From positions 1 through 64,000 of the forward strand of contig SSGY01000005.1 of NCBI GenBank assembly GCA_008017145.1: a stretch of DNA of 64,000 bases. Direction: 5' to 3'. The DNA is from Neisseriales bacterium. Its GTDB lineage: Bacteria > Pseudomonadota > Gammaproteobacteria > Burkholderiales > UBA11063. The notes beneath the pieces are model-generated. The model saw only the letters and a list, made by a program, of their open reading frames with translations, ran no database searches and had not been told where the DNA came from. Position numbers and translations under genes: made by a program. Positions 1 to 64,000 of the stretch are shown one piece after another (the stretch's first letter is position 1; every line of letters begins with the position of its first letter).

Positions 1-528
1 CCCGTAATGAGAATCATCTATTTGGTTAACGTAAGCCATACTTGTGATGCCGTCTAAAGCTGTTTCGAATGTGGTGATATTGTCTGGAGTTATTTGTTGA
101 TTTTCTGCTTTTGTACTGCGCATTAGTACGCAATGTGCGGCAGTAAGAATGAATCCTGTTCTGGTTATTGGATCAAAACTTAATGGTGTACCGCTGCAAT
201 AGCGAGATCCAGCATAGGGTGAGCTCTCCGGTCCAAAGCTTAGTGCAACCGCCATACTTTGAAGTATTTTCCTTTTACTATCAGAGCTTTCAATAGCGGA
301 AACCTGACAATTCTCGCCATAGGCAATTTGAAAACTATGTTCAGTTCCATTTGTCGTAGAAGGTAGCTGTGGTAAACATAAATAGCCATTTGGCAAAACA
401 TTTGTAGGGTTAGGTGGATAATCTGTCGCTAAACTTGTGCCGCGCTCTATTGTACCGCCATTATTACAAGAGACTAGTCCCATAATAGAAGATAGGACGC
501 AAATTATATTTGTTATATAAAGCTTCAT
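1..528 (-). CDS. Trypsin-like serine protease lipoprotein (partial, C-terminus outside window)
   Basis: This is an open frame of 176 codons from ATG at 528 to the window edge with no stop. The N-terminus is a lipoprotein signal, a hydrophobic stretch ending in LVSC with Cys at residue 21, so the protein is probably anchored in the outer membrane. Around residues 137-142 it has TGFILTAAHC, the hallmark TAAHC segment holding the catalytic histidine of chymotrypsin-fold (S1) proteases. It is followed by a segment ending in DGITSMAYVNQIDDS. The Asp and Ser parts of the triad would lie beyond the window, so activity cannot be judged. It is transcribed away from nrdA. The family is fairly clear; the substrate is unknown. 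Confidence 0.75.
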   Translation of the reverse strand, partial: MKLYITNIICVLSSIMGLVSCNNGGTIERGTSLATDYPPNPTNVLPNGYLCLPQLPSTTNGTEHSFQIAYGENCQVSAIESSDSKRKILQSMAVALSFGPESSPYAGSRYCSGTPLSFDPITRTGFILTAAHCVLMRSTKAENQQITPDNITTFETALDGITSMAYVNQIDDSHYG

Positions 529-967
529 TTTATATTTTAGCTCACGATTTTTAAATTACGGTATAAATGTAACCGAGTTAATTGTTAAATAGTTGCTTTT
601 AAGATTTATGGTTTGGATTCGGTGCAATGTCACTAATGAGTAGGCATTTATTCCATTTAACTAATGTTCAAATTAAGTTAGCGTTTATCATAAGTTTAAT
701 ATTTTTTATGCAACTATATAATTTACCATTTTTGACTATTATAGTGCAATAGATAAATTCATCTATTGACAGATCATTTGTTTGTGTGTAGGTAGACCCA
801 ATTTTTTGGATTAGTTTTCTTCTAATTTCTTTTAATTTTGTATGGCAAATTAAATGCAACAATTCTGTTAAACTAAATCATAAATTAATTAATCCTTGGC
901 AGATAAGGCGTGAGCTGATACTTATAATTTGTCAACTTAAATATTTAATAAAATGACAGAAATTTTA
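529..967. other. Intergenic region between divergent genes
   Basis: This AT-rich divergent spacer should hold the promoter of the minus-strand protease gene and the upstream part of the nrdA control region. I see no convincing gene. A 64-codon minus-strand frame at 668-862 has low-complexity composition, no good ribosome binding site and no recognisable domain. Confidence 0.5.
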
Positions 968-997
968 TTGAGATTTATTTGGTATAGAGGTTATAAT
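968..997 (+). promoter_or_regulatory. nrdA promoter
   Basis: TTGAGA at 968-973 and TATAAT at 992-997 are separated by 18 bp, a good sigma-70 match. The predicted start near 1004 lies just before the first NrdR box, so a bound repressor would block the start site and early elongation. Confidence 0.65.
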
Positions 998-1009
998 CGA
1001 CCCTGTAAA

Positions 1010-1025
1010 ACACAGCTTATAGTGT
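1010..1025 (+). promoter_or_regulatory. NrdR box 1
   Basis: The 16-mer ACACAGCTTATAGTGT matches the NrdR box consensus (acaCwATATATwGtgt type) at 13 of 16 positions, counting W as A or T. It lies about 6 bp after the predicted transcription start and 16 bp before a second box. NrdR is the ATP/dATP-sensing repressor of ribonucleotide reductase genes. Confidence 0.75.
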
Positions 1026-1041
1026 TTAAAATGATTGTTTG

Positions 1042-1057
1042 ATACTAAATATAGTGT
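1042..1057 (+). promoter_or_regulatory. NrdR box 2
   Basis: The 16-mer ATACTAAATATAGTGT matches the NrdR consensus at 14 of 16 positions. Its start is 32 bp from the start of box 1, close to three helical turns. That is the paired geometry known for NrdR, so both boxes face the same side of the DNA. Confidence 0.78.
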
Positions 1058-1089
1058 ATTGACAGAAACATGAATAAAAGGGATTTGAT

Positions 1090-3948
1090 ATGCATCTAAC
1101 TAATGAAGCCAATATGTTAGCGACCCAATATGGGCAGTCGTTGACGCCACATGGCGATTTCTCAATGTACCACGTAGTTCGTCGTAATGGTGAAGTTGTG
1201 GAGTTTAATCCAACTAAAATTGCAGTAGCAATTACCAAAGCGTATATTGGTGTCCACGGTCACAATAGCATGTCATCGGTGGGTGTGCGTGAACAAGTGG
1301 CGCAATTAACTAATATGGTTATTTTGGCTTTGCAGGGGCGTAAACCGGATGGTGGCTCGATTCATATCGAAGAAATTCAGGATCAGGTTGAATTAGCTTT
1401 GATGCGCAGTGGTGAACACGAAGTAGCGCGCGCTTACGTATTATATCGTGAAGAACGCCGTCATGAACGCGACTTAGAAGGCGTTAAGCGTCCAGATGCA
1501 CAAATTCATGTAGTGCACGCGAATGGTGAGCGTAAAGAATTGAATATCAAACATGTTTATGGTGTGATTCAGGCTGCTTGTGAGGGATTACTGGAAGTTA
1601 ATCCAAAACTAATCTTGGATGAAGCACTCAAAAATCTATATGATGGCGTAAGTGAAGATGAAGTTTTCAAATCAGTAATTTTAGCCGCGCGACTATTAAT
1701 CGAAAGTGAACCTGCCTATAATTCAGTAACGGCTAGGTTATTGATGCATACTATTCGTAAAGAAGTTATCGGACGTGAAGTTAGTCAAAATGAAGCTAAT
1801 GACCTATACAAAACTTATTTTGGAGAATATATCCAAAAAGGTATCAAAGCTGAGTTATTAGATCCGCGTTTAGCTGAATTTGATTTGACCAAAATAGCGG
1901 CTGCTTTAGATGGTAAACGTGATAATCAATTCAAGTACTTGGGTTTACAAACGCTATATGATCGTTATTTCTTGCATATTCGCGGTACACGCATTGAATT
2001 ACCGCAAGCATTTTTTATGCGCGTGGCAATGGGTCTAGCGTTAAATGAAGTTGAGCGTGAGCGTCGGGCAATTGAATTTTATAAATTGTTGTCGAGCTTT
2101 GATTTTATGTCATCAACTCCGACTTTGTTTAATTCGGGAACGTTGCACTCTCAGCTATCTAGTTGCTATTTAAGTACAATTTCAGATGATCTGATCGGGA
2201 TCTATGACGGAATTAAAGAGAATGCTTTGCTATCTAAATTTGCTGGTGGTCTTGGTAATGACTGGACACCAATTCGCGCCATGGGTGCACATATCAAAGG
2301 CACTAACGGTAAATCACAAGGGGTAATTCCATTTCTAAAAGTGGTTAATGATACTTGTGTGGCAGTTAATCAAGGTGGAAAACGTAAAGGTGCCGCTTGT
2401 GTCTATCTTGAAACTTGGCATGCGGATATTGAAGAATTTTTAGATTTACGTAAAAATACTGGTGATGATCGTCGTCGTTGTCATGATATTAATACTGCTA
2501 ACTGGATTCCTGATTTATTTATGAAACGGGTGCATGAGCAAGGTGAGTGGACATTATTCTCACCAAATGAAGTGCCAGATCTGCATGATAAATTTGGTCT
2601 TGAATTTGAACAAGCCTATCTTGGCTATGAGCGATTAGCTGCAGAGGGTAAGATTCGGGTAAGTAAAAAAATACCTGCTTTACAATTATGGCGCAAGATT
2701 TTAACGATGCTTTTTGAAACTGGGCACCCATGGGTTACTTTTAAAGATCCATGTAATATTCGTTCACCACAACAACATGTTGGGGTAGTGCATAGTTCTA
2801 ATTTATGTACTGAGATTACTCTAAATACTAACGAAAACGAAATTGCAGTATGTAATTTGGGTTCAGTAAATTTACTTAATCATTTGACCGATAAGGGTTT
2901 AGATTTTGTTAAATTAAAACAAACTGTAACTACTGCAATGCGCATGTTGGATAATGTGATTGATATTAATTTCTACCCAGTTACTAAAGCGCGCAATTCC
3001 AATTTGCGTCATCGTCCGGTTGGTTTAGGTTTTATGGGTTTTCAGGATTGCTTACATCAGCTACGTATTCCGTATGCTTCAGTTGAGGCTGTCGAATTTG
3101 CTGATCGTTCAATGGAAATGATTGCGTATAATGCATATTGGGCATCCAGCGAATTAGCGCGTGAACGTGGTCGTTATGCTTCCTATGAAGGTAGTTTGTG
3201 GTCACAAGGAGTTTTACCTTATGACTCAATGAAGTTATTGGCAGAAGCTCGCGGTAATAGTGATTACCTTAAAGTTGATAATTCAATTACTTTGGATTGG
3301 GATGCTTTGCGCGAACAAATTAAAACTTATGGTATGCGTAATTCCAACTGTCTGGCGATTGCACCAACCGCGACGATTTCTAATATTATTGGTGTTGCAG
3401 CTTCAATCGAACCAACTTATCAAAATATTTTTGTTAAATCAAATCTCTCTGGTGAGTTTACCGTTGTTAATGAATTCTTAGTACGTGATTTGAAACAACA
3501 GGGCTTATGGGACGAAGTTATGCTCGGTGACATCAAGTATTTTGATGGAAGCTTGGAGCGGATTGAACGTATTCCTGCTGATTTGCGTAAATTGTATGCA
3601 ACTGCCTTTGAAATGGATCCTAGCTGGTTAGTTGAAGCGGCTAGTCGTCGCCAAAAATGGATTGACCAAGCGCAGTCACTAAATCTGTATGTGTCACAGC
3701 CATCAGGGCGTAAGCTAGATGAATTATATCGTTTAGCATGGGTACGTGGTTTAAAAACTACCTACTACTTACGCACCTTAGCTGCAACTGCAGCTGAGAA
3801 ATCAACTGGGCGTGGTGGTGAACTTAACGCGGTATCTGCAGATGGTTCGGCTGGACAATTTAGCTCGCGGGTTAATATGGATAATACACCAGCAACGGAT
3901 GCTAAATTCTGCTCGATAGATAATCCAGAGTGTGAAAGCTGCCAATAA
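1090..3948 (+). CDS. nrdA: Ribonucleoside-diphosphate reductase, class Ia alpha subunit
   Basis: The product (952 aa) is the catalytic subunit that reduces ribonucleoside diphosphates to deoxyribonucleotides in the cytoplasm, together with a radical-bearing beta subunit. The N-terminus carries two ATP-cone domains (about residues 26-120, with VVRRNGEVVEFNP, and 137-230, with VHANGERKELN), giving dATP feedback control. The catalytic barrel has SSCYLS (active-site Cys) and SNLCTEI near residue 573. The C-terminal tail ends in CSIDNPECESCQ, the redox-relay cysteines. AAGGGA at 1078-1083 supports the ATG. A strong terminator follows directly, and no nrdB lies next to it or elsewhere in the window. 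Two NrdR boxes precede it. Confidence 0.96.
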   Translation: MHLTNEANMLATQYGQSLTPHGDFSMYHVVRRNGEVVEFNPTKIAVAITKAYIGVHGHNSMSSVGVREQVAQLTNMVILALQGRKPDGGSIHIEEIQDQVELALMRSGEHEVARAYVLYREERRHERDLEGVKRPDAQIHVVHANGERKELNIKHVYGVIQAACEGLLEVNPKLILDEALKNLYDGVSEDEVFKSVILAARLLIESEPAYNSVTARLLMHTIRKEVIGREVSQNEANDLYKTYFGEYIQKGIKAELLDPRLAEFDLTKIAAALDGKRDNQFKYLGLQTLYDRYFLHIRGTRIELPQAFFMRVAMGLALNEVERERRAIEFYKLLSSFDFMSSTPTLFNSGTLHSQLSSCYLSTISDDLIGIYDGIKENALLSKFAGGLGNDWTPIRAMGAHIKGTNGKSQGVIPFLKVVNDTCVAVNQGGKRKGAACVYLETWHADIEEFLDLRKNTGDDRRRCHDINTANWIPDLFMKRVHEQGEWTLFSPNEVPDLHDKFGLEFEQAYLGYERLAAEGKIRVSKKIPALQLWRKILTMLFETGHPWVTFKDPCNIRSPQQHVGVVHSSNLCTEITLNTNENEIAVCNLGSVNLLNHLTDKGLDFVKLKQTVTTAMRMLDNVIDINFYPVTKARNSNLRHRPVGLGFMGFQDCLHQLRIPYASVEAVEFADRSMEMIAYNAYWASSELARERGRYASYEGSLWSQGVLPYDSMKLLAEARGNSDYLKVDNSITLDWDALREQIKTYGMRNSNCLAIAPTATISNIIGVAASIEPTYQNIFVKSNLSGEFTVVNEFLVRDLKQQGLWDEVMLGDIKYFDGSLERIERIPADLRKLYATAFEMDPSWLVEAASRRQKWIDQAQSLNLYVSQPSGRKLDELYRLAWVRGLKTTYYLRTLAATAAEKSTGRGGELNAVSADGSAGQFSSRVNMDNTPATDAKFCSIDNPECESCQ

Positions 3949-3993
3949 TACTCATTGTCTTTGAATCTTGGACTTTGTCGTATCTCAAAAAAG

Positions 3994-4032
3994 ACTCGTC
4001 GTGTTTCACTATTGTACACGACGAGTTTTTTT
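3994..4032 (+). terminator. Intrinsic terminator of nrdA
   Basis: An 11-bp perfect stem (ACTCGTCGTGT at 3994-4004 with ACACGACGAGT at 4016-4026) and an 11-nt loop are followed by seven T. It sits 46 bp after the nrdA stop and shows that nrdA is monocistronic. Confidence 0.9.
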
Positions 4033-4195
4033 ATTGTGTCACATCAATTGTACATAGTGTTTGAATTTGTTATGCTATTTCTTTATCACTGGCATTATCT
4101 AATTCAGCGACTAAATCAATAAAAATCATTAATCAAGCATGGTTGTGCGCTCGAATCATTGTCAGTCAATTAGTAGTAATCTATTGGTGCGATGA

Positions 4196-4241
4196 CCTGT
4201 GCAAAAACCCAGTTTTAATATTTTTGGCAAAATCATATAAT
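4196..4241 (+). promoter_or_regulatory. Promoter with lux-box-like dyad, copy 1
   Basis: CTGTGCAAAAACCCAG at 4197-4212 is a CTG-N10-CAG dyad. TATAAT follows at 4236-4241. The -35 position (about 4213-4218, TTTTAA) is poor, which suggests activator dependence. The dyad centre is about 43 bp upstream of the predicted start. The first 30 bp are identical to the copy at 5069, and the dyad recurs before the deaminase operon at 11963, always with the same 40-bp offset to the -10. Confidence 0.65.
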
Positions 4242-4281
4242 TCTGTCTGAAGCAAAATAACCTTTTCTGAAAGAATAAATT

Positions 4282-4923
4282 ATGAAAAAACTACTTATGA
4301 TAATGTCAACTTTAGTAACTTTGAGTGCATGTAACAGTGGTGCTGGGCAACAATACAAGCAAAATGGTTATTCAGATAATATAACTGCGATAGCTAGTCA
4401 GTCTTTACCGCAACCAGTACCAAACGTTCCGTCTGGTTTTGAGAGTGATAACAGTTTGTGTCAGGCAAGAACCGATATGGTTGATTCCGGTAAATTTTAC
4501 CTTCTTGTTGGAACAGTTTTAAGTAGCCCAATATACAAGGATGGAATAAACCAAAAAAACGTTGAATTGTCTCATACTCATTTTCATGTTTTACCATTAG
4601 GTGAAAGTAATCCGCAAAATTACTATGATGTGGCAGCTGATAATGTATTTACTTCCGGTTATGATCAGGCTCAGCCAAATAAATCTGTGCCAGCACCCTT
4701 AAGTAATTTAGTATCTGGCACAACAGTTGAATTATGTGGAATTACTTATGCTGATAAATCTCCACAAACTGGTGTTGTATCTAATGGGATTCATTGGGTA
4801 CATATAGCCAATCAGCAAATGACCGAAGGTGGTTGGATCAAAATTATTAATTCAGATGGAAGCTTAAGCGATAATTTGGAAAATAACACTGAGTATCTAT
4901 ACTTATGGTCCTCAGATAATTGA
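4282..4923 (+). CDS. Lipoprotein of unknown function
   Basis: The product is 213 aa. The first 17 residues are a lipoprotein signal (MKKLLM, hydrophobic core, lipobox LSAC with Cys17), so the mature protein is lipid-anchored and probably faces the periplasm or the surface. The mature part is rich in Asn, Ser and Gly, and I recognise no domain in it. Two cysteines (in SLCQART and ELCGITY) could form a disulfide. It starts at ATG 4282, shares its promoter type with the next lipoprotein gene, and is closed by a hairpin at 4989-5015. Function is unknown; the shared promoter is the only functional clue. Confidence 0.85.
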   Translation: MKKLLMIMSTLVTLSACNSGAGQQYKQNGYSDNITAIASQSLPQPVPNVPSGFESDNSLCQARTDMVDSGKFYLLVGTVLSSPIYKDGINQKNVELSHTHFHVLPLGESNPQNYYDVAADNVFTSGYDQAQPNKSVPAPLSNLVSGTTVELCGITYADKSPQTGVVSNGIHWVHIANQQMTEGGWIKIINSDGSLSDNLENNTEYLYLWSSDN

Positions 4924-4988
4924 CCCAGCTTAAACGCTTAGCACATGATCGCTAAAGCTAAAGATTACTATCGACAGGGAATTATGAT

Positions 4989-5020
4989 AATTGAGATAGC
5001 GCAGCTATCTCAATTTTATT
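4989..5020 (+). terminator. Intrinsic terminator after the lipoprotein gene
   Basis: A 12-bp perfect stem (AATTGAGATAGC at 4989-5000 with GCTATCTCAATT at 5004-5015) and a GCA loop are followed by TTATT. It separates the two lipoprotein genes, which therefore have separate promoters. Confidence 0.75.
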
Positions 5021-5068
5021 TATATCTTATTGATATGCATAAATTCAATAAGTTAAATTATCTACAAC

Positions 5069-5114
5069 CCTGTGCAAAAACCCAGTTTTAATATTTTTTG
5101 CTGTCACTTATAAT
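5069..5114 (+). promoter_or_regulatory. Promoter with lux-box-like dyad, copy 2
   Basis: The same CTGTGCAAAAACCCAG dyad lies at 5070-5085, in a 30-bp block identical to that at 4196-4225. TATAAT at 5109-5114 is again 40 bp from the block start. A 5' leader containing TCTG and an ACAAAA run follows, similar to the other two copies. Confidence 0.68.
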
Positions 5115-5154
5115 CTAGTCTGTACTTAAACAAAACTAACTATCAGGAACTATT

Positions 5155-6594
5155 ATGAAAAAACTACTTAGCGCTCTTCTACCATTGTTTGTTCTAACTG
5201 CCTGTGTCGGATCAAATAACAACCAAAATCCAACTAATAATTCTACTCTCAATAGCGGTACACTAGCTAATATAAATACCACGATTGACCCAACTACAAT
5301 TGGCTTTGCCGCAAATTTTGCTGCTCAGCATGCAGATTTACAAATTGCTTTTGCACCATATTATGAATCAGGTAGTCAACATAGTGCGGGAGAGTGTTCC
5401 AATGCTCAGGATATTTATGCTACCACAATCGCGCCAATAATGAAAGTAAGCGAAAGCTCTACTTTGAATAGTCTTTGGAATAGCGATGAATATTTTAACT
5501 GCAATGCGGGGATAACCAAGTTAGTTGTTGCTTCAATAACTAGTGCTAAACTGTCAATTCGTGCTGCCGTATATGATTTTAATAACCCTGATATTACCTA
5601 TGCTCTGATTCAAGCAAAACGTAATAATCCACAACTTGATATTCAGGTAATTGCTGATAAGGCTAATCTAACTGATACTAATTCAATGATTGCCGTCTTA
5701 GCGCAAAATAATATTCCAGTCTATATTGCGTCAGCTTATGCAATTATGCATAATAAATTTATGGTGATCGATAATCAATCTGTCGAATATGGTAGTTTTA
5801 ATTATTCAACTACCGCAGCGACACGTCAAGCCAATAATGCAATTTGGATTGACAATAGTAACATTGCTGCCAGCTATACCGAACGCTGGAATGAAATCCG
5901 TGCAAATCAAGCAACTTCTGTTTACCAAATCAGTCAGTCGCAATATTCTGAGCAACCATATGATTCTGGTGTAAATGTTGTTGCTAGCGCAAAAACGGAA
6001 GTAGTTGGGAAACAAATTTATAGTTTGACTCTTGATAATACTGATATTGACAGTGTACATAATTTGGTAAATGCCGAAAGCGCAGTAATTTGTCCAATTT
6101 CAATGACAGCTTTAGGAGCAAGCTGTTTGCCAAATTATAGTTACTACTCTCAGGGTTCATATTATCAAAATTCACCGTTTTACCAAGCAATAAATAATGC
6201 TCAACAGTCAATTCAAATTGCCATCTTTACTTTTACTGATAAAGCTCTGGTGGATGATTTAATTGCTGCCAAAAATCGTGGAGTAAAAGTACAAGTCGTT
6301 GCTGATTATTCGCAGGGCACTCAATCCTACAGTACTGCGGGGTTTGAAAAATTAATTCAGAATGGAATTGAAGTTCGAATTAATAAATCATACGAATTAT
6401 TACACGATAAATACATGATTATTGATGGTAATACTGTCGAAACTGGCAGCTATAATTATACTGCTTCAGCACAAACCAAAAATGCTGAAAATTATCAAAT
6501 TTATCATAATAATCAACAATTGGCTCAACTTTATCAGCAAGATTGGCAGGCAGTTTTTGATCAAGGATATCCATATCAAGCGCCAGCACAATAA
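5155..6594 (+). CDS. Phospholipase D-like (PLD superfamily) lipoprotein, two HKD motifs
   Basis: The product is 479 aa with a lipobox LTAC (Cys17), so it is probably membrane-anchored outside the cytoplasm. It has two complete HxK(x4)D motifs: HNKFMVID near residue 198 followed by GSFNYS, and HDKYMIID near residue 416 followed by GSYNYT. Both halves of the bilobed active site are therefore intact. PLD-superfamily members with this short spacing include nucleases (Nuc type) and phosphodiesterases or phospholipases; the sequence alone does not separate these. The linker at about 255-330 is Asn/Ser-rich. It shares its promoter motif with the preceding lipoprotein and with the purine deaminase operon, so a nuclease role is attractive but inferred. 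Confidence 0.88.
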   Translation: MKKLLSALLPLFVLTACVGSNNNQNPTNNSTLNSGTLANINTTIDPTTIGFAANFAAQHADLQIAFAPYYESGSQHSAGECSNAQDIYATTIAPIMKVSESSTLNSLWNSDEYFNCNAGITKLVVASITSAKLSIRAAVYDFNNPDITYALIQAKRNNPQLDIQVIADKANLTDTNSMIAVLAQNNIPVYIASAYAIMHNKFMVIDNQSVEYGSFNYSTTAATRQANNAIWIDNSNIAASYTERWNEIRANQATSVYQISQSQYSEQPYDSGVNVVASAKTEVVGKQIYSLTLDNTDIDSVHNLVNAESAVICPISMTALGASCLPNYSYYSQGSYYQNSPFYQAINNAQQSIQIAIFTFTDKALVDDLIAAKNRGVKVQVVADYSQGTQSYSTAGFEKLIQNGIEVRINKSYELLHDKYMIIDGNTVETGSYNYTASAQTKNAENYQIYHNNQQLAQLYQQDWQAVFDQGYPYQAPAQ

Positions 6595-6626
6595 ATTTTA
6601 GTTATTGTTTATATACTTCCAATGTG

Positions 6627-6659
6627 GGTGTAGATTTATTAATTTAAGAAATCTACACC
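6627..6659 (+). terminator. Inverted repeat, possible terminator after the PLD gene
   Basis: An 11-bp perfect stem (GGTGTAGATTT at 6627-6637 with AAATCTACACC at 6649-6659) lies 32 bp after the stop of the PLD-like gene. There is no strong T-run after it on the plus strand, so Rho-independent action is uncertain. Confidence 0.5.
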
Positions 6660-6679
6660 TAGTTAAATTTATCTGAACT

Positions 6680-6744
6680 GGTCGCTGATTTACTCTTCAC
6701 TTACGAGTAATAAGCTTCGCCGTAAATCACTTATTAGCAATCCC
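6680..6744. repeat. Structured intergenic repeat, copy 1
   Basis: This has a 42-bp core at 6687-6728, with outer stem GATTTAC/GTAAATC and inner stem CTTA/TAAG. It aligns without gaps to 62370-62411 (31 of 42 identical). The paired positions change together: the outer-stem end is C-G here and T-A in the other copy, and the inner-stem second pair is T-A here and C-G there. Confidence 0.6.
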
Positions 6745-6795
6745 ACACAGAAAATATTAAATACAATCAATCGCTACCTACAAAGTACCGCATCA

Positions 6796-7521
6796 TCAAT
6801 AAACATCAATATGACCGGCTGGCAATTTCACATTAACCATTAAATCCTGTGGGATAACTTGATAAAACCCTAAACTGATCAATTTATCGTACAGTCCATC
6901 GCGAGTATAAACATCAAATTTTATCCGTAATTGATTGGCAAATACTGCATCAATAGCACTTTTAGAAATAGTTTTGTTTTCTGCTGTTGATATGACACTA
7001 GCAATTTCCTGGCTAGTTAAACCATGAATAAATAAAAAAATGACCTGCTTTTCACGTTTACTTAAATTAAATTTTTTAAAATTGGTATTAACCGAGAAAT
7101 CATAAACCTTAAGCGCTTTAAGAATACTAAATTTCAGATTCGTATACAGGATTTTGCGTAATTCTACATATAATCCAGCTACTTCATTGTTATCTGGATT
7201 TATTAGCGGTTTTTTATTGGTTGTATAAGGTTGAACAATACCTTCATAATAATTAAAATTAATTGAATAGTTCGGAGTTTTGGTTTGGATTATTTCTTCC
7301 TGCTCTTTTAATGATTGTGACTGAAAATATTGCCCCAACTCATCAGGTAATCCTCGATTACCTTCTTGTGCTTGCTCACCGCGAACTTGCCGGTATTGTT
7401 GGCTGCTAAAAAGAATCACTTGATTCAAATCATAAATAGCAATCGGTGACAGAAACATTAGCTCGTCAAGATTACGATAGTTGCTGATCACTGATTCAAG
7501 ATATTCGGTATTCGATTTCAT
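6796..7521 (-). CDS. PAS-like/LuxR-type transcriptional regulator
   Basis: The product is 241 aa. The N-terminal part (about 15-130) looks like a PAS sensor domain (opening FLSPIAIYDLNQVILFSS). The C-terminal part (about 150-215) reads NLSKREKQVIFLFIHGLTSQEIASVIS, a LuxR/GerE helix-turn-helix with a short insert before the recognition helix (KTISKSAIDAVF). It has no receiver domain and no homoserine-lactone signature that I can see. It lies between the lipoprotein genes and the deaminase cluster, whose three promoters share a dyad of lux-box geometry, so it is the obvious candidate regulator of them. Its own upstream region (TATAAT on the minus strand near 7604) lacks the dyad. The signal is unknown. 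Confidence 0.8.
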   Translation of the reverse strand: MKSNTEYLESVISNYRNLDELMFLSPIAIYDLNQVILFSSQQYRQVRGEQAQEGNRGLPDELGQYFQSQSLKEQEEIIQTKTPNYSINFNYYEGIVQPYTTNKKPLINPDNNEVAGLYVELRKILYTNLKFSILKALKVYDFSVNTNFKKFNLSKREKQVIFLFIHGLTSQEIASVISTAENKTISKSAIDAVFANQLRIKFDVYTRDGLYDKLISLGFYQVIPQDLMVNVKLPAGHIDVY

Positions 7522-7724
7522 TTTTAGAGCCTTTTTAATAAAATTAACTAATTATTTTTATAATAACTCAACCACAGTCTATTTCAATGATTTTGGGTGA
7601 TTATAACATATCAGTTTTATTAAAAAAGGTTGCATTAGCTCTATTGTGTAGGTTCTGTTATAGAATCAGTTGCTGATAGTGAGTAATTTATTCGAAGTTT
7701 TGATATTTATCGTGATTTAAGTAA

Positions 7725-7754
7725 AATAAGCTTCCTTATGCCAGAAAGCTTATT
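7725..7754 (-). terminator. Terminator of the deaminase operon
   Basis: A 9-bp stem (AATAAGCTT at 7725-7733 with AAGCTTATT at 7746-7754) lies 18 bp after the stop of the last gene. On the minus strand the stem runs into TTATTTTA. Confidence 0.6.
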
Positions 7755-7771
7755 GAGATAATAAAATGATA

Positions 7772-9106
7772 TTATGATCTCTTGCTATCGTAAACCTTAT
7801 TACCATAAATATAAGTAGCATCTATAATTCGATCATCACCAAGGGAACTGATTGAAAATAGATAATCTAGTAAGTCATGAGAACTTTCCAAGCGATAGTT
7901 TAATAAATCATTTGCAGCAGGATCAATTACGATAAAATCCGCTTCTTTACCAACTTCAAGACTGCCAATATATTGATCCAATTGTAAAGCTTTGGCTGAG
8001 CCAAGGGTAGCAGAAAACCATCTGCTTAAAGTTTCGAGCTTAAATGAATTTAACATTGCAACTTTATATGCATCATCCATAACACGGAGCATTGATAAGG
8101 TATTTCCAGCGGCCCAATCAGTAGCTAATGCAAATTTTGCATCCTTGGCAATTGCCACATCATAACGAAATAAACCACTGCCTAAATAATTATTACTGGT
8201 TGGACAATTTGCCAAAATTGCTCCTTTAGTAACCATTCGATTCCATTCGCTATCAGATAAATGGATACAATGTCCATAGATTGATTTATTGGTTACCAAA
8301 TCATATTTTTCATATACGGCAAGATAATCTTCTGCCCACGGAAATTTAGTTAATGTATCTTGAATTTCGTTTTTATTTTCACATAAATGACTTTGAATAT
8401 AAACATCTGGATGGGTGTGGACAAATTCCTGGCATAATTGTAAAGTTTCTTCGGTACAGCTTAATGCAAAGCGCGGAGTTAAAGCATAAGAAATTCTGCC
8501 GGTATTATGCCATTTTTGATATAGTTTCTCACTGATTTTCATGCTGGTTGCCGGCGTGGTTATTAAATCATCATTGCCATCGGTCATAATGGTATTGCCC
8601 ATGATTACACGCATATTATACCTATGCGTAATTTCAAATAACAAATCCGCACCATCATATGAATTAGGTAAATATGCACAAATTGAAGTTGTTCCATTTT
8701 TAAATAATTGTTTCAATAAAATTTCGTATTCACGTCTAGCAGAGATATCGCTCTTAAAAGCCACTTCACTTGGAAAAACATAATTATTCAACCAAGTTAA
8801 TAATTTCTCACCATAAGCGCTAACTGCTGAAGTTTGAGTTGCATGCATGTGGGCATCAATAAAGCCTGGTGTGATTAATTTATTGCTGTAATCAACCACC
8901 TGATCTTCAGCACAAATTTGGTGCTTGATGCTGTTATAGTCACCGATTGCACTAATTTTGCCATTTTCCACCGCAATTAAGCCATCACGCAAGAAAGTAA
9001 AATGTTCTTCATCAACAAATAAGCTATCCGGAACTAATCCCTGAATATTTGCTAATGTTGCGCTATGGTTAAAAGTAAAGATTTTTCCACGATAAAATGT
9101 TTTCAT
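7772..9106 (-). CDS. Guanine deaminase-like amidohydrolase (copy with canonical pocket)
   Basis: The product (444 aa) is a cytoplasmic zinc amidohydrolase, most like guanine deaminase (guanine to xanthine and ammonia). Metal and substrate motifs are in order: PGFIDAHMHATQ (HxH), YGEKLLTWLNNYVFPSE (typical of the guanine deaminase family), TPRFALSC (the Arg-Phe pair that contacts guanine in known structures), SHLCENKNE, GHCIHLSD and LATDWAAGNTLSML (metal-binding Asp). The family's usual GGG after the Asp is replaced by AAG. It is the last gene of a run with an MFS transporter and a paralogue of identical length. Another purine or pterin substrate cannot be excluded. Confidence 0.85.
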   Translation of the reverse strand: MKTFYRGKIFTFNHSATLANIQGLVPDSLFVDEEHFTFLRDGLIAVENGKISAIGDYNSIKHQICAEDQVVDYSNKLITPGFIDAHMHATQTSAVSAYGEKLLTWLNNYVFPSEVAFKSDISARREYEILLKQLFKNGTTSICAYLPNSYDGADLLFEITHRYNMRVIMGNTIMTDGNDDLITTPATSMKISEKLYQKWHNTGRISYALTPRFALSCTEETLQLCQEFVHTHPDVYIQSHLCENKNEIQDTLTKFPWAEDYLAVYEKYDLVTNKSIYGHCIHLSDSEWNRMVTKGAILANCPTSNNYLGSGLFRYDVAIAKDAKFALATDWAAGNTLSMLRVMDDAYKVAMLNSFKLETLSRWFSATLGSAKALQLDQYIGSLEVGKEADFIVIDPAANDLLNYRLESSHDLLDYLFSISSLGDDRIIDATYIYGNKVYDSKRS

Positions 9107-9200
9107 TATATTTTCCTTTTGTAAATTTTATGTTTAAATTTTGAGTTAGCTATGGATTGATTCATTATCATGCATAATTCCACCTAGCTTGAATAGTTGT

Positions 9201-10466
9201 TTAGTCAATTTTTGCAGTAAAAAATAAGCTGCTGATAAAGCTGGCAAGCAAGATTACTACCAAAATTGATAATCCCAGATTATAATGATGCCATGCTTGC
9301 TGAATAATTGGCTGATCGAGTAAATTGTACGCTGTTACTACCGCATGTTTTGGCAAGTTGTAGGAATTATTACCAATAATCATTCCTATTCCTGGTTGCA
9401 AAATCAAACCGGCAAACAGATAAGAAATTGTCAAAATACAAGAATTTGCCATTGGGCGCAAACTAACTTCTTTAAATGCTACTTGTACTTCCTGAAATGC
9501 CAACATGCCACCACCACAGCCAATCCCAAATAATAGTTGGATCGCAGTGCTAATAGTGTAAGCCTCTTTAGTCGGAAAACGAACATATAATGTAACAATC
9601 ATTGCTAATAATAAAATTAAACTAAATGTAGCCGCAATAAGGCGATTGCGTTTATATTTACTTGATAGACTTCCTGCAATTACACCACCAATAGCAATTC
9701 CCAACGGAATCATTCCATTTAAAATGATTGCTTTTTGCGCGGGCATTTGAAAAATTACTTCGCGGTATTTAACATTAAATAAATCCGCATAGGCTAAAAT
9801 AGTTGCAAAAATTCCGCCAAAGTAGATAGTCGCTGCAATAAACCGTTTATTAAATAAAATTGTTTTCAAGTTTTTAAATAGGGAACTGTCGTTTTGCCCG
9901 TTGTTATTTTGTGGTTTGTTCGGTAAAAATACAAAGATAAATCCTGCCGCAATTAACAATAAAATACCGATCAAATTATATGCTGCCTGATATGAGTAAC
10001 CGCTAATCAAACTACTTCCAAATATTGCAATTACACCCGCAGCAATATTGCCAATACTTTGGCTTAATGATGCAAAGAAAGCAAATTGACGCGAAAATTC
10101 CAGCTCAACAATATATAATACCCCTACAAAGGTACAGCCAAGCCCAAGTCCAATTATTACTCTGGCAACGATCAATAAGCCAAAAATATGCGTATTGGCA
10201 AAAATTAATACTCCACCGGCAGCAAGTATTGCTGAAATCCCCAATAAGAGTTTTGTTGATACTTTATTGATCAAATATCCGGAATAAAGTTGTGAAAAAG
10301 CAAATACTGCAAAAAAAGTACCAGATAATATCGCCAATTGGGTATTACCAAGATTGTTTGCTAGTTGAATTGGTAAGGCATATGCGCCAAATAATACCGA
10401 GCTCATGATGCTAATCATAAATAGGAATTCCGTAGAAATCCAACGACAATAGCTTAATGATTTCAT
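9201..10466 (-). CDS. Major facilitator superfamily transporter
   Basis: The product (421 aa) is an inner-membrane protein with about 12 hydrophobic segments and a loop rich in Asn and Gln (PNKPQNNNGQNDSS) between the two halves, as expected for an MFS carrier. The first cytoplasmic loop has GYLINKVSTKLLLG, a degenerate MFS motif A. It sits between two guanine-deaminase-like genes on the same strand (gaps of 78 and 94 bp), so a purine or related nucleobase is the most likely substrate. This is inferred from context only. An inverted repeat lies just upstream of it. Confidence 0.82.
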   Translation of the reverse strand: MKSLSYCRWISTEFLFMISIMSSVLFGAYALPIQLANNLGNTQLAILSGTFFAVFAFSQLYSGYLINKVSTKLLLGISAILAAGGVLIFANTHIFGLLIVARVIIGLGLGCTFVGVLYIVELEFSRQFAFFASLSQSIGNIAAGVIAIFGSSLISGYSYQAAYNLIGILLLIAAGFIFVFLPNKPQNNNGQNDSSLFKNLKTILFNKRFIAATIYFGGIFATILAYADLFNVKYREVIFQMPAQKAIILNGMIPLGIAIGGVIAGSLSSKYKRNRLIAATFSLILLLAMIVTLYVRFPTKEAYTISTAIQLLFGIGCGGGMLAFQEVQVAFKEVSLRPMANSCILTISYLFAGLILQPGIGMIIGNNSYNLPKHAVVTAYNLLDQPIIQQAWHHYNLGLSILVVILLASFISSLFFTAKID

Positions 10467-10495
10467 ATAAGTTTCTTTCTTAATATTTTTATTTG

Positions 10496-10524
10496 AGAAT
10501 ATACCAGCCCATCTGGTATATTCT
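10496..10524 (-). repeat. Perfect inverted repeat between deaminase and transporter genes
   Basis: AGAATATACCAG at 10496-10507 pairs with CTGGTATATTCT at 10513-10524 around the loop CCCAT. No U-run follows on the minus strand, so this may be an operon-internal RNA hairpin (processing or polarity) or a protein operator rather than a terminator. Confidence 0.6.
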
Positions 10525-10544
10525 TGAATCCATATTATGGCAGC

Positions 10545-11879
10545 TTATTTCATTTTTTTACCCATAATATAGGTGTGAGCAACCGAGCGATCGTCACCAA
10601 TAATTTGGAAAGCAAATAGTAAATCACGAATATCTTCACTTTGCTCCGCACGTATAGCCAGATCACTAGTACTATTAGAGTCTAAAACAATGAAATCCGC
10701 TTCCTTGCCACTTTCAAAGCTGCCAACATAGTGATCAATTGACATTGCACGAGCGGCACCAAGCGTTGCCAAATAATAATTTTCTAAAGGATCTAGTGGT
10801 TCAATCTCGCGTGGATTATCTGCAAAAGCTTTTCGCAATTGAGTTACTTTATATGCTTCACCCATCGTTTTTAGCATTGATAAAGTTGTTCCTGCCGCAT
10901 AATCGGTACCCATACCTACCGTTGCATGGTGTTGGTTAGCTCTTTGCAGGTTAAACAAACCACTTCCCAAAAATAAATTTGAGGTCGGTAAAAAAGCACA
11001 AGATGATTTACGTGCCGCAATTAGCTCAAATTCTGCATCATCAAGCCAAACACAGTGTCCCATAATGGTTTTCTCATTCATTAATCCATAATGATCATAA
11101 ACTTCAGTGTAGTTTTTTAATCCCGGGAATAATTTGGTAACCATATCACCGGATTCTTTATTTTCCGCCAAATGTACTTGAATATGTATATCTGGATAAT
11201 CTTTTAATAATGCCTGTGTTGCTTCCATCTCAGCTGGGCTTAATAAGTAGGCTGAACGAGGGCTTACAGCATAGTTAGTACGACCCCGTCCATTCCAACG
11301 TTCAATTAAATTTTTATTGAAATCGTAGACCTCTGCAGGTGGCAAACAAGCGTAATCTGGAGTATTTACATCCATGTACGCACTTCCGCCAATAACTCGC
11401 ATATTGCGTTTCAGTGCCGCATTAAATAATGCATCCGTTGAATTTGGAGAAATGGTAGCAAAAATTGCTGCACTAGTGGTTCCGTGTTTAATTAATTCAT
11501 CTAAGTACAAATTAGCAATTTTATCTGCATATTCGCGATCGGCCAATTTTCTCTCAGTTGGAATTGTATATTTATTGAGCCATTGAACCAATTGTTCGCC
11601 ATAAGATCCAACCATTTCCATTTGCGGGTAATGAACATGTGAATCCATCAAACCAGGTGTAATTAATTTACCGCTATAATCAACTATTTCTGCTTGCGGA
11701 TACTGAGCTTGTAATTCGCTAAAATTACCAGCTTCAACTACTTTACCATCGGCAATATATAATACGCCATTCGGAAAAAAGTGATATGCGTTTTTATTAA
11801 ATTTAGGGTTATCAGTAAAATAAAATACTGAGCCTTTATAGCCGGTTAATTTGCTGTTTTTATTTGTTGGAGTATTCAT
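10545..11879 (-). CDS. Guanine deaminase-like amidohydrolase (divergent pocket)
   Basis: The product is 444 aa, the same length as the paralogue at 7772-9106. It keeps the guanine-deaminase landmarks PGLMDSHVHYPQ, SYGEQLVQWLNKYTIPTE, VHLAENKESG, GHCVWLDD, PTSNLFLGSGLF and GMGTDYAAGTTLSML. The usual PRF (guanine-contacting Arg-Phe) is PRS here, in SPRSAYLLSP, suggesting altered specificity. It is the first gene of a presumed three-gene operon (deaminase, MFS, deaminase). It is preceded by GTTTTC-rich leader sequence, an AAGGA ribosome site and the lux-box-like promoter at 11918-11963. The exact substrate is uncertain. Confidence 0.83.
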   Translation of the reverse strand: MNTPTNKNSKLTGYKGSVFYFTDNPKFNKNAYHFFPNGVLYIADGKVVEAGNFSELQAQYPQAEIVDYSGKLITPGLMDSHVHYPQMEMVGSYGEQLVQWLNKYTIPTERKLADREYADKIANLYLDELIKHGTTSAAIFATISPNSTDALFNAALKRNMRVIGGSAYMDVNTPDYACLPPAEVYDFNKNLIERWNGRGRTNYAVSPRSAYLLSPAEMEATQALLKDYPDIHIQVHLAENKESGDMVTKLFPGLKNYTEVYDHYGLMNEKTIMGHCVWLDDAEFELIAARKSSCAFLPTSNLFLGSGLFNLQRANQHHATVGMGTDYAAGTTLSMLKTMGEAYKVTQLRKAFADNPREIEPLDPLENYYLATLGAARAMSIDHYVGSFESGKEADFIVLDSNSTSDLAIRAEQSEDIRDLLFAFQIIGDDRSVAHTYIMGKKMK

Positions 11880-11917
11880 TTTGTTTTCCTTAAGAAAGTG
11901 GTTTTGTTCAGAACGTT

Positions 11918-11963
11918 ATTCTAATTTTTTATGGAAAAAAATGGTACTGGGTTTTTACGCAGG
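11918..11963 (-). promoter_or_regulatory. Promoter with lux-box-like dyad, copy 3
   Basis: On the minus strand CTGCGTAAAAACCCAG is followed by TAGAAT (11923-11918), which begins exactly 40 bp after the start of the block, as in the two lipoprotein promoters. Sequence between the dyad and the -10 is not conserved in this copy, so the dyad itself is the retained element. Confidence 0.65.
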
Positions 11964-12330
11964 TTGTTGATGCAGAGCAAATTAACAGTAGCAATGAAAA
12001 AAAGTTAATGGTTGTGTCTATCTGATATGTTTGTGTTTAAACAATAACGGAGATAGCCATGTATTTAGGAGTAAAGTCATTGATTTTGAGAAATTGACAA
12101 GGGGGTGATCTGTTGGATATTTTTTAGCTAAAATTTAAGAGCGACTCTTTGAATAAAAATTAGAAAAATTTAGATTTAACCAAAATACTGAATAGCTCCA
12201 GCATCTCAGATCACGACCTAAGAGTTTAATTATTATACATCAAGTAAGTATATCGGTTTGCTGGTTGTCGTCGAGATTTATTGAGCGCTTTTGGCGCTCT
12301 TTAAGGTAAAGAAAAAAGGTTGATCTACCG
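11964..12330. other. Intergenic region between deaminase operon promoter and galE
   Basis: I see no supportable gene here. A 12-codon frame at 12060 has a fair ribosome site but nothing else. GAGCGC (12283-12288) and GCGCTC (12294-12299) form a short hairpin followed by TTT on the plus strand, possibly a weak terminator downstream of galE. Confidence 0.4.
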
Positions 12331-13344
12331 TTATTGATATCCCTTGGGGTTAGAGTTTTGCCAATGCCAGCTATCTTCGCACATTTTAGCTAAATCATAT
12401 TCTGTGCTCCAATTAAGTAGCTGGCGCGCTTTTGTCGGATCAGCAAAACATTTTGCAATGTCTCCTGCGCGTCGTGGCTGAATTTGATATGGTATTTCTT
12501 TACCACTAGCCTTAGCAAAAGCCTTTACTACATCTAAAACTGAATAACCTGAACCAGTACCAAGATTAACAGTGAGAACCTCTTGATGATTTGCTAGATA
12601 TTCAAGTGCTTTTATATGTCCACGCGCCAAATCAACAACATGAATATAGTCGCGTACCCCTGTTCCATCATGGGTTGGGTAATCGCCACCAAACACATTT
12701 AATTTTTCTAATTTACCGACCGCTACTTGAGTGATGTAGGGCATTAAATTATTCGGGATTCCATTAGGGTCTTCGCCGATTAGTCCTGATGGATGTGCTC
12801 CAACTGGATTGAAGTAACGCAATAATCCTACAGCCCACGTTTTATCTGCTTGGTAAATATCACGTAAAATTTGTTCCATCATTAATTTCGTCCACCCATA
12901 GGGGTTAGTCGCGGATAATGAAAAATTTTCTGTAATTGGCGTAGTGTGTGGATCGCCATAAACGGTTGCCGAGGAGCTAAATACAATTGTTTTAACCTTA
13001 GCTTCAGTCATTGCGTTAAACAGCGACAAGCTGCCGGCCACATTATTTTCATAATAGCGCGCTGGTTGTTGTACCGATTCACCAACGGCTTTGAGTGCCG
13101 CAAAGTGGATAACAGCATCAATTTTGTGCTGGCTAAATACATTTGCCAACGCATTTTGATCTAAAACGTCAGCCTGATAAAATATCGGTTTTTTGCCACT
13201 GATTTGTTCAATTCTCTCTAAAACCTTGGGACTGGAATTACAAAAATTATCTATGATGACTACTTGATAATTATGAGCTAATAGCTCGACTACTGTATGA
13301 GAGCCAATGTATCCTGCGCCACCCGTCACTAAAATTGTTTGCAT
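12331..13344 (-). CDS. galE: UDP-glucose 4-epimerase
   Basis: The product (337 aa, normal for the family) interconverts UDP-glucose and UDP-galactose with tightly bound NAD. The Rossmann motif GGAGYIGSH is at residues 7-15. The catalytic Ser lies in FSSSATVYG and the YxxxK pair in YGWTK, near residues 148-152. It lies 37 bp after the stop of the peptide transporter gene on the same strand. Glf, which starts the divergent polysaccharide run, uses its product, so together they supply UDP-galactopyranose and UDP-galactofuranose for the glycosyltransferases. Confidence 0.95.
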   Translation of the reverse strand: MQTILVTGGAGYIGSHTVVELLAHNYQVVIIDNFCNSSPKVLERIEQISGKKPIFYQADVLDQNALANVFSQHKIDAVIHFAALKAVGESVQQPARYYENNVAGSLSLFNAMTEAKVKTIVFSSSATVYGDPHTTPITENFSLSATNPYGWTKLMMEQILRDIYQADKTWAVGLLRYFNPVGAHPSGLIGEDPNGIPNNLMPYITQVAVGKLEKLNVFGGDYPTHDGTGVRDYIHVVDLARGHIKALEYLANHQEVLTVNLGTGSGYSVLDVVKAFAKASGKEIPYQIQPRRAGDIAKCFADPTKARQLLNWSTEYDLAKMCEDSWHWQNSNPKGYQ

Positions 13345-13381
13345 ATCTTTTGTTCCTTATCTTGCAAAATATTCTGAGTTA

Positions 13382-14857
13382 TTATTTATTATTAATCATT
13401 CGTGTTAACTTACCACCCAATAACCACGCGATTATTGCAGCACTTAGACCGAGTAAGAATATATTTCTAAATAAGTGTTCGTAATTATTAAAGCTGGCAA
13501 TTTGTGTGGCTAGATCATAGCTTTCAGTTGAGCTTTTGGCTGAGTTATTAGCTACTAGTGAAGCAATGAATGAGCCCAATTTTATTCCCAGAGCACTGGT
13601 AATAAACCACATGCCAATGGCAAAACCACGCATCCTATCTGGTACTAATTGTGCCATCAATGATACGCCTAGCGCGCTAATTAGTAATTCAGAAGAGGCA
13701 AATAATACTGAAATTGCCAAAATTTCCCAGCCAAAACTGATTTGTTGACTTGGATCAGTTGCCAAGCATACAAAGTACAGCAAGCCATAAGCACATGAAC
13801 TGAATAATAAGCCAATCGCGAATTTATAGGGTAATGAAAGATCATTAGTACCTAGTTTACGATAAATAGCGGCAAATACTGGCGATAAGAGAATAATTCC
13901 ACCTGTTCCTAAAAAGCCAGGTACTGATTGTGGGTTAATATCCCAACCTAAAAAGTGTAAATTTACATGGTGTTTATTAAACAGCATAAAAGAGGTGTTT
14001 TTTTGTTGGTAAATTACGAAAAACACTACAGCGTAGAACAGTAGAATTATTGCGACTATCATTTTCCTACGTTGAGAATGGTCGCTTTCACGAATAACCT
14101 GCCAGATAAAATAGCCAAAAATCGCGATTGAAGCCACGGTCAGCAATAAATTAATTAATTTGTCATTTTGCAACATTACACTGATGAAAATTAACCCTGC
14201 GATTAAGCTAAAAGCAAAAGGTGCTATTTTCTTCGGTGATAGTTTTGCCAAGCCTAGCGCATTGTCAACATGTTTAATCATTGCATAGTTCTTTAGATTA
14301 TAAACTATCCCAACCAGTACGCCTGCGGAACAAACTAATAAAGCTGCGGTATATCCGACATTTTTGGCGAGCATCGGAACTAATAACGAAGCGCAGAACG
14401 AGCCCATGTTGATTGACATATAGAAATAAGTATAGGTTGCATCCAGAGTGTTTTTATCTTGTCCGTAAATTGAAGCAATTAGATTGGTTGGTGCGGGTTT
14501 AAATAAACAAGACCCTAGGATTATTAGTGCTAGCGCAGTATAAACAAAAAGTGGACTAAAATTACTACCAATGGCAAGTGCTGCGTAGCCAAGGCACAAG
14601 AGAATTGCGCCGGTAAACATGGTGCGCTTAATCCCTAATACATTATCGGCAACATAACCACCAACTGCGTTGAAAACATAGGTTAGGGCAGCAAAGCCTC
14701 CCATTAGCGTCGTCGCAGTTGATTCACTAAAACCAAGTTTGGCGATATAGAAATAGATTGAGATATAATTGAAGCCATAATAGCCAAAACGTTCAAAAAA
14801 CTCCAAAAAACATAAAATGAAGAATGGTTGTTTAAAGAAACTTTTCGATTCTGACAT
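13382..14857 (-). CDS. POT/PTR-family proton-coupled peptide transporter
   Basis: The product (491 aa) is an inner-membrane carrier with about 12-14 transmembrane segments. The POT signatures are present: FFERFGYYG (the ExxERFxYY motif of helix 1, residues 19-27) and GGYVADNVLGIKRTM. These transporters import di- and tripeptides with protons. It is co-directional with galE (37-bp gap), but there is no metabolic link, so the pairing is probably incidental. It is divergent from glf. Confidence 0.92.
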   Translation of the reverse strand: MSESKSFFKQPFFILCFLEFFERFGYYGFNYISIYFYIAKLGFSESTATTLMGGFAALTYVFNAVGGYVADNVLGIKRTMFTGAILLCLGYAALAIGSNFSPLFVYTALALIILGSCLFKPAPTNLIASIYGQDKNTLDATYTYFYMSINMGSFCASLLVPMLAKNVGYTAALLVCSAGVLVGIVYNLKNYAMIKHVDNALGLAKLSPKKIAPFAFSLIAGLIFISVMLQNDKLINLLLTVASIAIFGYFIWQVIRESDHSQRRKMIVAIILLFYAVVFFVIYQQKNTSFMLFNKHHVNLHFLGWDINPQSVPGFLGTGGIILLSPVFAAIYRKLGTNDLSLPYKFAIGLLFSSCAYGLLYFVCLATDPSQQISFGWEILAISVLFASSELLISALGVSLMAQLVPDRMRGFAIGMWFITSALGIKLGSFIASLVANNSAKSSTESYDLATQIASFNNYEHLFRNIFLLGLSAAIIAWLLGGKLTRMINNK

Positions 14858-14999
14858 TTTTATTCCTTGGTATTAAAGCCGAACAATATTTCACTTCGCA
14901 TTATTTTAACTCATACCTATGGTGGAGCTTAGGATATCTATACTATTTTTGTAAAAAAATAGGATAGTCAAGCGATATATATTAGGGTAATCCATATGT

Positions 15000-15005
15000 T
15001 ATAAT
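15000..15005 (+). promoter_or_regulatory. Probable -10 of the glf/polysaccharide operon
   Basis: TATAAT at 15000-15005 lies 47 bp before glf. No clear -35 is visible at the expected distance. GAGGTG at about 15041-15046 is the glf ribosome site. Confidence 0.4.
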
Positions 15006-15051
15006 CTAGGTGAATAGTAGAGTTGTGATACAGAAATTTAAGAGGTGTTAG

Positions 15052-16200
15052 ATGTTTGATTATATTGTAATTGGAGCTGGTTTCTCTGGTGCAGTTATGG
15101 CGGAACGAATTGCGACACAGCTTAAAAAGCGGGTTTTAATTATTGAGCAACGCAATCATATCGGTGGTAACTGCTATGATCAATATAATGAAGATGGGTT
15201 ATTAGTTTATAAATACGGTCCACGAGTATTTCATACTCCAGATAAGCAAGTATGGGATTATGTCTCTCAATTTACTGAGTGGAAATCGTATCAGCATAAG
15301 GTTGCTGCATATGTTGACGGTCATTTAATTCCTATACCATTTAATCTAAATAGCCTGAAGATTCTTTTTCCTGAATACATGGTTAAGGAGTTGACTCATA
15401 AATTGATAAAATACTTTGGTTTTGGTAATAAGATTCCTATTTTAGAGCTGCGTAAAACAGAAGAAGACGATCTGAAAATGTTAGCTGACTTTATTTATAA
15501 TAAGATTTATCTTAATTATACTTACAAACAATGGGGACTAAAACCTGATGAATTAGATGAGTATGTTACTGGGCGAATGCCGATTCATATTTCTTATGAT
15601 GATCGTCATTCTAAAGATAGCTATCAAGGTATACCACGTTTTGGGTATAACCAGTTATTCAAGAAAATGTTGGGTAACCAAAATATTAAAGTTATGTTGA
15701 ATACCGATTATCGTGAAGTAGTGACGGTGAATCATCACACTAAGCAAATAAAGTTTATGGGACAACTTTTTGAAGGTAAATTGATTTTTACTGGTAAGAT
15801 TGATGAATTATTTGACTATTGTTATGGTGAACTACCTTACCGGACGGTTGATTTTAAAATTAAAACTTTGCAACAGGAACATTATCAAGATGTTGCAAGT
15901 ATCAATTATCCAAATGATTATGATTTTACTCGTGTAACCGAAGTAAAGCACCTGACTGGACAAACTCATCCTTATACGGCAATTGTTGAAGAATATCATC
16001 GTGGCTGTACTCGTAAAGATGTTCCGTATTACCCGATTCCGGCAGAACCAAATTTGGCAATGTTTGCAAAGTATCAGCAATTAGCTAAAGAATACACTGA
16101 TATCGTTTTGTCTGGACACCTTGCAGATTATCGCTATTATGATATGAATGTTGCAGTACTCATGGCTTTGGAGAAATTTAATAATGAAATTAATGTGTAA
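15052..16200 (+). CDS. glf: UDP-galactopyranose mutase
   Basis: The product (382 aa) is an FAD-dependent enzyme converting UDP-galactopyranose to UDP-galactofuranose for surface glycans. The dinucleotide-binding motif GAGFSGAVMAERIA is at residues 8-21, followed by IEQRNHIGGNCYD. The Glf core motifs (KYGPRVFHT, YTYKQWG, GYNQLFKKML, TEVKHLTGQ) are intact. It is the first plus-strand gene of the polysaccharide island, and the presence of galE across the divergent promoter fits. It predicts galactofuranose in the polymer. Confidence 0.95.
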   Translation: MFDYIVIGAGFSGAVMAERIATQLKKRVLIIEQRNHIGGNCYDQYNEDGLLVYKYGPRVFHTPDKQVWDYVSQFTEWKSYQHKVAAYVDGHLIPIPFNLNSLKILFPEYMVKELTHKLIKYFGFGNKIPILELRKTEEDDLKMLADFIYNKIYLNYTYKQWGLKPDELDEYVTGRMPIHISYDDRHSKDSYQGIPRFGYNQLFKKMLGNQNIKVMLNTDYREVVTVNHHTKQIKFMGQLFEGKLIFTGKIDELFDYCYGELPYRTVDFKIKTLQQEHYQDVASINYPNDYDFTRVTEVKHLTGQTHPYTAIVEEYHRGCTRKDVPYYPIPAEPNLAMFAKYQQLAKEYTDIVLSGHLADYRYYDMNVAVLMALEKFNNEINV

Positions 16201-16298
16201 TTTTAAAGAAATTACTAATCGTTTGCTTGCAACGCCACATAATCATAGCAAATTTATGATTTTTGCAGAGACCTACGCTTATAGAGTGCGGTTTTGAT

Positions 16299-18563
16299 AT
16301 GAGGGAAAAGCTTGAAGCATTAACTCAATTAAAGAATAAAAAATTTATATTTAAGATGTTAATGAGCGATACTTTTAAATATAAGCTAGCTGAGACAAAA
16401 GTATATTACAGTGTATTGATAAAGAACATTCTCTCTCGTAATAAAGAAGAGTTCAAAATTTTACGTATTGATGACCGTTCAGATGAAACTTTAAAGCAAA
16501 TAAAAAAAATATTTGTTGAGAATAGTGGTGAGTTTTATATTAATTCTGTCGAATTTGGCGGTACATACTCGGTCCTTAAAAATAAATCAAAGAATAATCC
16601 AATTCTGATTTTTAATCCTATTTTTGATAGTGCCAAGCAAGATAACGTTGAGTTTATGTTTTTGGATATGCGTTACTCCTTTAATGTTGTTGATATATCA
16701 TCCTTACTTGAGGAGTTTAATCTTTCTAAGATTATTGTAAATCATCTTATTTGGGTGCGAGATTTATCGATTGTAGATAAATTAATTTCATTAAACGAAG
16801 AACAAGGAATTAAAATAGTTGTGGCGGTTCATGATTTTTTTTATATCTGTCCAAGTTTTAATTTACTTAATTATAAAGGTGACTACTGTAACCTTCCTAA
16901 CTTGGAGGCTTGTAATAGTTGTTTAAATAAGATCACTCGCCTGCATGAACCTCCTGAGTTATTGCAGTATACTGTTACAGCTAATCTTTATAAAGCAAAT
17001 GAGTCATTAAGTGCTCAAAGTTGGAGGCTTAGATTTAGTGGGTTATTTGATATTGCTACGCAGATTATCTTACCATCTCAATCTACGCGTGAATTATTTT
17101 TAAGGGCATACCCTAGCTATTATGATAAAAGTATTGTTGTTAAACATGACTTACAATATTTATCCCAGATAAGCGATATTGCCAATCCCGATGTATCAAA
17201 ACAAATGTGTGTTGCTGTCATGGGCGAGATTACATATAATAAAGGATTAAAGATTCTTGAGGAATTGGTAACTAGAAGTGTTGGAGATGATTTAAATATT
17301 TCCTTTTTAATAATCGGTCGTTGTAACAGTAAAATTATTCTAGATTCAGTTAATACCCTTGTGCTAGACGAATATATGTTAGCTGATTTAAACTCGATTT
17401 TGGTTAAGCATAATGTGAGTCTGTTCCTTTTTTTGAGTATTTGGCCGGAAACATTTTCGTTTGTTGCCCATGAGATGATGCAGACTAAATTACCGATTTT
17501 ATCTTTTAATCTAGGTGCTCAAGGAGAATTTATTAGAAATTATGATAATGGTGTCTTAGTTGATGATATTTCTGCTCCTGCAATGTACGATGCGTTAATG
17601 TGTAAATATAAAAACTATGAATGTGCTACTTCATCAATTATGACTAAATCAATTGCTTGTCCTAGTGTTTCTGTTGCGATAGCAACTTATAATGGTGCAA
17701 GATATATAAAAGAACAACTTGATAGCATCTTAACTCAAACTCATTCAGTTGATGAAATTATTATTGTTGATGATTGTTCTTCAGATGAAACGTGGGACAT
17801 TCTAAGTCAGTATGCGACAAATAATAGCAAAATAAAAGTATTCCGCAACGAAACTAATTTAGGTGGTACGAAGTCGTTTGAAAAAGCAATCTGTGCTTGC
17901 TATGGTGACTATATTGCGCTTGCTGATCAAGATGATGTTTGGCTAGCTGAGAAAATTGAGGTGCTGCTTAATCAAATTGGTGATAACTGGTTAATTCACA
18001 GTGATGCTTTTGTTGTTGATACAAATCTTAATGTGACGCAACAGTCTTATACTGCTTTGAAGCCTAATTTAAACGGTAATTTCGTTAAATATCTCATAAT
18101 GAATGATGTGACTGGTTGTACCGCATTATTTTCTCGTAAGTTAGTTGAAAAATCCTTTCCAATTCCAGATGGTTATTACGTGCATGATCATTATTTGGCA
18201 TTAATGGCAAGTTTTTTTAATAAAGTCAATTATTGCGACAAGCCACTAATATATTATCGTCAACACTCTGGAAATCAAATTGGGGCATCCAAATTAAGAG
18301 ATTATGCAAGTTGGCAAGCTAGATCTTCAGATTTTGTAAATAGTTGTAATGCGTTATTGTCGACAACAGTTTTTAAAGATAACTTCGATGTCAAGCAAGC
18401 TCTAAAATATTATGAAGCCCGTTTTTATGGGCGCAGAGCTGACTTGTCGGTTTATTTATGGAGTTATAAACATTTGGGTTTGGCTAAAACTATGGAGTAT
18501 ATGGTAATGACGCTATTTGGTTCGTTTGGTGCTAAGTTGATATTTAAGTTAACTCGTTCTTAA
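16299..18563 (+). CDS. Two-domain glycosyltransferase (GT4-like N-half fused to GT2 C-half)
   Basis: The product is about 754 aa from ATG 16299; an in-frame TTG at 16263 would add 12 residues. Residues about 90-440 look like a GT-B (GT4-like) transferase. They include VAVHDFFYICPSFNLL then C..C..C residues (183-210), a cysteine pattern seen in some GT4 enzymes, and SIWPETFSFVAHEMM as the nucleotide-sugar EX7E-like region. From about 456 a GT2 GT-A domain begins: SVAIATYNGARYIKEQLDS, IIIVDDCSSDETW and LADQDDVW near 543 (DxD-like). The two catalytic units may add successive sugars. The GT2 half resembles the next gene, suggesting duplication and fusion. Confidence 0.82.
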   Translation: MREKLEALTQLKNKKFIFKMLMSDTFKYKLAETKVYYSVLIKNILSRNKEEFKILRIDDRSDETLKQIKKIFVENSGEFYINSVEFGGTYSVLKNKSKNNPILIFNPIFDSAKQDNVEFMFLDMRYSFNVVDISSLLEEFNLSKIIVNHLIWVRDLSIVDKLISLNEEQGIKIVVAVHDFFYICPSFNLLNYKGDYCNLPNLEACNSCLNKITRLHEPPELLQYTVTANLYKANESLSAQSWRLRFSGLFDIATQIILPSQSTRELFLRAYPSYYDKSIVVKHDLQYLSQISDIANPDVSKQMCVAVMGEITYNKGLKILEELVTRSVGDDLNISFLIIGRCNSKIILDSVNTLVLDEYMLADLNSILVKHNVSLFLFLSIWPETFSFVAHEMMQTKLPILSFNLGAQGEFIRNYDNGVLVDDISAPAMYDALMCKYKNYECATSSIMTKSIACPSVSVAIATYNGARYIKEQLDSILTQTHSVDEIIIVDDCSSDETWDILSQYATNNSKIKVFRNETNLGGTKSFEKAICACYGDYIALADQDDVWLAEKIEVLLNQIGDNWLIHSDAFVVDTNLNVTQQSYTALKPNLNGNFVKYLIMNDVTGCTALFSRKLVEKSFPIPDGYYVHDHYLALMASFFNKVNYCDKPLIYYRQHSGNQIGASKLRDYASWQARSSDFVNSCNALLSTTVFKDNFDVKQALKYYEARFYGRRADLSVYLWSYKHLGLAKTMEYMVMTLFGSFGAKLIFKLTRS

Positions 18564-18579
18564 CTATAAGGTAATTATT

Positions 18580-19503
18580 ATGGCAAACAAATTGGTATCA
18601 GTAGCGATGGCAACCTATAATGGTGAGAAATACCTCGTTGAGCAATTAGATAGTATCTTAACTCAAACCCACCCTATTTATGAAATAATTATTGTAGATG
18701 ATGGTTCTAGTGATGGTACGTTAAGCATTTTAAATGCATATAAAGATAAGTATAGCAATATAAAGGTTTACCCTAATTCTGAGAATTTAGGCGTGGTAAA
18801 GAGCTTTGAGCGCGCTATAATGCTGACTTCAAGTGACTATATTGCCTTATCTGACCAAGATGATGTTTGGTTTGAAAATAAAATTGAAGAGCTTGTTGCT
18901 GAAATTGGTGATAATTTGCTGATTCATAGCGACGCTGTTTTGGTTGATGATGACTTGAAGGTTTTGCAGCCATCGCATTTTGCGTGGGGTAAACAAGCTG
19001 ACAAGGATGGTTTTTTTAATTATTTGCTCAATAGTAATGTGACCGGGTGTACGGTTTTGCTTTCACGTGAATTAGTTAATTTTACAGTCCCATTTCGAAG
19101 TTACGTTTTGCCACATGATTGGTATTTTTCCTATTATGCTGCATATTGTGGACGTATAAAGCTTTACCTTAAACCTTTGATTTACTATCGTCAGCATGCT
19201 ATTAATGTATCTGGTGCAAAGAAAAAAACTTTTGCTCAATATCGCCAAAACTGTCTAGACCTCGGTAGTGGTTATAATGATTTATTAAAAGACAAGTTTT
19301 TTGCAATGGATGAATCTCTTGTGTTTATGTGTGATTATAAATTGAGTATTTATTCTCGGCGTTGGCTTGGTGAAAATAGTATTTTTCAATTATTGAAAAT
19401 GAAAAAACAAGGGGTTAAATTACTAGTGTTTTATTTTATGATGACAAAATTACCTCTTTCGCTAAGTGAGCGTTTTTATAACATTCTTCGCAAATTTATT
19501 TAG
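18580..19503 (+). CDS. Glycosyltransferase family 2
   Basis: The product (307 aa) is a GT-A fold transferase. It opens with SVAMATYNGEKYLVEQLDS and has IIIVDDGSSDGT and LSDQDDVWF, the typical GT2 substrate and metal motifs, then HDWYFSYYAAYCG as the likely catalytic region. It is RhaB/RgpF-like in style, but the acceptor sugar is not predictable. It follows the two-domain transferase by 16 bp, with AAGG as ribosome site. Its first half closely parallels the C-terminal half of that protein. Confidence 0.88.
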   Translation: MANKLVSVAMATYNGEKYLVEQLDSILTQTHPIYEIIIVDDGSSDGTLSILNAYKDKYSNIKVYPNSENLGVVKSFERAIMLTSSDYIALSDQDDVWFENKIEELVAEIGDNLLIHSDAVLVDDDLKVLQPSHFAWGKQADKDGFFNYLLNSNVTGCTVLLSRELVNFTVPFRSYVLPHDWYFSYYAAYCGRIKLYLKPLIYYRQHAINVSGAKKKTFAQYRQNCLDLGSGYNDLLKDKFFAMDESLVFMCDYKLSIYSRRWLGENSIFQLLKMKKQGVKLLVFYFMMTKLPLSLSERFYNILRKFI

Positions 19504-19513
19504 AAATATCAAG

Positions 19514-20647
19514 ATGAAAATTGCAATTATTCACGATTGGTTATACGTTTATGGCGGTGCTGAAAGAGTTCTTGAGCAGATGCTTGAGTGCTTTCCCGAT
19601 GCCGATATTTTTAGTATTATTGACAGTGTGCCAGAGTCTCAGCGGTTTTTTATTAAAAATAAAAAAGTTAAAACATCTTATTTGCAAAATATACCTTTTG
19701 CTAAAACCAAACATCGTCATTTTCTACCCTTTATGCCTCATGCAATCGAAAAATTAGATTTAACTGGCTATGATATAATAATAAGTGGCTCACATGCGGT
19801 GGCATGCGGTGTTATTACAAGACCATCGCAATTACATATTTGTTATTGTCATTCTGAGCATATGCGCTATTTATTTGAATATGGAGATTTGTATAATAGC
19901 GGCAATAAAATTGTTCGCTTGGCTCAGCAGTATTTTTATCCAAGATTACGCAAGTGGTTGTCAACTGCGATTCGTCGCCCTGATATACTTATAGCCAATT
20001 CAAATTATATTGCACAATGGCATATGGATAAATTTGCTATACAAATTAATAAAGTTATTTATCCTAGTGTTGATGTTGATTATTTTAGTCAGTTTTATAA
20101 AGAAACTAAGCAAGATTATTATATTACCGTTGGAAGACTGGTAGAATATAAACGGTTTGATCTAGTTATAAGTGCATTTAATCTTTTAGGTCATAAATTA
20201 ATTGTTGTCGGGGATGGCGCGACACGAAATGAGCTAGAGTCGATTGCTAAGCCTAATGTTGAATTTGTTGGATATAAAGATAAAAAAGAAGTTGCGGCAT
20301 TAATTTCTGGAGCAAAAGCATTTGTGTTTGCGTCACAAGAAGCTTTTGGTATTGTTAATGTAGAGGCACAAGCCTGTGGAACTCCAGTTATTGTTTATTC
20401 TGGTGGCGGTTCAAAAGAGGTTGTTAATGATGAGAATTCATTGTCGCCAACTGGAGTAGTATTTGAGAAGCAATGTGTTGAAGATATCGTAAAGGCAGTT
20501 GAAGTTTTTGAAGCTAATCGTGGGAAATTCTCTGCAAGTAACTGTTTAGCAAATGCAAAAAAATTTTCATGTCAGGAATTTAGAGCTCAATTTAGCGAGT
20601 TTGTGAATGAGGAATATGCTAAATTTACTAAGGTATCAGGTAGTTAG
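19514..20647 (+). CDS. Glycosyltransferase family 4 (first of a tandem pair)
   Basis: The product is 377 aa from ATG 19514 (MKIAIIHDWL). A longer frame from 19466 overlaps the previous gene and is unlikely. GT-B fold markers are MKIAIIHDWLYVYGGAERV (glycine-rich acceptor loop), TVGRLVEYKRFDLVISAF, and SQEAFGIVNVEAQACGTPVI (the EX7E nucleotide-sugar motif). Unlike its neighbour it has CYCHSEHMRYLFEYG where the partner has CYCHSPIRYAWDM, so the acceptor side has diverged. It is probably a cytoplasmic transferase of the O-antigen-like pathway. Confidence 0.88.
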   Translation: MKIAIIHDWLYVYGGAERVLEQMLECFPDADIFSIIDSVPESQRFFIKNKKVKTSYLQNIPFAKTKHRHFLPFMPHAIEKLDLTGYDIIISGSHAVACGVITRPSQLHICYCHSEHMRYLFEYGDLYNSGNKIVRLAQQYFYPRLRKWLSTAIRRPDILIANSNYIAQWHMDKFAIQINKVIYPSVDVDYFSQFYKETKQDYYITVGRLVEYKRFDLVISAFNLLGHKLIVVGDGATRNELESIAKPNVEFVGYKDKKEVAALISGAKAFVFASQEAFGIVNVEAQACGTPVIVYSGGGSKEVVNDENSLSPTGVVFEKQCVEDIVKAVEVFEANRGKFSASNCLANAKKFSCQEFRAQFSEFVNEEYAKFTKVSGS

Positions 20648-20650
20648 AGC

Positions 20651-21781
20651 ATGAAAGTTGCAATTATTCATGAGTGGTTAGTTAATTATGCTGGTTCTGA
20701 GAAAGTATTGGAGCAGATAATTAATTGCTTTCCTGAGGCTGATTTATTTAGTTTGATTGATTTTTTACCCGCGAATGAACGTAGTTTCATTCAAAATAAA
20801 GCGGTTAAAACTTCATTTATTCAAAAACTACCTTTTGCGAAAACAAGGTATCGTCAATATTTGCCATTGATGCCATTGGCAATTGAACAATTGGATGTAA
20901 GTAACTATGATTTGGTTATCAGCAGTTCGCATGCTGTAGCTAAAGGCATATTGACTGGACCAAATCAGTTACATATTTGTTATTGCCACTCACCGATTCG
21001 CTATGCTTGGGATATGCAGCATCAGTATTTGCGCGAGGCAGGTCTTGAACAGGGATTAAAATCATGGCTAACTCGCTATATTTTACATAAAATTCGACTA
21101 TGGGATTATCGTACCGCGAACGGGGTAGATTATTTTGTTGCTAATTCCAATTTTATTGCTAAGCGAATTTATAAAGTTTATCGTCGTGAAGCTGAGGTTA
21201 TTTATCCCAATGTTGATACCGATAAATTTACGCGATCATTTGATAAACGAGATTTTTATTTAACTGCGTCGCGAATGGTGCCCTATAAGAAGATAGCCTT
21301 GATCGCGGAGGCTTTTACTGCGATGCCGGATAAAAAATTGAAAATTGTTGGAACTGGACCGGACTATAAAAAAATCCAGCAATTAGCTGCGAATTGTCCC
21401 AATATTGAATTATTAGGTTTTGTTGCAGATGAGCCGCTTAAATTACTTATGCAACAGGCTAAAGCCTTTGTTTTTGCCGCAGAAGAAGATTTTGGGATTG
21501 TCCCGGTCGAAGCGCAAGCTTGTGGCACGCCAGTTATTGCTTATGGGCGTGGCGGAGCACTAGAAACTGTGAATGGTTTGGATAGTACTGCACCTACTGG
21601 AGTATTTTTTGCTAGTCAGACTACAGAGGCGATTCAGCAAGCCATATCAGAATTTGAACAACAATCGGTAATTACTCCCGATGCATGTGCAACTAATGCA
21701 CTACGATTTACTACAGAGCGGTTTAAATCACAGTTTAAAAACTTTGTTTTGGCTAAATACCAAGAATTTAATAAGAAATAA
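20651..21781 (+). CDS. Glycosyltransferase family 4 (second of a tandem pair)
   Basis: The product is 376 aa, collinear with the preceding protein and clearly homologous throughout (VAIIHEWLVNYAGSEKV, CYCHSPIRYAWDM, TASRMVPYKKIALIAEAF, AEEDFGIVPVEAQACGTPVI). It starts 3 bp after its neighbour's stop. This form, with CHSPIRYAWD, is the one usually seen beside WbaP/WcaJ-type initiating transferases, and it is directly followed by such a gene. The donor sugar is unknown (GDP-mannose is common for the family). Confidence 0.88.
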   Translation: MKVAIIHEWLVNYAGSEKVLEQIINCFPEADLFSLIDFLPANERSFIQNKAVKTSFIQKLPFAKTRYRQYLPLMPLAIEQLDVSNYDLVISSSHAVAKGILTGPNQLHICYCHSPIRYAWDMQHQYLREAGLEQGLKSWLTRYILHKIRLWDYRTANGVDYFVANSNFIAKRIYKVYRREAEVIYPNVDTDKFTRSFDKRDFYLTASRMVPYKKIALIAEAFTAMPDKKLKIVGTGPDYKKIQQLAANCPNIELLGFVADEPLKLLMQQAKAFVFAAEEDFGIVPVEAQACGTPVIAYGRGGALETVNGLDSTAPTGVFFASQTTEAIQQAISEFEQQSVITPDACATNALRFTTERFKSQFKNFVLAKYQEFNKK

Positions 21782-21782
21782 T

Positions 21783-23207
21783 ATGAAACGTCTTTTTTTG
21801 CAAAAATATTTATTGCTTGCTAGCGATTTATTTTCGTTGGCCTTTACTTATTTTTTGAGTGTAAACCTCGCAAATGTAGTTGAACCATCTCGCCCACACT
21901 ATTTTGATACTAACCATTTAGTTTTGGTAAAGGTATTAAATGCGTTAGTCATTATCGCTATGTTTTGGATGGCTGAGCTGTATGCTAGGCGTCGTCCGAC
22001 GTGGGAGGAACTACGCATAATTTATAAACAAATCATCTATATTCTGATCTTAGATTTTGTAGTAATTTCGCTCAGTCGCTCCGAGCATGTAACTTACTTA
22101 TTTTTCTTTATGTATTGGGCTTTATTATTTGTAATTTTGCCACTATTTAGAACGTTTACTATTCGAATTTTGCTGCATTATAAGCTCTGGCAGCGTAAAA
22201 TTTATATTGTTGGCACTAAAGATACTGCGCTTAGCGCCTATAGTTTATTAAAAAATCGCCGTTTGATGGGTTTTCAAATTCATGGGTTTGTTGATATTGA
22301 TCGGGAACGAGTTACGGATGAAAGATTAAATGTAGCGTTTGAAAATAAAGAGTTTCCTCTTTTAGGGCTTAAAGACTTGCTGGAGAGAAATAAAACTTGT
22401 GAAGTCGTTGTTGCTCTGGATTCATTGGAAATGGTACGGAATATTGATAAAATTTTTCTGATGCAGCGCAATTTTATGTTTGTTAGCATAGTACCAGATT
22501 TTGATGGTTTGCCATTATATGGAATAGAGATTAACCACTTTTTTGGTAACGAGCAATTAATGTTGCGCTTGGAGAATAATCTTAATCGTCGTTTAAACCG
22601 GATGGTTAAAATGTTTTTTGACTACGGTGTAGTTTTACTTTGTCTACCTGTGGTAGTTCCTTTGATGCTGTTGATTGGCTTATTGATTTTTCTTGAAGAT
22701 CGCGGAAACCCATTTTTTATTCAACCTCGTTTGGGTTATGATGGCAAAACTTTCGGCTGTATTAAATTTCGCAGCATGCATAAAAACGCTGAAAAAATGC
22801 TAAACTCCTGGAAAGAAGAAAATAATATCATCTATCAGAAATATGTAGCAAACAATTTCAAATTGGACAATGATCCGCGAGTTACTCGAATCGGTAGATT
22901 ATTACGTAAAACAAGTTTGGATGAATTGGGGCAGTTATTAAATGTACTTAAAGGTGAAATGAGTCTAGTTGGTCCACGTCCGTTGTTGGAACGCGAGCTT
23001 AGCGATTATAATGATGGAATGTTCTATTATGCGATGGTAAAACCAGGGATTACTGGAATGTGGCAAGTAAGTGGTAGAAGTAAAACTTCATTTGCCGATC
23101 GTTGTCGTTTGGATACTTGGTATATCAAAAACTGGTCGCTGTGGTATGATGTGGTTATATTAATCAAAACAATTGGTGTAGTTGTCAAGCGTGATGGTGC
23201 ATATTAA
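21783..23207 (+). CDS. Undecaprenyl-phosphate sugar phosphotransferase (WbaP-like)
   Basis: The product is 474 aa from ATG 21783, which follows the previous stop by 1 bp; a longer upstream frame is rejected. About four to five N-terminal transmembrane segments are followed by a Rossmann-like domain ([14 protein letters not shown], about 137), another membrane re-entrant segment near 280, and the C-terminal catalytic domain: [59 protein letters not shown] and [14 protein letters not shown]. This is the polyprenyl-P hexose-1-P transferase family that starts repeat-unit assembly. It is WbaP-like in architecture; galactose-1-P is likely given galE and glf, but unproven. Confidence 0.9.
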
Positions 23208-23272
23208 GCAAATACTATGAGTATATATGTATCTAATCGTAACAAAGTATCCTATAAACCAATTAAATAGGT

Positions 23273-23278
23273 TATAAT
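23273..23278 (+). promoter_or_regulatory. Probable -10 of infC
   Basis: TATAAT at 23273-23278 is 36 bp before the infC start, with no good -35. It suggests that infC keeps its own promoter inside the polysaccharide island. Confidence 0.4.
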
Positions 23279-23313
23279 GAAGAGTTTTGTTTTTAATTTT
23301 GAGGAGTAGTGTC

Positions 23314-23838
23314 ATAAGCACTGAAAAACAAGCGCGCATTAACGGCGCAATTACAGCACCTGAGGTGCGTTTGATTATTGATGAAACTGGTGAGCAATTG
23401 GGCGTGGTTTCTATTCATGCAGCGATGGCTAAAGCTAATGAGTTAGAGTTAGACTTGGTTGAGATATCTCCCAATGCCAATCCTCCAGTGTGTAAAGTTA
23501 TGGATTTTGGTAAATTTAAGTACCATGAGCAAAAGAAAGCTCATGCCGCTAAACAAAACCAAAAACAAGTTCATGTTAAAGAGATTAAGCTACGTCCGGT
23601 AACTGATGAGCATGATTATCAGATTAAATTAAAAAATGCTAAACGTTTTCTTGAAGACGGTGATAAAGTTAAATTTATCGTTCAATTCCGTGGTCGTGAA
23701 ATGGCGCATCAGGAATTTGGGATTCGCTATTTAGAAAAAGCTGAGCAGGATTTATTAGATTTGGTAGTGGTTGAAATGCGCCCTAAAGTTGAAGGTCGTA
23801 ATGCAATTATGATTGTATCACCGAAAAAGAAAAAATAG
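23314..23838 (+). CDS. infC: Translation initiation factor IF-3, ATA start
   Basis: The product is 174 aa from an ATA codon at 23314. GAGGAG at 23301-23306 is a strong ribosome site 7 nt before ATA, and the protein then reads STEKQARINGAI as expected for IF-3. The other in-frame choice, TTG at 23287, would lie upstream of that ribosome site. IF-3 discriminates against non-AUG starts, and infC genes use rare starts for autoregulation. Domains: N-domain with VRLIIDETGEQLGVV and CKVMDFGKFKYHEQKK, linker, then C-domain with HDYQIKLKNAKRFLEDGDKVK and FRGREMAH. The stop is 1 bp before the next glycosyltransferase, and rpmI-rplT lie 6.5 kb away. Confidence 0.95.
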   Translation: MSTEKQARINGAITAPEVRLIIDETGEQLGVVSIHAAMAKANELELDLVEISPNANPPVCKVMDFGKFKYHEQKKAHAAKQNQKQVHVKEIKLRPVTDEHDYQIKLKNAKRFLEDGDKVKFIVQFRGREMAHQEFGIRYLEKAEQDLLDLVVVEMRPKVEGRNAIMIVSPKKKK

Positions 23839-23839
23839 C

Positions 23840-24712
23840 ATGAAAGTCAGCGGCTTTACCTTTTTGCGCAATGGTACGATTTTAGGCTATCCTTATATTG
23901 AAAGCTTAAAGTCGTTGTTGGCGGTTTGTGATGAAGTGGTTGTTGCGCTGGGTAACAGTGATGATGACACTTTAGCACAGGTTCAGGCGCTGAATGATCC
24001 TAAGTTGCGTATTATTCAAACCACATGGAATGAAAATATGCAAGATCGTGGTTATACTTATGCGCAGCAAAAAATGATTGCGCAGTTTAACTGTACTGGT
24101 GATTGGGCATTTTATCTTGAGGGCGATGAAGTAATTCACGAGCAAGATTATGCAACTATTCGTGCAGCAATGGAAAAACATCTGGATGATAAGGCGGTCG
24201 AAGCGTTAATTTTCGACTATTATCATTTCTATGGTTCACCATCAACAATTGCATACTCACCGCGTTGGTATCGTCGTGCACCACGAATTATTCGCAATAC
24301 TGTTCGTAGCTGGGCTCCTGATGGCTTGTTTTGGCTGATTATGAATGAGAATCGTCAGGGTCGCTATCCTAATGCGGCGTTGGTTGGTTGCCATCTCTAT
24401 CACTACGGGCATGTGCGTTCAGTTGCTAAAATGAATGAAAAACAAAAGCGTGTTGAACGTTATTGGGGCAAAACACCCAAAGAATTTTTGGGGTATGGTG
24501 ATATTGATCCACTCAGTATCCGAACTTTCAACGGAACTCATCCTGAAATTGCAACTTCTTGGCTCACAAATGATGCGGAGCAGAAGCTTGAACTCAACCC
24601 CGATTATTGTCTAAGTCGCCGTGATAAAAAACATCGGCTGATGATGAAACTAGAGCAATTTCTAGGTGGCAAAGATTTTGCCAAAAAACATTATAAATTA
24701 ATTCGAGACTAA
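23840..24712 (+). CDS. Glycosyltransferase family 2, coupled to infC
   Basis: The product is 290 aa from ATG 23840, 1 bp after the infC stop, so translation is probably coupled. A GT-A fold is indicated by SGFTFLRNGTILGYPYIESL, CDEVVVALGNSDDDT (donor-binding Asp run) and FYLEGDEVIHEQD (DxD-like). It resembles the GT2 enzymes used for LPS core sugars, with a C-terminal basic tail. It is followed after 2 bp by the O-antigen ligase gene, so a lipopolysaccharide role is likely. Donor and acceptor are unknown. Confidence 0.85.
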   Translation: MKVSGFTFLRNGTILGYPYIESLKSLLAVCDEVVVALGNSDDDTLAQVQALNDPKLRIIQTTWNENMQDRGYTYAQQKMIAQFNCTGDWAFYLEGDEVIHEQDYATIRAAMEKHLDDKAVEALIFDYYHFYGSPSTIAYSPRWYRRAPRIIRNTVRSWAPDGLFWLIMNENRQGRYPNAALVGCHLYHYGHVRSVAKMNEKQKRVERYWGKTPKEFLGYGDIDPLSIRTFNGTHPEIATSWLTNDAEQKLELNPDYCLSRRDKKHRLMMKLEQFLGGKDFAKKHYKLIRD

Positions 24713-24714
24713 TA

Positions 24715-25947
24715 ATGAATCTAGCTAAAGATAGAAAAGCACTTCAACAATATTGGTGGTTGACGCTGGCTTTTCTAACAGCAATTGCATTGCCTCTGTC
24801 AACGGCATTACAAAATGCGACTCTTCCTTTAATTGTATGTAGCGTAATTTTATCTAAAGATCTGCGTGCAAAACTTCCTCAGATTATTAAAGAGCCTTTG
24901 GTTGTAGTTAGCTTGGTTTTTTACGCCCTATTCCTTGTCGGTTCACTATGGTCAAGCGGCAGCATACATGATATAAGTAAAATGTTACTAAAAATGATTG
25001 GGCTAGTTGAGTTACCCTTTATTATTGCATTTTTTAGTTCAGATGCAAAACGCAAATCAGCCTTGTGGGGGTTTGGCGTAGGTATTGCACTGACAATTTT
25101 CTTCTCTTATCTTTCAATCTGGACTAATCATCCGATGTTTCATGCTAAAACTTGGGGTCTGCAGTATGGAATATTCAGGATGCATATGTACCACACCTAT
25201 TTCCTAGCTCTTTTTGCGTGCTGGTTGCTGTATTTACAGCTAAATAAACAGATTAAACCAAAATGGTTAAAGATTGTAGCATGGGTTACTATTTTTGTTT
25301 TACTCCATAATATTTACTATGAAACATGGAGTCGTACTGGGCAAATACTGTGCTTATTAATGGTAATTAGTATTTTCATACAGTGGCGTTTGAAAATTGG
25401 TTTGATTGTTTCTGCAGTGATTTTATTTGTTATTACACCGACGTTAATCTATACCTCTTCATCAGTTCAGGCTAAAATCAAAACTTATCAGGAAAATGTA
25501 CAACAGTATAAAGCAGGGAAATTTGATCCACAAAATCCTTCAATGTATTTACGCTGGACTTTCCATAAATATGCCAAAGAAATTATTGCCGAAAAACCAA
25601 TCATTGGACATGGGACTGGCAGCTATCCAGGTGAATATGCTCGTTTATCTGCGCGTGATCATAATCCTTTTGGTAATTCTCAGCCACACAGCGATTATTT
25701 ATGGTTTGGTGCAGAATTAGGCTATATTGGAATGATAACCTTCATTGCTTTTTTAGCAACGCTGTTTATTCGTTCTTTTAGTTTAGCTCGCCCATATCGC
25801 GATTTCGGTGTAACGGTTGCCTTGGTTTATGCTGCAGCATGTTATGAAAATGGTTATATTTCTGACTCAGTATCTGGTTTGGCATTCTTTGCTTTAGTTG
25901 GTTTATTGTTTGCCACTCGCTATGACTTAAAAAAACATGCTAATTAG
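24715..25947 (+). CDS. O-antigen ligase / polymerase family membrane protein
   Basis: The product (410 aa) has about 10-12 hydrophobic segments and a large periplasmic loop (about 250-330) carrying HGTGSYPGEYA and SQPHSDYLWFGAELGYIGMI, the conserved Wzy_C/WaaL region with the key histidine. The family joins O-antigen to lipid A-core or polymerises repeat units; ligase is more likely because core-type transferases flank it, but this is not certain. It overlaps the next gene by 11 bp. Confidence 0.83.
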   Translation: MNLAKDRKALQQYWWLTLAFLTAIALPLSTALQNATLPLIVCSVILSKDLRAKLPQIIKEPLVVVSLVFYALFLVGSLWSSGSIHDISKMLLKMIGLVELPFIIAFFSSDAKRKSALWGFGVGIALTIFFSYLSIWTNHPMFHAKTWGLQYGIFRMHMYHTYFLALFACWLLYLQLNKQIKPKWLKIVAWVTIFVLLHNIYYETWSRTGQILCLLMVISIFIQWRLKIGLIVSAVILFVITPTLIYTSSSVQAKIKTYQENVQQYKAGKFDPQNPSMYLRWTFHKYAKEIIAEKPIIGHGTGSYPGEYARLSARDHNPFGNSQPHSDYLWFGAELGYIGMITFIAFLATLFIRSFSLARPYRDFGVTVALVYAAACYENGYISDSVSGLAFFALVGLLFATRYDLKKHAN

Positions 25948-26896
25948 TTTTATTATTCCGGTTTATAATAGTGAGAAATATTTAACCCAATGCCTTGATA
26001 GTGTTTTCTCACAAAAATTTAATGATTTTGAATGCATTGTAATAAATGATCGCTCCCCAGGTAATTGCAAAAATTTAGTTCAGGATTACGCCAAAGAGCG
26101 AGGTGTCGCAATTATATATCACGAAAATATTACTAATTTGGGCTTGGGTGAGACACGTAATGTTGGTGTTGGACTAGCTTCTGGAAAGTATTTATTTTTT
26201 CTTGATAGCGATGACTATCTGGTGGAAGATGGGCTATCCGAAGCTGTTATTGCTATGCTGGGGGCAGACTTAGAGCTACTGATTTGCAATCACCAAATTT
26301 ATGAGCCGCATAATAATCTGATTAAAACCCCTTTTCCCAATATTGAACAGTCTTTTTTAATTTCTAAGTTATCAATTCCAACTTATGCATGGGGTAAATT
26401 TTTTCTGCGCGAGTATTGGCTTAAACATGACTTTCGTTTTGAAAGTATTTATGCCGAAGATTTACAACTAATTCCACTGGTAATTTGCTTGGCTAAATCA
26501 GTAAAAATTAGTAATCAACCGTTATGTATTTACCGAACAAACTTCTTATCGCTAACCCACCGCTTTTATCCGTGGCAAAATATATGGTATTTATTAAGTT
26601 CACTCCATGGTAAATTTGTTAAGTCTGATTTGCTAGATGATGAATCTACGGTATTCCTGCTATCGAGCTTTTATAATTTAACTAAAGTAATCGGTTTAGG
26701 ATTTCATCGTTATTTGTTTTATAAACAATTTATTACTTTGGTGAGTACAATCCCGCAAACAAAATACTTTGCGGAACCATTGGTGAATAACTCAAAACGT
26801 AAAAAACTACAGAAAATTTATGCAAGTAACGGTTGGTATTTATTTAAACCCAATACTCGCTACTGGAAATTTTTAGTCACCAAGATATTTCGATGA
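25937..26896 (+). CDS. Glycosyltransferase family 2
   Basis: The product is 319 aa. GT2 motifs: MLISFIIPVYNSEKYLTQCLDSVFSQ, VINDRSPGNC (usually DDGSxD, here NDRSPG) and LFFLDSDDYL (DxD). Further on, YAEDLQLIPLVICLA resembles the catalytic ED region. The start overlaps the ligase gene by 11 bp, suggesting translational coupling. Specificity is unknown. Confidence 0.87.
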   Translation: MLISFIIPVYNSEKYLTQCLDSVFSQKFNDFECIVINDRSPGNCKNLVQDYAKERGVAIIYHENITNLGLGETRNVGVGLASGKYLFFLDSDDYLVEDGLSEAVIAMLGADLELLICNHQIYEPHNNLIKTPFPNIEQSFLISKLSIPTYAWGKFFLREYWLKHDFRFESIYAEDLQLIPLVICLAKSVKISNQPLCIYRTNFLSLTHRFYPWQNIWYLLSSLHGKFVKSDLLDDESTVFLLSSFYNLTKVIGLGFHRYLFYKQFITLVSTIPQTKYFAEPLVNNSKRKKLQKIYASNGWYLFKPNTRYWKFLVTKIFR

Positions 26897-26945
26897 GTGC
26901 AATAATCATCCATAGTCTTGATGAGTTGTATTTCACAGGTGCTGA

Positions 26946-27335
26946 TTGCAAATAATAAAGCTGTTCAGTAGGTATAAAGGATTAAGGTTTTTACTCACTG
27001 GTGGAATTAATACTATTATTTGCTTGATTTTGTTTGCTATATTAATTAATATTGGATTAAACTACTTATTAGCCAGCACAATGATATTTATTTTTGGTGT
27101 TATTGAGGGATATTTATTAAGTGCCGTATTAGTCTTTAGGCATAAAATTAATTTCAGACCTTTGTTACGTTACTCCTTAGTTTATCTTGTATCGTATGCG
27201 ATCAATATAACACTCATTTATATTTGTGTCGATTTTATTAAGTTAAGTGAGCTTAATGGGCAAATTCTTACTTCACTGTTGGTAGCAGCTTTGAATTATG
27301 CATTAGTCAAAAAATTAGTCTTTAAAATTAATTAG
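26946..27335 (+). CDS. GtrA-family membrane protein
   Basis: The product is 129 aa with four hydrophobic segments and the pattern FLLTGGINTIICLILFAIL at residues 15-33, typical of GtrA/DPMS proteins. These are thought to flip or help transfer polyprenyl-phosphate-linked sugars. It starts at TTG 26946 with CAGG 8 bp upstream; no better start is seen. It lies between two GT2 genes, which fits a polyprenyl-phosphate-sugar modification of the surface glycan. Confidence 0.78.
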   Translation: MQIIKLFSRYKGLRFLLTGGINTIICLILFAILINIGLNYLLASTMIFIFGVIEGYLLSAVLVFRHKINFRPLLRYSLVYLVSYAINITLIYICVDFIKLSELNGQILTSLLVAALNYALVKKLVFKIN

Positions 27336-27362
27336 GATTAGTTATTTAATACAGAGATAATT

Positions 27363-28202
27363 ATGAAAATAAGTTTGATAATTTCAACCTATAATCGACC
27401 AGATACCTTGGAACTAGTTTTAATGAGTGTTGCGAAACAAATTATTCCGAGCGGCTTAGTGCTAGAAGTCTTAGTCGCAGACGATGGTTCTGGTATTGAA
27501 ACAAAGTCTTTAGTTACTAGATTTCAACAAGATTTTCCTTTTGAGTTATTACATATTTGGCACGAAGATCTTGGCTTTCGTTTGGCGGCAATTCGTAATT
27601 TAGCAACAAGTAAATCCAGTGGTGAATATTTAATTTTTATTGATGGTGATTGTTTAATAGCGCCTGATTTTATTTTAAATCAAACTCAACTAGCAGAAAA
27701 AGGTTGTTTCGTTGGTGGTAATCGAGTGCTACTTAGTGAGTCATACACAGAATCCGTGCTGAATAATAAATTAATCAATATTGCGACTACCTCTGTTATC
27801 TCTTCAATCTTAGCTAGGTTAAGTGGTAAAACTAATAAATGGCTACCTGCATTACGTCTGAATCCTTTAGCCTCGTGGCGTAAAAAGTATGTTCAAAACT
27901 GGCGGCGTCCTAAAGGGTGTAATATGGCATTGTGGCGACAAGATTGTTTAGCTGTGAATGGTTTTGATGAAGGATTTGCTGGTTGGGGGCATGAAGATGC
28001 TGATTTTTTAGTACGCTTGCTCCATGCTGGTATCCAAATAAAAGACGGTCGTTTTGCCGCACCTGTCTATCATCTGTGGCATAAAGTCAATGACCGTAGT
28101 AATGAAGCCGAAAATATGGCGCGCTTAATGGAACGTGTGAATGATAAAGATTTTATTCGTGCAGCTGATGGTGTCGATAAATATCTAACTAATAAAGCTT
28201 AG
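27363..28202 (+). CDS. Glycosyltransferase family 2 with GT7-like C-terminal motif
   Basis: The product is 279 aa. It opens with MKISLIISTYNRPDTLELVL and has VADDGSGIET and LIFIDGDCLI (DxD), then PKGCNMALWRQDCLAVNGFDEGFAGWGHEDADFLVRLLHAG. The GWGHEDxDF block is the galactosyltransferase-type C-terminal motif found in chondroitin-synthase-like GT2 enzymes. It is the last glycosyltransferase of the island, and nothing co-directional follows within 350 bp. Confidence 0.88.
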   Translation: MKISLIISTYNRPDTLELVLMSVAKQIIPSGLVLEVLVADDGSGIETKSLVTRFQQDFPFELLHIWHEDLGFRLAAIRNLATSKSSGEYLIFIDGDCLIAPDFILNQTQLAEKGCFVGGNRVLLSESYTESVLNNKLINIATTSVISSILARLSGKTNKWLPALRLNPLASWRKKYVQNWRRPKGCNMALWRQDCLAVNGFDEGFAGWGHEDADFLVRLLHAGIQIKDGRFAAPVYHLWHKVNDRSNEAENMARLMERVNDKDFIRAADGVDKYLTNKA

Positions 28203-28558
28203 AGCTATACAAAAATGCTACAAGAATATTTTAAACGGCTTTCAATACCTTAATCCGTGGTCTTAGTAATCGCTCACTCTCAATAGTTTTCGTGGTTAAC
28301 TTACTGAAATTAATTTGATATTTATATATGGTTTAAGGTGTTTAATTGCATCGTTATCTATTTTGTCACGTATTGAAATTATATGTCATATTCTAAGATA
28401 CAAATTTGCATGATTGTTATACGCTTTTAGATGTTGTGTAATAATCCTTAAATGATTTATAATTCCATCAGAATATGTTGTGAGCGTACATAGGCTGGGC
28501 TTTTATATAGTAAGTAATCTCAAATATATCAATGAAATATTTTTCACAGGAGAGTATC
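28203..28558 (+). other. Intergenic region with the chitinase-gene promoter
   Basis: I see no gene here. TTGTGT at 28434-28439 and TATAAT at 28458-28463 (18-bp spacer) form a probable promoter about 95 bp before the chitinase-like gene, leaving a leader of roughly 90 nt. No clear terminator for the upstream operon was found. Confidence 0.45.
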
Positions 28559-29959
28559 ATGCAAAAGAAACTTATAGGACTTTTGCTCGTTAGCAGTTTA
28601 ATGACTTATGCTGCAAGTGCTGCACAATTATCATGCCTAACAAACATTATGAGTGCTGCAAAATTTGAGGAAATTTATCCAACTGATGCTACCAAAATTA
28701 TGCCGGGAAGTTGTACCCAAGAGAAAATTAACAGCGGTGGCTGTACATTTGGAGGTGAAGATCCAGCAACCACTAAAAAAAATTATAGTAAACCAAATTA
28801 CTATACTTATGCTAATTTAGAAAAAGCATTCAATAACTTATTTGTGGCGCAGAATTATGTAGTTCCATTTTGTAGTAGCAATAGTTTAAATAACTATCGT
28901 GAGTTAGCTGCGTTTTTAGCTAATATTAATCAGGAAACAAATGGTGCGTCACCTCCAAGTTTTAATGCCGATGGGAGTTTTACTGCAACGGGTGCTGGTG
29001 CGCAAGGCGCGGGCTATGGATTAACTACTATTAGTGAGGGTGATTGCGCGGGTAAAGCTGATTGTTCTGCTTATGGGACGAAACAAGGATTCTGTCAGAA
29101 TACAGATAAAAGTGTGACCATAAATGGTGCATGTGGAAATAGTGAAGTAGGATTCTGCCAACAAGCGAAAATATATTGCCATGATGGCGTAGCTGTTTCA
29201 TCGCCTTATTATGGACGTGGTGCAAAACAGTTAACGTATGCTTATAACTATGTATTTTATGGTAGCAAAATTAATCCTAGCGCAAAATTACAATTAGCAA
29301 ATAATCCTAATTTGCTTAACTCAGATGGTGCTCTTGGGTGGGCAACAGGATTGGCTTATTGGTCTATCCCATTTGAGGAAGCAAATGGTAGCAAAAAACC
29401 TTCTATGCATGAGGGGATGTTTGCTCCAACTCATACCGGAAGACCCGAGTTTGACAATGAGATTGGTTTTGGTAAGACGATTAATATAATTAACGGAGGT
29501 GTAGAGTGCGGGAAGTCAAACACCTCAATCAAAGGAACTACCCTCAATAGGATTAATAGCTATATTGAGTTGATGATACGTTTTGACCCTAGTGCAATTA
29601 AAAATGTTGTGGTTACCAAAAATGATGGCTCAACTAATACATTTGATAATGCATCTTTAAGAGCTAATATAAAAAATAATTTGATTAAGAAGTATAAAGG
29701 TCCAAATGGTAATGACCGCAATTCCGATTATAGCGATTATCAACCTAGCTGGACTAAGGGAAAGTGGGCTAATGGGAAGTATAACAGCTTTGCCTTGCTT
29801 CAAGAATATTATTTTGCTCCAGATACCGTGAAGCCATCGGATGGTCCCAATTTGTATAATAATGGTACGACTAAATTGAAAAAAATTGTTATGAATTATA
29901 CCAATGGTACTAGTGAACGTTTAGATTGTAGCGGTATAATGAATAATGATGGTAAGTAA
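28559..29959 (+). CDS. Secreted GH19 chitinase-like protein
   Basis: The product is 466 aa from ATG 28559; AGGAGA at 28548-28553 fixes this start rather than an in-frame ATG at 28532. A cleavable signal peptide precedes AASA-AQL (about residue 21). The GH19 landmarks are in order: FLANINQETNGASPPSF (catalytic Glu in the QET segment), YYGRGAKQLTYAYNY, LGWATGLAYWSIP, MHEGMFAPT and GFGKTINIINGGVECG. GH19 enzymes cleave chitin or sometimes peptidoglycan. Many cysteines suggest disulfides in an exported protein. No carbohydrate-binding module is obvious; the C-terminal 90 residues are unassigned. Confidence 0.87.
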   Translation: MQKKLIGLLLVSSLMTYAASAAQLSCLTNIMSAAKFEEIYPTDATKIMPGSCTQEKINSGGCTFGGEDPATTKKNYSKPNYYTYANLEKAFNNLFVAQNYVVPFCSSNSLNNYRELAAFLANINQETNGASPPSFNADGSFTATGAGAQGAGYGLTTISEGDCAGKADCSAYGTKQGFCQNTDKSVTINGACGNSEVGFCQQAKIYCHDGVAVSSPYYGRGAKQLTYAYNYVFYGSKINPSAKLQLANNPNLLNSDGALGWATGLAYWSIPFEEANGSKKPSMHEGMFAPTHTGRPEFDNEIGFGKTINIINGGVECGKSNTSIKGTTLNRINSYIELMIRFDPSAIKNVVVTKNDGSTNTFDNASLRANIKNNLIKKYKGPNGNDRNSDYSDYQPSWTKGKWANGKYNSFALLQEYYFAPDTVKPSDGPNLYNNGTTKLKKIVMNYTNGTSERLDCSGIMNNDGK

Positions 29960-30206
29960 TACCATAGTCTTTATTTAATAAGTTTATGTATTGTGTATTT
30001 CTTAAGCAAAATAAATTAGCCATCAGTAGCTAAGTGAGATTATTTTCAAATGTTTTCATAAGTTAAGCTGTTGGCTACATGTTTCTATGTCTATGATATG
30101 GAGATACATACCCCTTAAGAAGTAATAGAATACAAGAGCTGTAGATATAGTCTATGAATCCCCATTGGGCTGTAAAAATAGTAAAGATTTTGCCAAGTAA
30201 ATATGC
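29960..30206. other. Intergenic region upstream of rpmI
   Basis: No gene or convincing terminator was seen between the chitinase-like gene and the rpmI promoter. Confidence 0.4.
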
Positions 30207-30212
30207 TATAAT
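30207..30212 (+). promoter_or_regulatory. Probable -10 of rpmI-rplT
   Basis: TATAAT at 30207-30212 has no clear -35 at standard spacing. It implies a leader of about 90 nt that contains the folded element at 30231-30276. Confidence 0.5.
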
Positions 30213-30230
30213 CTTTCCCTCAAAAAGGTG

Positions 30231-30276
30231 GATAGTTTAGGTTCCTCAAGTTCTCGTTATGCGAGCACCTGCTATC
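30231..30276 (+). promoter_or_regulatory. Structured rpmI-rplT mRNA leader, candidate L20 regulatory element
   Basis: Nested pairing is visible: GATAG (30231-30235) with CTATC (30272-30276), AGGT (30239-30242) with ACCT (30267-30270), and CTCG (30253-30256) with CGAG (30262-30265) around TTATG. A 10-nt bulge sits on the left arm. Ribosomal protein L20 autoregulates this operon in other bacteria through structured mRNA, so an autogenous role is plausible. I have not matched it to a known L20 leader family. Confidence 0.5.
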
Positions 30277-30310
30277 TGAATAAAAACTGCGATTAAAAAA
30301 GGTGCATTAC

Positions 30311-30508
30311 ATGCCTAAAATGAAATCAAAGTCTGGTGCGAAAAAACGCTTTATCGTTCAAGGTAGTGGCGGCATCAAACGTTCTAAAGCATTCAAACGT
30401 CATATTTTGACTAAGAAAACAACTAAAAACAAACGTCAATTACGTGGTACAGTACAAGTGAATCCTAGCGATATGGGTCATGTACGTAGCATGTTACCTT
30501 ACGCATAA
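30311..30508 (+). CDS. rpmI: 50S ribosomal protein L35
   Basis: The product is 65 aa, starting [14 protein letters not shown], the conserved L35 N-terminus. It is strongly basic, with [21 protein letters not shown] 30311 follows AAGGTG; a GTG at 30302 would add three residues but would use the ribosome site itself. It is followed by rplT after 17 bp. infC, normally directly upstream, has been separated from it. Confidence 0.97.
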
Positions 30509-30525
30509 ATTGAAGGAGTTATAGA

Positions 30526-30882
30526 ATGCCTAGAGTAAAACGTGGTGTCATCGCGCGTGCGCGTCACAAAAAAATTATCGCTTTAGCTAAAGGCTATCGC
30601 GGTCGTCGCAACAACGTATTCCGTGTTGCTAAAGAAGCGGTTATGAAAGCGGGGCAATATGCTTACCGTGATCGCCGTCAAAGAAAACGTCAATTCCGTA
30701 GTCTATGGATTGCGCGGATTAATGCTGGTTGCCGTGAGTTAGGTTTAACTTATAGCCGTTTTATTAACGGTTTAGCTAAAGCTGAGGTTGCTGTAGATCG
30801 TAAAGTATTGTCTGATTTGGCGATTAATGACAAATTTGCATTTGCTAAATTTGTAGAGATTGCTAAAAGCAAGCTAGCGTAA
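30526..30882 (+). CDS. rplT: 50S ribosomal protein L20
   Basis: The product is 118 aa, the standard length. It opens [16 protein letters not shown], then [42 protein letters not shown], the L20 signature. L20 is an early assembly protein of the large subunit and a known translational repressor of its own operon in several bacteria. It is preceded by AAGGAG. A terminator follows at 30907. Confidence 0.98.
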
Positions 30883-30888
30883 TTACGC
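30877..30888. repeat. Perfect 12-bp palindrome at the rplT stop codon
   Basis: GCGTAATTACGC at 30877-30888 is fully self-complementary. It includes the rplT stop codon and lies about 22-33 bp before the predicted start of the next transcript. It may be an operator or a chance palindrome. Confidence 0.35.
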
Positions 30889-30897
30889 GAATTGCTT

Positions 30898-30935
30898 TAT
30901 AATAACGGGGGCTATAAATAGCTCCCTATTTTTTT
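30898..30935 (+). terminator. -10 element plus terminator between rplT and the LOG gene
   Basis: The terminator stem is GGGGGCTAT (30907-30915) with ATAGCTCCC (30918-30926), allowing one G-U pair, followed by TATTTTTTT. TATAAT at 30898-30903 begins 9 bp before the stem, so transcription from it should start inside the left arm. Confidence 0.8.
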
Positions 30936-30949
30936 GTCTATGGGAAACA

Positions 30950-31633
30950 ATGGAAAAATTTTTAATCAATGATCCTCACGTTCAGCAACGGGTAGTTAAT
31001 TCACTGGAGAAACTTTGGGATTTAACCGATGATTTGGTGGAGTTTTATCCACGCTATCAAGAGTATACAGTGACAGTGTTTGGCTCGGCAAGAATTGCTG
31101 AGGATTCACTTGTTTATAAAGATGTTTTTGATTTCGCTTCTAATTTGGCACGGTTGGAGTGTAATGTAGTAACTGGTGGTGGACCTGGGGTAATGGAGGC
31201 GGCTAATCGTGGAGCTATAGCTGGGAAACTAGCTCAGTCGCCAGTAAAGTCGGTGGGAATTAATATTGAATTACCTTTTGAGCAAAAAAATAACCCTTAC
31301 TTGGATGAATCATTTCCACATAAGACATTTTTCACCAGATTACAGCACTTTACGGCTGTATCTGATTGTTTTGTGGCATTTTATGGTGGAATTGGCACGG
31401 TTTTAGAAATATTAACTATTTTACAGCTAATGCAAGTTAAAAAAATTGATAATCGCAAACTTATTTTAGTTGGTAGCATGTGGCCTGGATTAATTAAATG
31501 GTTTGAGGCAGAAATGTTAAACGATGATATGCAGCTTATTCATAGTGGTGATTTAGTGATACCAAAGTTGGTAGATCATTATCAAGATGCTTTGGAGATT
31601 ATTAAGCAGCATAAAGTACAACAAGATTTATAG
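30950..31633 (+). CDS. LOG-family (TIGR00730-like) nucleotide 5'-monophosphate phosphoribohydrolase-like protein
   Basis: The product is 227 aa with a Rossmann-like fold. The family motifs are TVFGSARIAEDS, VVTGGGPGVMEAANRGA and AFYGGIGTVLEILTILQLMQ (the usual PGGxGTxxE, here YGGIGTVLE). Members cleave the N-glycosidic bond of purine nucleotides (cytokinin-like substrates) and were once labelled lysine decarboxylases. The changed first residue of the PGG motif may mark a subgroup. It lies 22 bp before pheS and is probably cotranscribed with pheST-ihfA. Confidence 0.82.
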   Translation: MEKFLINDPHVQQRVVNSLEKLWDLTDDLVEFYPRYQEYTVTVFGSARIAEDSLVYKDVFDFASNLARLECNVVTGGGPGVMEAANRGAIAGKLAQSPVKSVGINIELPFEQKNNPYLDESFPHKTFFTRLQHFTAVSDCFVAFYGGIGTVLEILTILQLMQVKKIDNRKLILVGSMWPGLIKWFEAEMLNDDMQLIHSGDLVIPKLVDHYQDALEIIKQHKVQQDL

Positions 31634-31655
31634 ATAATATAATTATGGAATCAAT

Positions 31656-32648
31656 ATGGAACAATTAAACTCGGTTTTAGCGGCTGGATTGAGCGAGCTG
31701 CAACAAGCTGCTTCTTTGCATGAATTAGAGCAGCTGAAGTCACGCTACATTGGTAAACAAGGGCAAATTACGCTGTTTATGCAAAAGCTAAAAGAAATTG
31801 CGCCTGAAGAACGTAAAGCATATGGTGCACAAGTCAATCAAATTAAGACCCAGTTTGAAGCTGCGTTAATTGCGCGCCGCGATGAATTAAGCGTCGCTGA
31901 GTTAGCAGCTAAGCTAGCAAGCGAAAGTATTGATGTTTCATTGCCTGGTCGAGGAATTTCACGTGGTAGTCTGCATCCAATAACGCTTGGCTTTAATCGG
32001 CTGATTGCGATTTTTGCGCAGCTTGGTTTTGCTGTTGCTGATGGTCCAGAAATCGAAACTGATTACTATAATTTTAAAGCGTTAAATATCCCAGATAATC
32101 ATCCAGCACGCGCGATGCAAGATACCTTTTATACCGAATCTGGTAATGTGCTACGCACTCATACATCACCCCTTCAGGTTCGATATGCTGAAAATCGTAA
32201 TCCACCAATTAAAGTTATTGCTCCAGGACGGGTTTATCGCGTTGATATGGATGCTACACACAGCCCAATGTTTCATCAAATGGAGTTGTTATGGATTGAC
32301 AAAGGAATTAGTTTTGCCAATTTTAAAGCTGTGATTAGTGAATTTATGCGTAAGTTTTTCGAAGATGATAGTTTGAAAGTCCGCTTTAGAGCATCATTTT
32401 TCCCTTTTACGGAACCTTCAGCTGAGGTAGATATTTATTTTGCCAAAACTGGCAAGTGGCTAGAAGTTGGTGGCTGCGGAATGGTGCATCCTTGCGTATT
32501 AAATTATATGAATATATCGGCAGAAGAGTATAGTGGCTTTGCATTTGGTTTTGGCGTTGATCGTTTGACAATGCTTAAGTATGGCATTACAGACTTGCGT
32601 TTGATGTTTGATAACGATTTAGACTTTTTAACGCAATTTAAGGGTTAG
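31656..32648 (+). CDS. pheS: Phenylalanyl-tRNA synthetase alpha subunit
   Basis: The product (330 aa) is the catalytic subunit that charges tRNA-Phe, as an alpha2beta2 enzyme with PheT. It has an N-terminal coiled-coil (about 1-85) for tRNA binding, then the class II core: HPITLGFNRLIAIF, GPEIETDYYNFKALNIP, DTFYTESGNVLRTHTSPLQVR (motif 2 region), HSPMFHQMELLWID, EVGGCGMVHPCVL and FGFGVDRLTML (motif 3). It is 6 bp before pheT. Confidence 0.98.
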   Translation: MEQLNSVLAAGLSELQQAASLHELEQLKSRYIGKQGQITLFMQKLKEIAPEERKAYGAQVNQIKTQFEAALIARRDELSVAELAAKLASESIDVSLPGRGISRGSLHPITLGFNRLIAIFAQLGFAVADGPEIETDYYNFKALNIPDNHPARAMQDTFYTESGNVLRTHTSPLQVRYAENRNPPIKVIAPGRVYRVDMDATHSPMFHQMELLWIDKGISFANFKAVISEFMRKFFEDDSLKVRFRASFFPFTEPSAEVDIYFAKTGKWLEVGGCGMVHPCVLNYMNISAEEYSGFAFGFGVDRLTMLKYGITDLRLMFDNDLDFLTQFKG

Positions 32649-32654
32649 TTTACG

Positions 32655-35033
32655 ATGAAAATATCATGGAATCATTTGCAAAGTTTTTTTGCGGATAAAT
32701 TAGACAAAGAATTTGTGCTTGAACGATTGACAATGGCAGGGCTTGAAGTTGAAGATGAAACGCCTGTAGCACCAATTTTTAGCGGAATTGTAATTGGCGA
32801 AGTTGTGGAATGTGTTAAACATCCAGATGCCGATAAACTTTCGTTATGCAAGGTAAATGTTGCTGAGGCAGAACCATTGCAGATAATTTGTGGTGCTTCC
32901 AATGTTGCCGTTGGAGTTAAAGTGCCATGTGCTAAAGTTGGGGCAGTTTTGCCCGGAGATTTTAAAATTACTGAACGTAAAATGCGTGGAATAGTTTCTT
33001 ACGGTATGTTATGTAGCGGTGATGAAATTGGTTGTCCTAGTGATGTAGACGGATTGCTCTTACTAGATGCTGATGCTCCAGTTGGCAAGGATATCCGCGA
33101 GCACCTTGATTTAGACGACAGTATTGTTGAATTTAAAATTACACCCAACCGTGGAGATTGCCTATCTTATCGTGGTTTAGCGCGTGAGGTAGCTGCACTG
33201 ACAGGCAACGTACTTAAGCCTAGCGTTAATACAGTAAACAATCTAAATAAGTTGAGTGATACATTGAAGTTAGAAGTGCTAGCAGTAAATGAATGCCCTC
33301 ATTATGTTGGTTTAGTAATTAATGATATTGATAATAAAATTACTTCGCCAGATTGGTTAGTTCGGATACTGGAGCGTAGTGGAGTGAGATCTATTTCTCC
33401 GTTAGTTGATATCGCCAATTATGTAATGTTAGCTTTAGGGCAGCCATTACATACCTTTGATCTAGCTAAAGTAGCTTCAGGTGTTAAAGTACGAATGGCT
33501 GCATCAGGTGAAGAGCTTAAACTAATTGATGCTAGTACAGCTAAATTACAAACTAACACACTAATAATTGCGGATGGTGAGAATAAGCCTGTTGCGATTG
33601 CTGGTGTAATGGGAAGCTTGGATTCTGGTGTTTCTGTTGATACTACTGCGCTATTATTAGAAAGTGCATTTTTTGCTCCAGATGTTATTCAGGGCAAAGC
33701 TAAGCTTTATGGTTTAAGCTCTGATGCTGCATTTAGGTTTGAGCGTGGGGTTGACCCCGAACTTCAGCACGATGCAATTAATCTTGCCGCACAATTAATC
33801 GTAGATATTTGTGGTGGTAGAATCGGTGAGTATATTCATTTCTCAAATAATTCTGCTGGGGCTGAAACACAAAAAATAAACTTAAGTTTCAAAGAGATTG
33901 ATACTTTTATTGGGCAATCTATTCCTGTTGTAGCTATTATACAAATTTTAACTAATTTAGGTTGTATCTGCGATGTTAATGGCGATTTATTGGTGGTTAC
34001 CCCTCCAAGCTATCGCTTTGACTTACGTATTAAGCAGGATATCATTGAAGAAATCATTCGCGTTTATGGTTATGATCGTATTGAAGCCAAGATGCCAGTT
34101 TTGGAACACTCATTAGAAGCTTTGGATCCTAAGTTACACAAAATTGCAAATTTGAAGCAAACTATGGTTGCGTATGGCTTTAGTGAAATTATTAGCTATG
34201 CATTTATTGAAGAGAAATATGCCAAGTTGTTTTCAACTCCAGCAATAGAGGTCGTTCGTCTGCAAAACCCAATTGCAGGTTTGAACGTTATGCGCAGCAA
34301 TTTAATTTCTGGTTTGATAAAAAGCTTGCAATATAATGTTAATCGAGCTCAAGATTCTGTGCGCTTGTTTGAATTAGCACGAGTATTTCATGGTGAAAAT
34401 GTTGATGCTCAACCATTACATTTGGCTGGATTAATCTATGGTAAATACCTACCTTCGAATTGGGCTTTAGCTTCTCGTGAGGTTGATTTTTATGATTTAA
34501 GTCACGTTTTGCAAGAGTTATTAGCCGTTTTTGGAAAGGTAGAGCTTAGAGCTATTGATTCCAATGGCGGTGCAGAATACATGCATCCAGGCAGAACTGC
34601 GGATGTTCTATTGAATAATAGTCAAGTTGGTTATATTTGTCAACTTCATCCTTCATTGGGTGGTGAGCTGGGGTTAGATGTCCTTCCATATGTTTTTGAA
34701 ATTAATGTTGAGGCATTTGCAGAGAGCAAAAATGTTTCATTGCAAAATATAAGCAAATTTCAAAAAATAAGTCGTGACTTGGCTTTCGTTTTAGATAAAA
34801 ATATAGAAGTTGGTGTAATTTTACAACGAATTGCACAATTAAAAATCAGAGAGTTGATTGATTTTAATGTGTTTGATATTTTTAGTGGTGGTTCTTTAAG
34901 TGCTAATGAGAAAAGCGTAGCTGTAAATTTTGTTTTTCAGTCTGATAAGACGCTTAGCGATGAGGATGTTAACCCTGTGCTAGAGCAAATTAAGAATTTA
35001 GTAATAAATGAGTTTAACGGTAATTTAAGATAA
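32655..35033 (+). CDS. pheT: Phenylalanyl-tRNA synthetase beta subunit
   Basis: The product is 792 aa, the normal length. An N-terminal OB-type tRNA-binding domain (about 40-150, HPDADKLSLCKVNVAEAEPLQIICGASNV) is followed by the B3/B4 editing region, the B5 domain, a class II-like core (FRFERGVDPE, NRGDCLSYRGLAREVAAL) and a C-terminal anticodon-binding domain (about 700-792, FQKISRDLAFVLDKNIEVG). It needs PheS for aminoacylation. ihfA follows after 24 bp. Confidence 0.98.
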   Translation: MKISWNHLQSFFADKLDKEFVLERLTMAGLEVEDETPVAPIFSGIVIGEVVECVKHPDADKLSLCKVNVAEAEPLQIICGASNVAVGVKVPCAKVGAVLPGDFKITERKMRGIVSYGMLCSGDEIGCPSDVDGLLLLDADAPVGKDIREHLDLDDSIVEFKITPNRGDCLSYRGLAREVAALTGNVLKPSVNTVNNLNKLSDTLKLEVLAVNECPHYVGLVINDIDNKITSPDWLVRILERSGVRSISPLVDIANYVMLALGQPLHTFDLAKVASGVKVRMAASGEELKLIDASTAKLQTNTLIIADGENKPVAIAGVMGSLDSGVSVDTTALLLESAFFAPDVIQGKAKLYGLSSDAAFRFERGVDPELQHDAINLAAQLIVDICGGRIGEYIHFSNNSAGAETQKINLSFKEIDTFIGQSIPVVAIIQILTNLGCICDVNGDLLVVTPPSYRFDLRIKQDIIEEIIRVYGYDRIEAKMPVLEHSLEALDPKLHKIANLKQTMVAYGFSEIISYAFIEEKYAKLFSTPAIEVVRLQNPIAGLNVMRSNLISGLIKSLQYNVNRAQDSVRLFELARVFHGENVDAQPLHLAGLIYGKYLPSNWALASREVDFYDLSHVLQELLAVFGKVELRAIDSNGGAEYMHPGRTADVLLNNSQVGYICQLHPSLGGELGLDVLPYVFEINVEAFAESKNVSLQNISKFQKISRDLAFVLDKNIEVGVILQRIAQLKIRELIDFNVFDIFSGGSLSANEKSVAVNFVFQSDKTLSDEDVNPVLEQIKNLVINEFNGNLR

Positions 35034-35057
35034 TATTAATTTTTTGAGGTATTTTAT

Positions 35058-35354
35058 ATGTCAACTGTAACTAAAAATGATTTGATTCAGGTCGTTATGG
35101 ACAATTCAGAGTTAACTAGAGTCGATGCATATCGTCTAGTTGAAGACTTTTTTGATGTGATGACCAAAAGCCTGGAAGAGGGTGATGAGGTTAAAGTATC
35201 AGGATTTGGGAACTTTGTTTTGCGTGATAAGAGTGCCAGAATCGGACGCAATCCTAAAACCAAAGAGGAGTTTCCAATTAATGCTCGCCGAGTTGTCTCA
35301 TTTCATACGAGTAATTTGCTTAAAGAGCAAATTAAAGATTATAAGCCAGAGTAA
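35058..35354 (+). CDS. ihfA: Integration host factor alpha subunit
   Basis: The product is 98 aa. It is a HU/IHF-type DNA-bending protein: a helical dimerisation part, then VKVSGFGNFVLRDKSARIGRNPKTKEEFPINARRVVSFH, with the beta-arm GRNPKTxE-P motif. The position after pheT is the classical ihfA (himA) location, which supports alpha rather than beta or HU. TTTTTGAGG is the ribosome site region. Confidence 0.95.
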   Translation: MSTVTKNDLIQVVMDNSELTRVDAYRLVEDFFDVMTKSLEEGDEVKVSGFGNFVLRDKSARIGRNPKTKEEFPINARRVVSFHTSNLLKEQIKDYKPE

Positions 35355-35470
35355 ATTACTGGGTTATATCACCTAGTGTTTTAGTGGGTTAATAACCATA
35401 AAATTAATGTGGAAATATTGTTGGGTATGGTAAAATAATGGCTAGGAAAAAATCACAGGAGGATCGTCCG

Positions 35471-35608
35471 ATGATGCAAAATTATTGGAAAGAAATTTTG
35501 TGTTTATTGATAATTAAAGCAGTTTTGTTAACTGGGCTTTGGTATAAGTGCTTCCGTAATCCAATAGTCATGGATGATAAAGCTGCTGCTGAGCACATTT
35601 TTCGTTAA
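35471..35608 (+). CDS. cydP: Small membrane protein, CydP-like cytochrome bd partner
   Basis: The product is 45 aa with one transmembrane segment (EILCLLIIKAVLLTGLWYKCFF-like, residues 8-28) and a short acidic tail ending EHIFR. GGAGG at about 35459-35463 is correctly placed for ATG 35471; an in-frame ATG at 35438 lies upstream of that site and is less likely. It lies 16 bp before cydA. Short single-span CydP proteins occur upstream of cydA in Beta- and Gammaproteobacteria. The gene symbol rests on position and topology more than on sequence identity. Confidence 0.72.
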   Translation: MMQNYWKEILCLLIIKAVLLTGLWYKCFRNPIVMDDKAAAEHIFR

Positions 35609-35624
35609 TTTTTGAGGTAAAACT

Positions 35625-37181
35625 ATGGAAACACTAGTTGATTTGTCGCGGTTGCAGTTTGCAATAACGGCAATGTACCATTTTATTTTTGTTCCGCTGA
35701 CTCTAGGGATGACGTGGATCTTGGTAATAATGGAAACTATTTACGTAATAACTGGGAAACCGATTTATAAAGATATGACCAAATTTTGGGGTAAACTCTT
35801 TGGGATTAACTTTGCAATTGGAGTTACGACTGGTTTGACAATGGAATTCCAGTTTGGTACAAACTGGGCATATTACTCACACTATGTGGGTGATATTTTC
35901 GGGGTTCCTTTGGCAATTGAAGGTTTGATGGCATTCTTCTTAGAGTCAACTTTCATTGGTATGTTCTTCTTTGCTTGGGATCGTGTATCTAAAAAACAAC
36001 ACTTACTATTTACAGTATTAGTTGCAATTGGTTCTAATTTATCTGCATTATGGATTTTGGTTGCTAATGGTTGGATGCAAGAGCCGGTTGGTACTGTGTT
36101 TAATCCAATCACTATGCGGATGGAATTATCTAGCTTCTTTGCCGTGTTATTCAGCCCAGTTGCGCAAGCTAAATTTTTCCATACAACTTGTGCGGGTTAT
36201 GTAACTGCATCAGTGTTTGTGCTAGGTATTTCTTCGTTTTACTTACTACGTAAACAAGATTTACCATTTGCGCGTCGCTCATTCAAAGTTTCTGCTTTGT
36301 TTGGTTTATTTTCTTCAATCGCCGTAATCATTATGGGTGACCAATCAGGTCTATATGTTTATCATGCACAACCATCAAAATTGGTAGCAATCGAAGGTAT
36401 CTGGAATACTGAGCAAGCTCCGGTTTCTTGGTCTGTATTAGCATGGCCAGATCGTGAAAAGCATGAAAATCTTTTTGATATCCGTGTTCCGTATGTGGGT
36501 AGTTTGATTTTGAATCATAATTTCACTGATCCAGTAAAAGGTGCGAATGAAATTATTGCTGAAAATAAAGATAAAATCGTTAAAGGTCAGCAAGTTTTAC
36601 TACAGCTAGAACAATTCCGCAAAACCCCTCAAGATACATCTTTGGTGGCTGAAATTCAAGCTAACTCAGAGTATTTAGGCTATGGGTTGTTGCTTAAAAA
36701 ATATACTGAAGACGTAGCAAATGCAACACCTCAGATGATCGATCAGGCAGCCGAAGATACTGTGCCAAATTCACTTCCGTTGTATTATAGCTTCCGTTTA
36801 ATGGCAGCAATTGGCGGTTCGTTATTTATGCTGTTCGCTTTTGCTTCATGGTACTCTTTTGGTGCGCGTGATGCGTATGAGCGTAAAACTTGGTTGTTAA
36901 AATGGGCATTGTGGTGGATGCCGACTCCTTGGATCGCTTGCTGGGCAGGATGGTTTGTAGCTGAGTATGGCCGTCAACCTTGGACTATCTTTGGAATTTT
37001 ACCGACATATCTATCAACATCAAGCTTGTCAAGTGGGGAATTAATCTTCTCGTTAACAGGATTCACTTTGATTTATACTTTGTTATTGATCGTTGAATTA
37101 TGGTTAATGTTTAAATATGCTCGCTTAGGTCCATCAAGCTTAGGTACTGGCAAATATCAATTTGAAACACGGAGTAAATAA
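35625..37181 (+). CDS. cydA: Cytochrome bd quinol oxidase subunit I
   Basis: The product (518 aa) is an inner-membrane quinol:O2 oxidase subunit carrying hemes b558, b595 and d. It begins VDLSRLQFAITAMYHFIFVPLTLG, with the heme b595 histidine region. FQFGTNWAYYSHYVGDIFG and IEGLMAFFLESTF contain the conserved glutamates. A long Q-loop (about 250-385) is followed by WFVAEYGRQPW, the GRQPW motif of quinol binding. The length fits the long-Q-loop type. It is cotranscribed with cydP, cydB and cydX. Confidence 0.97.
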   Translation: METLVDLSRLQFAITAMYHFIFVPLTLGMTWILVIMETIYVITGKPIYKDMTKFWGKLFGINFAIGVTTGLTMEFQFGTNWAYYSHYVGDIFGVPLAIEGLMAFFLESTFIGMFFFAWDRVSKKQHLLFTVLVAIGSNLSALWILVANGWMQEPVGTVFNPITMRMELSSFFAVLFSPVAQAKFFHTTCAGYVTASVFVLGISSFYLLRKQDLPFARRSFKVSALFGLFSSIAVIIMGDQSGLYVYHAQPSKLVAIEGIWNTEQAPVSWSVLAWPDREKHENLFDIRVPYVGSLILNHNFTDPVKGANEIIAENKDKIVKGQQVLLQLEQFRKTPQDTSLVAEIQANSEYLGYGLLLKKYTEDVANATPQMIDQAAEDTVPNSLPLYYSFRLMAAIGGSLFMLFAFASWYSFGARDAYERKTWLLKWALWWMPTPWIACWAGWFVAEYGRQPWTIFGILPTYLSTSSLSSGELIFSLTGFTLIYTLLLIVELWLMFKYARLGPSSLGTGKYQFETRSK

Positions 37182-37182
37182 C

Positions 37183-38328
37183 ATGGAATATGCAATTTTA
37201 CGCGTTATCTGGTGGGTGCTGGTAGGTGTCCTGCTAATTGGTCTTATGATTATGGATGGTCACGATATGGGGGTGGGTACACTATCTCCATTTGTAGGTA
37301 AAACTGATTCAGAACGTCGTGCTGCGATTAACTCCGTAGCGCCGCACTGGGATGGTAACCAAGTATGGTTTATTACTGCTGGTGGTGCGGTTTTTGCTGC
37401 ATGGCCTTTAGTGTATGCTGCATCATTTTCAATGTTGTATATTGCGATTTTAGCTGTGCTTTGGACGTTGTTTTTACGTGCACCTGCATTTGACTATCGT
37501 TCTAAAATCGCAAATCCAACTTGGCGCTCTACTTGGGATTGGGTGCTATTTGTCGGCTCTGCTGTTCCTCCATTATTGTTTGGTGTGGCTTTTGGTAATG
37601 TTTTGTTAGGTATTCCGTTCCATTACGATGACAGTATGCGTTTAGTGAGTGATGCATCTAACCCAATTATGGGGTTCTTGGCCTTGTTATCTCCTTTTGC
37701 AATTCTGTGTGGCCTAGTAGCATTTTCAATGACTGCAGCTCACGGTGGGGTTTACCTAACACTCAGAACTGAAGGTGCAATGCAAGCAAGAGCACGCAAG
37801 GCTGCAACGATTTTCTCTCTAATTGCAATCATTTGCTTTGCAATTGGTGGATTCTGGGTTGGACACATAAACGGTTATGTTGCAAGCAACTTAAACCCAA
37901 TAGCTCAATCTGATCCATTGGCAAAAAGTGTGCAAATTGTTCAGGGTGCATGGTTAAATAATTATCACGAGTATGTGTGGTTTGCGGTTGCTCCAATTCT
38001 TGGCTTTGTAGGATTAATTTTATCAATAGTATTTAATACTAAAGGTAAATCAGGTGTGGCGTTTATATTTAGTGGTGCTGGTATGGCGGGGATTATTTTG
38101 ACTGCTGGTATGTCGATGTTTCCGTTTATATTGCCTTCAAGTACAGATCCACGAAGCAGCTTAACTGCGTGGGATGCAACATCTTCTGAGCATACACTGC
38201 TGTTGATGCTAGTGGCGGCGATTATTTTTACACCAATTATTTTAACCTATACTTCATGGGTTTACAAAATCATGCGTGGCAAATTAACTACAGCTAAAAT
38301 TGAAGAAAATTCTCATTCAATGTATTAA
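37183..38328 (+). CDS. cydB: Cytochrome bd quinol oxidase subunit II
   Basis: The product is 381 aa from ATG 37183 (MEYAILRVIWWVLVGVLL), preceded by CGGAG; a longer frame overlapping cydA is not needed. The signature is MDGHDMGVGTLSPFVGKTDSERRAAINSVAPHWDGNQVW, and it has about eight transmembrane segments. It scaffolds CydA and contributes to the proton path. It begins 1 bp after the cydA stop. Confidence 0.97.
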   Translation: MEYAILRVIWWVLVGVLLIGLMIMDGHDMGVGTLSPFVGKTDSERRAAINSVAPHWDGNQVWFITAGGAVFAAWPLVYAASFSMLYIAILAVLWTLFLRAPAFDYRSKIANPTWRSTWDWVLFVGSAVPPLLFGVAFGNVLLGIPFHYDDSMRLVSDASNPIMGFLALLSPFAILCGLVAFSMTAAHGGVYLTLRTEGAMQARARKAATIFSLIAIICFAIGGFWVGHINGYVASNLNPIAQSDPLAKSVQIVQGAWLNNYHEYVWFAVAPILGFVGLILSIVFNTKGKSGVAFIFSGAGMAGIILTAGMSMFPFILPSSTDPRSSLTAWDATSSEHTLLLMLVAAIIFTPIILTYTSWVYKIMRGKLTTAKIEENSHSMY

Positions 38329-38342
38329 AAAGGACTTATAAA

Positions 38343-38447
38343 ATGATGTTCTTAACTTGGTCAATTGGTGCTTATATCATTGTTCGCATTATTAGCGATA
38401 GTTTGGTAAAACAAGAACGTGATCCTAATTCAGGATTAGATAAGTAA
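38343..38447 (+). CDS. cydX: Cytochrome bd small subunit CydX
   Basis: The product is 34 aa with a single transmembrane helix (FLTWSIGAYIIVRIIS) followed by a charged tail with KQERDPNSGLDK. AAAAGGA about 10 bp upstream is its ribosome site. Position directly after cydB (14 bp) and topology match CydX, which stabilises heme binding in CydAB. The sequence starts MMFLTW rather than MWYFAW, so it is a divergent member. Confidence 0.82.
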   Translation: MMFLTWSIGAYIIVRIISDSLVKQERDPNSGLDK

Positions 38448-38462
38448 TTAGTAAATTACTCT

Positions 38463-38497
38463 AAAAATCCTCTTAATGAAAATTAAGGGGATTTTTT
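38463..38497 (+). terminator. Intrinsic terminator of the cyd operon
   Basis: AAAATCCTCTTAAT (38464-38477) pairs with ATTAAGGGGATTTT, with one G-U pair, around a GAAA loop. A run of T follows. It separates cyd from cyo. Confidence 0.85.
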
Positions 38498-38543
38498 AAT
38501 GAGCAGTAGGTATTATTACTATTCTGCTGTTTTTCGTATATGA

Positions 38544-38563
38544 TATAATCATGCCTAATTAGG
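38544..38563 (+). promoter_or_regulatory. cyo promoter -10 with palindrome at the start site
   Basis: TATAAT at 38544-38549 is followed by the perfect 10-bp palindrome CCTAATTAGG at 38554-38563, which covers the predicted start site. This is a candidate operator; no FNR or ArcA consensus was recognised. Confidence 0.4.
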
Positions 38564-38620
38564 TCTAAGAGTTAGATTCTTAATTAATATGCTAATAATT
38601 CACAAAGGATCATTTGAACG

Positions 38621-39502
38621 ATGCATAAAATTAAAAATTTTATTATCGCGATTGCTGCTTTTGCTGGATCATCACTGTTGACTGGTTGTAAAGATTTAGT
38701 GTTGATTCATTCAAAAGGTACAATAGGTAAAGATGAGAGAGATCTTATTTTTACTGCAGTTGCTCTAATGCTATTGGTTGTAATTCCAGTGATTATTTTA
38801 ACATTAGTATTTGCGTATAAATATCGCGATTCGAACTCTAATGCTAAATATGATCCAGGGTTTACGCATAGCACAAAAATTGAAGTGGTAGTTTGGGGTG
38901 TGCCAATTATTATTATTGGTATTCTTGCTGTTATAATTTGGAAAAGTACGCACGCACTAGATCCATATAAGCCAATCGAGATTGAAGGTGTTAAACCTTT
39001 AAATGTTCAGGTTGTCGCATTGGATTGGAAGTGGATGTTTATTTATCCTGAGCAGCATATTGCAACTATAAATTATTTACAACTTCCAGTTGGTGTTCCT
39101 GTTGATTTTACAATAACAGCGGATGCGCCGATGAATTCGTTCATTATTCCTCAGCTTGGTGGGCAGATTTATGCTATGGCTGGTATGAAAACTCATCTAA
39201 ACCTAATCGCTGATGAGGTGGGTGTATATGATGGGCGAGCTTTTGTAATAAACGGAAATGGTTTTAATGGAATGCATTTTAAGACTCACGTGACTTCTTC
39301 CGATGCATTTAATAGTTGGGTGCAGGAAGTTAAAAATTCACCGAATAGCTTGACTACTGATGAGTATAAGCAATTATTAATACCTACCGAATACGTGCAA
39401 CCTAAGTTCTATGCTTCAGTGGCAGATAATCTTTTCGAAGATATCGTAATGAAGTATATGATGCCTGGTATGGATGATATGCATGGTATGGATAGTAAAT
39501 AA
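38621..39502 (+). CDS. cyoA: Cytochrome bo3 ubiquinol oxidase subunit II
   Basis: The product is 293 aa. It is a lipoprotein (lipobox LTGC, Cys23) with two transmembrane helices (about 40-65 and 85-105) and a cupredoxin-fold periplasmic domain. This domain lacks the CuA-binding His/Cys set, as expected for quinol oxidases, and reads LDWKWMFIYPEQHIATINYLQLPVGVPVDFTITADAPMNSFIIPQLGGQIYAM. It is the first gene of cyoABCDE. Confidence 0.96.
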   Translation: MHKIKNFIIAIAAFAGSSLLTGCKDLVLIHSKGTIGKDERDLIFTAVALMLLVVIPVIILTLVFAYKYRDSNSNAKYDPGFTHSTKIEVVVWGVPIIIIGILAVIIWKSTHALDPYKPIEIEGVKPLNVQVVALDWKWMFIYPEQHIATINYLQLPVGVPVDFTITADAPMNSFIIPQLGGQIYAMAGMKTHLNLIADEVGVYDGRAFVINGNGFNGMHFKTHVTSSDAFNSWVQEVKNSPNSLTTDEYKQLLIPTEYVQPKFYASVADNLFEDIVMKYMMPGMDDMHGMDSK

Positions 39503-39525
39503 CATAGTTTTCAAGGAAATCACGA

Positions 39526-41514
39526 ATGATTGATTTTTTAGGTAGATTAACTTGGGATGCAATTCCTATTCATGAGCCCCCTGCGATAATTGCGGGTGCA
39601 ATGATGATTGGTGGGTTTGTATTTCTAGTTGCGTTAGTAACTTATTTTAAAAAATGGGGTTACTTGTGGAAAGAGTGGTTTACATCCGTAGATCATAAAC
39701 GCATTGGCCTTATGTACATCATTATTGCTATTGTAATGCTGTTGCGTGGATTTGCAGATGCAGCACTAATGCGTACGCAGCAGGCTATTTCAGTCGGTAG
39801 TAATTACGGCTTTTTGCCACCAGATCACTATAATCAAATTTTCACTGCGCATGGCGTGATCATGATTTTCTTCGTAGCAATGCCATTGGTGGTGGGCTTG
39901 ATGAATTTAGTAGTTCCATTACAGATTGGTGCACGTGATGTTGCCTTTCCGTATCTGAACTCACTAAGCTTTTGGTTGTTCATGGTTGGTATGGTGCTAA
40001 TGATGTTATCCTTGGTTGTTGGTTCATTTGCTACAACTGGTTGGGTGAATTATGCTCCTTTATCTGAGAAAGTTTATAGCCCAGGAGTGGGGGTTGATTA
40101 TTACATCTGGGCATTGCAGATTTCCGGTATTGGGACAACAATTTCAGGGATTAACTTCTTTGTAACCATTATTAAAATGCGCTGTCCTGGTATGACTCTT
40201 ATGAAAATGCCTGTGTTTACATGGACTGCACTATGTTCCAATATTTTGATTATTATTTCATTCCCAATGATGACTGCTGCGTTGGCGTTATTAACGCTTG
40301 ACCGTTATTTAGGCTTTCACTTCTTTACTGATGCTGGTGGTGGTAATCCGATGCTGTATGTAAATTTGATCTGGGCATGGGGGCATCCTGAAGTGTACAT
40401 CTTGGTATTGCCAGCATTTGGTGTATTCTCTGAGGTTACTTCTACGTTCTCACGTAAGCCTTTATTTGGCTACGCTACAATGGTTTATGCGACAGTAAGT
40501 ATTACAGTGTTGTCATTTATTGTTTGGGTTCATCATTTCTTTACGATGGGTTCTGGGGCGAATGTAAATGCCTTCTTTGGTATAATGACTACGATTATTG
40601 CGATTCCAACTGGGGTTAAAATTTTTAACTGGTTATTTACTATGTTCCGTGGGCGAATTTGGTTTGCAGCACCGATGTACTTCACCGTTGGCTTTATTAT
40701 TACATTCTCAATTGGTGGTATGACTGGTGTCTTGCTTGCAGTGCCTGGCGCTGATTTTGTATTACATAATAGCTTGTTTTTAATTGCTCATTTCCACAAT
40801 GTAATTATTGGTGGTGTGGTGTTTGCATGTATGGCTGGTCTTTCATTTTGGTGTCCAAAAGCATTAGGCTTTAAAATGAACGAAGGTCTTGGTAAAGCTT
40901 CTTTCTGGTTTTGGCTAGTTGGGTTCTATATCGCATTTATACCGCTATATGTACTTGGTTTTATGGGGGCTGCTCGTCGGATTAGTCATTATGATTATTC
41001 AACAGGTTGGCATCCTTTATTTGTTGTTGCCTTTATTGGTATGCTGATTATCGCTGCTGGTATTGGATGTCAAGTATTGCAAATATTGGTAAGTATTATT
41101 AAAGCTAAGCAGAACCAAGATTATACTGGTGATCCATGGGATGGTCGCACACTAGAGTGGGCTACATCGTCTCCTCCGCCATTTTATAATTTCGCGCGTA
41201 TTCCAACAGTGACGACATTGGAGCCTCATTGGGATGCTAAGCATAATGCAATACCAATTTTTGATGAAAGCAAACCTTATGAAGATATCCATATGCCACG
41301 TAATACTGGTATTGGAGCTATAATTGGTTTATTTGCGTTTACTTTGAGCTTTGGATTAATTTGGTATATTTGGTGGTTGGTTGCGGCAAGTGGTTTGGCT
41401 ATCTTTGCTTGTGTTGTAGCTCGCTCATTAGACCATGATATCGATTATTATGTCCCTGCTGAAGAAGTTGAGCGCATTGAACATGAACTTATGTTACGTA
41501 GGAATAAAGCATAA
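39526..41514 (+). CDS. cyoB: Cytochrome bo3 ubiquinol oxidase subunit I
   Basis: The product (662 aa) is a heme-copper oxidase catalytic subunit with heme b, heme o3 and CuB. Motifs: [14 protein letters not shown] (heme ligand His), [17 protein letters not shown] (CuB His, with the His-Tyr crosslink and K-channel region), VHHFFTMG (two CuB histidines) and [14 protein letters not shown] (heme ligands). It pumps protons while oxidising ubiquinol. It overlaps cyoC by one base. Confidence 0.97.
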
Positions 41515-42128
41515 TGACTTCACAAATAATAAATAATCATTCTGCAGATCATCATCACGATCACGATGCCGAGGCTACTGCAAAGGTAGCTTTTGGCTTC
41601 TGGATATACATAATGAGTGACTGCATATTGTTCTCTTGTTTTTTTGCATCTTATGCAGTTTTACACACTAATGTATTTGGTGGTGCTGGTCCCAAAGAAC
41701 TATTCGACTTAAATTATGTAATGGTTGAAACTTTCTTGTTATTGACAAGTAGCTTTACCTATGGGTTAGCGATGCTTGCCGCACATAAGAATAATAAAGC
41801 TCAGGTTTTAACTTGGCTATTTATTACATTCCTTTTAGGGCTTGGATTCATTGGGATGGAAATAAATGAGTTTCATCATCTAATAATTGAAGGTAATGGT
41901 CCTGATCGTAGTGCATTCTTATCATCATTCTTTGGATTAGTAGGGTTACATGGTTTACATGTTACTTGTGGTCTAATTTGGATGGCGCTATTAATGTTCC
42001 AAGTATCTACACGTGGTTTAACGGCAATGGTAAATCGCAAGTTGGCTTGTCTAAGTTTGTTTTGGCATTTCTTAGATATTATTTGGATTTTTGTATTCAC
42101 CGTTGTTTATTTGATGGGGGTGATGTAA
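41514..42128 (+). CDS. cyoC: Cytochrome bo3 ubiquinol oxidase subunit III
   Basis: The product is 204 aa with five hydrophobic segments and a His-rich N-terminus ([13 protein letters not shown]). [27 protein letters not shown] and [19 protein letters not shown] are typical of the CyoC/COX3 family. It has no cofactors; it stabilises subunit I. Its start overlaps the cyoB stop (ATAATGA), suggesting coupling. Confidence 0.95.
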
Positions 42129-42464
42129 ATGTCAGTTCATCATGATGTTTCTGCGACTGGAGAAAGTCATGGTAGTGTTAAATCATATACCATTGGCTTC
42201 ATTCTTTCAATCATTCTGACTGTAATTCCGTACTTCATAGTTGTCAATCATATGATGCCTGTAGAGGGTATAGCTATTGCGGTAGTCTTGCTTGCTGTTG
42301 GTCAGCTATTTATCCAATTAGTATTTTTCTTACATTTGGATCGTTCATCTGAACAGCGCTGGAATTTGATAACTTTTCTATTTACTACGTTGATTTTATT
42401 GATATTAGTAATCGGTACTATATGGATCATGTGGAACCTTAATTATAATATGATGGATCACTAG
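42129..42464 (+). CDS. cyoD: Cytochrome bo3 ubiquinol oxidase subunit IV
   Basis: The product is 111 aa with three transmembrane helices: SYTIGFILSIILTVIPYFIVV, GQLFIQLVFFLHLDRSSEQRWN (conserved FxHLD) and LLILVIGTIWIMWNLNYNMM. It is an assembly and stability subunit. It begins immediately after the cyoC stop. Confidence 0.95.
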   Translation: MSVHHDVSATGESHGSVKSYTIGFILSIILTVIPYFIVVNHMMPVEGIAIAVVLLAVGQLFIQLVFFLHLDRSSEQRWNLITFLFTTLILLILVIGTIWIMWNLNYNMMDH

Positions 42465-42565
42465 TAAGTCTGTGTGATTTATGATGGCTAACCTGATTCG
42501 GCATTTGCTGGCTTGTCAGAGTTAGCCATTTTGCATTCTTGTTAAATAAAAAAATTAGGCTTATT

Positions 42566-43432
42566 GTGTTGATAAAAAAATTTATTTCGATTACTAAACC
42601 TGGGATTATTTTTGGAAATTTAATCACTGTTGCCGGGGGATTCTTTTTAGCTTCGGCAGGGCAAGCCAAATTATTTTTGCTGTTTATAACTTTGGCTGGA
42701 ATTTCCTCTGTTATTGCTGCAGGTTGTGTATTTAATAACATAATTGACCGAGATATTGACCAGATAATGGAGCGTACCAAAGAACGTGTAATGGTGAAAG
42801 GGCTTTTGACTAAACGTGTTGCATTTGCATATGGAGCTGTATTAACACTAGTGGGTTGTACTTTGCTTTGGGTTTATGCTAATTTTTTAACAGTGGTTGT
42901 TGCTCTAGTTGGTCTGTTCTTTTATGTGGTTGTATATACGCTGGGTTTTAAACGTACGTCTGTTCATGGGACTTTAATTGGCAGTATTTCTGGAGCGATT
43001 CCTCCAGTAGTAGGCTACTGTGCTGTTACCAACCAACTTGATGTTGGTGCATTTATTTTATTTCTTATGCTAAGTATTTGGCAAATGCCACATTCATTCG
43101 CGATTGCTATTTTTCGATTTGATGATTATTTATCCGCTGGTATTCCCGTCTTGCCAGTGAAGAAAGGCATTTATTACGCTAAAGTCAATATGGTGCTTTA
43201 TGTTTGTTTTTTCACTATTGCAGCTTCATTGTTGACGGTGTTTGGTTATACAGGCTTTTATTATTTAGCAGCAAGTTTAGCTATCGGACTTTGGTGGGTG
43301 CGATTGGCAATTCGTGGTTTTAAAGCAGAAAATGATCGTGTATGGGCGCGCAAGATGTTTGGTTTTTCAATAATTGCAATAACTATTTTATCAATAATGA
43401 TGTCCTTAGATGCTCTCCCTGTTATACTTTGA
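42566..43432 (+). CDS. cyoE: Protoheme IX farnesyltransferase
   Basis: The product is 288 aa from GTG 42566, with AGG 6 nt upstream; a TTG at 42539 in the same frame would add nine residues and has a weaker site. It is a UbiA-superfamily integral membrane enzyme making heme O for CyoB. The first Asp-rich motif, NNIIDRDIDQIMERTKERV, and the second region, GTLIGSISGAIPPVVGYCAV, then FRFDDYLSAGIPVLPVKKG, are intact. About seven to nine helices are present. The roughly 100-bp gap after cyoD has no terminator. Confidence 0.95.
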   Translation: MLIKKFISITKPGIIFGNLITVAGGFFLASAGQAKLFLLFITLAGISSVIAAGCVFNNIIDRDIDQIMERTKERVMVKGLLTKRVAFAYGAVLTLVGCTLLWVYANFLTVVVALVGLFFYVVVYTLGFKRTSVHGTLIGSISGAIPPVVGYCAVTNQLDVGAFILFLMLSIWQMPHSFAIAIFRFDDYLSAGIPVLPVKKGIYYAKVNMVLYVCFFTIAASLLTVFGYTGFYYLAASLAIGLWWVRLAIRGFKAENDRVWARKMFGFSIIAITILSIMMSLDALPVIL

Positions 43433-43449
43433 TTGAAATATAAACTATC

Positions 43450-44721
43450 ATGGTACAATTTTCTCATAATAAAGCATTATCAATTATTTTTCTAACAATA
43501 TTCATTGATATGCTAGGTATTGGGATATTGATTCCAGTTTTCCCCCTATTGATTACCCATGGTTCTGAATTCTTAGTTACGCCGGCTAGTTGGTCGCAAG
43601 CTGAAAGCTTTATTTTTGCAGGGTGGTTATTAGCGGTATTTCCAATTTTACAATTCTTTTGTACCCCTATTCTTGGTCAGTTGTCTGATAAATACGGGCG
43701 GCGCAAATTATTAATACTCTCGATTAGCGGCACAGCTATTTCGTATTTTTTATTTGCTTATGGGATTTTAACTAGAAATATTGAGCTTTTATTTTTCTCG
43801 CGTATACTTGATGGTGCATCTGGTGGTAATATTTCGATTGCGCAGGCTGTCATCGGTGATGTTAGCGCCGAAAAAGATCGTGCGAAGAATTTTGGATTAG
43901 TTGGTGTTTCTATTGGTTTGGGATTTGTTCTTGGACCTTTTATTGGTGGAAAGCTATCTGATCCTGCGTTATTTGTGGCTTTTAATGCTGCAACGCCGTT
44001 TTGGTTTGCTGGAGCTTTAAGCTTTGCTAATCTAATGTTGGTTTATTTTTATCTACCCGAAACATCCTCACTTAAATTAGCCCTTAAAATTGATTATAAT
44101 AAACCTTTGCATAATATATTTAAATCATTTATGATTCCTAATTTACGCCAGATAGTTCCAGCTCTATTTCTTTACAATGCAGGATTTACGTTTTTTACCG
44201 CATTCTGGGGCATAATCTTACTCAAACAATTTGATTTTACCCAAGGAATGGTGGGGAATTATTTTGCATATTTGGGTGTAATGATTATTTTAGCTCAAGG
44301 TGGTGTTGTAAGGCGCTTATCGGGTAAAGTTACCGATTACAAAGTACTTTATTTTAGCTTTATTTTGACTGCTGTGTGTTTATTTGTTTATTATTTAATT
44401 CCTAGTCATGTTGCACATATCTGGATTTATAGTATTCCACCTTTTTTGGCAATAGCAACTGCGTTGAGCAAGGCTTTTAGCGCTGCTTTGATTGCCAGAA
44501 CCACTGATCCAGCAGTTTTTGGTGAGGCAATGGGTGTTAATTCTAGTGCAAATGCCTTGGCGCAAGTTATTCCCTCTTTACTTTCTGGATATATTGCTGC
44601 TCATCAGGCTAGGTTAACAGTTCTGTTGGGAGCTTTATTGATAGTTTTTGCTAGTATTTATTTTGTTTATAACTATCGTGAAAGTAATGTACTTGCTAGG
44701 GGTAAAAAATTAAAAAAATAA
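43450..44721 (+). CDS. MFS transporter, TetA-like drug:H+ antiporter group
   Basis: The product is 423 aa with 12 hydrophobic segments. Motif A is GQLSDKYGRRKLLILSI, and the N-terminus IIFLTIFIDMLGIGILIPVFPLL is typical of the TetA/DHA1 subgroup. GLVGVSIGLGFVLGPFIGG fits motif C of antiporters, so export is more likely than import. It lies 17 bp after cyoE and may be cotranscribed, although its function need not be respiratory. Substrate is unknown. Confidence 0.87.
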   Translation: MVQFSHNKALSIIFLTIFIDMLGIGILIPVFPLLITHGSEFLVTPASWSQAESFIFAGWLLAVFPILQFFCTPILGQLSDKYGRRKLLILSISGTAISYFLFAYGILTRNIELLFFSRILDGASGGNISIAQAVIGDVSAEKDRAKNFGLVGVSIGLGFVLGPFIGGKLSDPALFVAFNAATPFWFAGALSFANLMLVYFYLPETSSLKLALKIDYNKPLHNIFKSFMIPNLRQIVPALFLYNAGFTFFTAFWGIILLKQFDFTQGMVGNYFAYLGVMIILAQGGVVRRLSGKVTDYKVLYFSFILTAVCLFVYYLIPSHVAHIWIYSIPPFLAIATALSKAFSAALIARTTDPAVFGEAMGVNSSANALAQVIPSLLSGYIAAHQARLTVLLGALLIVFASIYFVYNYRESNVLARGKKLKK

Positions 44722-44777
44722 ACCTATCGTTAGTATATTGGTTTAAAATAGCGTAGTTATATTTTAGGGTGGCTTAA

Positions 44778-45248
44778 GTGTACATTAATAATGTTAAGTT
44801 TGCAAAATCAGCACAGAAAATAAGTGGAGAAATTAATTTAGGAACAGTCGCGCGAATTCAGGAAATTGGTGAATTCCAAGGTGTAGTTAAATATACCTTG
44901 CAAGGAGAGCTAGACCGTCTAAATAGACCTACACTTGTATTGTCAATTTATGGTATAATCAGCGCCTTATGTCAAAATTGTTTACAGCCGTTAGATATTT
45001 CAATTGAAAATCAAACGCAAATAACAATTTTTTTTAATGAGGATCAGTTGGACGCTGCACTGTTTTCCGAGAGTGAATCGGATGTGGTTGACGGTGTGTT
45101 GGCTGAAGACGAATTTGATGTTATGCAGCTGGTAGAAGATGAAGTGATTATGTTACTTCCTTGTGCGGCTAAGCATGACTCGTGTATTGGACTTAGTTAC
45201 CATGATGAGGTTGAGAGTCCTTTCAATGTTTTAAAACAGATAATTTAG
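44778..45248 (+). CDS. yceD: YceD family protein (DUF177), 23S rRNA accumulation protein
   Basis: The product is 156 aa. It starts at GTG 44778, with AGGGTGG just upstream as ribosome site. The conserved CQNCLQPL motif (near residues 63-70) and the acidic C-terminal stretch [26 protein letters not shown] are diagnostic for the YceD/DUF177 family, linked to 23S rRNA processing or accumulation. The neighbour rpmF, 11 bp downstream, is its near-constant partner in bacteria. Confidence 0.9.
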
Positions 45249-45259
45249 AGGTAATACAA

Positions 45260-45439
45260 ATGGCAGTTCAACAAAATAAAAAATCTCCTTCTAAACGCGG
45301 TATGCACCGTTCACATGATTTTATCACTGCTCCTGCTACTGCAGTAGAAGCTACGACGGGTGAAGTTCATTTACGTCACCATATCAGCCCGAATGGCGTT
45401 TATCGTGGTAAAAAAATACTTAAAACTAAAGGTGAGTAA
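45260..45439 (+). CDS. rpmF: 50S ribosomal protein L32
   Basis: The product is 59 aa: [20 protein letters not shown], then a middle with [22 protein letters not shown], matching bacterial L32. No zinc-binding cysteines are present, as in the Cys-less form of L32. It lies between yceD and plsX, the standard order. GAGG 9-12 bp upstream is the ribosome site. Confidence 0.96.
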
Positions 45440-45461
45440 TTTTTTGTAAAGTATTTTAAGC

Positions 45462-46520
45462 ATGGCGATAGTACTTGCAGTTGATGCAATGGGTGGGGAT
45501 CACGGTGTTAATATAACTGTACCTGCTTGTTTGCGCTTTTTGAGTGAAGTGGTCGATGTTAACTTAATTTTAGTCGGTGATCGTGATAGTATCTACAAGC
45601 AGATAGCTGGAGAATTATCGCGATTTAGTGATCGGATTGAGGTTATTCACGCTACTCAGGTTGTTGGTATGGATGAAGCTCCGCAAAGTGCTATGCGTAC
45701 TAAGCGTGACTCCTCTATGCGTATTGCTATTAACCTAGTAAAAGAAGGCAAAGCCAACGCTATAGTTTCAGCGGGTAATACCGGTGCTCTGATGGCGATT
45801 GCGCGTTATGTTTTGCGGACAATGGATGGGATTGATCGTCCTGCTATTGCTAAACTAATGCCAACCGTTAAGGGTGAAGTTTGTGTTCTTGATCTGGGCG
45901 CTAATATCGACTGCTCTCCTGAGCATCTACAGCAATTTGGAGTGATGGGTGCACAGCTAATGCGCGGTGTTACTGGTAAGACAACTCCAAGTGTGGGAAT
46001 TTTAAATATTGGTAGTGAAGATATAAAAGGTAATGAAACAGTTAAAAAAGCTGCTGAATTGCTTAAAACCTCCAATTTAAATTTCTATGGTAATGTTGAA
46101 GGTGATGATATCTTCAAAGGTGTAGTTGATGTTGTTGTAACTGACGGCTTTACTGGAAATGTTTCACTTAAAACAACCGAAGGCGTTGCCAAAATGATTG
46201 CTTTCTTCCTTAAAGAAGAATTTACTCGAACGTGGTTTACTAAACTAATTGCGTTAATGTCTTATCCAGTATTAAAACGTTTGAAGCAGCGTGTTGACCC
46301 TAGTAAATACAATGGTGCCGTATTGTTGGGGTTAAATGGTCTGGTAATCAAAAGCCATGGTGGTGCTGATATTAATGGGTTCTACTACGCATTAGTCCAG
46401 GCTCACCACGAAGTTGGCGCTGGAGTAATTGGCTTATTGCATGAATATTTACAACAAAATAAACAAGTGTTAACTGATGGTGATGAGTTGCTTGAGTTTA
46501 CAGATTTAAAATCACTTTAG
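45462..46520 (+). CDS. plsX: Phosphate acyltransferase PlsX
   Basis: The product (352 aa) makes acyl-phosphate from acyl-ACP for phospholipid synthesis and acts peripherally at the membrane. Motifs: VLAVDAMGGDHG at the N-terminus, SAGNTGALMAIARYVL, NIGSEDIKGNE and TDGFTGNVSLKTTEGV. It is the first of the fatty-acid genes following rpmF. Confidence 0.97.
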   Translation: MAIVLAVDAMGGDHGVNITVPACLRFLSEVVDVNLILVGDRDSIYKQIAGELSRFSDRIEVIHATQVVGMDEAPQSAMRTKRDSSMRIAINLVKEGKANAIVSAGNTGALMAIARYVLRTMDGIDRPAIAKLMPTVKGEVCVLDLGANIDCSPEHLQQFGVMGAQLMRGVTGKTTPSVGILNIGSEDIKGNETVKKAAELLKTSNLNFYGNVEGDDIFKGVVDVVVTDGFTGNVSLKTTEGVAKMIAFFLKEEFTRTWFTKLIALMSYPVLKRLKQRVDPSKYNGAVLLGLNGLVIKSHGGADINGFYYALVQAHHEVGAGVIGLLHEYLQQNKQVLTDGDELLEFTDLKSL

Positions 46521-46597
46521 AGTTGTGAGTTATTTTAGATAATGACTCCTAAACTTATACGCTGGCGAACCATGTTTGGTGGTTACTCAGAATAAGG

Positions 46598-46636
46598 TAT
46601 AATCTAGGCTGGGTTTTCCCCAGCCTTTTGGCTTTT
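46598..46636 (+). terminator. -10 element plus terminator between plsX and fabH
   Basis: The stem AGGCTGGG (46606-46613) with CCCAGCCT (46619-46626) around TTTTC is followed by TTTGGCTTTTT. TATAAT at 46598-46603, with TTGGTG 16 bp upstream, starts 8 bp before the stem. A transcript from it would begin within the left arm and should escape termination, while plsX readthrough would be stopped. Confidence 0.75.
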
Positions 46637-46654
46637 TAAAGGTAGCATAGTATT

Positions 46655-47614
46655 ATGAAATACGCTAAGATTGTGGCTACAGGAAGTTATTTACCAACCA
46701 AGACTTTGACTAACAAAGATTTAGAAAATATGGTTGATACTTCAGATGAATGGATTATTGATCGTACTGGAATAAGAGAGCGGCATATCGTTGCTGAAGG
46801 TGAGACCACTAGTGATATGGCATATCGTGCAGCATTATCAGCTTTGAGTCAAGCCAATATGCGACCTGACGAAATTGATTTGATCATCGTTGCAACCAGC
46901 ACTCCAGATTCAGTGTTTCCTTCTACCTCGTGCATATTGCAAAATAAGTTGGGTATTAAAACAAATGGCAGCATTGATTTGCAAGCTGCATGCACTGGAT
47001 TTATTTATGCACTGACTACTGCAGATTGCTTTATTAAATCAGGTATGGCAAAGAATATTTTGGTCGTAGGCAGCGATAGTATGTCACGAATTGTTGATTA
47101 TACTGATCGTGGGACCTGTATTTTATTTGGAGATGGTGCTGGTGCCGTAATTCTTCAAGCAAGTGATGAATCAGGAATTTTAGGAAATGAAATTCATGCT
47201 GATGGTAGCTATAATTCAATTCTAACTTGTGATGGTCATTTGTATAATGGTGCAATTAAGGGTAATCCTTATGTTTACATGGACGGACAAGCTGTGTTTA
47301 AACTTGCTGTTCGTTCTTTAACAGCGGTTAGTAAAAATTTGGCCGATAAAGTCGGGATTAATATATCACAAATTGACTGGATTGTTCCACACCAAGCAAA
47401 TATCCGAATTTTGGAGTCAACCGCAAAAATGTTGGGTTGCAGTATGGATAAAGTTATTACCACGGTAGATAAGCATGGCAATACATCTGCTGCTTCAGTT
47501 CCACTTGCATTAGATACTGCTGTTCGTGACGGGCGGATTAAAGCTGGGGATATTGTATTACTTCAAGGGGTTGGTGCTGGGTTTTCGTGGGGCGCTTCGC
47601 TGATTAGATTTTAA
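46655..47614 (+). CDS. fabH: Beta-ketoacyl-ACP synthase III
   Basis: The product (319 aa) condenses acetyl-CoA with malonyl-ACP to start fatty-acid synthesis. The catalytic Cys is in DLQAACTGFIYAL (near residue 112), the His in VPHQANIRI (near 246) and the Asn in KHGNTSAASVPLAL (near 276). GTGIRERHI lines the CoA site. Ribosome site AAAGG is 12 nt upstream. It is 12 bp before fabD. Confidence 0.97.
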   Translation: MKYAKIVATGSYLPTKTLTNKDLENMVDTSDEWIIDRTGIRERHIVAEGETTSDMAYRAALSALSQANMRPDEIDLIIVATSTPDSVFPSTSCILQNKLGIKTNGSIDLQAACTGFIYALTTADCFIKSGMAKNILVVGSDSMSRIVDYTDRGTCILFGDGAGAVILQASDESGILGNEIHADGSYNSILTCDGHLYNGAIKGNPYVYMDGQAVFKLAVRSLTAVSKNLADKVGINISQIDWIVPHQANIRILESTAKMLGCSMDKVITTVDKHGNTSAASVPLALDTAVRDGRIKAGDIVLLQGVGAGFSWGASLIRF

Positions 47615-47626
47615 CAAGGAGTTAGT

Positions 47627-48568
47627 ATGACTAAATTTGCTTTTGTTTTTCCTGGGCAGGGCTCTCAGGCTTTAAAAATGATGGATGCTTTGGCTGAGAT
47701 AAATGTGGTTCGAGATACATTTAGTCAGGCTTCGGATGCTCTTGGTATAGATTTTTGGGCAATGCTTCAAGAAGAGAATACTGAAAACATTAATCAAACT
47801 ATTAATACTCAACCTTTATTATTAACTGCCAGCTATGCCACCTATTTAGCATGGTTGGAGAAATCAGCAAATCGCTTACCTGATTTTGTTGCTGGTCACA
47901 GTCTTGGCGAATATAGTGCCTTGGTTGCTGCTGGAGTACTAGATTTTGTTGATGCTGTAAAATTGGTTCGTAAGCGTGCTGAATACATGCAAGAGGCAGT
48001 TAAGCCTGGTGAAGGTGGCATGGCTGCGGTATTAGGCTTGGCTGATGAATTGGTTGTTGAAGGCTGTGCTGAAGTAATGAGTAGCGGTGTTGGTGTTGTC
48101 CAAGGTGTTAATTTTAACTCTCCTGGGCAAGTAGTTATTGCTGGAAGCAAAGCTGCAGTTGATCAAGCTGCGGAGGTATTAAAAGCTAAAGGTGCACGTA
48201 AGGTTATGCCACTCCCTGTATCTGTACCATCACATTGTGATTTGATGAAGCCAGCGGCGGAAAAATTAGCATTAGAATTAAATAACGTTAAATTTAATCA
48301 GCCAAAGATTTCCGTGGTACAAAATGTAAATGCAGCAATTGCCAATGATATTGCTTCAATTAAAGATGGTTTAGTTAAACAATTATATTCACCTGTATTG
48401 TGGACAGATAGTATCAAAACGCTTGCAGCGCAAGATGTAAGTGTTATTGTTGAATGTGGTCCAGGTAAAGTTCTTTCGGGTTTAAATAAGCGGATTCATG
48501 AAGCAGCTCTAATTTTTAATCTTAATTCACAAGAAACACTTGTAGCATTACAAGAGCAACTGAAGTAG
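47627..48568 (+). CDS. fabD: Malonyl-CoA:ACP transacylase
   Basis: The product is 313 aa. The catalytic Ser is in AGHSLGEYSALVAAG (GHSxG). The N-terminal FPGQGSQ and the His in PVSVPSHCDLMKPA are in place. It loads malonyl onto ACP. It is followed after 6 bp by an unexpected small membrane-protein gene rather than by fabG. Confidence 0.97.
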   Translation: MTKFAFVFPGQGSQALKMMDALAEINVVRDTFSQASDALGIDFWAMLQEENTENINQTINTQPLLLTASYATYLAWLEKSANRLPDFVAGHSLGEYSALVAAGVLDFVDAVKLVRKRAEYMQEAVKPGEGGMAAVLGLADELVVEGCAEVMSSGVGVVQGVNFNSPGQVVIAGSKAAVDQAAEVLKAKGARKVMPLPVSVPSHCDLMKPAAEKLALELNNVKFNQPKISVVQNVNAAIANDIASIKDGLVKQLYSPVLWTDSIKTLAAQDVSVIVECGPGKVLSGLNKRIHEAALIFNLNSQETLVALQEQLK

Positions 48569-48574
48569 TTCGTT

Positions 48575-49087
48575 ATGTTAAGCAGAGAGCAACGCAAAAT
48601 ATTGCAGAACATGTTATTAGCAATGCTGATAGCGTTGATATTAGTTGCAATATCTGCAATATATCCAGTTGGTTGGCGCTTAAGTAGAATACAATATTAT
48701 TTTTTGGCGCTTATTTTACCAACCTGCAGCTACGTGATTGGTATTGGTAGAATTGCCAGTTTGCGTTTTTTTGATGAATCAGTGAGCAATCCACTAATAG
48801 CAGCAGAAAATTTGCGCTTGAGTATCATGAAACAATATCTAAATAATACTCATGAGCAACTCTTCTTTGCTGTAATAGTTTATGCTTTGCTCTCATGGGG
48901 TTTACCACTTGAGCACATCTATCTAGTATTGTTATTTAGCATATGCTTTATAGTTGGACGTCTGCTTTTTGCAAATGGCTATAGCCATGGTGCAGGTGCG
49001 CGTAGTTTAGGGTTTGCGCTTACATTTTATTCTAGCGTAGTTGGTCTTGTAATTGGTTTGGTATTACTAATTAAAAGTGTTATTTAA
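48575..49087 (+). CDS. MAPEG-like small integral membrane protein
   Basis: The product is 170 aa with four hydrophobic segments. The block LRLSIMKQYLNNTHEQLFFAVIVYALLS, with an Asn-x-x-Glu helix-2 motif, and FIVGRLLFANGYSHGAGARSLGFALTFY resemble MAPEG proteins (membrane-associated proteins in eicosanoid and glutathione metabolism). The role in bacteria is usually unknown. It lies between fabD and fabG on the same strand, with gaps of 6 and 40 bp. The family assignment is by motif likeness only. Confidence 0.65.
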   Translation: MLSREQRKILQNMLLAMLIALILVAISAIYPVGWRLSRIQYYFLALILPTCSYVIGIGRIASLRFFDESVSNPLIAAENLRLSIMKQYLNNTHEQLFFAVIVYALLSWGLPLEHIYLVLLFSICFIVGRLLFANGYSHGAGARSLGFALTFYSSVVGLVIGLVLLIKSVI

Positions 49088-49127
49088 AAGCTTTTATTTT
49101 TTGATAGAATTATAAAGGGGTATTATT

Positions 49128-49862
49128 ATGACTGATGTAAAAAAAGTAGCTCTGGTAACTGGTGCTAGTCGTGGAATTGGGCGCGCTATTGCGACCACAT
49201 TAGCCAAAAATGGTATAGCTGTAATTGGTACGGCAACTAGCGAGAGCGGTGCTCTTGCAATTACTGACTATCTAAAAGAGTTTGGTGGGCGTGGAATAGC
49301 CCTAAATGTAAAAGATAAAGATAATATTGAGGCCGTGATTAAAGATATTGCTGCGACTGAAGGTGACGTAACGATTTTAGTGAATAATGCTGGTATTACC
49401 AAAGATGGTTTATTGATGCGCATGAAAGAAGACGATTGGGATGATGTATTAGATACCAATCTAAAGTCAGTTTTCTTATTAGTTAAAGCTGCGATTCGTG
49501 GTATGACTAAAGCAAAATTTGGTAGAATTATTAATGTTGCTTCAGTTGTTGGTTTTATGGGTAATCCAGGACAGGTTAATTATTCTGCAGCCAAAGGTGG
49601 TATGATTGCTTTAACTAAATCATTGGCGAAAGAGTTTGGTAGTCGTAATATTACGGCTAACTGTGTAGCACCAGGATTTATCCAAACTGATATGACAGAC
49701 AAATTGCCAGAAGAAACTCGTGCTTCTTATATTCAAAATATTCCATTAGGTAGATTTGGTCAGGTTGAGGACATTGCTAATGCCGTAAAATACCTTGCCA
49801 GTGATGATGCGAATTATGTAACAGGCAGCACAATCCATGTAAATGGTGGGCTATATGTCTGA
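49128..49862 (+). CDS. fabG: 3-oxoacyl-ACP reductase
   Basis: The product is 244 aa, a short-chain dehydrogenase/reductase using NADPH. The cofactor motif VTGASRGIGRAIA is at residues 10-22, with NNAG at about 85-88. The catalytic Ser is in NVASVVGFMGNPG, and Tyr-Lys in YSAAKGG. It reduces 3-ketoacyl-ACP in fatty-acid elongation. AAAGGGG precedes it. No acpP follows in this window. Confidence 0.96.
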   Translation: MTDVKKVALVTGASRGIGRAIATTLAKNGIAVIGTATSESGALAITDYLKEFGGRGIALNVKDKDNIEAVIKDIAATEGDVTILVNNAGITKDGLLMRMKEDDWDDVLDTNLKSVFLLVKAAIRGMTKAKFGRIINVASVVGFMGNPGQVNYSAAKGGMIALTKSLAKEFGSRNITANCVAPGFIQTDMTDKLPEETRASYIQNIPLGRFGQVEDIANAVKYLASDDANYVTGSTIHVNGGLYV

Positions 49863-49874
49863 TTAAATTTTATT

Positions 49875-49903
49875 TTGTTTTATTTTGCCAAATATGATAT
49901 AAT
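49875..49903 (+). promoter_or_regulatory. Promoter of the 39-codon ORF
   Basis: TTGTTT at 49875-49880 and TATAAT at 49898-49903 (17-bp spacer) would give a leader of about 108 nt. In the leader TGATTA (49918-49923) can pair with TAATCA (49980-49985). Confidence 0.55.
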
Positions 49904-50017
49904 AACGGAGTTAGGTTGATTATCTGAGCAAAATAGCTTGTTTGTTAAAAAAATCTTAGGTGATTGCAGGCGGTTTAGCTAATCAGCAGTTAATATAGTG
50001 TTTTAAGGAAAATTAAA

Positions 50018-50137
50018 ATGTTAAAAAAAATTGCAGATACATTTGTTCTTATCGTAAAAACAATGGCTAAAGCTGGAGAATATGAAGCTCGTGCGTATGA
50101 AGTTGCTTCAAGAAATCCTGCTAGTACAGCGCAGTAA
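50018..50137 (+). CDS. Small ORF of unknown function (39 aa) after fabG
   Basis: It encodes a 39-residue product that begins MLKKIADTFVLIVKTMAKAG and ends NPASTAQ. The N-terminal 20 residues can form an amphipathic or membrane-associated helix; the tail is polar. TTAAGGA 8-13 bp upstream is a good ribosome site. It has its own promoter, a long leader and a strong terminator 10 bp after the stop, so it is a compact stand-alone transcription unit. It occupies the place where acpP normally follows fabG, but it is too short to be an acyl carrier protein and lacks the DSL phosphopantetheine site. I do not recognise it. Confidence 0.6.
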   Translation: MLKKIADTFVLIVKTMAKAGEYEARAYEVASRNPASTAQ

Positions 50138-50146
50138 TAGATGCAT

Positions 50147-50178
50147 AAAAAAAAGCCCCTTTTAAGGGGCTTTTTTTT
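50147..50178 (+). terminator. Strong bidirectional terminator
   Basis: Eight A, GCCCC, loop TTTTAA, GGGGC and eight T form a symmetrical hairpin, active in principle in both directions. It lies between the small ORF and the convergent ilvC. Confidence 0.93.
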
Positions 50179-50210
50179 ACAAGTAAGTTATTAATTCCCA
50201 TACAATAAAA

Positions 50211-50239
50211 AAACCACCAAAAATAAATTTTGGTGGTTT
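50211..50239 (-). terminator. Terminator of the ilv-leu operon
   Basis: AAACCACCAAAA (50211-50222) pairs with TTTTGGTGGTTT (50228-50239). On the minus strand the stem is followed by TTTTATTG. It lies 30 bp after the ilvC stop. Confidence 0.85.
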
Positions 50240-50268
50240 CTAAATGTTTTCAGTATTGCTACCGAAAT

Positions 50269-51312
50269 TTATTTACCTGGGCGTAAGCTACGTACTGCTT
50301 TACCAGCTTGCCACATTTCGCTATCGCGAATTTCAGCTAACTCAGCTTCTAGTTTTACACGGTAATCAGCTTGAGAGTTAGTGTCGATTGAGCGTTGAGC
50401 TTCTTCGCCAGCAGCTACTTTAGCATATAATTGTTCAAATACTGGGGCAGTTGCATCACGGAAAGGTTTTCTCCAATCCAAAGCGCCACGCTGAGCAGTA
50501 GTCGAAGTATTTGCATACATCCAATCCATACCATTTTCACCAACTAGTTTAATCAATGATTCAGTTAATTCTTCAACAGTCTCATTAAATGCTTCTGAAG
50601 GAGTATGGCCATTTTTACGCAATACATTGTATTGAGCTTCCATCACACCAGCCAAAGCACCCATCAAAATACCACGTTCACCAGTTAAATCTGAGTAAAC
50701 TTCTTTTTGGAAAGTAGTTTCAAATAAATAACCAGAACCAATACCAATACCAAGAGCTAAGCAACGCTCAGTTGCATGACCAGTTGCATCTTGGAATACA
50801 GCAAATGATGAGTTCAAACCTTTACCTTCAAGGAATAAACGACGTAATGAAGTTCCTGAACCTTTAGGTGCTGCTAAGAATACATCAACATCTTTTGGCG
50901 GAACAATACCAGTACGATCTTTGTAAGTAATACCAAAACCATGAGAAAAATATAATGCTTTACCCGCAGTTAAATGTTTTTGTACTGTTGGCCACATCGC
51001 GATTTGTGCTGCATCGCTTAGTAGGTACATAATAATCGTAGCTTTTTGCATAGCGTCTTCAGGTGAGAATAAACTAACACCAGGTACGAAACCATCAGCT
51101 ACTGCTTTATCATATGATTTAGAAGGAGAACGTTGACCAACGATTACATTGAAGCCATTATCTTTTAGATTTAATGCTTGACCAGGACCTTGTACACCAT
51201 AACCGATAACTGCAATAGTTTCTTTAGCTAAAACCTCACGCGCTTTAGCTAGAGGAAATTCTTCACGTGTTACCACGTTTTCTTGCACGCCACCAAAATT
51301 CATAAGAGCCAT
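50269..51312 (-). CDS. ilvC: Ketol-acid reductoisomerase, Bacteroidota-type
   Basis: The product (347 aa) is an NADPH- and Mg-dependent enzyme of Val/Leu/Ile synthesis. It begins MALMNFGGVQENVVTREEFP, and its cofactor loop is VIGYGVQGPGQALNLKDNGFNVIVG. Most proteobacterial KARIs begin MKVYYDKDAD and have GYGSQGHAHA. From memory, the 347-residue form with MNFGG and GYGVQGPGQA is characteristic of Bacteroides-type enzymes, so transfer is likely. The Mg-binding Asp/Glu set lies in DLTGERGILMGALAGVMEAQY and FNETVEELTESL. It is the last gene of the operon. Confidence 0.94.
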   Translation of the reverse strand: MALMNFGGVQENVVTREEFPLAKAREVLAKETIAVIGYGVQGPGQALNLKDNGFNVIVGQRSPSKSYDKAVADGFVPGVSLFSPEDAMQKATIIMYLLSDAAQIAMWPTVQKHLTAGKALYFSHGFGITYKDRTGIVPPKDVDVFLAAPKGSGTSLRRLFLEGKGLNSSFAVFQDATGHATERCLALGIGIGSGYLFETTFQKEVYSDLTGERGILMGALAGVMEAQYNVLRKNGHTPSEAFNETVEELTESLIKLVGENGMDWMYANTSTTAQRGALDWRKPFRDATAPVFEQLYAKVAAGEEAQRSIDTNSQADYRVKLEAELAEIRDSEMWQAGKAVRSLRPGK

Positions 51313-51330
51313 AACTACTTCCTTAAAAGA

Positions 51331-51594
51331 TTAAAATTTTTGATTGTTTAAAACACGAACATCACATACTTCGATAATTTTATGCAGTTGATTTGTCAAT
51401 TTTTGGATTGAGTGATCATCACTGTACACAATTATTGAAAAATGAGATAACTCATCCTGACCGCTAAAGATGCTCATTTGATCAATGTTAACGCTATAGC
51501 GGGAAAATAATCCAGAGATTCTTTGTAATACACGCAAAGAATTACGGGTTACAATTGATATAATATGCATATCATGGGCATGTTTCTTATCCAT
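51331..51594 (-). CDS. ilvN: Acetolactate synthase small (regulatory) subunit, short form
   Basis: The product is 87 aa, consisting essentially of one ACT domain (HIISIVTRNSLRVLQRISGLFSRYSVNIDQMSIF). The IlvH subunit usual in Betaproteobacteria is about 160 aa, with a second C-terminal domain; this resembles the short IlvM/IlvN type. It activates the large subunit and normally gives valine feedback control. It lies 12 bp after the ilvB gene. The exact symbol (ilvN, ilvM or ilvH) is a matter of convention. Confidence 0.85.
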   Translation of the reverse strand: MDKKHAHDMHIISIVTRNSLRVLQRISGLFSRYSVNIDQMSIFSGQDELSHFSIIVYSDDHSIQKLTNQLHKIIEVCDVRVLNNQKF

Positions 51595-51606
51595 TGTTCT
51601 TCTTTC

Positions 51607-53286
51607 CTAAGATAATCTGATTTCATCAACGGCAGCACCTACCGGCATCATTGGGAATACTTTTTCGCGTTTTTCAACTACGACTTCAAGGAAATATGCC
51701 TCTTTTGAAGCTAACATTTCATTGACAGCACTTTCCAATTCTTCAGGATTACTCACTTTACGTGATTTGATTCCATATGCAGCAGCCAAAGCTACAAAAT
51801 CAGGGTTAACCAGATCAACAAATGAATAGCGCTCTTCATAGAACATTTCCTGCCATTGACGCACCATTCCCAGATAGTTATTATTTAATAACAGAATTTT
51901 AACTGGTAGTTTTTCCTGTTTAATTACTGCTAATTCCTGAATATTCATTTGAATACCACCATCTCCTGATACGCAAATTACTTCACGATCCGGGTTTGCC
52001 ATCTTAGCACCAATTGCAGCGGGTAGCGCAAATCCCATTGTGCCCAATCCGCCAGACGAGATATGGGATTTAGATTGTTTAAATTTATAATAACGCATTA
52101 CCGCCATTTGATTTTGACCAACATCTGGTACTACAATTGCTTTACCTTCAGTTTTTTCTGATACCATATTAATAACTTGTGACATGCGGATTATATCTTT
52201 TTGCATGGTAAGTTCAGGTAGAATTACTTTTTGGTATTCCTCGTTATGCAATGCTTTAAATTTTTCACGCCATTGTTCATGACGATTTGGCTGTATATAG
52301 CGTAGTAATTGAGTCAAGGCATACTTAGCATCAGTATGTAGCGGTATGTATGACTTGACATTTTTATTAATTTCAGCATGATCAATATCGATGTGAATAA
52401 TCTTAGCTTGCTTCGCATATTTTGCTAGATTACCTGTAACACGATCATCAAAACGCATACCAATTGCAATAATTACATCGGCTTGGTTGGTCATAATATT
52501 AGGTGCATAGTTACCATGCATTCCCAGAAGTCCTACGAATAACTCATGATCGCTTGGAAAGTTATGCAAACCATGCAAAGTACAGGCTACTGGAATTGTT
52601 GCTTTTTCGGCTAATTTTAGAAGTTCATCTTCTGCATTTGACATGCCAATTCCATTACCCGCAAATATCAGAGGGCGTTTAGCTTCATTAACTATATCTG
52701 CAATTTGAATAAACTGAATATCAGGGCAATCATAACTATAATTGATTCGGGGTTTATGCTTTTTATAATGGTAATCAAGCATACCCATTTGTGCATCTTT
52801 GGTAATATCTACTAGAACTGGTCCTGGACGTCCCTCAGTTGCATAGTGAAATGCTTTAGAAATTACGGATGGAATATCTTCAGCACGAGTTACTTGATAA
52901 TTCCATTTAGTAACTGGAATTGTTATTCCAACAATGTCTGCTTCCTGAAATGCGTCAGTACCAATCAGGCTACTTGCTACCTGACCTGTAATACATACTA
53001 GAGGAATCGAATCAAGCATTGCATCTGCAATTCCAGTTACCAGATTGGTTGCACCAGGACCTGAAGTTGCAAAACAGACTCCGACTTTACCACTAGATTT
53101 AGCGTAGCCCTCAGCGGCAATCACGCCACCTTGTTCATGGCGCACCAGGACGTGGTGAATTTTATCTTTTTTTTCAAATAAAGCATCATAAGTCGGCAAA
53201 ATTGTACCACCAGGATAGCCAAATACTATCTCAATACCCTCTTGAATCAATGATTCAATAATGGCTTGCGCTCCAGTCATTTTCAT
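51607..53286 (-). CDS. ilvB: Acetolactate synthase large subunit
   Basis: The product is 559 aa, a ThDP- and FAD-dependent enzyme condensing pyruvate to acetolactate or acetohydroxybutyrate. The N-terminal catalytic Glu is in LVRHEQGGVIAAEGYAK. The ThDP/Mg motif is SGDGGIQMNIQELAVIKQ ... NNNYLG. GFALPAAIGAKMANP is also typical. It could equally be named ilvI or ilvG. It is 3 bp downstream of leuA in the operon. Confidence 0.95.
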   Translation of the reverse strand: MKMTGAQAIIESLIQEGIEIVFGYPGGTILPTYDALFEKKDKIHHVLVRHEQGGVIAAEGYAKSSGKVGVCFATSGPGATNLVTGIADAMLDSIPLVCITGQVASSLIGTDAFQEADIVGITIPVTKWNYQVTRAEDIPSVISKAFHYATEGRPGPVLVDITKDAQMGMLDYHYKKHKPRINYSYDCPDIQFIQIADIVNEAKRPLIFAGNGIGMSNAEDELLKLAEKATIPVACTLHGLHNFPSDHELFVGLLGMHGNYAPNIMTNQADVIIAIGMRFDDRVTGNLAKYAKQAKIIHIDIDHAEINKNVKSYIPLHTDAKYALTQLLRYIQPNRHEQWREKFKALHNEEYQKVILPELTMQKDIIRMSQVINMVSEKTEGKAIVVPDVGQNQMAVMRYYKFKQSKSHISSGGLGTMGFALPAAIGAKMANPDREVICVSGDGGIQMNIQELAVIKQEKLPVKILLLNNNYLGMVRQWQEMFYEERYSFVDLVNPDFVALAAAYGIKSRKVSNPEELESAVNEMLASKEAYFLEVVVEKREKVFPMMPVGAAVDEIRLS

Positions 53287-53289
53287 TGC

Positions 53290-54885
53290 TTAGTCCCCTT
53301 TAGTTAATTTATAATGTTCTTCAATGTATGCATTATTTACTGCGTCAATAAATGCTTTTAGTGCAGAGATTTCAATATCATCATCTTCTGCTTGACCATT
53401 ATAGCGCTTGCCATTTAAATCAATAATGATTTTTGATATACATAATGCATCTACAGTATGACCAGCTGAGTGTGAATTATAATCGACAACGGTTGTGGTT
53501 GCCAAATAATTATTTACGGCTTTATTCACTGCACTAAGTGCAGAACCACGTCCTTGGTATTCAATACTAAAATCATGGTTGGTAAAAAATAATCCATGGA
53601 ATGTAACCACTGTTTTACCGCTATCATCTTTAGCATAGCTTAAATGTTCTAGTTTTATCGGTGCACGATATTGCTTATAAGCAATCAATAACTCTTCATC
53701 GGTTACACCTTTGCGGCGATCTGCATAGAAATCTTTGATTGATTGCGTAATTGCAACCTTTTCATCATCTTGACAAGAATACCCCAATTTAGTAATTACT
53801 TGTTGTGCATGATTACTGCCACTAAGCGGTCCAAAAACAAAGCTAATTTCACTGCCAATATCTTTAGGGTCGAATGGTTGGTAAGCTAAAGGATTTTTCA
53901 AAATCGCATTAATATGTCCCCCTGACGTATGCGACGCCGAATTCTTACCAACAATCGGTGAGTGTGGTTGACGGGGTAACATTCGTTCAGCAATGAAATC
54001 AGAAGCTTCTTTGAGATAGCTGATGTCAATGTTGGTGTGATATTTTTGCTTCAAATGCTCGCCTTGCCCAAATTGACGAATAGTCATGATGCATTGCTCA
54101 AGGGCAACATTACCTGCACGTTCACCAACACCATTGATACAACCTTCAATTTGTCGTGCCACGCCGCTAAAGACTCCATTCAAACTATTATCTAATGCCG
54201 TTCCAAAGTCATTATGACAGTGCATTGACCAAATGATTTCTTTATTTGGAAACTCTTGCTGCATAATTGCTTTATGCTTTGCCATCTTGTTAACAAAATA
54301 ATCTTCACCTTGGTATTGAGATGCACCACCAATTGTGTCAGGGCAATTAATTACCGTTGCACCAGCATCAATAGCATGACGAATTAAATCTGTTACAAAG
54401 TCAAAATTTTCGCGTTGGCGTGAATAACCTTCAGGGCTAAATTCAACTTCAAAGCCTGCATCAGCCATAATTTTAATTAAGCGATGAGTAGTTGCAATAA
54501 TCGCGGGTTTATCTTCAGCTAATTTACCTAGCGATGCACTCATTAATTCAGGATCAACCGGAACATAGATATGAATCCGTGCGCGATTGATTGCTAATGA
54601 TGGAGCTAATGCTTCCATTGTACGATGAACCTGATCTTCACGTAATTGACAAAGTGATGAAATTATCATCGGTGAATTTATTGCTGCCATGTTTTTAGAA
54701 ATTTGATAGACAATCGCAAAATCAGTATTACTAGCAGAAGGAAATCCAGCCTCTAAGACGTCAACACGTAAATTATGGGCAATTTGTGCATAATTCAAAT
54801 TATCTTCAAATGACATACCTGCGCCAGGGGACTGTTGTCCATCGCGGAGTGTAATATCCAGCATATATACTTGTTGACTTGACAT
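53290..54885 (-). CDS. leuA: 2-isopropylmalate synthase
   Basis: The product (531 aa) condenses 2-ketoisovalerate with acetyl-CoA, the first committed step to leucine. The HMGL-like barrel has LDITLRDGQQSPGAGMS (metal Asp), MHCHNDFGTALDNSL (HxH metal site) and GCINGVGERAGNVALE. The C-terminal LeuA dimer/allosteric domain (about 390-520) suggests leucine feedback. It lies between leuB and ilvB, whereas in most enteric-type operons leuA is first. Confidence 0.95.
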   Translation of the reverse strand: MSSQQVYMLDITLRDGQQSPGAGMSFEDNLNYAQIAHNLRVDVLEAGFPSASNTDFAIVYQISKNMAAINSPMIISSLCQLREDQVHRTMEALAPSLAINRARIHIYVPVDPELMSASLGKLAEDKPAIIATTHRLIKIMADAGFEVEFSPEGYSRQRENFDFVTDLIRHAIDAGATVINCPDTIGGASQYQGEDYFVNKMAKHKAIMQQEFPNKEIIWSMHCHNDFGTALDNSLNGVFSGVARQIEGCINGVGERAGNVALEQCIMTIRQFGQGEHLKQKYHTNIDISYLKEASDFIAERMLPRQPHSPIVGKNSASHTSGGHINAILKNPLAYQPFDPKDIGSEISFVFGPLSGSNHAQQVITKLGYSCQDDEKVAITQSIKDFYADRRKGVTDEELLIAYKQYRAPIKLEHLSYAKDDSGKTVVTFHGLFFTNHDFSIEYQGRGSALSAVNKAVNNYLATTTVVDYNSHSAGHTVDALCISKIIIDLNGKRYNGQAEDDDIEISALKAFIDAVNNAYIEEHYKLTKGD

Positions 54886-54902
54886 CTTATTATCCTTTAT
54901 AT

Positions 54903-55985
54903 TTAAAGAGCAGCGATTACTTGATCGGTAAACTCTTTAGTTCCTACTACTTTATCGGCACTACCTTTAATTGCGATATCACCAGTACGATATCCCGCAA
55001 CAATTGCAGCTTTAACTGCATCATTCACTGCTTGTGCTTCAGCATGCATGCCGAATGAATAACCCAACATCATCGCAGCAGATAAAATCTGCGCAATTGG
55101 ATTGGCAATATTTTTATTTGCAATATCTGGCGCTGAACCACCAGCTGGCTCATAAAGTGCCAAACCAGTTGAACTAAAACTTGCGGATGGCATCATACCA
55201 ACTGAACCAGATAAAACTGATAATTCATCAGATAAAATGTCACCAAATAAATTGGCGGTAAGAATCACATCAAATTGCGCAGGATTTTTGACAATCTGCA
55301 TCGCGCAGTTATCCACTAACATATCGCTATAAACGATGTCAGGATGATTTTTAGCTACTTCGCTAACTACTTGTCGCCACAGTTTAGAGGTCGCTAATAC
55401 GTTGGCTTTATCTACTGAAACTAAGTTTTTATTACGGGTACGTGCAACATTAAATGCATATTCAGCGATAGAACGAATTTGTTCTTCTGTGTATTCGGCA
55501 CTGTCAAAAGCATAGCGCTGACCATTTTTTTCACCTAGTGTATGTTCACCAAAGTAAATATCACCAATTAATTCACGAAAAATTACTACATCCAAGCCAT
55601 CTTTCAATAGCTCGGATTTAAGCGGCGATAAAGCTGCGATTTCAGGATAGATAGCCATTTTGCGTAAGTTAATATTAAAATTAAACGCCTTACGTAGCGC
55701 TAAAATTGATTTAGCTTCGCAATTTGCCCATTTGGTTTCAGCTTGTAAATGTACTGGACCACCGACTGAGCCAAATAATACTGCATCTGATTGGTTACAA
55801 ATATCGATAGTTGCTTGTGGTAAATGATCTTGGTAAACGTCATAAGCAGCACCACCAACCAAAGCTTCGGTATAGTTAAATGTGTGACCAAATTTTGTTG
55901 CGACTGCATCTAAAACGCGTTGTGCCTGAGCCATTACCTCAGGACCGATGCCATCACCGGCTAATATTGCAATGTTTTTGTTCAT
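54903..55985 (-). CDS. leuB: 3-isopropylmalate dehydrogenase
   Basis: The product is 360 aa, NAD-dependent. It begins NIAILAGDGIGPEVMAQAQRVL, with FGSVGGP and the substrate-binding NLRKMAIYPE; VDKANVLATSKLWRQVV and the Asp-rich metal site SDMLVDNCAMQIV and NLFGDILSDELSVLSGSVGMMPSAS are present. It overlaps the 3' end of leuD by 32 bp, so the two are probably translationally coupled. Confidence 0.97.
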   Translation of the reverse strand: MNKNIAILAGDGIGPEVMAQAQRVLDAVATKFGHTFNYTEALVGGAAYDVYQDHLPQATIDICNQSDAVLFGSVGGPVHLQAETKWANCEAKSILALRKAFNFNINLRKMAIYPEIAALSPLKSELLKDGLDVVIFRELIGDIYFGEHTLGEKNGQRYAFDSAEYTEEQIRSIAEYAFNVARTRNKNLVSVDKANVLATSKLWRQVVSEVAKNHPDIVYSDMLVDNCAMQIVKNPAQFDVILTANLFGDILSDELSVLSGSVGMMPSASFSSTGLALYEPAGGSAPDIANKNIANPIAQILSAAMMLGYSFGMHAEAQAVNDAVKAAIVAGYRTGDIAIKGSADKVVGTKEFTDQVIAAL

Positions 55986-56535
55986 AAGCTGTAATATCTT
56001 TTTCTTGAGAAAGTAGGTAATCTAAATCATCCAATCCGTTGATTAAACAGTGTTTGCGGAAGGTGTCGTATTTAAAGCTGTGGGTTTCGCCCATAAAGCT
56101 GATTTTCTGTGCTTCTAGATCAATTGTCATCGCTAAAGTACTGTCAGCTAGCGATGCATCGATCCATTTAGTGATAGTTTCTTCAGGCAAGCTAATTAAT
56201 AATAAACAGTTCTTAGCGGCATTATTGAAGAAAATGTCTGAAAATGAACTGCACACTACGGCTTGGATTCCATACTGTTGAATCGCCCAAACTGCGTGTT
56301 CACGTGATGAACCACAACCAAAATTAGCTTTTGAAAGTAAAATTTTGCCAGTGTTGTATGCTGGTTGATTAAGAATGAAATCCGGATACATTTTGCGCAA
56401 TGCTGAGAAAACATGCTCACCAAAACCTAATTTACTCACACTTTTTAAATGTTGTGCTGGAATAATCATATCGGTATCAACATTATCCAGATTAAGTGGA
56501 ATTACCGGGCTAGTTAGAGTAGTGAATTTTTGCAT
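55954..56535 (-). CDS. leuD: 3-isopropylmalate dehydratase small subunit
   Basis: The product is 193 aa, the swivelling-domain partner of LeuC. Motifs are NVDTDMIIPAQHLKSV and ANFGCGSSREHAVWAIQQYG. Isomerises 2- to 3-isopropylmalate together with LeuC. It overlaps the leuC stop by one base and leuB by 32 bp. Confidence 0.97.
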   Translation of the reverse strand: MQKFTTLTSPVIPLNLDNVDTDMIIPAQHLKSVSKLGFGEHVFSALRKMYPDFILNQPAYNTGKILLSKANFGCGSSREHAVWAIQQYGIQAVVCSSFSDIFFNNAAKNCLLLISLPEETITKWIDASLADSTLAMTIDLEAQKISFMGETHSFKYDTFRKHCLINGLDDLDYLLSQEKDITAYEQKHCNISR

Positions 56536-57923
56536 TATAGACTCTCCTCTGAAGCAATAAAGCCAAGTACCGCACTTGCAGCCGTAGTTTGTGGTGATGC
56601 TAGATGCGTAATACTATTTGGACCTTGCCGCCCGATGAAATTACGGTTTGAAGTGCTCACGCAACGTTTGCCTTCAGGCACTTTATCTGGGTTCATTGCC
56701 AGACACATTGAACAACCTGGCATTCTGAAATCAGCACCAGCTGCGATAAAAATTTTGTCTAAGCCTTCAGCTTGGGCTTGAGCCATAACTTGTTCTGAGC
56801 CAGGTACGATATACATGGTTACCCGTGAAGAAACCTTGCGCCCATCCAAAATTTTAGCTACTGCGCGTAAATCTTCAATTCGCCCATTGGTACAGCTACC
56901 AACGAAAGCAAAATCAATTGGTGTACCTTTAAGTGATTGTCCTGGAGTTAAACCAGTGTAAGCATACGCTTTTTCTAAAGTAGCACGATCACCACCAGCA
57001 TCTAATGCCGGAGTTTGTCCGCTAAGGGCAATTGCATGTTCAGGGTTGATTCCCCAAGTAAGCATTGGACCTGCACCTTCAATATCAATTACGATTTCAT
57101 GATCATAGCTTGCACCTGCATCACTTACTAATGCATTCCACCCAGCTTTGGCTTGTTCCCATGCAGCACCTTGTGGTGCATATTGACGGCCTTGTAAATA
57201 GGTAAAAGTGGTTGCATCCGGTGCAACTAAACCAGCACGTGCCCCACATTCAATTGACATATTGCAAATGGTCATGCGACCTTCCATGCTTAGTGAACGG
57301 ATGTATTCACCAACGTACTCAATTACGCAGCCTTTACCGCCACCGATACCAATAACTGAGATAAGTTTGAGAATTGCATCTTTAGCCGTGAAGTATTGAT
57401 TAGGCATGCCTTTAAATTCAACTTTAAAGGTTTTTGGCTTATCTTGCAAAATACAACTGCTTGCCATTGCATGCGTAATTTCTGATGTTCCAACGCCAAA
57501 AGCCAAAGCACCAAATGCGCCATGAGTTGATGTATGTGAATCACCACAAATGATAGTTGTGCCTGGTAGGGTAAAACCTAGTTCCGGACCTACCACGTGA
57601 ACAATTCCTTGATGCGAACTCTCAATGTCGTAGATCGTTACGCCAGTTTCTTTACAGTTGGCACGTAACGTATCAACTTGAGTACGGGCAATCTCATCCG
57701 CAATCACAGCCCGATTTTTATCGGTAGGAATTGAGTGATCAACCGTTGCTAACAAATTTTGTTTGTTGCGGATTTGTATTCCGCGTTGTTTCAATTCAGC
57801 AAATGCTTGTGCCGAAGTTACTTCATGAAGCAAGATCCTGTCAATATACAAAGTATCTGGAAAATCAGGCTTGCTTTGCACTACGTGGCTATGCCAGATT
57901 TTATTGATTATATTTTGTGCCAT
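56535..57923 (-). CDS. leuC: 3-isopropylmalate dehydratase large subunit
   Basis: The product is 462 aa, an aconitase-family protein carrying a [4Fe-4S] cluster. The cluster cysteines are in VGSCTNGRIEDL and PGCSMCLAMNPD. ICGDSHTSTHGAFGALAFGVGTSE is the active-site block. Its cluster depends on Fe-S assembly such as the isc system encoded about 1.5 kb away on the other strand. It starts 1 bp after the ilvE stop. Confidence 0.97.
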   Translation of the reverse strand: MAQNIINKIWHSHVVQSKPDFPDTLYIDRILLHEVTSAQAFAELKQRGIQIRNKQNLLATVDHSIPTDKNRAVIADEIARTQVDTLRANCKETGVTIYDIESSHQGIVHVVGPELGFTLPGTTIICGDSHTSTHGAFGALAFGVGTSEITHAMASSCILQDKPKTFKVEFKGMPNQYFTAKDAILKLISVIGIGGGKGCVIEYVGEYIRSLSMEGRMTICNMSIECGARAGLVAPDATTFTYLQGRQYAPQGAAWEQAKAGWNALVSDAGASYDHEIVIDIEGAGPMLTWGINPEHAIALSGQTPALDAGGDRATLEKAYAYTGLTPGQSLKGTPIDFAFVGSCTNGRIEDLRAVAKILDGRKVSSRVTMYIVPGSEQVMAQAQAEGLDKIFIAAGADFRMPGCSMCLAMNPDKVPEGKRCVSTSNRNFIGRQGPNSITHLASPQTTAASAVLGFIASEESL

Positions 57924-57924
57924 A

Positions 57925-58833
57925 TTATTTTACCACTGTCAAATAATGATTGTATTTAGGGTTTTCACCACGGCAAATTTTCAGATATTCAGTTTTTAGG
58001 TGTTGCGTAATTTTACCTTCTTTGCCATCACCAATTGGCTGGTCATTGATAGTGCCAGCTGCACGAACTTCTACTGCTGTACCTGTAAAGAATACTTCAT
58101 CAGCAGCATATAATTCTTCAGGCTTAATTTTAGTTTCAACTACTTTGTAGCCTAGATCCTGCGCTAAACCAATTACGATTTTGCGAGTGATTCCAGTTAA
58201 AATTGTTCCTAATTCAGGTGTATAAATTACGCCATCTTTAACCATGAATACATTGTCAGAACTTCCTTCAGACACATAACCTTCATAATCAAGCATAATT
58301 AATTCATTGTATTTAGTTCCACTAATTTGTAATAAAGCTTGTAAGCTATTTACGTAGTGACCGCAAATTTTAGCTCCAACTGCAGTTGATTTAGGGTGCA
58401 AGCGGATAAAGTCGCTGATTTTTACATCAAGTGCCACGTCAGGTAAATAATCACCCATATCATAAGAGTAAACAATTACTTCTACTGGTGTTTTAGGATC
58501 AGGGCGAACACGTACTTTGGTTGGCGGTAAACCATAGTAAGCCAAAGGGCGAATATAGCATGACTTCAATGCGTTCGCTTTTACGGTTTCTACAACAGCC
58601 TGACATACTTCTTCTTTAGTGTAAGGTATTTTCATCGCAATTGGGTCAGAAGAGACAAACATTCTGTCAATGTGCTCGGATAACGCTAAGACCGCTGTTT
58701 CGCCGCTAGCTAATTCATAGGCGCGTATTCCTTCGAATACACCAGTGCCATAGTGTAGCGCGTGAGACATTACGTGAGTAGTTGCTTGTTCGAACGGAAC
58801 TAGTTTACCGTTTTGCCAGATGTAGTTTGCCAT
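57925..58833 (-). CDS. ilvE: Branched-chain amino acid aminotransferase
   Basis: The product is 302 aa from ATG 58833 (MANYIWQNGKLVPFEQA), preceded by GGA about 10 nt upstream. A longer in-frame extension to TTG 58932 would begin before the predicted transcription start and is rejected. It is a PLP-dependent class IV transaminase: HALHYGTGVFEGIRAY, the PLP Lys in GAKICGHYVNSLQA (Lys in the KxxG/YVN region), YVSEGSSDNVFMVKDG and GITRKIVIGLA. It catalyses the last step of Val, Leu and Ile synthesis. First gene of the operon. Confidence 0.96.
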   Translation of the reverse strand: MANYIWQNGKLVPFEQATTHVMSHALHYGTGVFEGIRAYELASGETAVLALSEHIDRMFVSSDPIAMKIPYTKEEVCQAVVETVKANALKSCYIRPLAYYGLPPTKVRVRPDPKTPVEVIVYSYDMGDYLPDVALDVKISDFIRLHPKSTAVGAKICGHYVNSLQALLQISGTKYNELIMLDYEGYVSEGSSDNVFMVKDGVIYTPELGTILTGITRKIVIGLAQDLGYKVVETKIKPEELYAADEVFFTGTAVEVRAAGTINDQPIGDGKEGKITQHLKTEYLKICRGENPKYNHYLTVVK

Positions 58834-58934
58834 AATTGAATATTCCAAATTTAAAAATTGTATTAATTTGAGTCGGGTATAAAATCCGCTTTTTGAACAC
58901 TTAGCTTTGATGGCTAATAGCAAATAAGGCAAGT

Positions 58935-58964
58935 ATTTTAAGCTTAATATACCTCTGTTGTCAA
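58935..58964 (-). promoter_or_regulatory. Promoter of the ilvE-leuCDBA-ilvBNC operon
   Basis: On the minus strand TTGACA (58964-58959) and TAAAAT (58940-58935) are separated by 18 bp. The leader to ilvE is about 95 nt. I see no Leu- or Val-rich leader peptide and no attenuator hairpin with a U-run. Confidence 0.7.
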
Positions 58965-59141
58965 GATAAAAATGGGGTAAGTTGTTGTATTGTTGCGAAA
59001 ATTCTAATAGGCTTTTCTCCCTTCAGTTCTTGTGTGATTCGCATTTATGCTACAGTGTGCTTCTGATGCTGCACTGCACCCCTCAAAGTTGGGGCGTTGG
59101 GTTAAAAACCAGAGTAAATCAGGAGGGTTTCGACGATGGTT

Positions 59142-59174
59142 ATAGTTGACTAAAATACTCGGATATTATATAAT
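59142..59174 (+). promoter_or_regulatory. iscR distal promoter with IscR type 1-like box
   Basis: The 25 bp at 59142-59166 match the IscR type 1 consensus (ATA-SYYGACT-centre-AGTC-STAT) at 23 positions. They overlap a near-perfect promoter: TTGACT at 59146-59151, 17-bp spacer, TATAAT at 59169-59174. Holo-IscR should repress here. Confidence 0.8.
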
Positions 59175-59213
59175 GGAGGGTGGGTTAAATAAGTCTAGTA
59201 AAAATAGTGTTAT

Positions 59214-59246
59214 TTACTTGACACTTTTAGTGGGTTAATGTACAAT
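59214..59246 (+). promoter_or_regulatory. iscR proximal promoter with weaker IscR box
   Basis: TTGACA (59218-59223), 17-bp spacer and TACAAT (59241-59246) form a second strong promoter. The overlapping 25 bp at 59214-59238 match the type 1 IscR consensus at about 19 positions. The start site would be near 59253, 27 bp before iscR. Confidence 0.65.
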
Positions 59247-59279
59247 ATCTTCATTAATTATTTTGTGGATATATCAGAT

Positions 59280-59726
59280 ATGAAATTGACAACTAAGGGA
59301 AAATTTGCGGTTACTGCGCTGCTAGATATCGCTATTTACAGCGAAGATAATAAAAAGCCAATCACGCTGTATAACATTAGTGAGCGGCAAAATATTTCTT
59401 TGTCGTACTTGGAGCAATTGTTTGTTCGGTTGCGTAAAAATCAGGTGGTAAAAAGTTATAAGGGGCCAGGTGGTGGCTATGTTTTAATGTGTGATCTGGA
59501 TCAGATTCCTATTTCAGAAATCATTAAAGCAGTTGATGAAGATATGGATGCCAGAACTTGTCGCGGTAAAGGTAACTGTAAAGACAATACCAAATGTTTA
59601 ACCCATGATCTGTGGGCAGGTTTAACCAATGAGATGTATGGTTATCTGGATAAAATTACGCTCAAAGATTTATTGAGCAAGGCAGAAACCAAAGAACCTA
59701 GTAAAATTATGTTCTGCCGTAGTTAA
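59280..59726 (+). CDS. iscR: Fe-S cluster assembly transcriptional regulator IscR
   Basis: The product is 148 aa from ATG 59280 (MKLTTKGKFAVTALLDIA); a longer frame from 59238 starts within the proximal -10 and is rejected. Rrf2-family winged helix: NISERQNISLSYLEQLFVRLRKNQVVKSYKGPGGGYVL. Cluster ligands are Cys94, Cys100, Cys106 (CRGKGNC...C) and probably His109 (CLTH). It senses Fe-S status and represses its operon when loaded. Two IscR-like boxes lie over its promoters. Confidence 0.96.
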   Translation: MKLTTKGKFAVTALLDIAIYSEDNKKPITLYNISERQNISLSYLEQLFVRLRKNQVVKSYKGPGGGYVLMCDLDQIPISEIIKAVDEDMDARTCRGKGNCKDNTKCLTHDLWAGLTNEMYGYLDKITLKDLLSKAETKEPSKIMFCRS

Positions 59727-59741
59727 AGGAATACATATAAA

Positions 59742-60983
59742 ATGACATTACAATTACCAATTTACTTAGATAGTGCTGCAACTACTAAATTGGATCCGCG
59801 AGTATTAGAAAAAATGATGCCGTTTTTAACTAATGATTTTGGTAATCCGGCATCGCGTTCGCATGGTTTTGGCTGGACTGCTGAAGCTGCAGTTGAGCAT
59901 GCACGTGAGCAAGTGGCTAGTACGGTTGGCTGTGATAGTAAAGAAATTATCTGGACTTCGGGCGCTACTGAGTCAATCAATTTGGCAGTGAAAGGTGCGG
60001 CTTTATTTTATCAAGATAAAGGCAAACATCTAATTACAGTAAAAACTGAACATAAAGCAACGTTGGATACGATGCGTGAATTAGAAAGAATTGGTTTTGA
60101 AGTAACTTATTTAACTCCTGAAACAAATGGTCTTCTGGATTTAACTAAGTTGGCTGCGGCAATTCGCCCTGATACAATATTAATCTCAGTGATGTATGTT
60201 AATAATGAAATCGGAGTGGTTCAGGATGTAGCGGCGATAGGTAATCTGTGCCGTGAAAAAGGAATTATCTTTCATGTTGATGCAGCTCAGGCGGTGGGTA
60301 AGGTTAAATTTAGTTTGGCTGATCTAAATGTTGACTTGATGAGTTTTTCAGCGCATAAAGTTTATGGGCCTAAGGGAATTGGCGCACTTTATGTACGTCG
60401 TAAACCAAGAGTAAGATTGCAACCATTGATTCACGGTGGAGGTCATGAACGTGGCTTCCGTTCGGGTACTTTACCAACTCATCAAATTGTAGGTATGGGT
60501 GCAGCTTTTGAATTAGCTACTCAGGAGATGGATAGCGAATTGCCACGCATAAAGTATTTGCGTGATAAATTGCTAACTGGTTTGCAACAAATGGAAGAAG
60601 TTTATCTTAATGGTGATCTGGAGCATCGGGTTGCACATAATTTAAACGTAAGTTTTAATTATGTTGAGGGTGAGTCATTAATGATGGCGGTAAAAGATAT
60701 TGCGGTTTCGAGTGGATCTGCTTGTACGTCTGCTTCACTAGAGCCATCATATGTATTACGCGCTTTAGGGCGCAATGATGAATTAGCGCATAGCTCAATT
60801 CGTTTCAGCATTAGCCGCTTTAATACTGAAGAAGAAGTTGACTATACGATTAAATTATTACAGGAAAAAGTTACTAAATTACGTGAACTTTCCCCACTAT
60901 GGGAAATGTACAAAGATGGGATTGATGTAGCAAGCTTCGAATGGAGTTCGCATGATACCCAACGTGACGTAATTTTACATTAA
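59742..60983 (+). CDS. iscS: Cysteine desulfurase IscS
   Basis: The product is 413 aa, PLP-dependent; it takes sulfur from cysteine for Fe-S clusters and tRNA thiolation. The PLP Lys206 is in [13 protein letters not shown], and the persulfide Cys328 is in [21 protein letters not shown]; both positions equal those of the E. coli enzyme. The C-terminal [17 protein letters not shown] tail is the IscU-docking region. It is 15 bp after iscR. Confidence 0.98.
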
Positions 60984-60995
60984 GGAGAAATTGTC

Positions 60996-61379
60996 ATGGC
61001 TTATTCAAATAAAGTTGTGGATCACTATGAAAATCCACGTAATGTTGGCGCATTAGATAAGAATGATGCCCAAGTTGGCACCGGCATGGTTGGTGCTCCG
61101 GCATGTGGTGATGTTATGAAGCTCCAAATTAAAGTTGGTGCAGATGGTATCATTCAAGATGCAAAATTTAAAACTTATGGCTGCGGCTCAGCAATTGCTT
61201 CATCATCATTGGTGACAGAGTGGCTTAAGGGTAAAAATTTAGATCAGGCACAAGCGATCAAAAACAGTGATATTGCCGAAGAGCTTGAGCTACCTCCGGT
61301 AAAAATACATTGTTCAGTATTGGCTGAAGATGCGATTAAGGCTGCTGTTGCTGACTATCGATCTAAAAATTCAAAATAA
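60996..61379 (+). CDS. iscU: Fe-S cluster scaffold IscU
   Basis: The product is 127 aa. The three ligand cysteines are in GAPACGDVM (Cys37 region), TYGCGSAIASSS (Cys63 region) and KIHCSVLAEDAI (Cys106 region). The HscA recognition motif LPPVK, in the variant LELPPVKIHC, is present. It assembles [2Fe-2S] clusters from IscS sulfur and hands them on with HscBA. Confidence 0.98.
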   Translation: MAYSNKVVDHYENPRNVGALDKNDAQVGTGMVGAPACGDVMKLQIKVGADGIIQDAKFKTYGCGSAIASSSLVTEWLKGKNLDQAQAIKNSDIAEELELPPVKIHCSVLAEDAIKAAVADYRSKNSK

Positions 61380-61394
61380 AGAGGGTAGTTTCAA

Positions 61395-61718
61395 ATGGGA
61401 ATAAGTGCAACTGAAACTGCAGCCGCACGTGTTCAGGCTTTTTTAGCTAAGCGAGGCAAAGGTGTTGGCTTACGTTTAGGCGTAAAGACTACTGGGTGTT
61501 CTGGATTAGCCTATAAGATTGAGTTTGTTGATACTCCAGCAAGCGATGATCATAAGTTTGAGTCTAATGGAATTAGTATCTTTGTCGATGCTAAAAGTTT
61601 GCAGTTTCTTGATGGGACAGTACTTGACTACACCAAGGAAGGCTTACAGGAAGGGTTTAAATTTACGAATCCCAATGTTAAGGATGAGTGTGGTTGTGGT
61701 GAAAGCTTTACTGTTTAA
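61395..61718 (+). CDS. iscA: A-type Fe-S carrier IscA
   Basis: The product is 107 aa. The three conserved cysteines are in [14 protein letters not shown] (near residue 35) and DECGCGESF (near 100 and 102). It carries or stores clusters or iron for [4Fe-4S] maturation. A terminator follows 40 bp after its stop, ahead of hscB. Confidence 0.97.
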
Positions 61719-61727
61719 ATTTTGAAC

Positions 61728-61788
61728 TTGAACAAAGCTACAGTAGATAATATAAAATAAGCCCTTGCCGTTTGTGCCGGGGCTTTTT
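61728..61788 (+). terminator. hscB promoter plus overlapping terminator after iscA
   Basis: TTGAAC (61728-61733), a 17-bp spacer and TATAAA (61751-61756) form a promoter. AAGCCC (61759-61764) then pairs with GGGCTT (61780-61785), followed by a T-run. The start site near 61763 falls in the left arm, the same layout as at 30898 and 46598. Confidence 0.75.
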
Positions 61789-61811
61789 ACTGATATAAAG
61801 AAACTTAATAA

Positions 61812-62339
61812 ATGAATAACGAATTGTTAAAACAAAATTACTTTGAACTTTTTGGTTTGCAGCAGGACTATAGAGTGGACTTGCGTGAGTTGCAAGATAA
61901 TTTGCGAACTCTACAAAAACAGTATCATCCGGATAATTTTGCAGCCGAAAGTGCTGAGATTACTAATCAAGCATTGGTGCTTTCTAGTCAGATTAATCAA
62001 GCTTATACAACTTTGTCCGAACCATTGCCTCGTGCAATTTACCTATTGCAACTGCACGGTATTACTGTTGATTTAGTGCATGATACTAAATTTAGCAATG
62101 AATTTCTGATGGCACAAATCGAATTACGTGAACAGATTTCAGAGGCAGAAGATAGTGGAGATTTTGATGCGTTGGAGGAAATTGAGAGAAATTTGGCAAA
62201 AGAATCTAATTCGTTAGCAGTTAAAATTGGTGAGTCATTTACTATTGGGCAATACCAACAAATCACTGAACTGATAAAACAATTGGCTTTTTATAATAAG
62301 CTGGAGCAGTTGGTTGCTAACATCCTTAGCTCAATGTAA
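61812..62339 (+). CDS. hscB: Fe-S co-chaperone HscB (Hsc20)
   Basis: The product is 175 aa. The N-terminal J domain has YFELFGLQQDYRVDLRELQDNLRTLQKQYHPDNF, with HPD at residues 39-41, which stimulates the HscA ATPase. The C-terminal three-helix domain (about 90-170, FLMAQIELREQISEAEDSGD) binds IscU. It is followed by a 270-bp gap before hscA that contains the second copy of the intergenic repeat. Confidence 0.95.
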   Translation: MNNELLKQNYFELFGLQQDYRVDLRELQDNLRTLQKQYHPDNFAAESAEITNQALVLSSQINQAYTTLSEPLPRAIYLLQLHGITVDLVHDTKFSNEFLMAQIELREQISEAEDSGDFDALEEIERNLAKESNSLAVKIGESFTIGQYQQITELIKQLAFYNKLEQLVANILSSM

Positions 62340-62362
62340 ACTTAATCCGATTCATCATCCTA

Positions 62363-62430
62363 GGTCGTTGATTTATTCCTCACCTACTACGTGTAGGCTT
62401 CGTCATAAATCGCCTACTAGGATTTCGAAT
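62363..62430. repeat. Structured intergenic repeat, copy 2
   Basis: The 42-bp core at 62370-62411 has outer stem GATTTAT/ATAAATC and inner stem CCTAC/GTAGG, aligning without gaps to 6687-6728. Additional flanking arms pair: ATCCTAG (62357-62363) with CTAGGAT (62417-62423), and GATTC (62349-62353) with GAATC (62427-62431). It lies between hscB and hscA. Confidence 0.62.
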
Positions 62431-62549
62431 CAGTTTGAGTATAGTGAATTAATTATCATAAAACGGTACTGATTTGTATTCTTCTTGGTTTTGGCAAATA
62501 ACGAAATAAACATTTCTGTGAATATTTCAGTTTATCTAAGTATCAAAAG

Positions 62550-62578
62550 TTGCAAAATTCGAGTTTAACCCTATATAA
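62550..62578 (+). promoter_or_regulatory. Possible hscA promoter
   Basis: TTGCAA at 62550-62555 and TATAAA-like sequence at 62572-62578 with 16-17 bp spacing lie 34 bp before hscA. If real, hscA can be transcribed apart from hscB. Confidence 0.4.
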
Positions 62579-62611
62579 AAGACGTGTATTATTCAAAATA
62601 GGAATATGTAA

Positions 62612-64000
62612 ATGGCATTATTACAAATTGCAGAACCGGATATGTCCGGTGCGCCACATCAGCATAATGTGGCAATTGGGATTGATCTGGGGACAACTAA
62701 TTCACTGGTTGCAACGGTAAAAAGTGGTGAAGCAACGGCTCTTTGTGATAGTAGCGGTGCTAAATTAATTCCTTCAATTGTCAATTATGGTAGTGATAAG
62801 CTAAGTGTTGGGCATGAAGCCTTAAAATTAAGAGTTAATGATCCCGCAAATACACTTGTTTCAATTAAACGCTTTATGGGGCGCGGGTTTGCGGATTTAG
62901 ATCCTGATGTAGTTTATCCGTATAAATTTGCGGCAAAATCTGATGCCAATATTCAAATTAACACTCGTCAAGGTATAAAAAATCCAGTTGCGGTATCCGC
63001 AGATATTTTAACCTACTTACGTAATCTAGCGGTTGAGTCACTTGGTGAAGAGCCTGCCGGAGTGGTTATTACAGTTCCAGCCTATTTTGATGATGCACAG
63101 CGACAGGCAACCAAGTATGCAGGTGAAATTGCTGGTCTAAATGTTTTACGCTTGCTTAATGAACCGACCGCAGCTGCGATTGCTTATGGCTTGGATAACA
63201 AGCAAGACGGTACATTCTTAGTTTATGATTTGGGTGGCGGAACACTAGATGTGTCGATTTTACGTTTAAACCAAGGCGTTTTTGAAGTATTGTCGGTAAG
63301 TGGTGATACACAACTAGGTGGGGATGATTTTGATCACCGCCTGTACTGCTATATCCTAGAAAAATCTAATCTTTCACAATTGACTGATGAAGATACAGCT
63401 CAGTTATTAACTCGCGCCAAATTAGTTAAAGAACAGCTGGCGGATAAAGAAAAAGTTGCCTTTAGCGCGGTATTATCTAATAAACGAATTGTGAATTTAA
63501 CTATAACTAGGGCTGAATATGAGACAATAGTCAAATATTTAGTGCAAAAAACGCTTATGCCACTTAAAAAAGCATTGCGCGATGCCAAGCTTGATAAAGA
63601 GCAAATAGATGAAATAATTATGGTTGGTGGTTCAACACGGATGCTGGCAATTCGTCAAGCTGTGACTGAGTTTTTTGGGCGTGCTCCGTTAACTTCCATT
63701 AATCCAGATGAAGTAGTTGCAATCGGTGCTGGGATTCAAGCTGATATTTTAGTTGGTAATAAAAAAGATGATTGGTTATTATTGGATGTAACACCATTGT
63801 CGCTCGGGGTTGAAACTATGGGCGGATTAGTAGAGAAAATCATTCCACGTAATTCAACTATTCCCGTAGTGCGGGCACAAGACTTTACTACCTACAAAGA
63901 TGGGCAAACTGCGATGAGTGTGCATGTTGTGCAAGGTGAGCGTGAGTTGGTTAAAGATTGTCGTTCGCTAGCTAAATTCACTTTGCGGGGAATTCCGCCG
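62612..64000 (+). CDS. hscA: Fe-S chaperone HscA (partial, 3' end outside window)
   Basis: It encodes 463 codons from ATG 62612 to the window end. It is an Hsp70-type protein: [16 protein letters not shown] (phosphate loop 1), [53 protein letters not shown] and [12 protein letters not shown] complete the nucleotide-binding domain. The substrate-binding domain begins [18 protein letters not shown]. The N-terminal extension before the first motif ([17 protein letters not shown]) and the isc context mark HscA rather than DnaK. It works with HscB on IscU. Confidence 0.95.

What the first reader, a model, noticed from the sequence alone, without database searches (positions are those of the whole stretch)
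4196..11963. Three promoters share a lux-box-like dyad at an identical position
CTGTGCAAAAACCCAG (twice, inside 30 bp of identity) and CTGCGTAAAAACCCAG are found upstream of two lipoprotein genes and, on the other strand, a deaminase-transporter operon. In all three the -10 hexamer starts exactly 40 bp after the start of the block, and the -35 is poor. The CTG-N10-CAG dyad (16 bp) centred near -43 is the geometry of the classical lux box and of LuxR-type class II activation. This looks like an undescribed local regulon.
Basis: partly seen in the sequence, partly recalled or inferred. Interest (0 to 1): 0.8.

Follow-up and report, generated by a model that had tools for sequence, protein, structure and literature searches.

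The report
Guanine-salvage regulon with shared operator box
Three promoters in this bacterium carry the same 16-letter switch, most likely read by a sensor protein encoded among them that resembles a Vibrio quorum-sensing receptor, and some sister sensors in related bacteria appear to read slightly different versions of the same switch.

Summary
CTGYGYAAAAACCCAG occurs three times in the window (0 in 100 shuffles), each time starting 39 nt before a -10 hexamer. One relative (L001) keeps all three boxes; a second, whose length matches Aquella oligotrophica P08T, keeps two. In orthologous promoters the box is 88-100% identical, the 57 bp upstream only 26-42%. It is not a dispersed repeat.

The AHL lux-box reading is not supported: of six related genomes, none has the AHL-binding domain and none a LuxI above cut-off. 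The likely reader is encoded in the cluster (6796..7521, minus strand): a PAS + LuxR-HTH protein whose closest solved structures are all VqmA. Its apparent regulon is two guanine deaminases, an MFS transporter, a Nuc-like PLD lipoprotein and a small lipoprotein.

The build recurs. Some paralogous regulators in related genomes (11 of 70 above a control threshold) have boxes of the same plan, six bases - AAAA - six bases, with a -10 23-24 nt on, but other outer bases (CCT/AGG, CTA/TAG, CC/GG). A candidate specificity residue coincides with one known in VqmA. Most paralogs show no such box. Binding, activation and ligand are inferred.

The parts
4196..4213 (+). operator box 1 (C-CTGTGCAAAAACCCAG-T) upstream of the small lipoprotein gene
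4236..4241 (+). -10 hexamer TATAAT
4282..4923 (+). small lipoprotein (213 aa), no Pfam, NCBIfam or PDB-sequence match
5069..5086 (+). operator box 2 (C-CTGTGCAAAAACCCAG-T)
5109..5114 (+). -10 hexamer TATAAT
5155..6594 (+). PLD-family lipoprotein (479 aa), Nuc/NucT-like
6796..7521 (-). VqmA-like PAS + LuxR-HTH regulator (241 aa), proposed reader of the boxes
7772..9106 (-). guanine deaminase 2 (TIGR02967 451 bits, cut-off 375.4)
9201..10466 (-). MFS transporter, substrate unknown
10545..11879 (-). guanine deaminase 1 (TIGR02967 482.7 bits, cut-off 375.4)
11918..11923 (-). -10 hexamer TAGAAT
11946..11963 (-). operator box 3 (C-CTGCGTAAAAACCCAG-T)

Best explanation
The three blocks are operators of one small regulon. 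A VqmA-like one-component activator (PAS sensor plus LuxR-type HTH), encoded at 6796..7521, binds each 16-bp box (CTGnGY-AAAA-ACnCAG) as a dimer. The box is centred near -43 and abuts a poor -35, so the bound dimer would recruit RNA polymerase in class II fashion to a good -10. The output is a small lipoprotein, a PLD/Nuc-like lipoprotein and a guanine deaminase - MFS - guanine deaminase cluster, suggesting scavenging of nucleic acid or guanine, with a purine or related heterocycle as a plausible PAS ligand. The regulator belongs to a family expanded in Aquella and its relatives, and some paralogs appear to use boxes of the same build with different outer bases, so the cell would run several insulated regulons on one operator plan. 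Shown by computation: the boxes, their spacing, their conservation in three genomes, co-occurrence with the regulator, homology to VqmA, and recurrence next to some paralogs. Inferred: binding, dimerisation, activation, ligand and the specificity code.
For: 3 exact boxes against 0 in 100 shuffles. All 3 exact copies in the 3.0 Mb relative G001 lie at the orthologous locus, which is rearranged. Both copies within 1 mismatch in the 2.82 Mb Aquella genome lie within 5 kb of the regulator orthologue; the 18 other genomes searched, whose best match to the regulator is 48% identical, have 0 exact copies. Across 8 sites in 3 genomes: box 88-100% identical in pairs, upstream 57 bp 26-42% identical in the 7 orthologous pairs, a -10-like hexamer at the same offset in 8 of 8. 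Regulator: the top 8 Foldseek hits are VqmA chains; phmmer gives only the four VqmA entries at E <= 0.01. Paralog boxes: 19 sites in 796 kb of regulator loci (8 of them the sites already known, 11 others) against 2 in 400 kb of G017 control stretches. Of 70 regulators, 11 have a box-like site within 500 bp above the 99% quantile of 400 control draws. N-free 16-mer searches without the -10 then turned up further sites with the -10 at the predicted place: CCTGGC type at G017:1372605 and G014:C134:62774, CTAAGT type at G020:C21:7813, and 6 of 7 new exact CCRYGYAAAAACRCGG sites (at least 5/6 of TATAAT; background 2.8%).
Against: No binding, transcription-start or expression data. In the window the boxes lie 1.7-4.4 kb from the regulator gene and none is in its own promoter. 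59 of 70 regulators showed no box above threshold within 500 bp, so the plan is not shown for the whole family. Leaving out the 8 known sites, the excess is about 15 against 5 per Mb. The control stretches come from G017 only and are not centred on promoters. The CCRYGY...RCGG regulon has no clearly linked regulator. The regulator scores below the Pfam GerE cut-off (19.6 against 23.5), and the model superposes only partly on VqmA (TM about 0.5). The scan criteria were set after seeing the first boxes.
Confidence: 0.75

Rival explanations
1. The boxes are real operators, but another, unlinked regulator (for example of the CRP/FNR family, also class II) binds them; the neighbouring VqmA-like gene is incidental.
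For: No box lies in the regulator's own promoter, and the CCRYGY...RCGG regulon is dispersed with no clearly linked regulator.
Against: The exact box co-occurs with the close regulator orthologue (2 of 2 genomes with it, 0 of 18 without). Paralog boxes CCTGGC...AAGG or ACGG lie in the divergent promoter of their regulator in the 4 genomes where that locus was fetched, and CTAAGT...TAG lies next to its regulator in 3 genomes. The spacing TGTG-N6-CACA does not fit CRP TGTGA-N6-TCACA (CRP consensus recalled; CRP genes were not searched for).
Confidence: 0.12
2. A classical lux box bound by an AHL-type LuxR.
For: CTG-N10-CAG dyad centred near -43.
Against: PF03472 found in 0 of 6 related genomes; LuxI over cut-off in 0 of 6, with one weak hit in G003. 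The window's own genome is not held, so this is by relatives. Outer triplets vary between paralogs while the A-tract core is constant.
Confidence: 0.03
3. Recent duplication of promoter segments or a dispersed repeat, with no regulatory meaning.
For: Boxes 1 and 2 share 30 bp in the window.
Against: Box 3 shares little beyond the box; orthologous promoters keep the box while flanks have diverged; only 3 exact copies in 3.0 Mb of G001.
Confidence: 0.02
4. The regulator binds the boxes but as a repressor, with the dimer covering the -35 region.
For: The box ends exactly where the -35 would begin; catabolic operons are often under repressors (general knowledge).
Against: The -35 hexamers are poor (3/6 and 1/6 matches, read), so an activator is the simpler reading; VqmA activates vqmR (abstract of PMC8284805).
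Confidence: 0.08

Closest known systems
VqmA-VqmR/DPO quorum sensing of Vibrio cholerae and the phage VP882 VqmA-qtip switch
   Same: PAS + LuxR-HTH receptor; closest solved structures; palindromic operator; the HTH residue A192/E194 known to contribute to promoter specificity (abstract passages of PMC8284805) aligns with residue 196 here.
   Different: Operator is CTGnGY-AAAA-ACnCAG rather than GG-N6-CC or GG-N9-CC (passages of PMC8284805). The boxes precede genes for lipoproteins and guanine deaminases, not an sRNA or qtip. The HTH has extra residues before the recognition helix. Relatives of the regulator are present in up to 42 matches per genome.
LuxR/lux box class II activation (Vibrio fischeri; lux box sequence recalled, not seen in the passages of PMC5601948)
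   Same: 16-bp CTG-N10-CAG dyad near -43 with poor -35.
   Different: No AHL-binding domain and no LuxI over cut-off in 6 relatives; variable outer triplets, constant A-tract core.
GuaD-type guanine deaminase (6ohb/6ohc)
   Same: Both deaminases are members of the guanine deaminase family.
   Different: Two deaminases with an MFS transporter and, through the shared box, secreted lipoproteins.

Membership tests
VqmA-type PAS-LuxR receptors | N-terminal PAS sensor joined to a LuxR-type HTH | tested here: met
   AF2 model (mean pLDDT 78.1): top 8 Foldseek hits are VqmA; many further hits are PAS/LOV domains. HTH: GerE E=0.00072, below Pfam's cut-off.
VqmA-type PAS-LuxR receptors | binds DPO | not testable with these tools
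   No ligand assay; pocket residues not analysed.
VqmA-type PAS-LuxR receptors | GG-N6-CC or GG-N9-CC operator | tested here: not met
   Box is CTGYGYAAAAACCCAG; known operators from passages of PMC8284805.
VqmA-type PAS-LuxR receptors | activates an sRNA gene | tested here: inconclusive
   All three boxes precede protein genes by 83-85 nt; sRNA genes were not searched for.
AHL LuxR / lux box | autoinducer-binding domain PF03472 | tested here: not met
   Not among the regulator's Pfam hits; found in 0 of 6 related genomes.
AHL LuxR / lux box | LuxI-type synthase PF00765 | tested here: not met
   0 of 6 related genomes over cut-off; one weak hit in G003. The window's own genome is not held.
AHL LuxR / lux box | CTG-N10-CAG dyad near -43 | tested here: met
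   start sites inferred from the -10, not mapped.
Class II activation | operator abuts or overlaps -35, centred about -41 to -43 | tested here: inconclusive
   Geometry met on the predicted -10; transcription starts not mapped.

The most novel reading that the evidence does not exclude
Aquella and its relatives run a lineage-specific set of VqmA-like receptors on one operator plan (six bases - AAAA - six bases, -10 at 23-24 nt). The outer base pairs and an HTH residue, the equivalent of VqmA A192/E194, insulate the regulons: acidic residue with CC...GG boxes, non-acidic with CT...AG boxes. The sequence set would amount to a readable protein-DNA specificity code, with each receptor sensing its own small molecule.
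Probability: 0.35. Interest if true: 0.78.

Novelty: new variant of a known kind. Interest (0 to 1): 0.63.

Why it matters
VqmA is studied in vibrios and their phages as a quorum-sensing receptor. Here relatives have multiplied in a lineage that includes the tap-water isolate Aquella oligotrophica, and seem to control catabolic and secreted-protein genes through a set of related operators. That would show the PAS-LuxR module as a general small-molecule sensor rather than only a quorum sensor, give natural receptor-operator pairs for a protein-DNA specificity code, and offer a candidate purine-responsive transcription factor.

Tried and rejected
Lux box / AHL reading: disfavoured. Dispersed repeat: rejected. 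CTG-N10-CAG itself as the mark of the whole family: rejected, because loci of other paralogs show no general excess of it; the shared part is the core. A first regular expression for regulators found none, not even the window's, and was replaced by an HMM. Paralogs without a box: 59 of 70 scored below threshold; I did not find what they bind. A pattern with the -10 included, up to 3 mismatches, gave 11 hits in 20 genomes but also 5 reversed-control hits, so its single hits are leads only. Autoregulation of the window's regulator by the box: no box found within 500 bp of its ends. Literature: searches; 'VqmA-like' returned no paper, and guanine deaminase + LuxR + PAS domain returned none. Papers: passages of PMC8284805, PMC7387800 (not used) and PMC5601948; PMC6612550 by the start of its abstract and a term search that found nothing. 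The lux box sequence and the CRP consensus are recalled. A second structure prediction, the VIA re-ranking and two of three protein searches were not used.
Full report
What was checked. The exact pattern CTGYGYAAAAACCCAG gives 3 matches in the window and 0 in each of 100 shuffles. At up to 3 mismatches the count is 4 against 1.81 expected, which alone would not be significant. The first base of each block is 39 nt before TATAAT, TATAAT or TAGAAT. The position where a -35 would sit reads TTTTAA, TTTTAA and TACCAT (read).

Conservation. A search with the 241-aa protein encoded among the targets (6796..7521, minus strand) found one locus in the species collection, L001 (85% identity, MAG 'Burkholderiales bacterium'). 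L001 carries the same genes in a different arrangement, and the same three boxes are the only exact copies in that 3.0 Mb genome. A second relative, G017, is a single contig of 2,820,660 bp, the chromosome length given for Aquella oligotrophica P08T in the abstract of PMC6612550 (listing). It has the regulator (85% identity), one exact box in front of the PLD lipoprotein gene, and a one-mismatch box, a perfect 6-AAAA-6 palindrome, in front of guanine deaminase 1. A counterpart of the small lipoprotein gene with a third box was not seen in the 20 kb fetched there. Over the 8 sites the box is 88-100% identical in pairs. The 57 bp upstream are 26-42% identical in the 7 orthologous pairs and 19-33% in the 3 pairs within the window. 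The -10-like hexamer sits at the same offset in 8 of 8, and a T follows the box in 8 of 8. Of 20 genomes with relatives of the regulator, searched at up to one mismatch, the two with a close orthologue have the boxes at its locus (3 exact in G001; 1 exact and 1 one-mismatch in G017). The other 18 have 0 exact copies and five single-mismatch hits; reversed-control hits over the 20 were 3. Those five hits and one stray one-mismatch hit in G001 were checked: 1 of 6 has a -10-like hexamer at 22-24 nt, and it has no ORF of 60 aa or more starting 45-300 nt on.

The genes. Both deaminases pass the curated cut-off of TIGR02967 guanine deaminase (451.0 and 482.7 bits against 375.4), with 6ohb guanine deaminase the best solved relative. 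The 479-aa lipoprotein has PLD domains and its best solved relative is the endonuclease 1byr; NucT models match below their cut-offs. The 213-aa lipoprotein matches nothing. The common theme of nucleic-acid or guanine use is an inference.

The regulator. Pfam finds a sub-threshold GerE match (19.6 bits, cut-off 23.5). phmmer against solved structures gives only four VqmA entries at E <= 0.01 (7dwm, 6ugl, 6kju, 6ide; named VqmA in the titles). An AlphaFold model (mean pLDDT 78.1, pTM 0.58) has VqmA chains as its top 8 Foldseek matches, with TM near 0.5 or less, followed mostly by PAS/LOV domains. Relative to VqmA the HTH has extra residues ahead of the recognition helix. The AHL-binding domain PF03472 was found in 0 of 6 related genomes, and no LuxI passes cut-off in the same 6, with one weak hit in G003.

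The family. Of 61 genomes searched, 20, all among G001-G023, have matches to the regulator at E <= 0.001: up to 42 in G017, 22 in G020, 18 in G001 and G016 (the match list was cut, and weak matches may be other LuxR-HTH proteins). A scan for C...RYAAAAAY...G with a TATAAT-like hexamer (at most one mismatch) at 22-24 nt gave 19 sites in 796 kb of 56 regulator loci (the window's first 16 kb included) and 2 in 400 kb of 20 G017 control stretches; neither control site precedes an ORF. Of the 19, 8 are the window/L001/Aquella sites already known, so the fair comparison is 11 in about 749 kb against 2 in 400 kb. Two of the control stretches turned out to hold family members (L157, L158), and one control site lies 306 bp from one. 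The box CCTGGCAAAAACAAGG or CCTGGCAAAAACACGG lies between a regulator paralog and its divergent neighbour in G017, G020, G023 and G014. CTAAGTAAAAATGTAG lies by another paralog in G017 (with a second copy 5.6 kb on), G023 and G020; in G011 the counterpart is CTCAGTAAAAACTTAG. Scoring the 500 bp around each of 70 regulators, 11 exceed 15.67, the 99% quantile of 400 control draws (maximum 17.34), where about 0.7 would be expected; 59 do not. The scoring was designed after the first boxes were seen, and control draws are not centred on promoters.

Tests not using the -10. Whole-genome searches with N-free 16-mers gave 5 exact hits of CCTGGCAAAAACAMGG in 14 genomes, with 0 reversed-control hits. 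All 5 have TATAAT at 23 nt. Four were known; G017:1372605, and the one-mismatch site G014:C134:62774, were not, and both have TATAAT at 23 nt and precede related genes. The one-mismatch G016 hit has no such hexamer at 22-24 nt. CTAAGTAAAAATGTAG gave 4 exact hits, all known, with TAAAAT or TAGAAT at 24 nt; a new one-mismatch site in G020, before the counterpart of the same MFS gene, also fits and a G004 one does not; reversed-control hits were 2. CCRYGYAAAAACRCGG gave 29 hits at up to one mismatch, 10 of them exact, against 8 reversed-control hits. Of the exact ones 9 of 10 have at least 5/6 of TATAAT at 22-24 nt; of the 7 not found earlier by a scan that used the -10, 6 do. Of the 19 one-mismatch hits, 10 do (3 of these known before) and 9 do not. 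Reading the translations, 7 of the 10 exact targets look like lipoproteins, 2 are deaminases resembling the window's second one (G017, G020) and 1 is another secreted protein. A wider pattern, CYRYGYAAAAACVCRG, gave 18 hits against 0 reversed-control hits in G001-G023, and 13 against 16 in the other 38 genomes. Its letters were taken from known boxes: only one of the 18 was new to me, and that one (L210) has no -10. Of the 17 G001-G023 hits with a locus, 14 have at least 5/6 of TATAAT at 23-24 nt; of 13 outgroup hits, 0; background in the G017 controls is 2.8%. The outgroup hits lie in visibly GC-richer DNA, so the G017 background is the fairer comparison.

A possible specificity code. In VqmA the HTH residue A192 (V. 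cholerae) or E194 (phage VP882) contributes to promoter choice (PMC8284805, abstract passages). Counting back from the shared RxKF motif, this position is residue 196 of the window's regulator; the phage chain in 7dwm is numbered three higher than the paper. Across the 15 regulators with a nearby box it is N with CT...AG (window, L001, G017), D with CC...GG (4), S, A or K with CT...AG or GT...AG (5), E with CC...GG (2, both in G003), and N with CC...GG in one (L117), which does not fit; whether that box is its own is unknown. With four groups for and one case against, this is a hypothesis.

Verdict. The proposed mechanism (class II activation by a LuxR-type protein) is likely in outline, but the protein is of VqmA type and the operator belongs to a wider set. 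The regulator's binding, the sign of regulation and the signal are untested.

Noticed in passing
G017 (Aquella), G020, G023, G014: L173, L183, L189, L195, L176, L184, L177, L185, L191, L180: Dispersed CCRYGYAAAAACRCGG boxes, 7 of 10 in front of lipoprotein-like genes, with a -10 23-24 nt on; a second, larger regulon whose regulator is not identified.
   Followed up: partly
L173 (G017:C1:137292) and L191 (G020:C60:25683): A deaminase resembling the window's second guanine deaminase stands behind a CCGTGT...GCGG box, whereas in the window and L001 its counterpart lies in the CTG-box gene cluster: a possible regulatory rewiring.
   Followed up: partly
L082, L083, L084, L086; L164 and L165: CCTGGC box in the divergent promoter of a regulator paralog and a membrane protein gene (weak EamA match in one), and also before a flavodoxin/YjgF-like protein gene (G017; a related gene in G014).
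   Followed up: partly
L087 9892 and 15466: Two identical CTAAGTAAAAATGTAG boxes 5.6 kb apart, in front of an MFS gene and a MarC-family gene.
   Followed up: partly
window 30276 (+): CTGAATAAAAACTGCG with TAAAAT 24 nt on; the next listed ORF of 120 aa or more on that strand begins at 30950; probably chance.
   Followed up: no
L001 8294..9490 and L068 10346..11455: An extra MFS transporter gene in the cluster of both relatives that was not seen in the window's cluster.
   Followed up: no
window 6796..7521 among 72 aligned family sequences: HTH of this family has extra residues ahead of the recognition helix; another subfamily (for example L114, L116, L117, L158) lacks them.
   Followed up: partly
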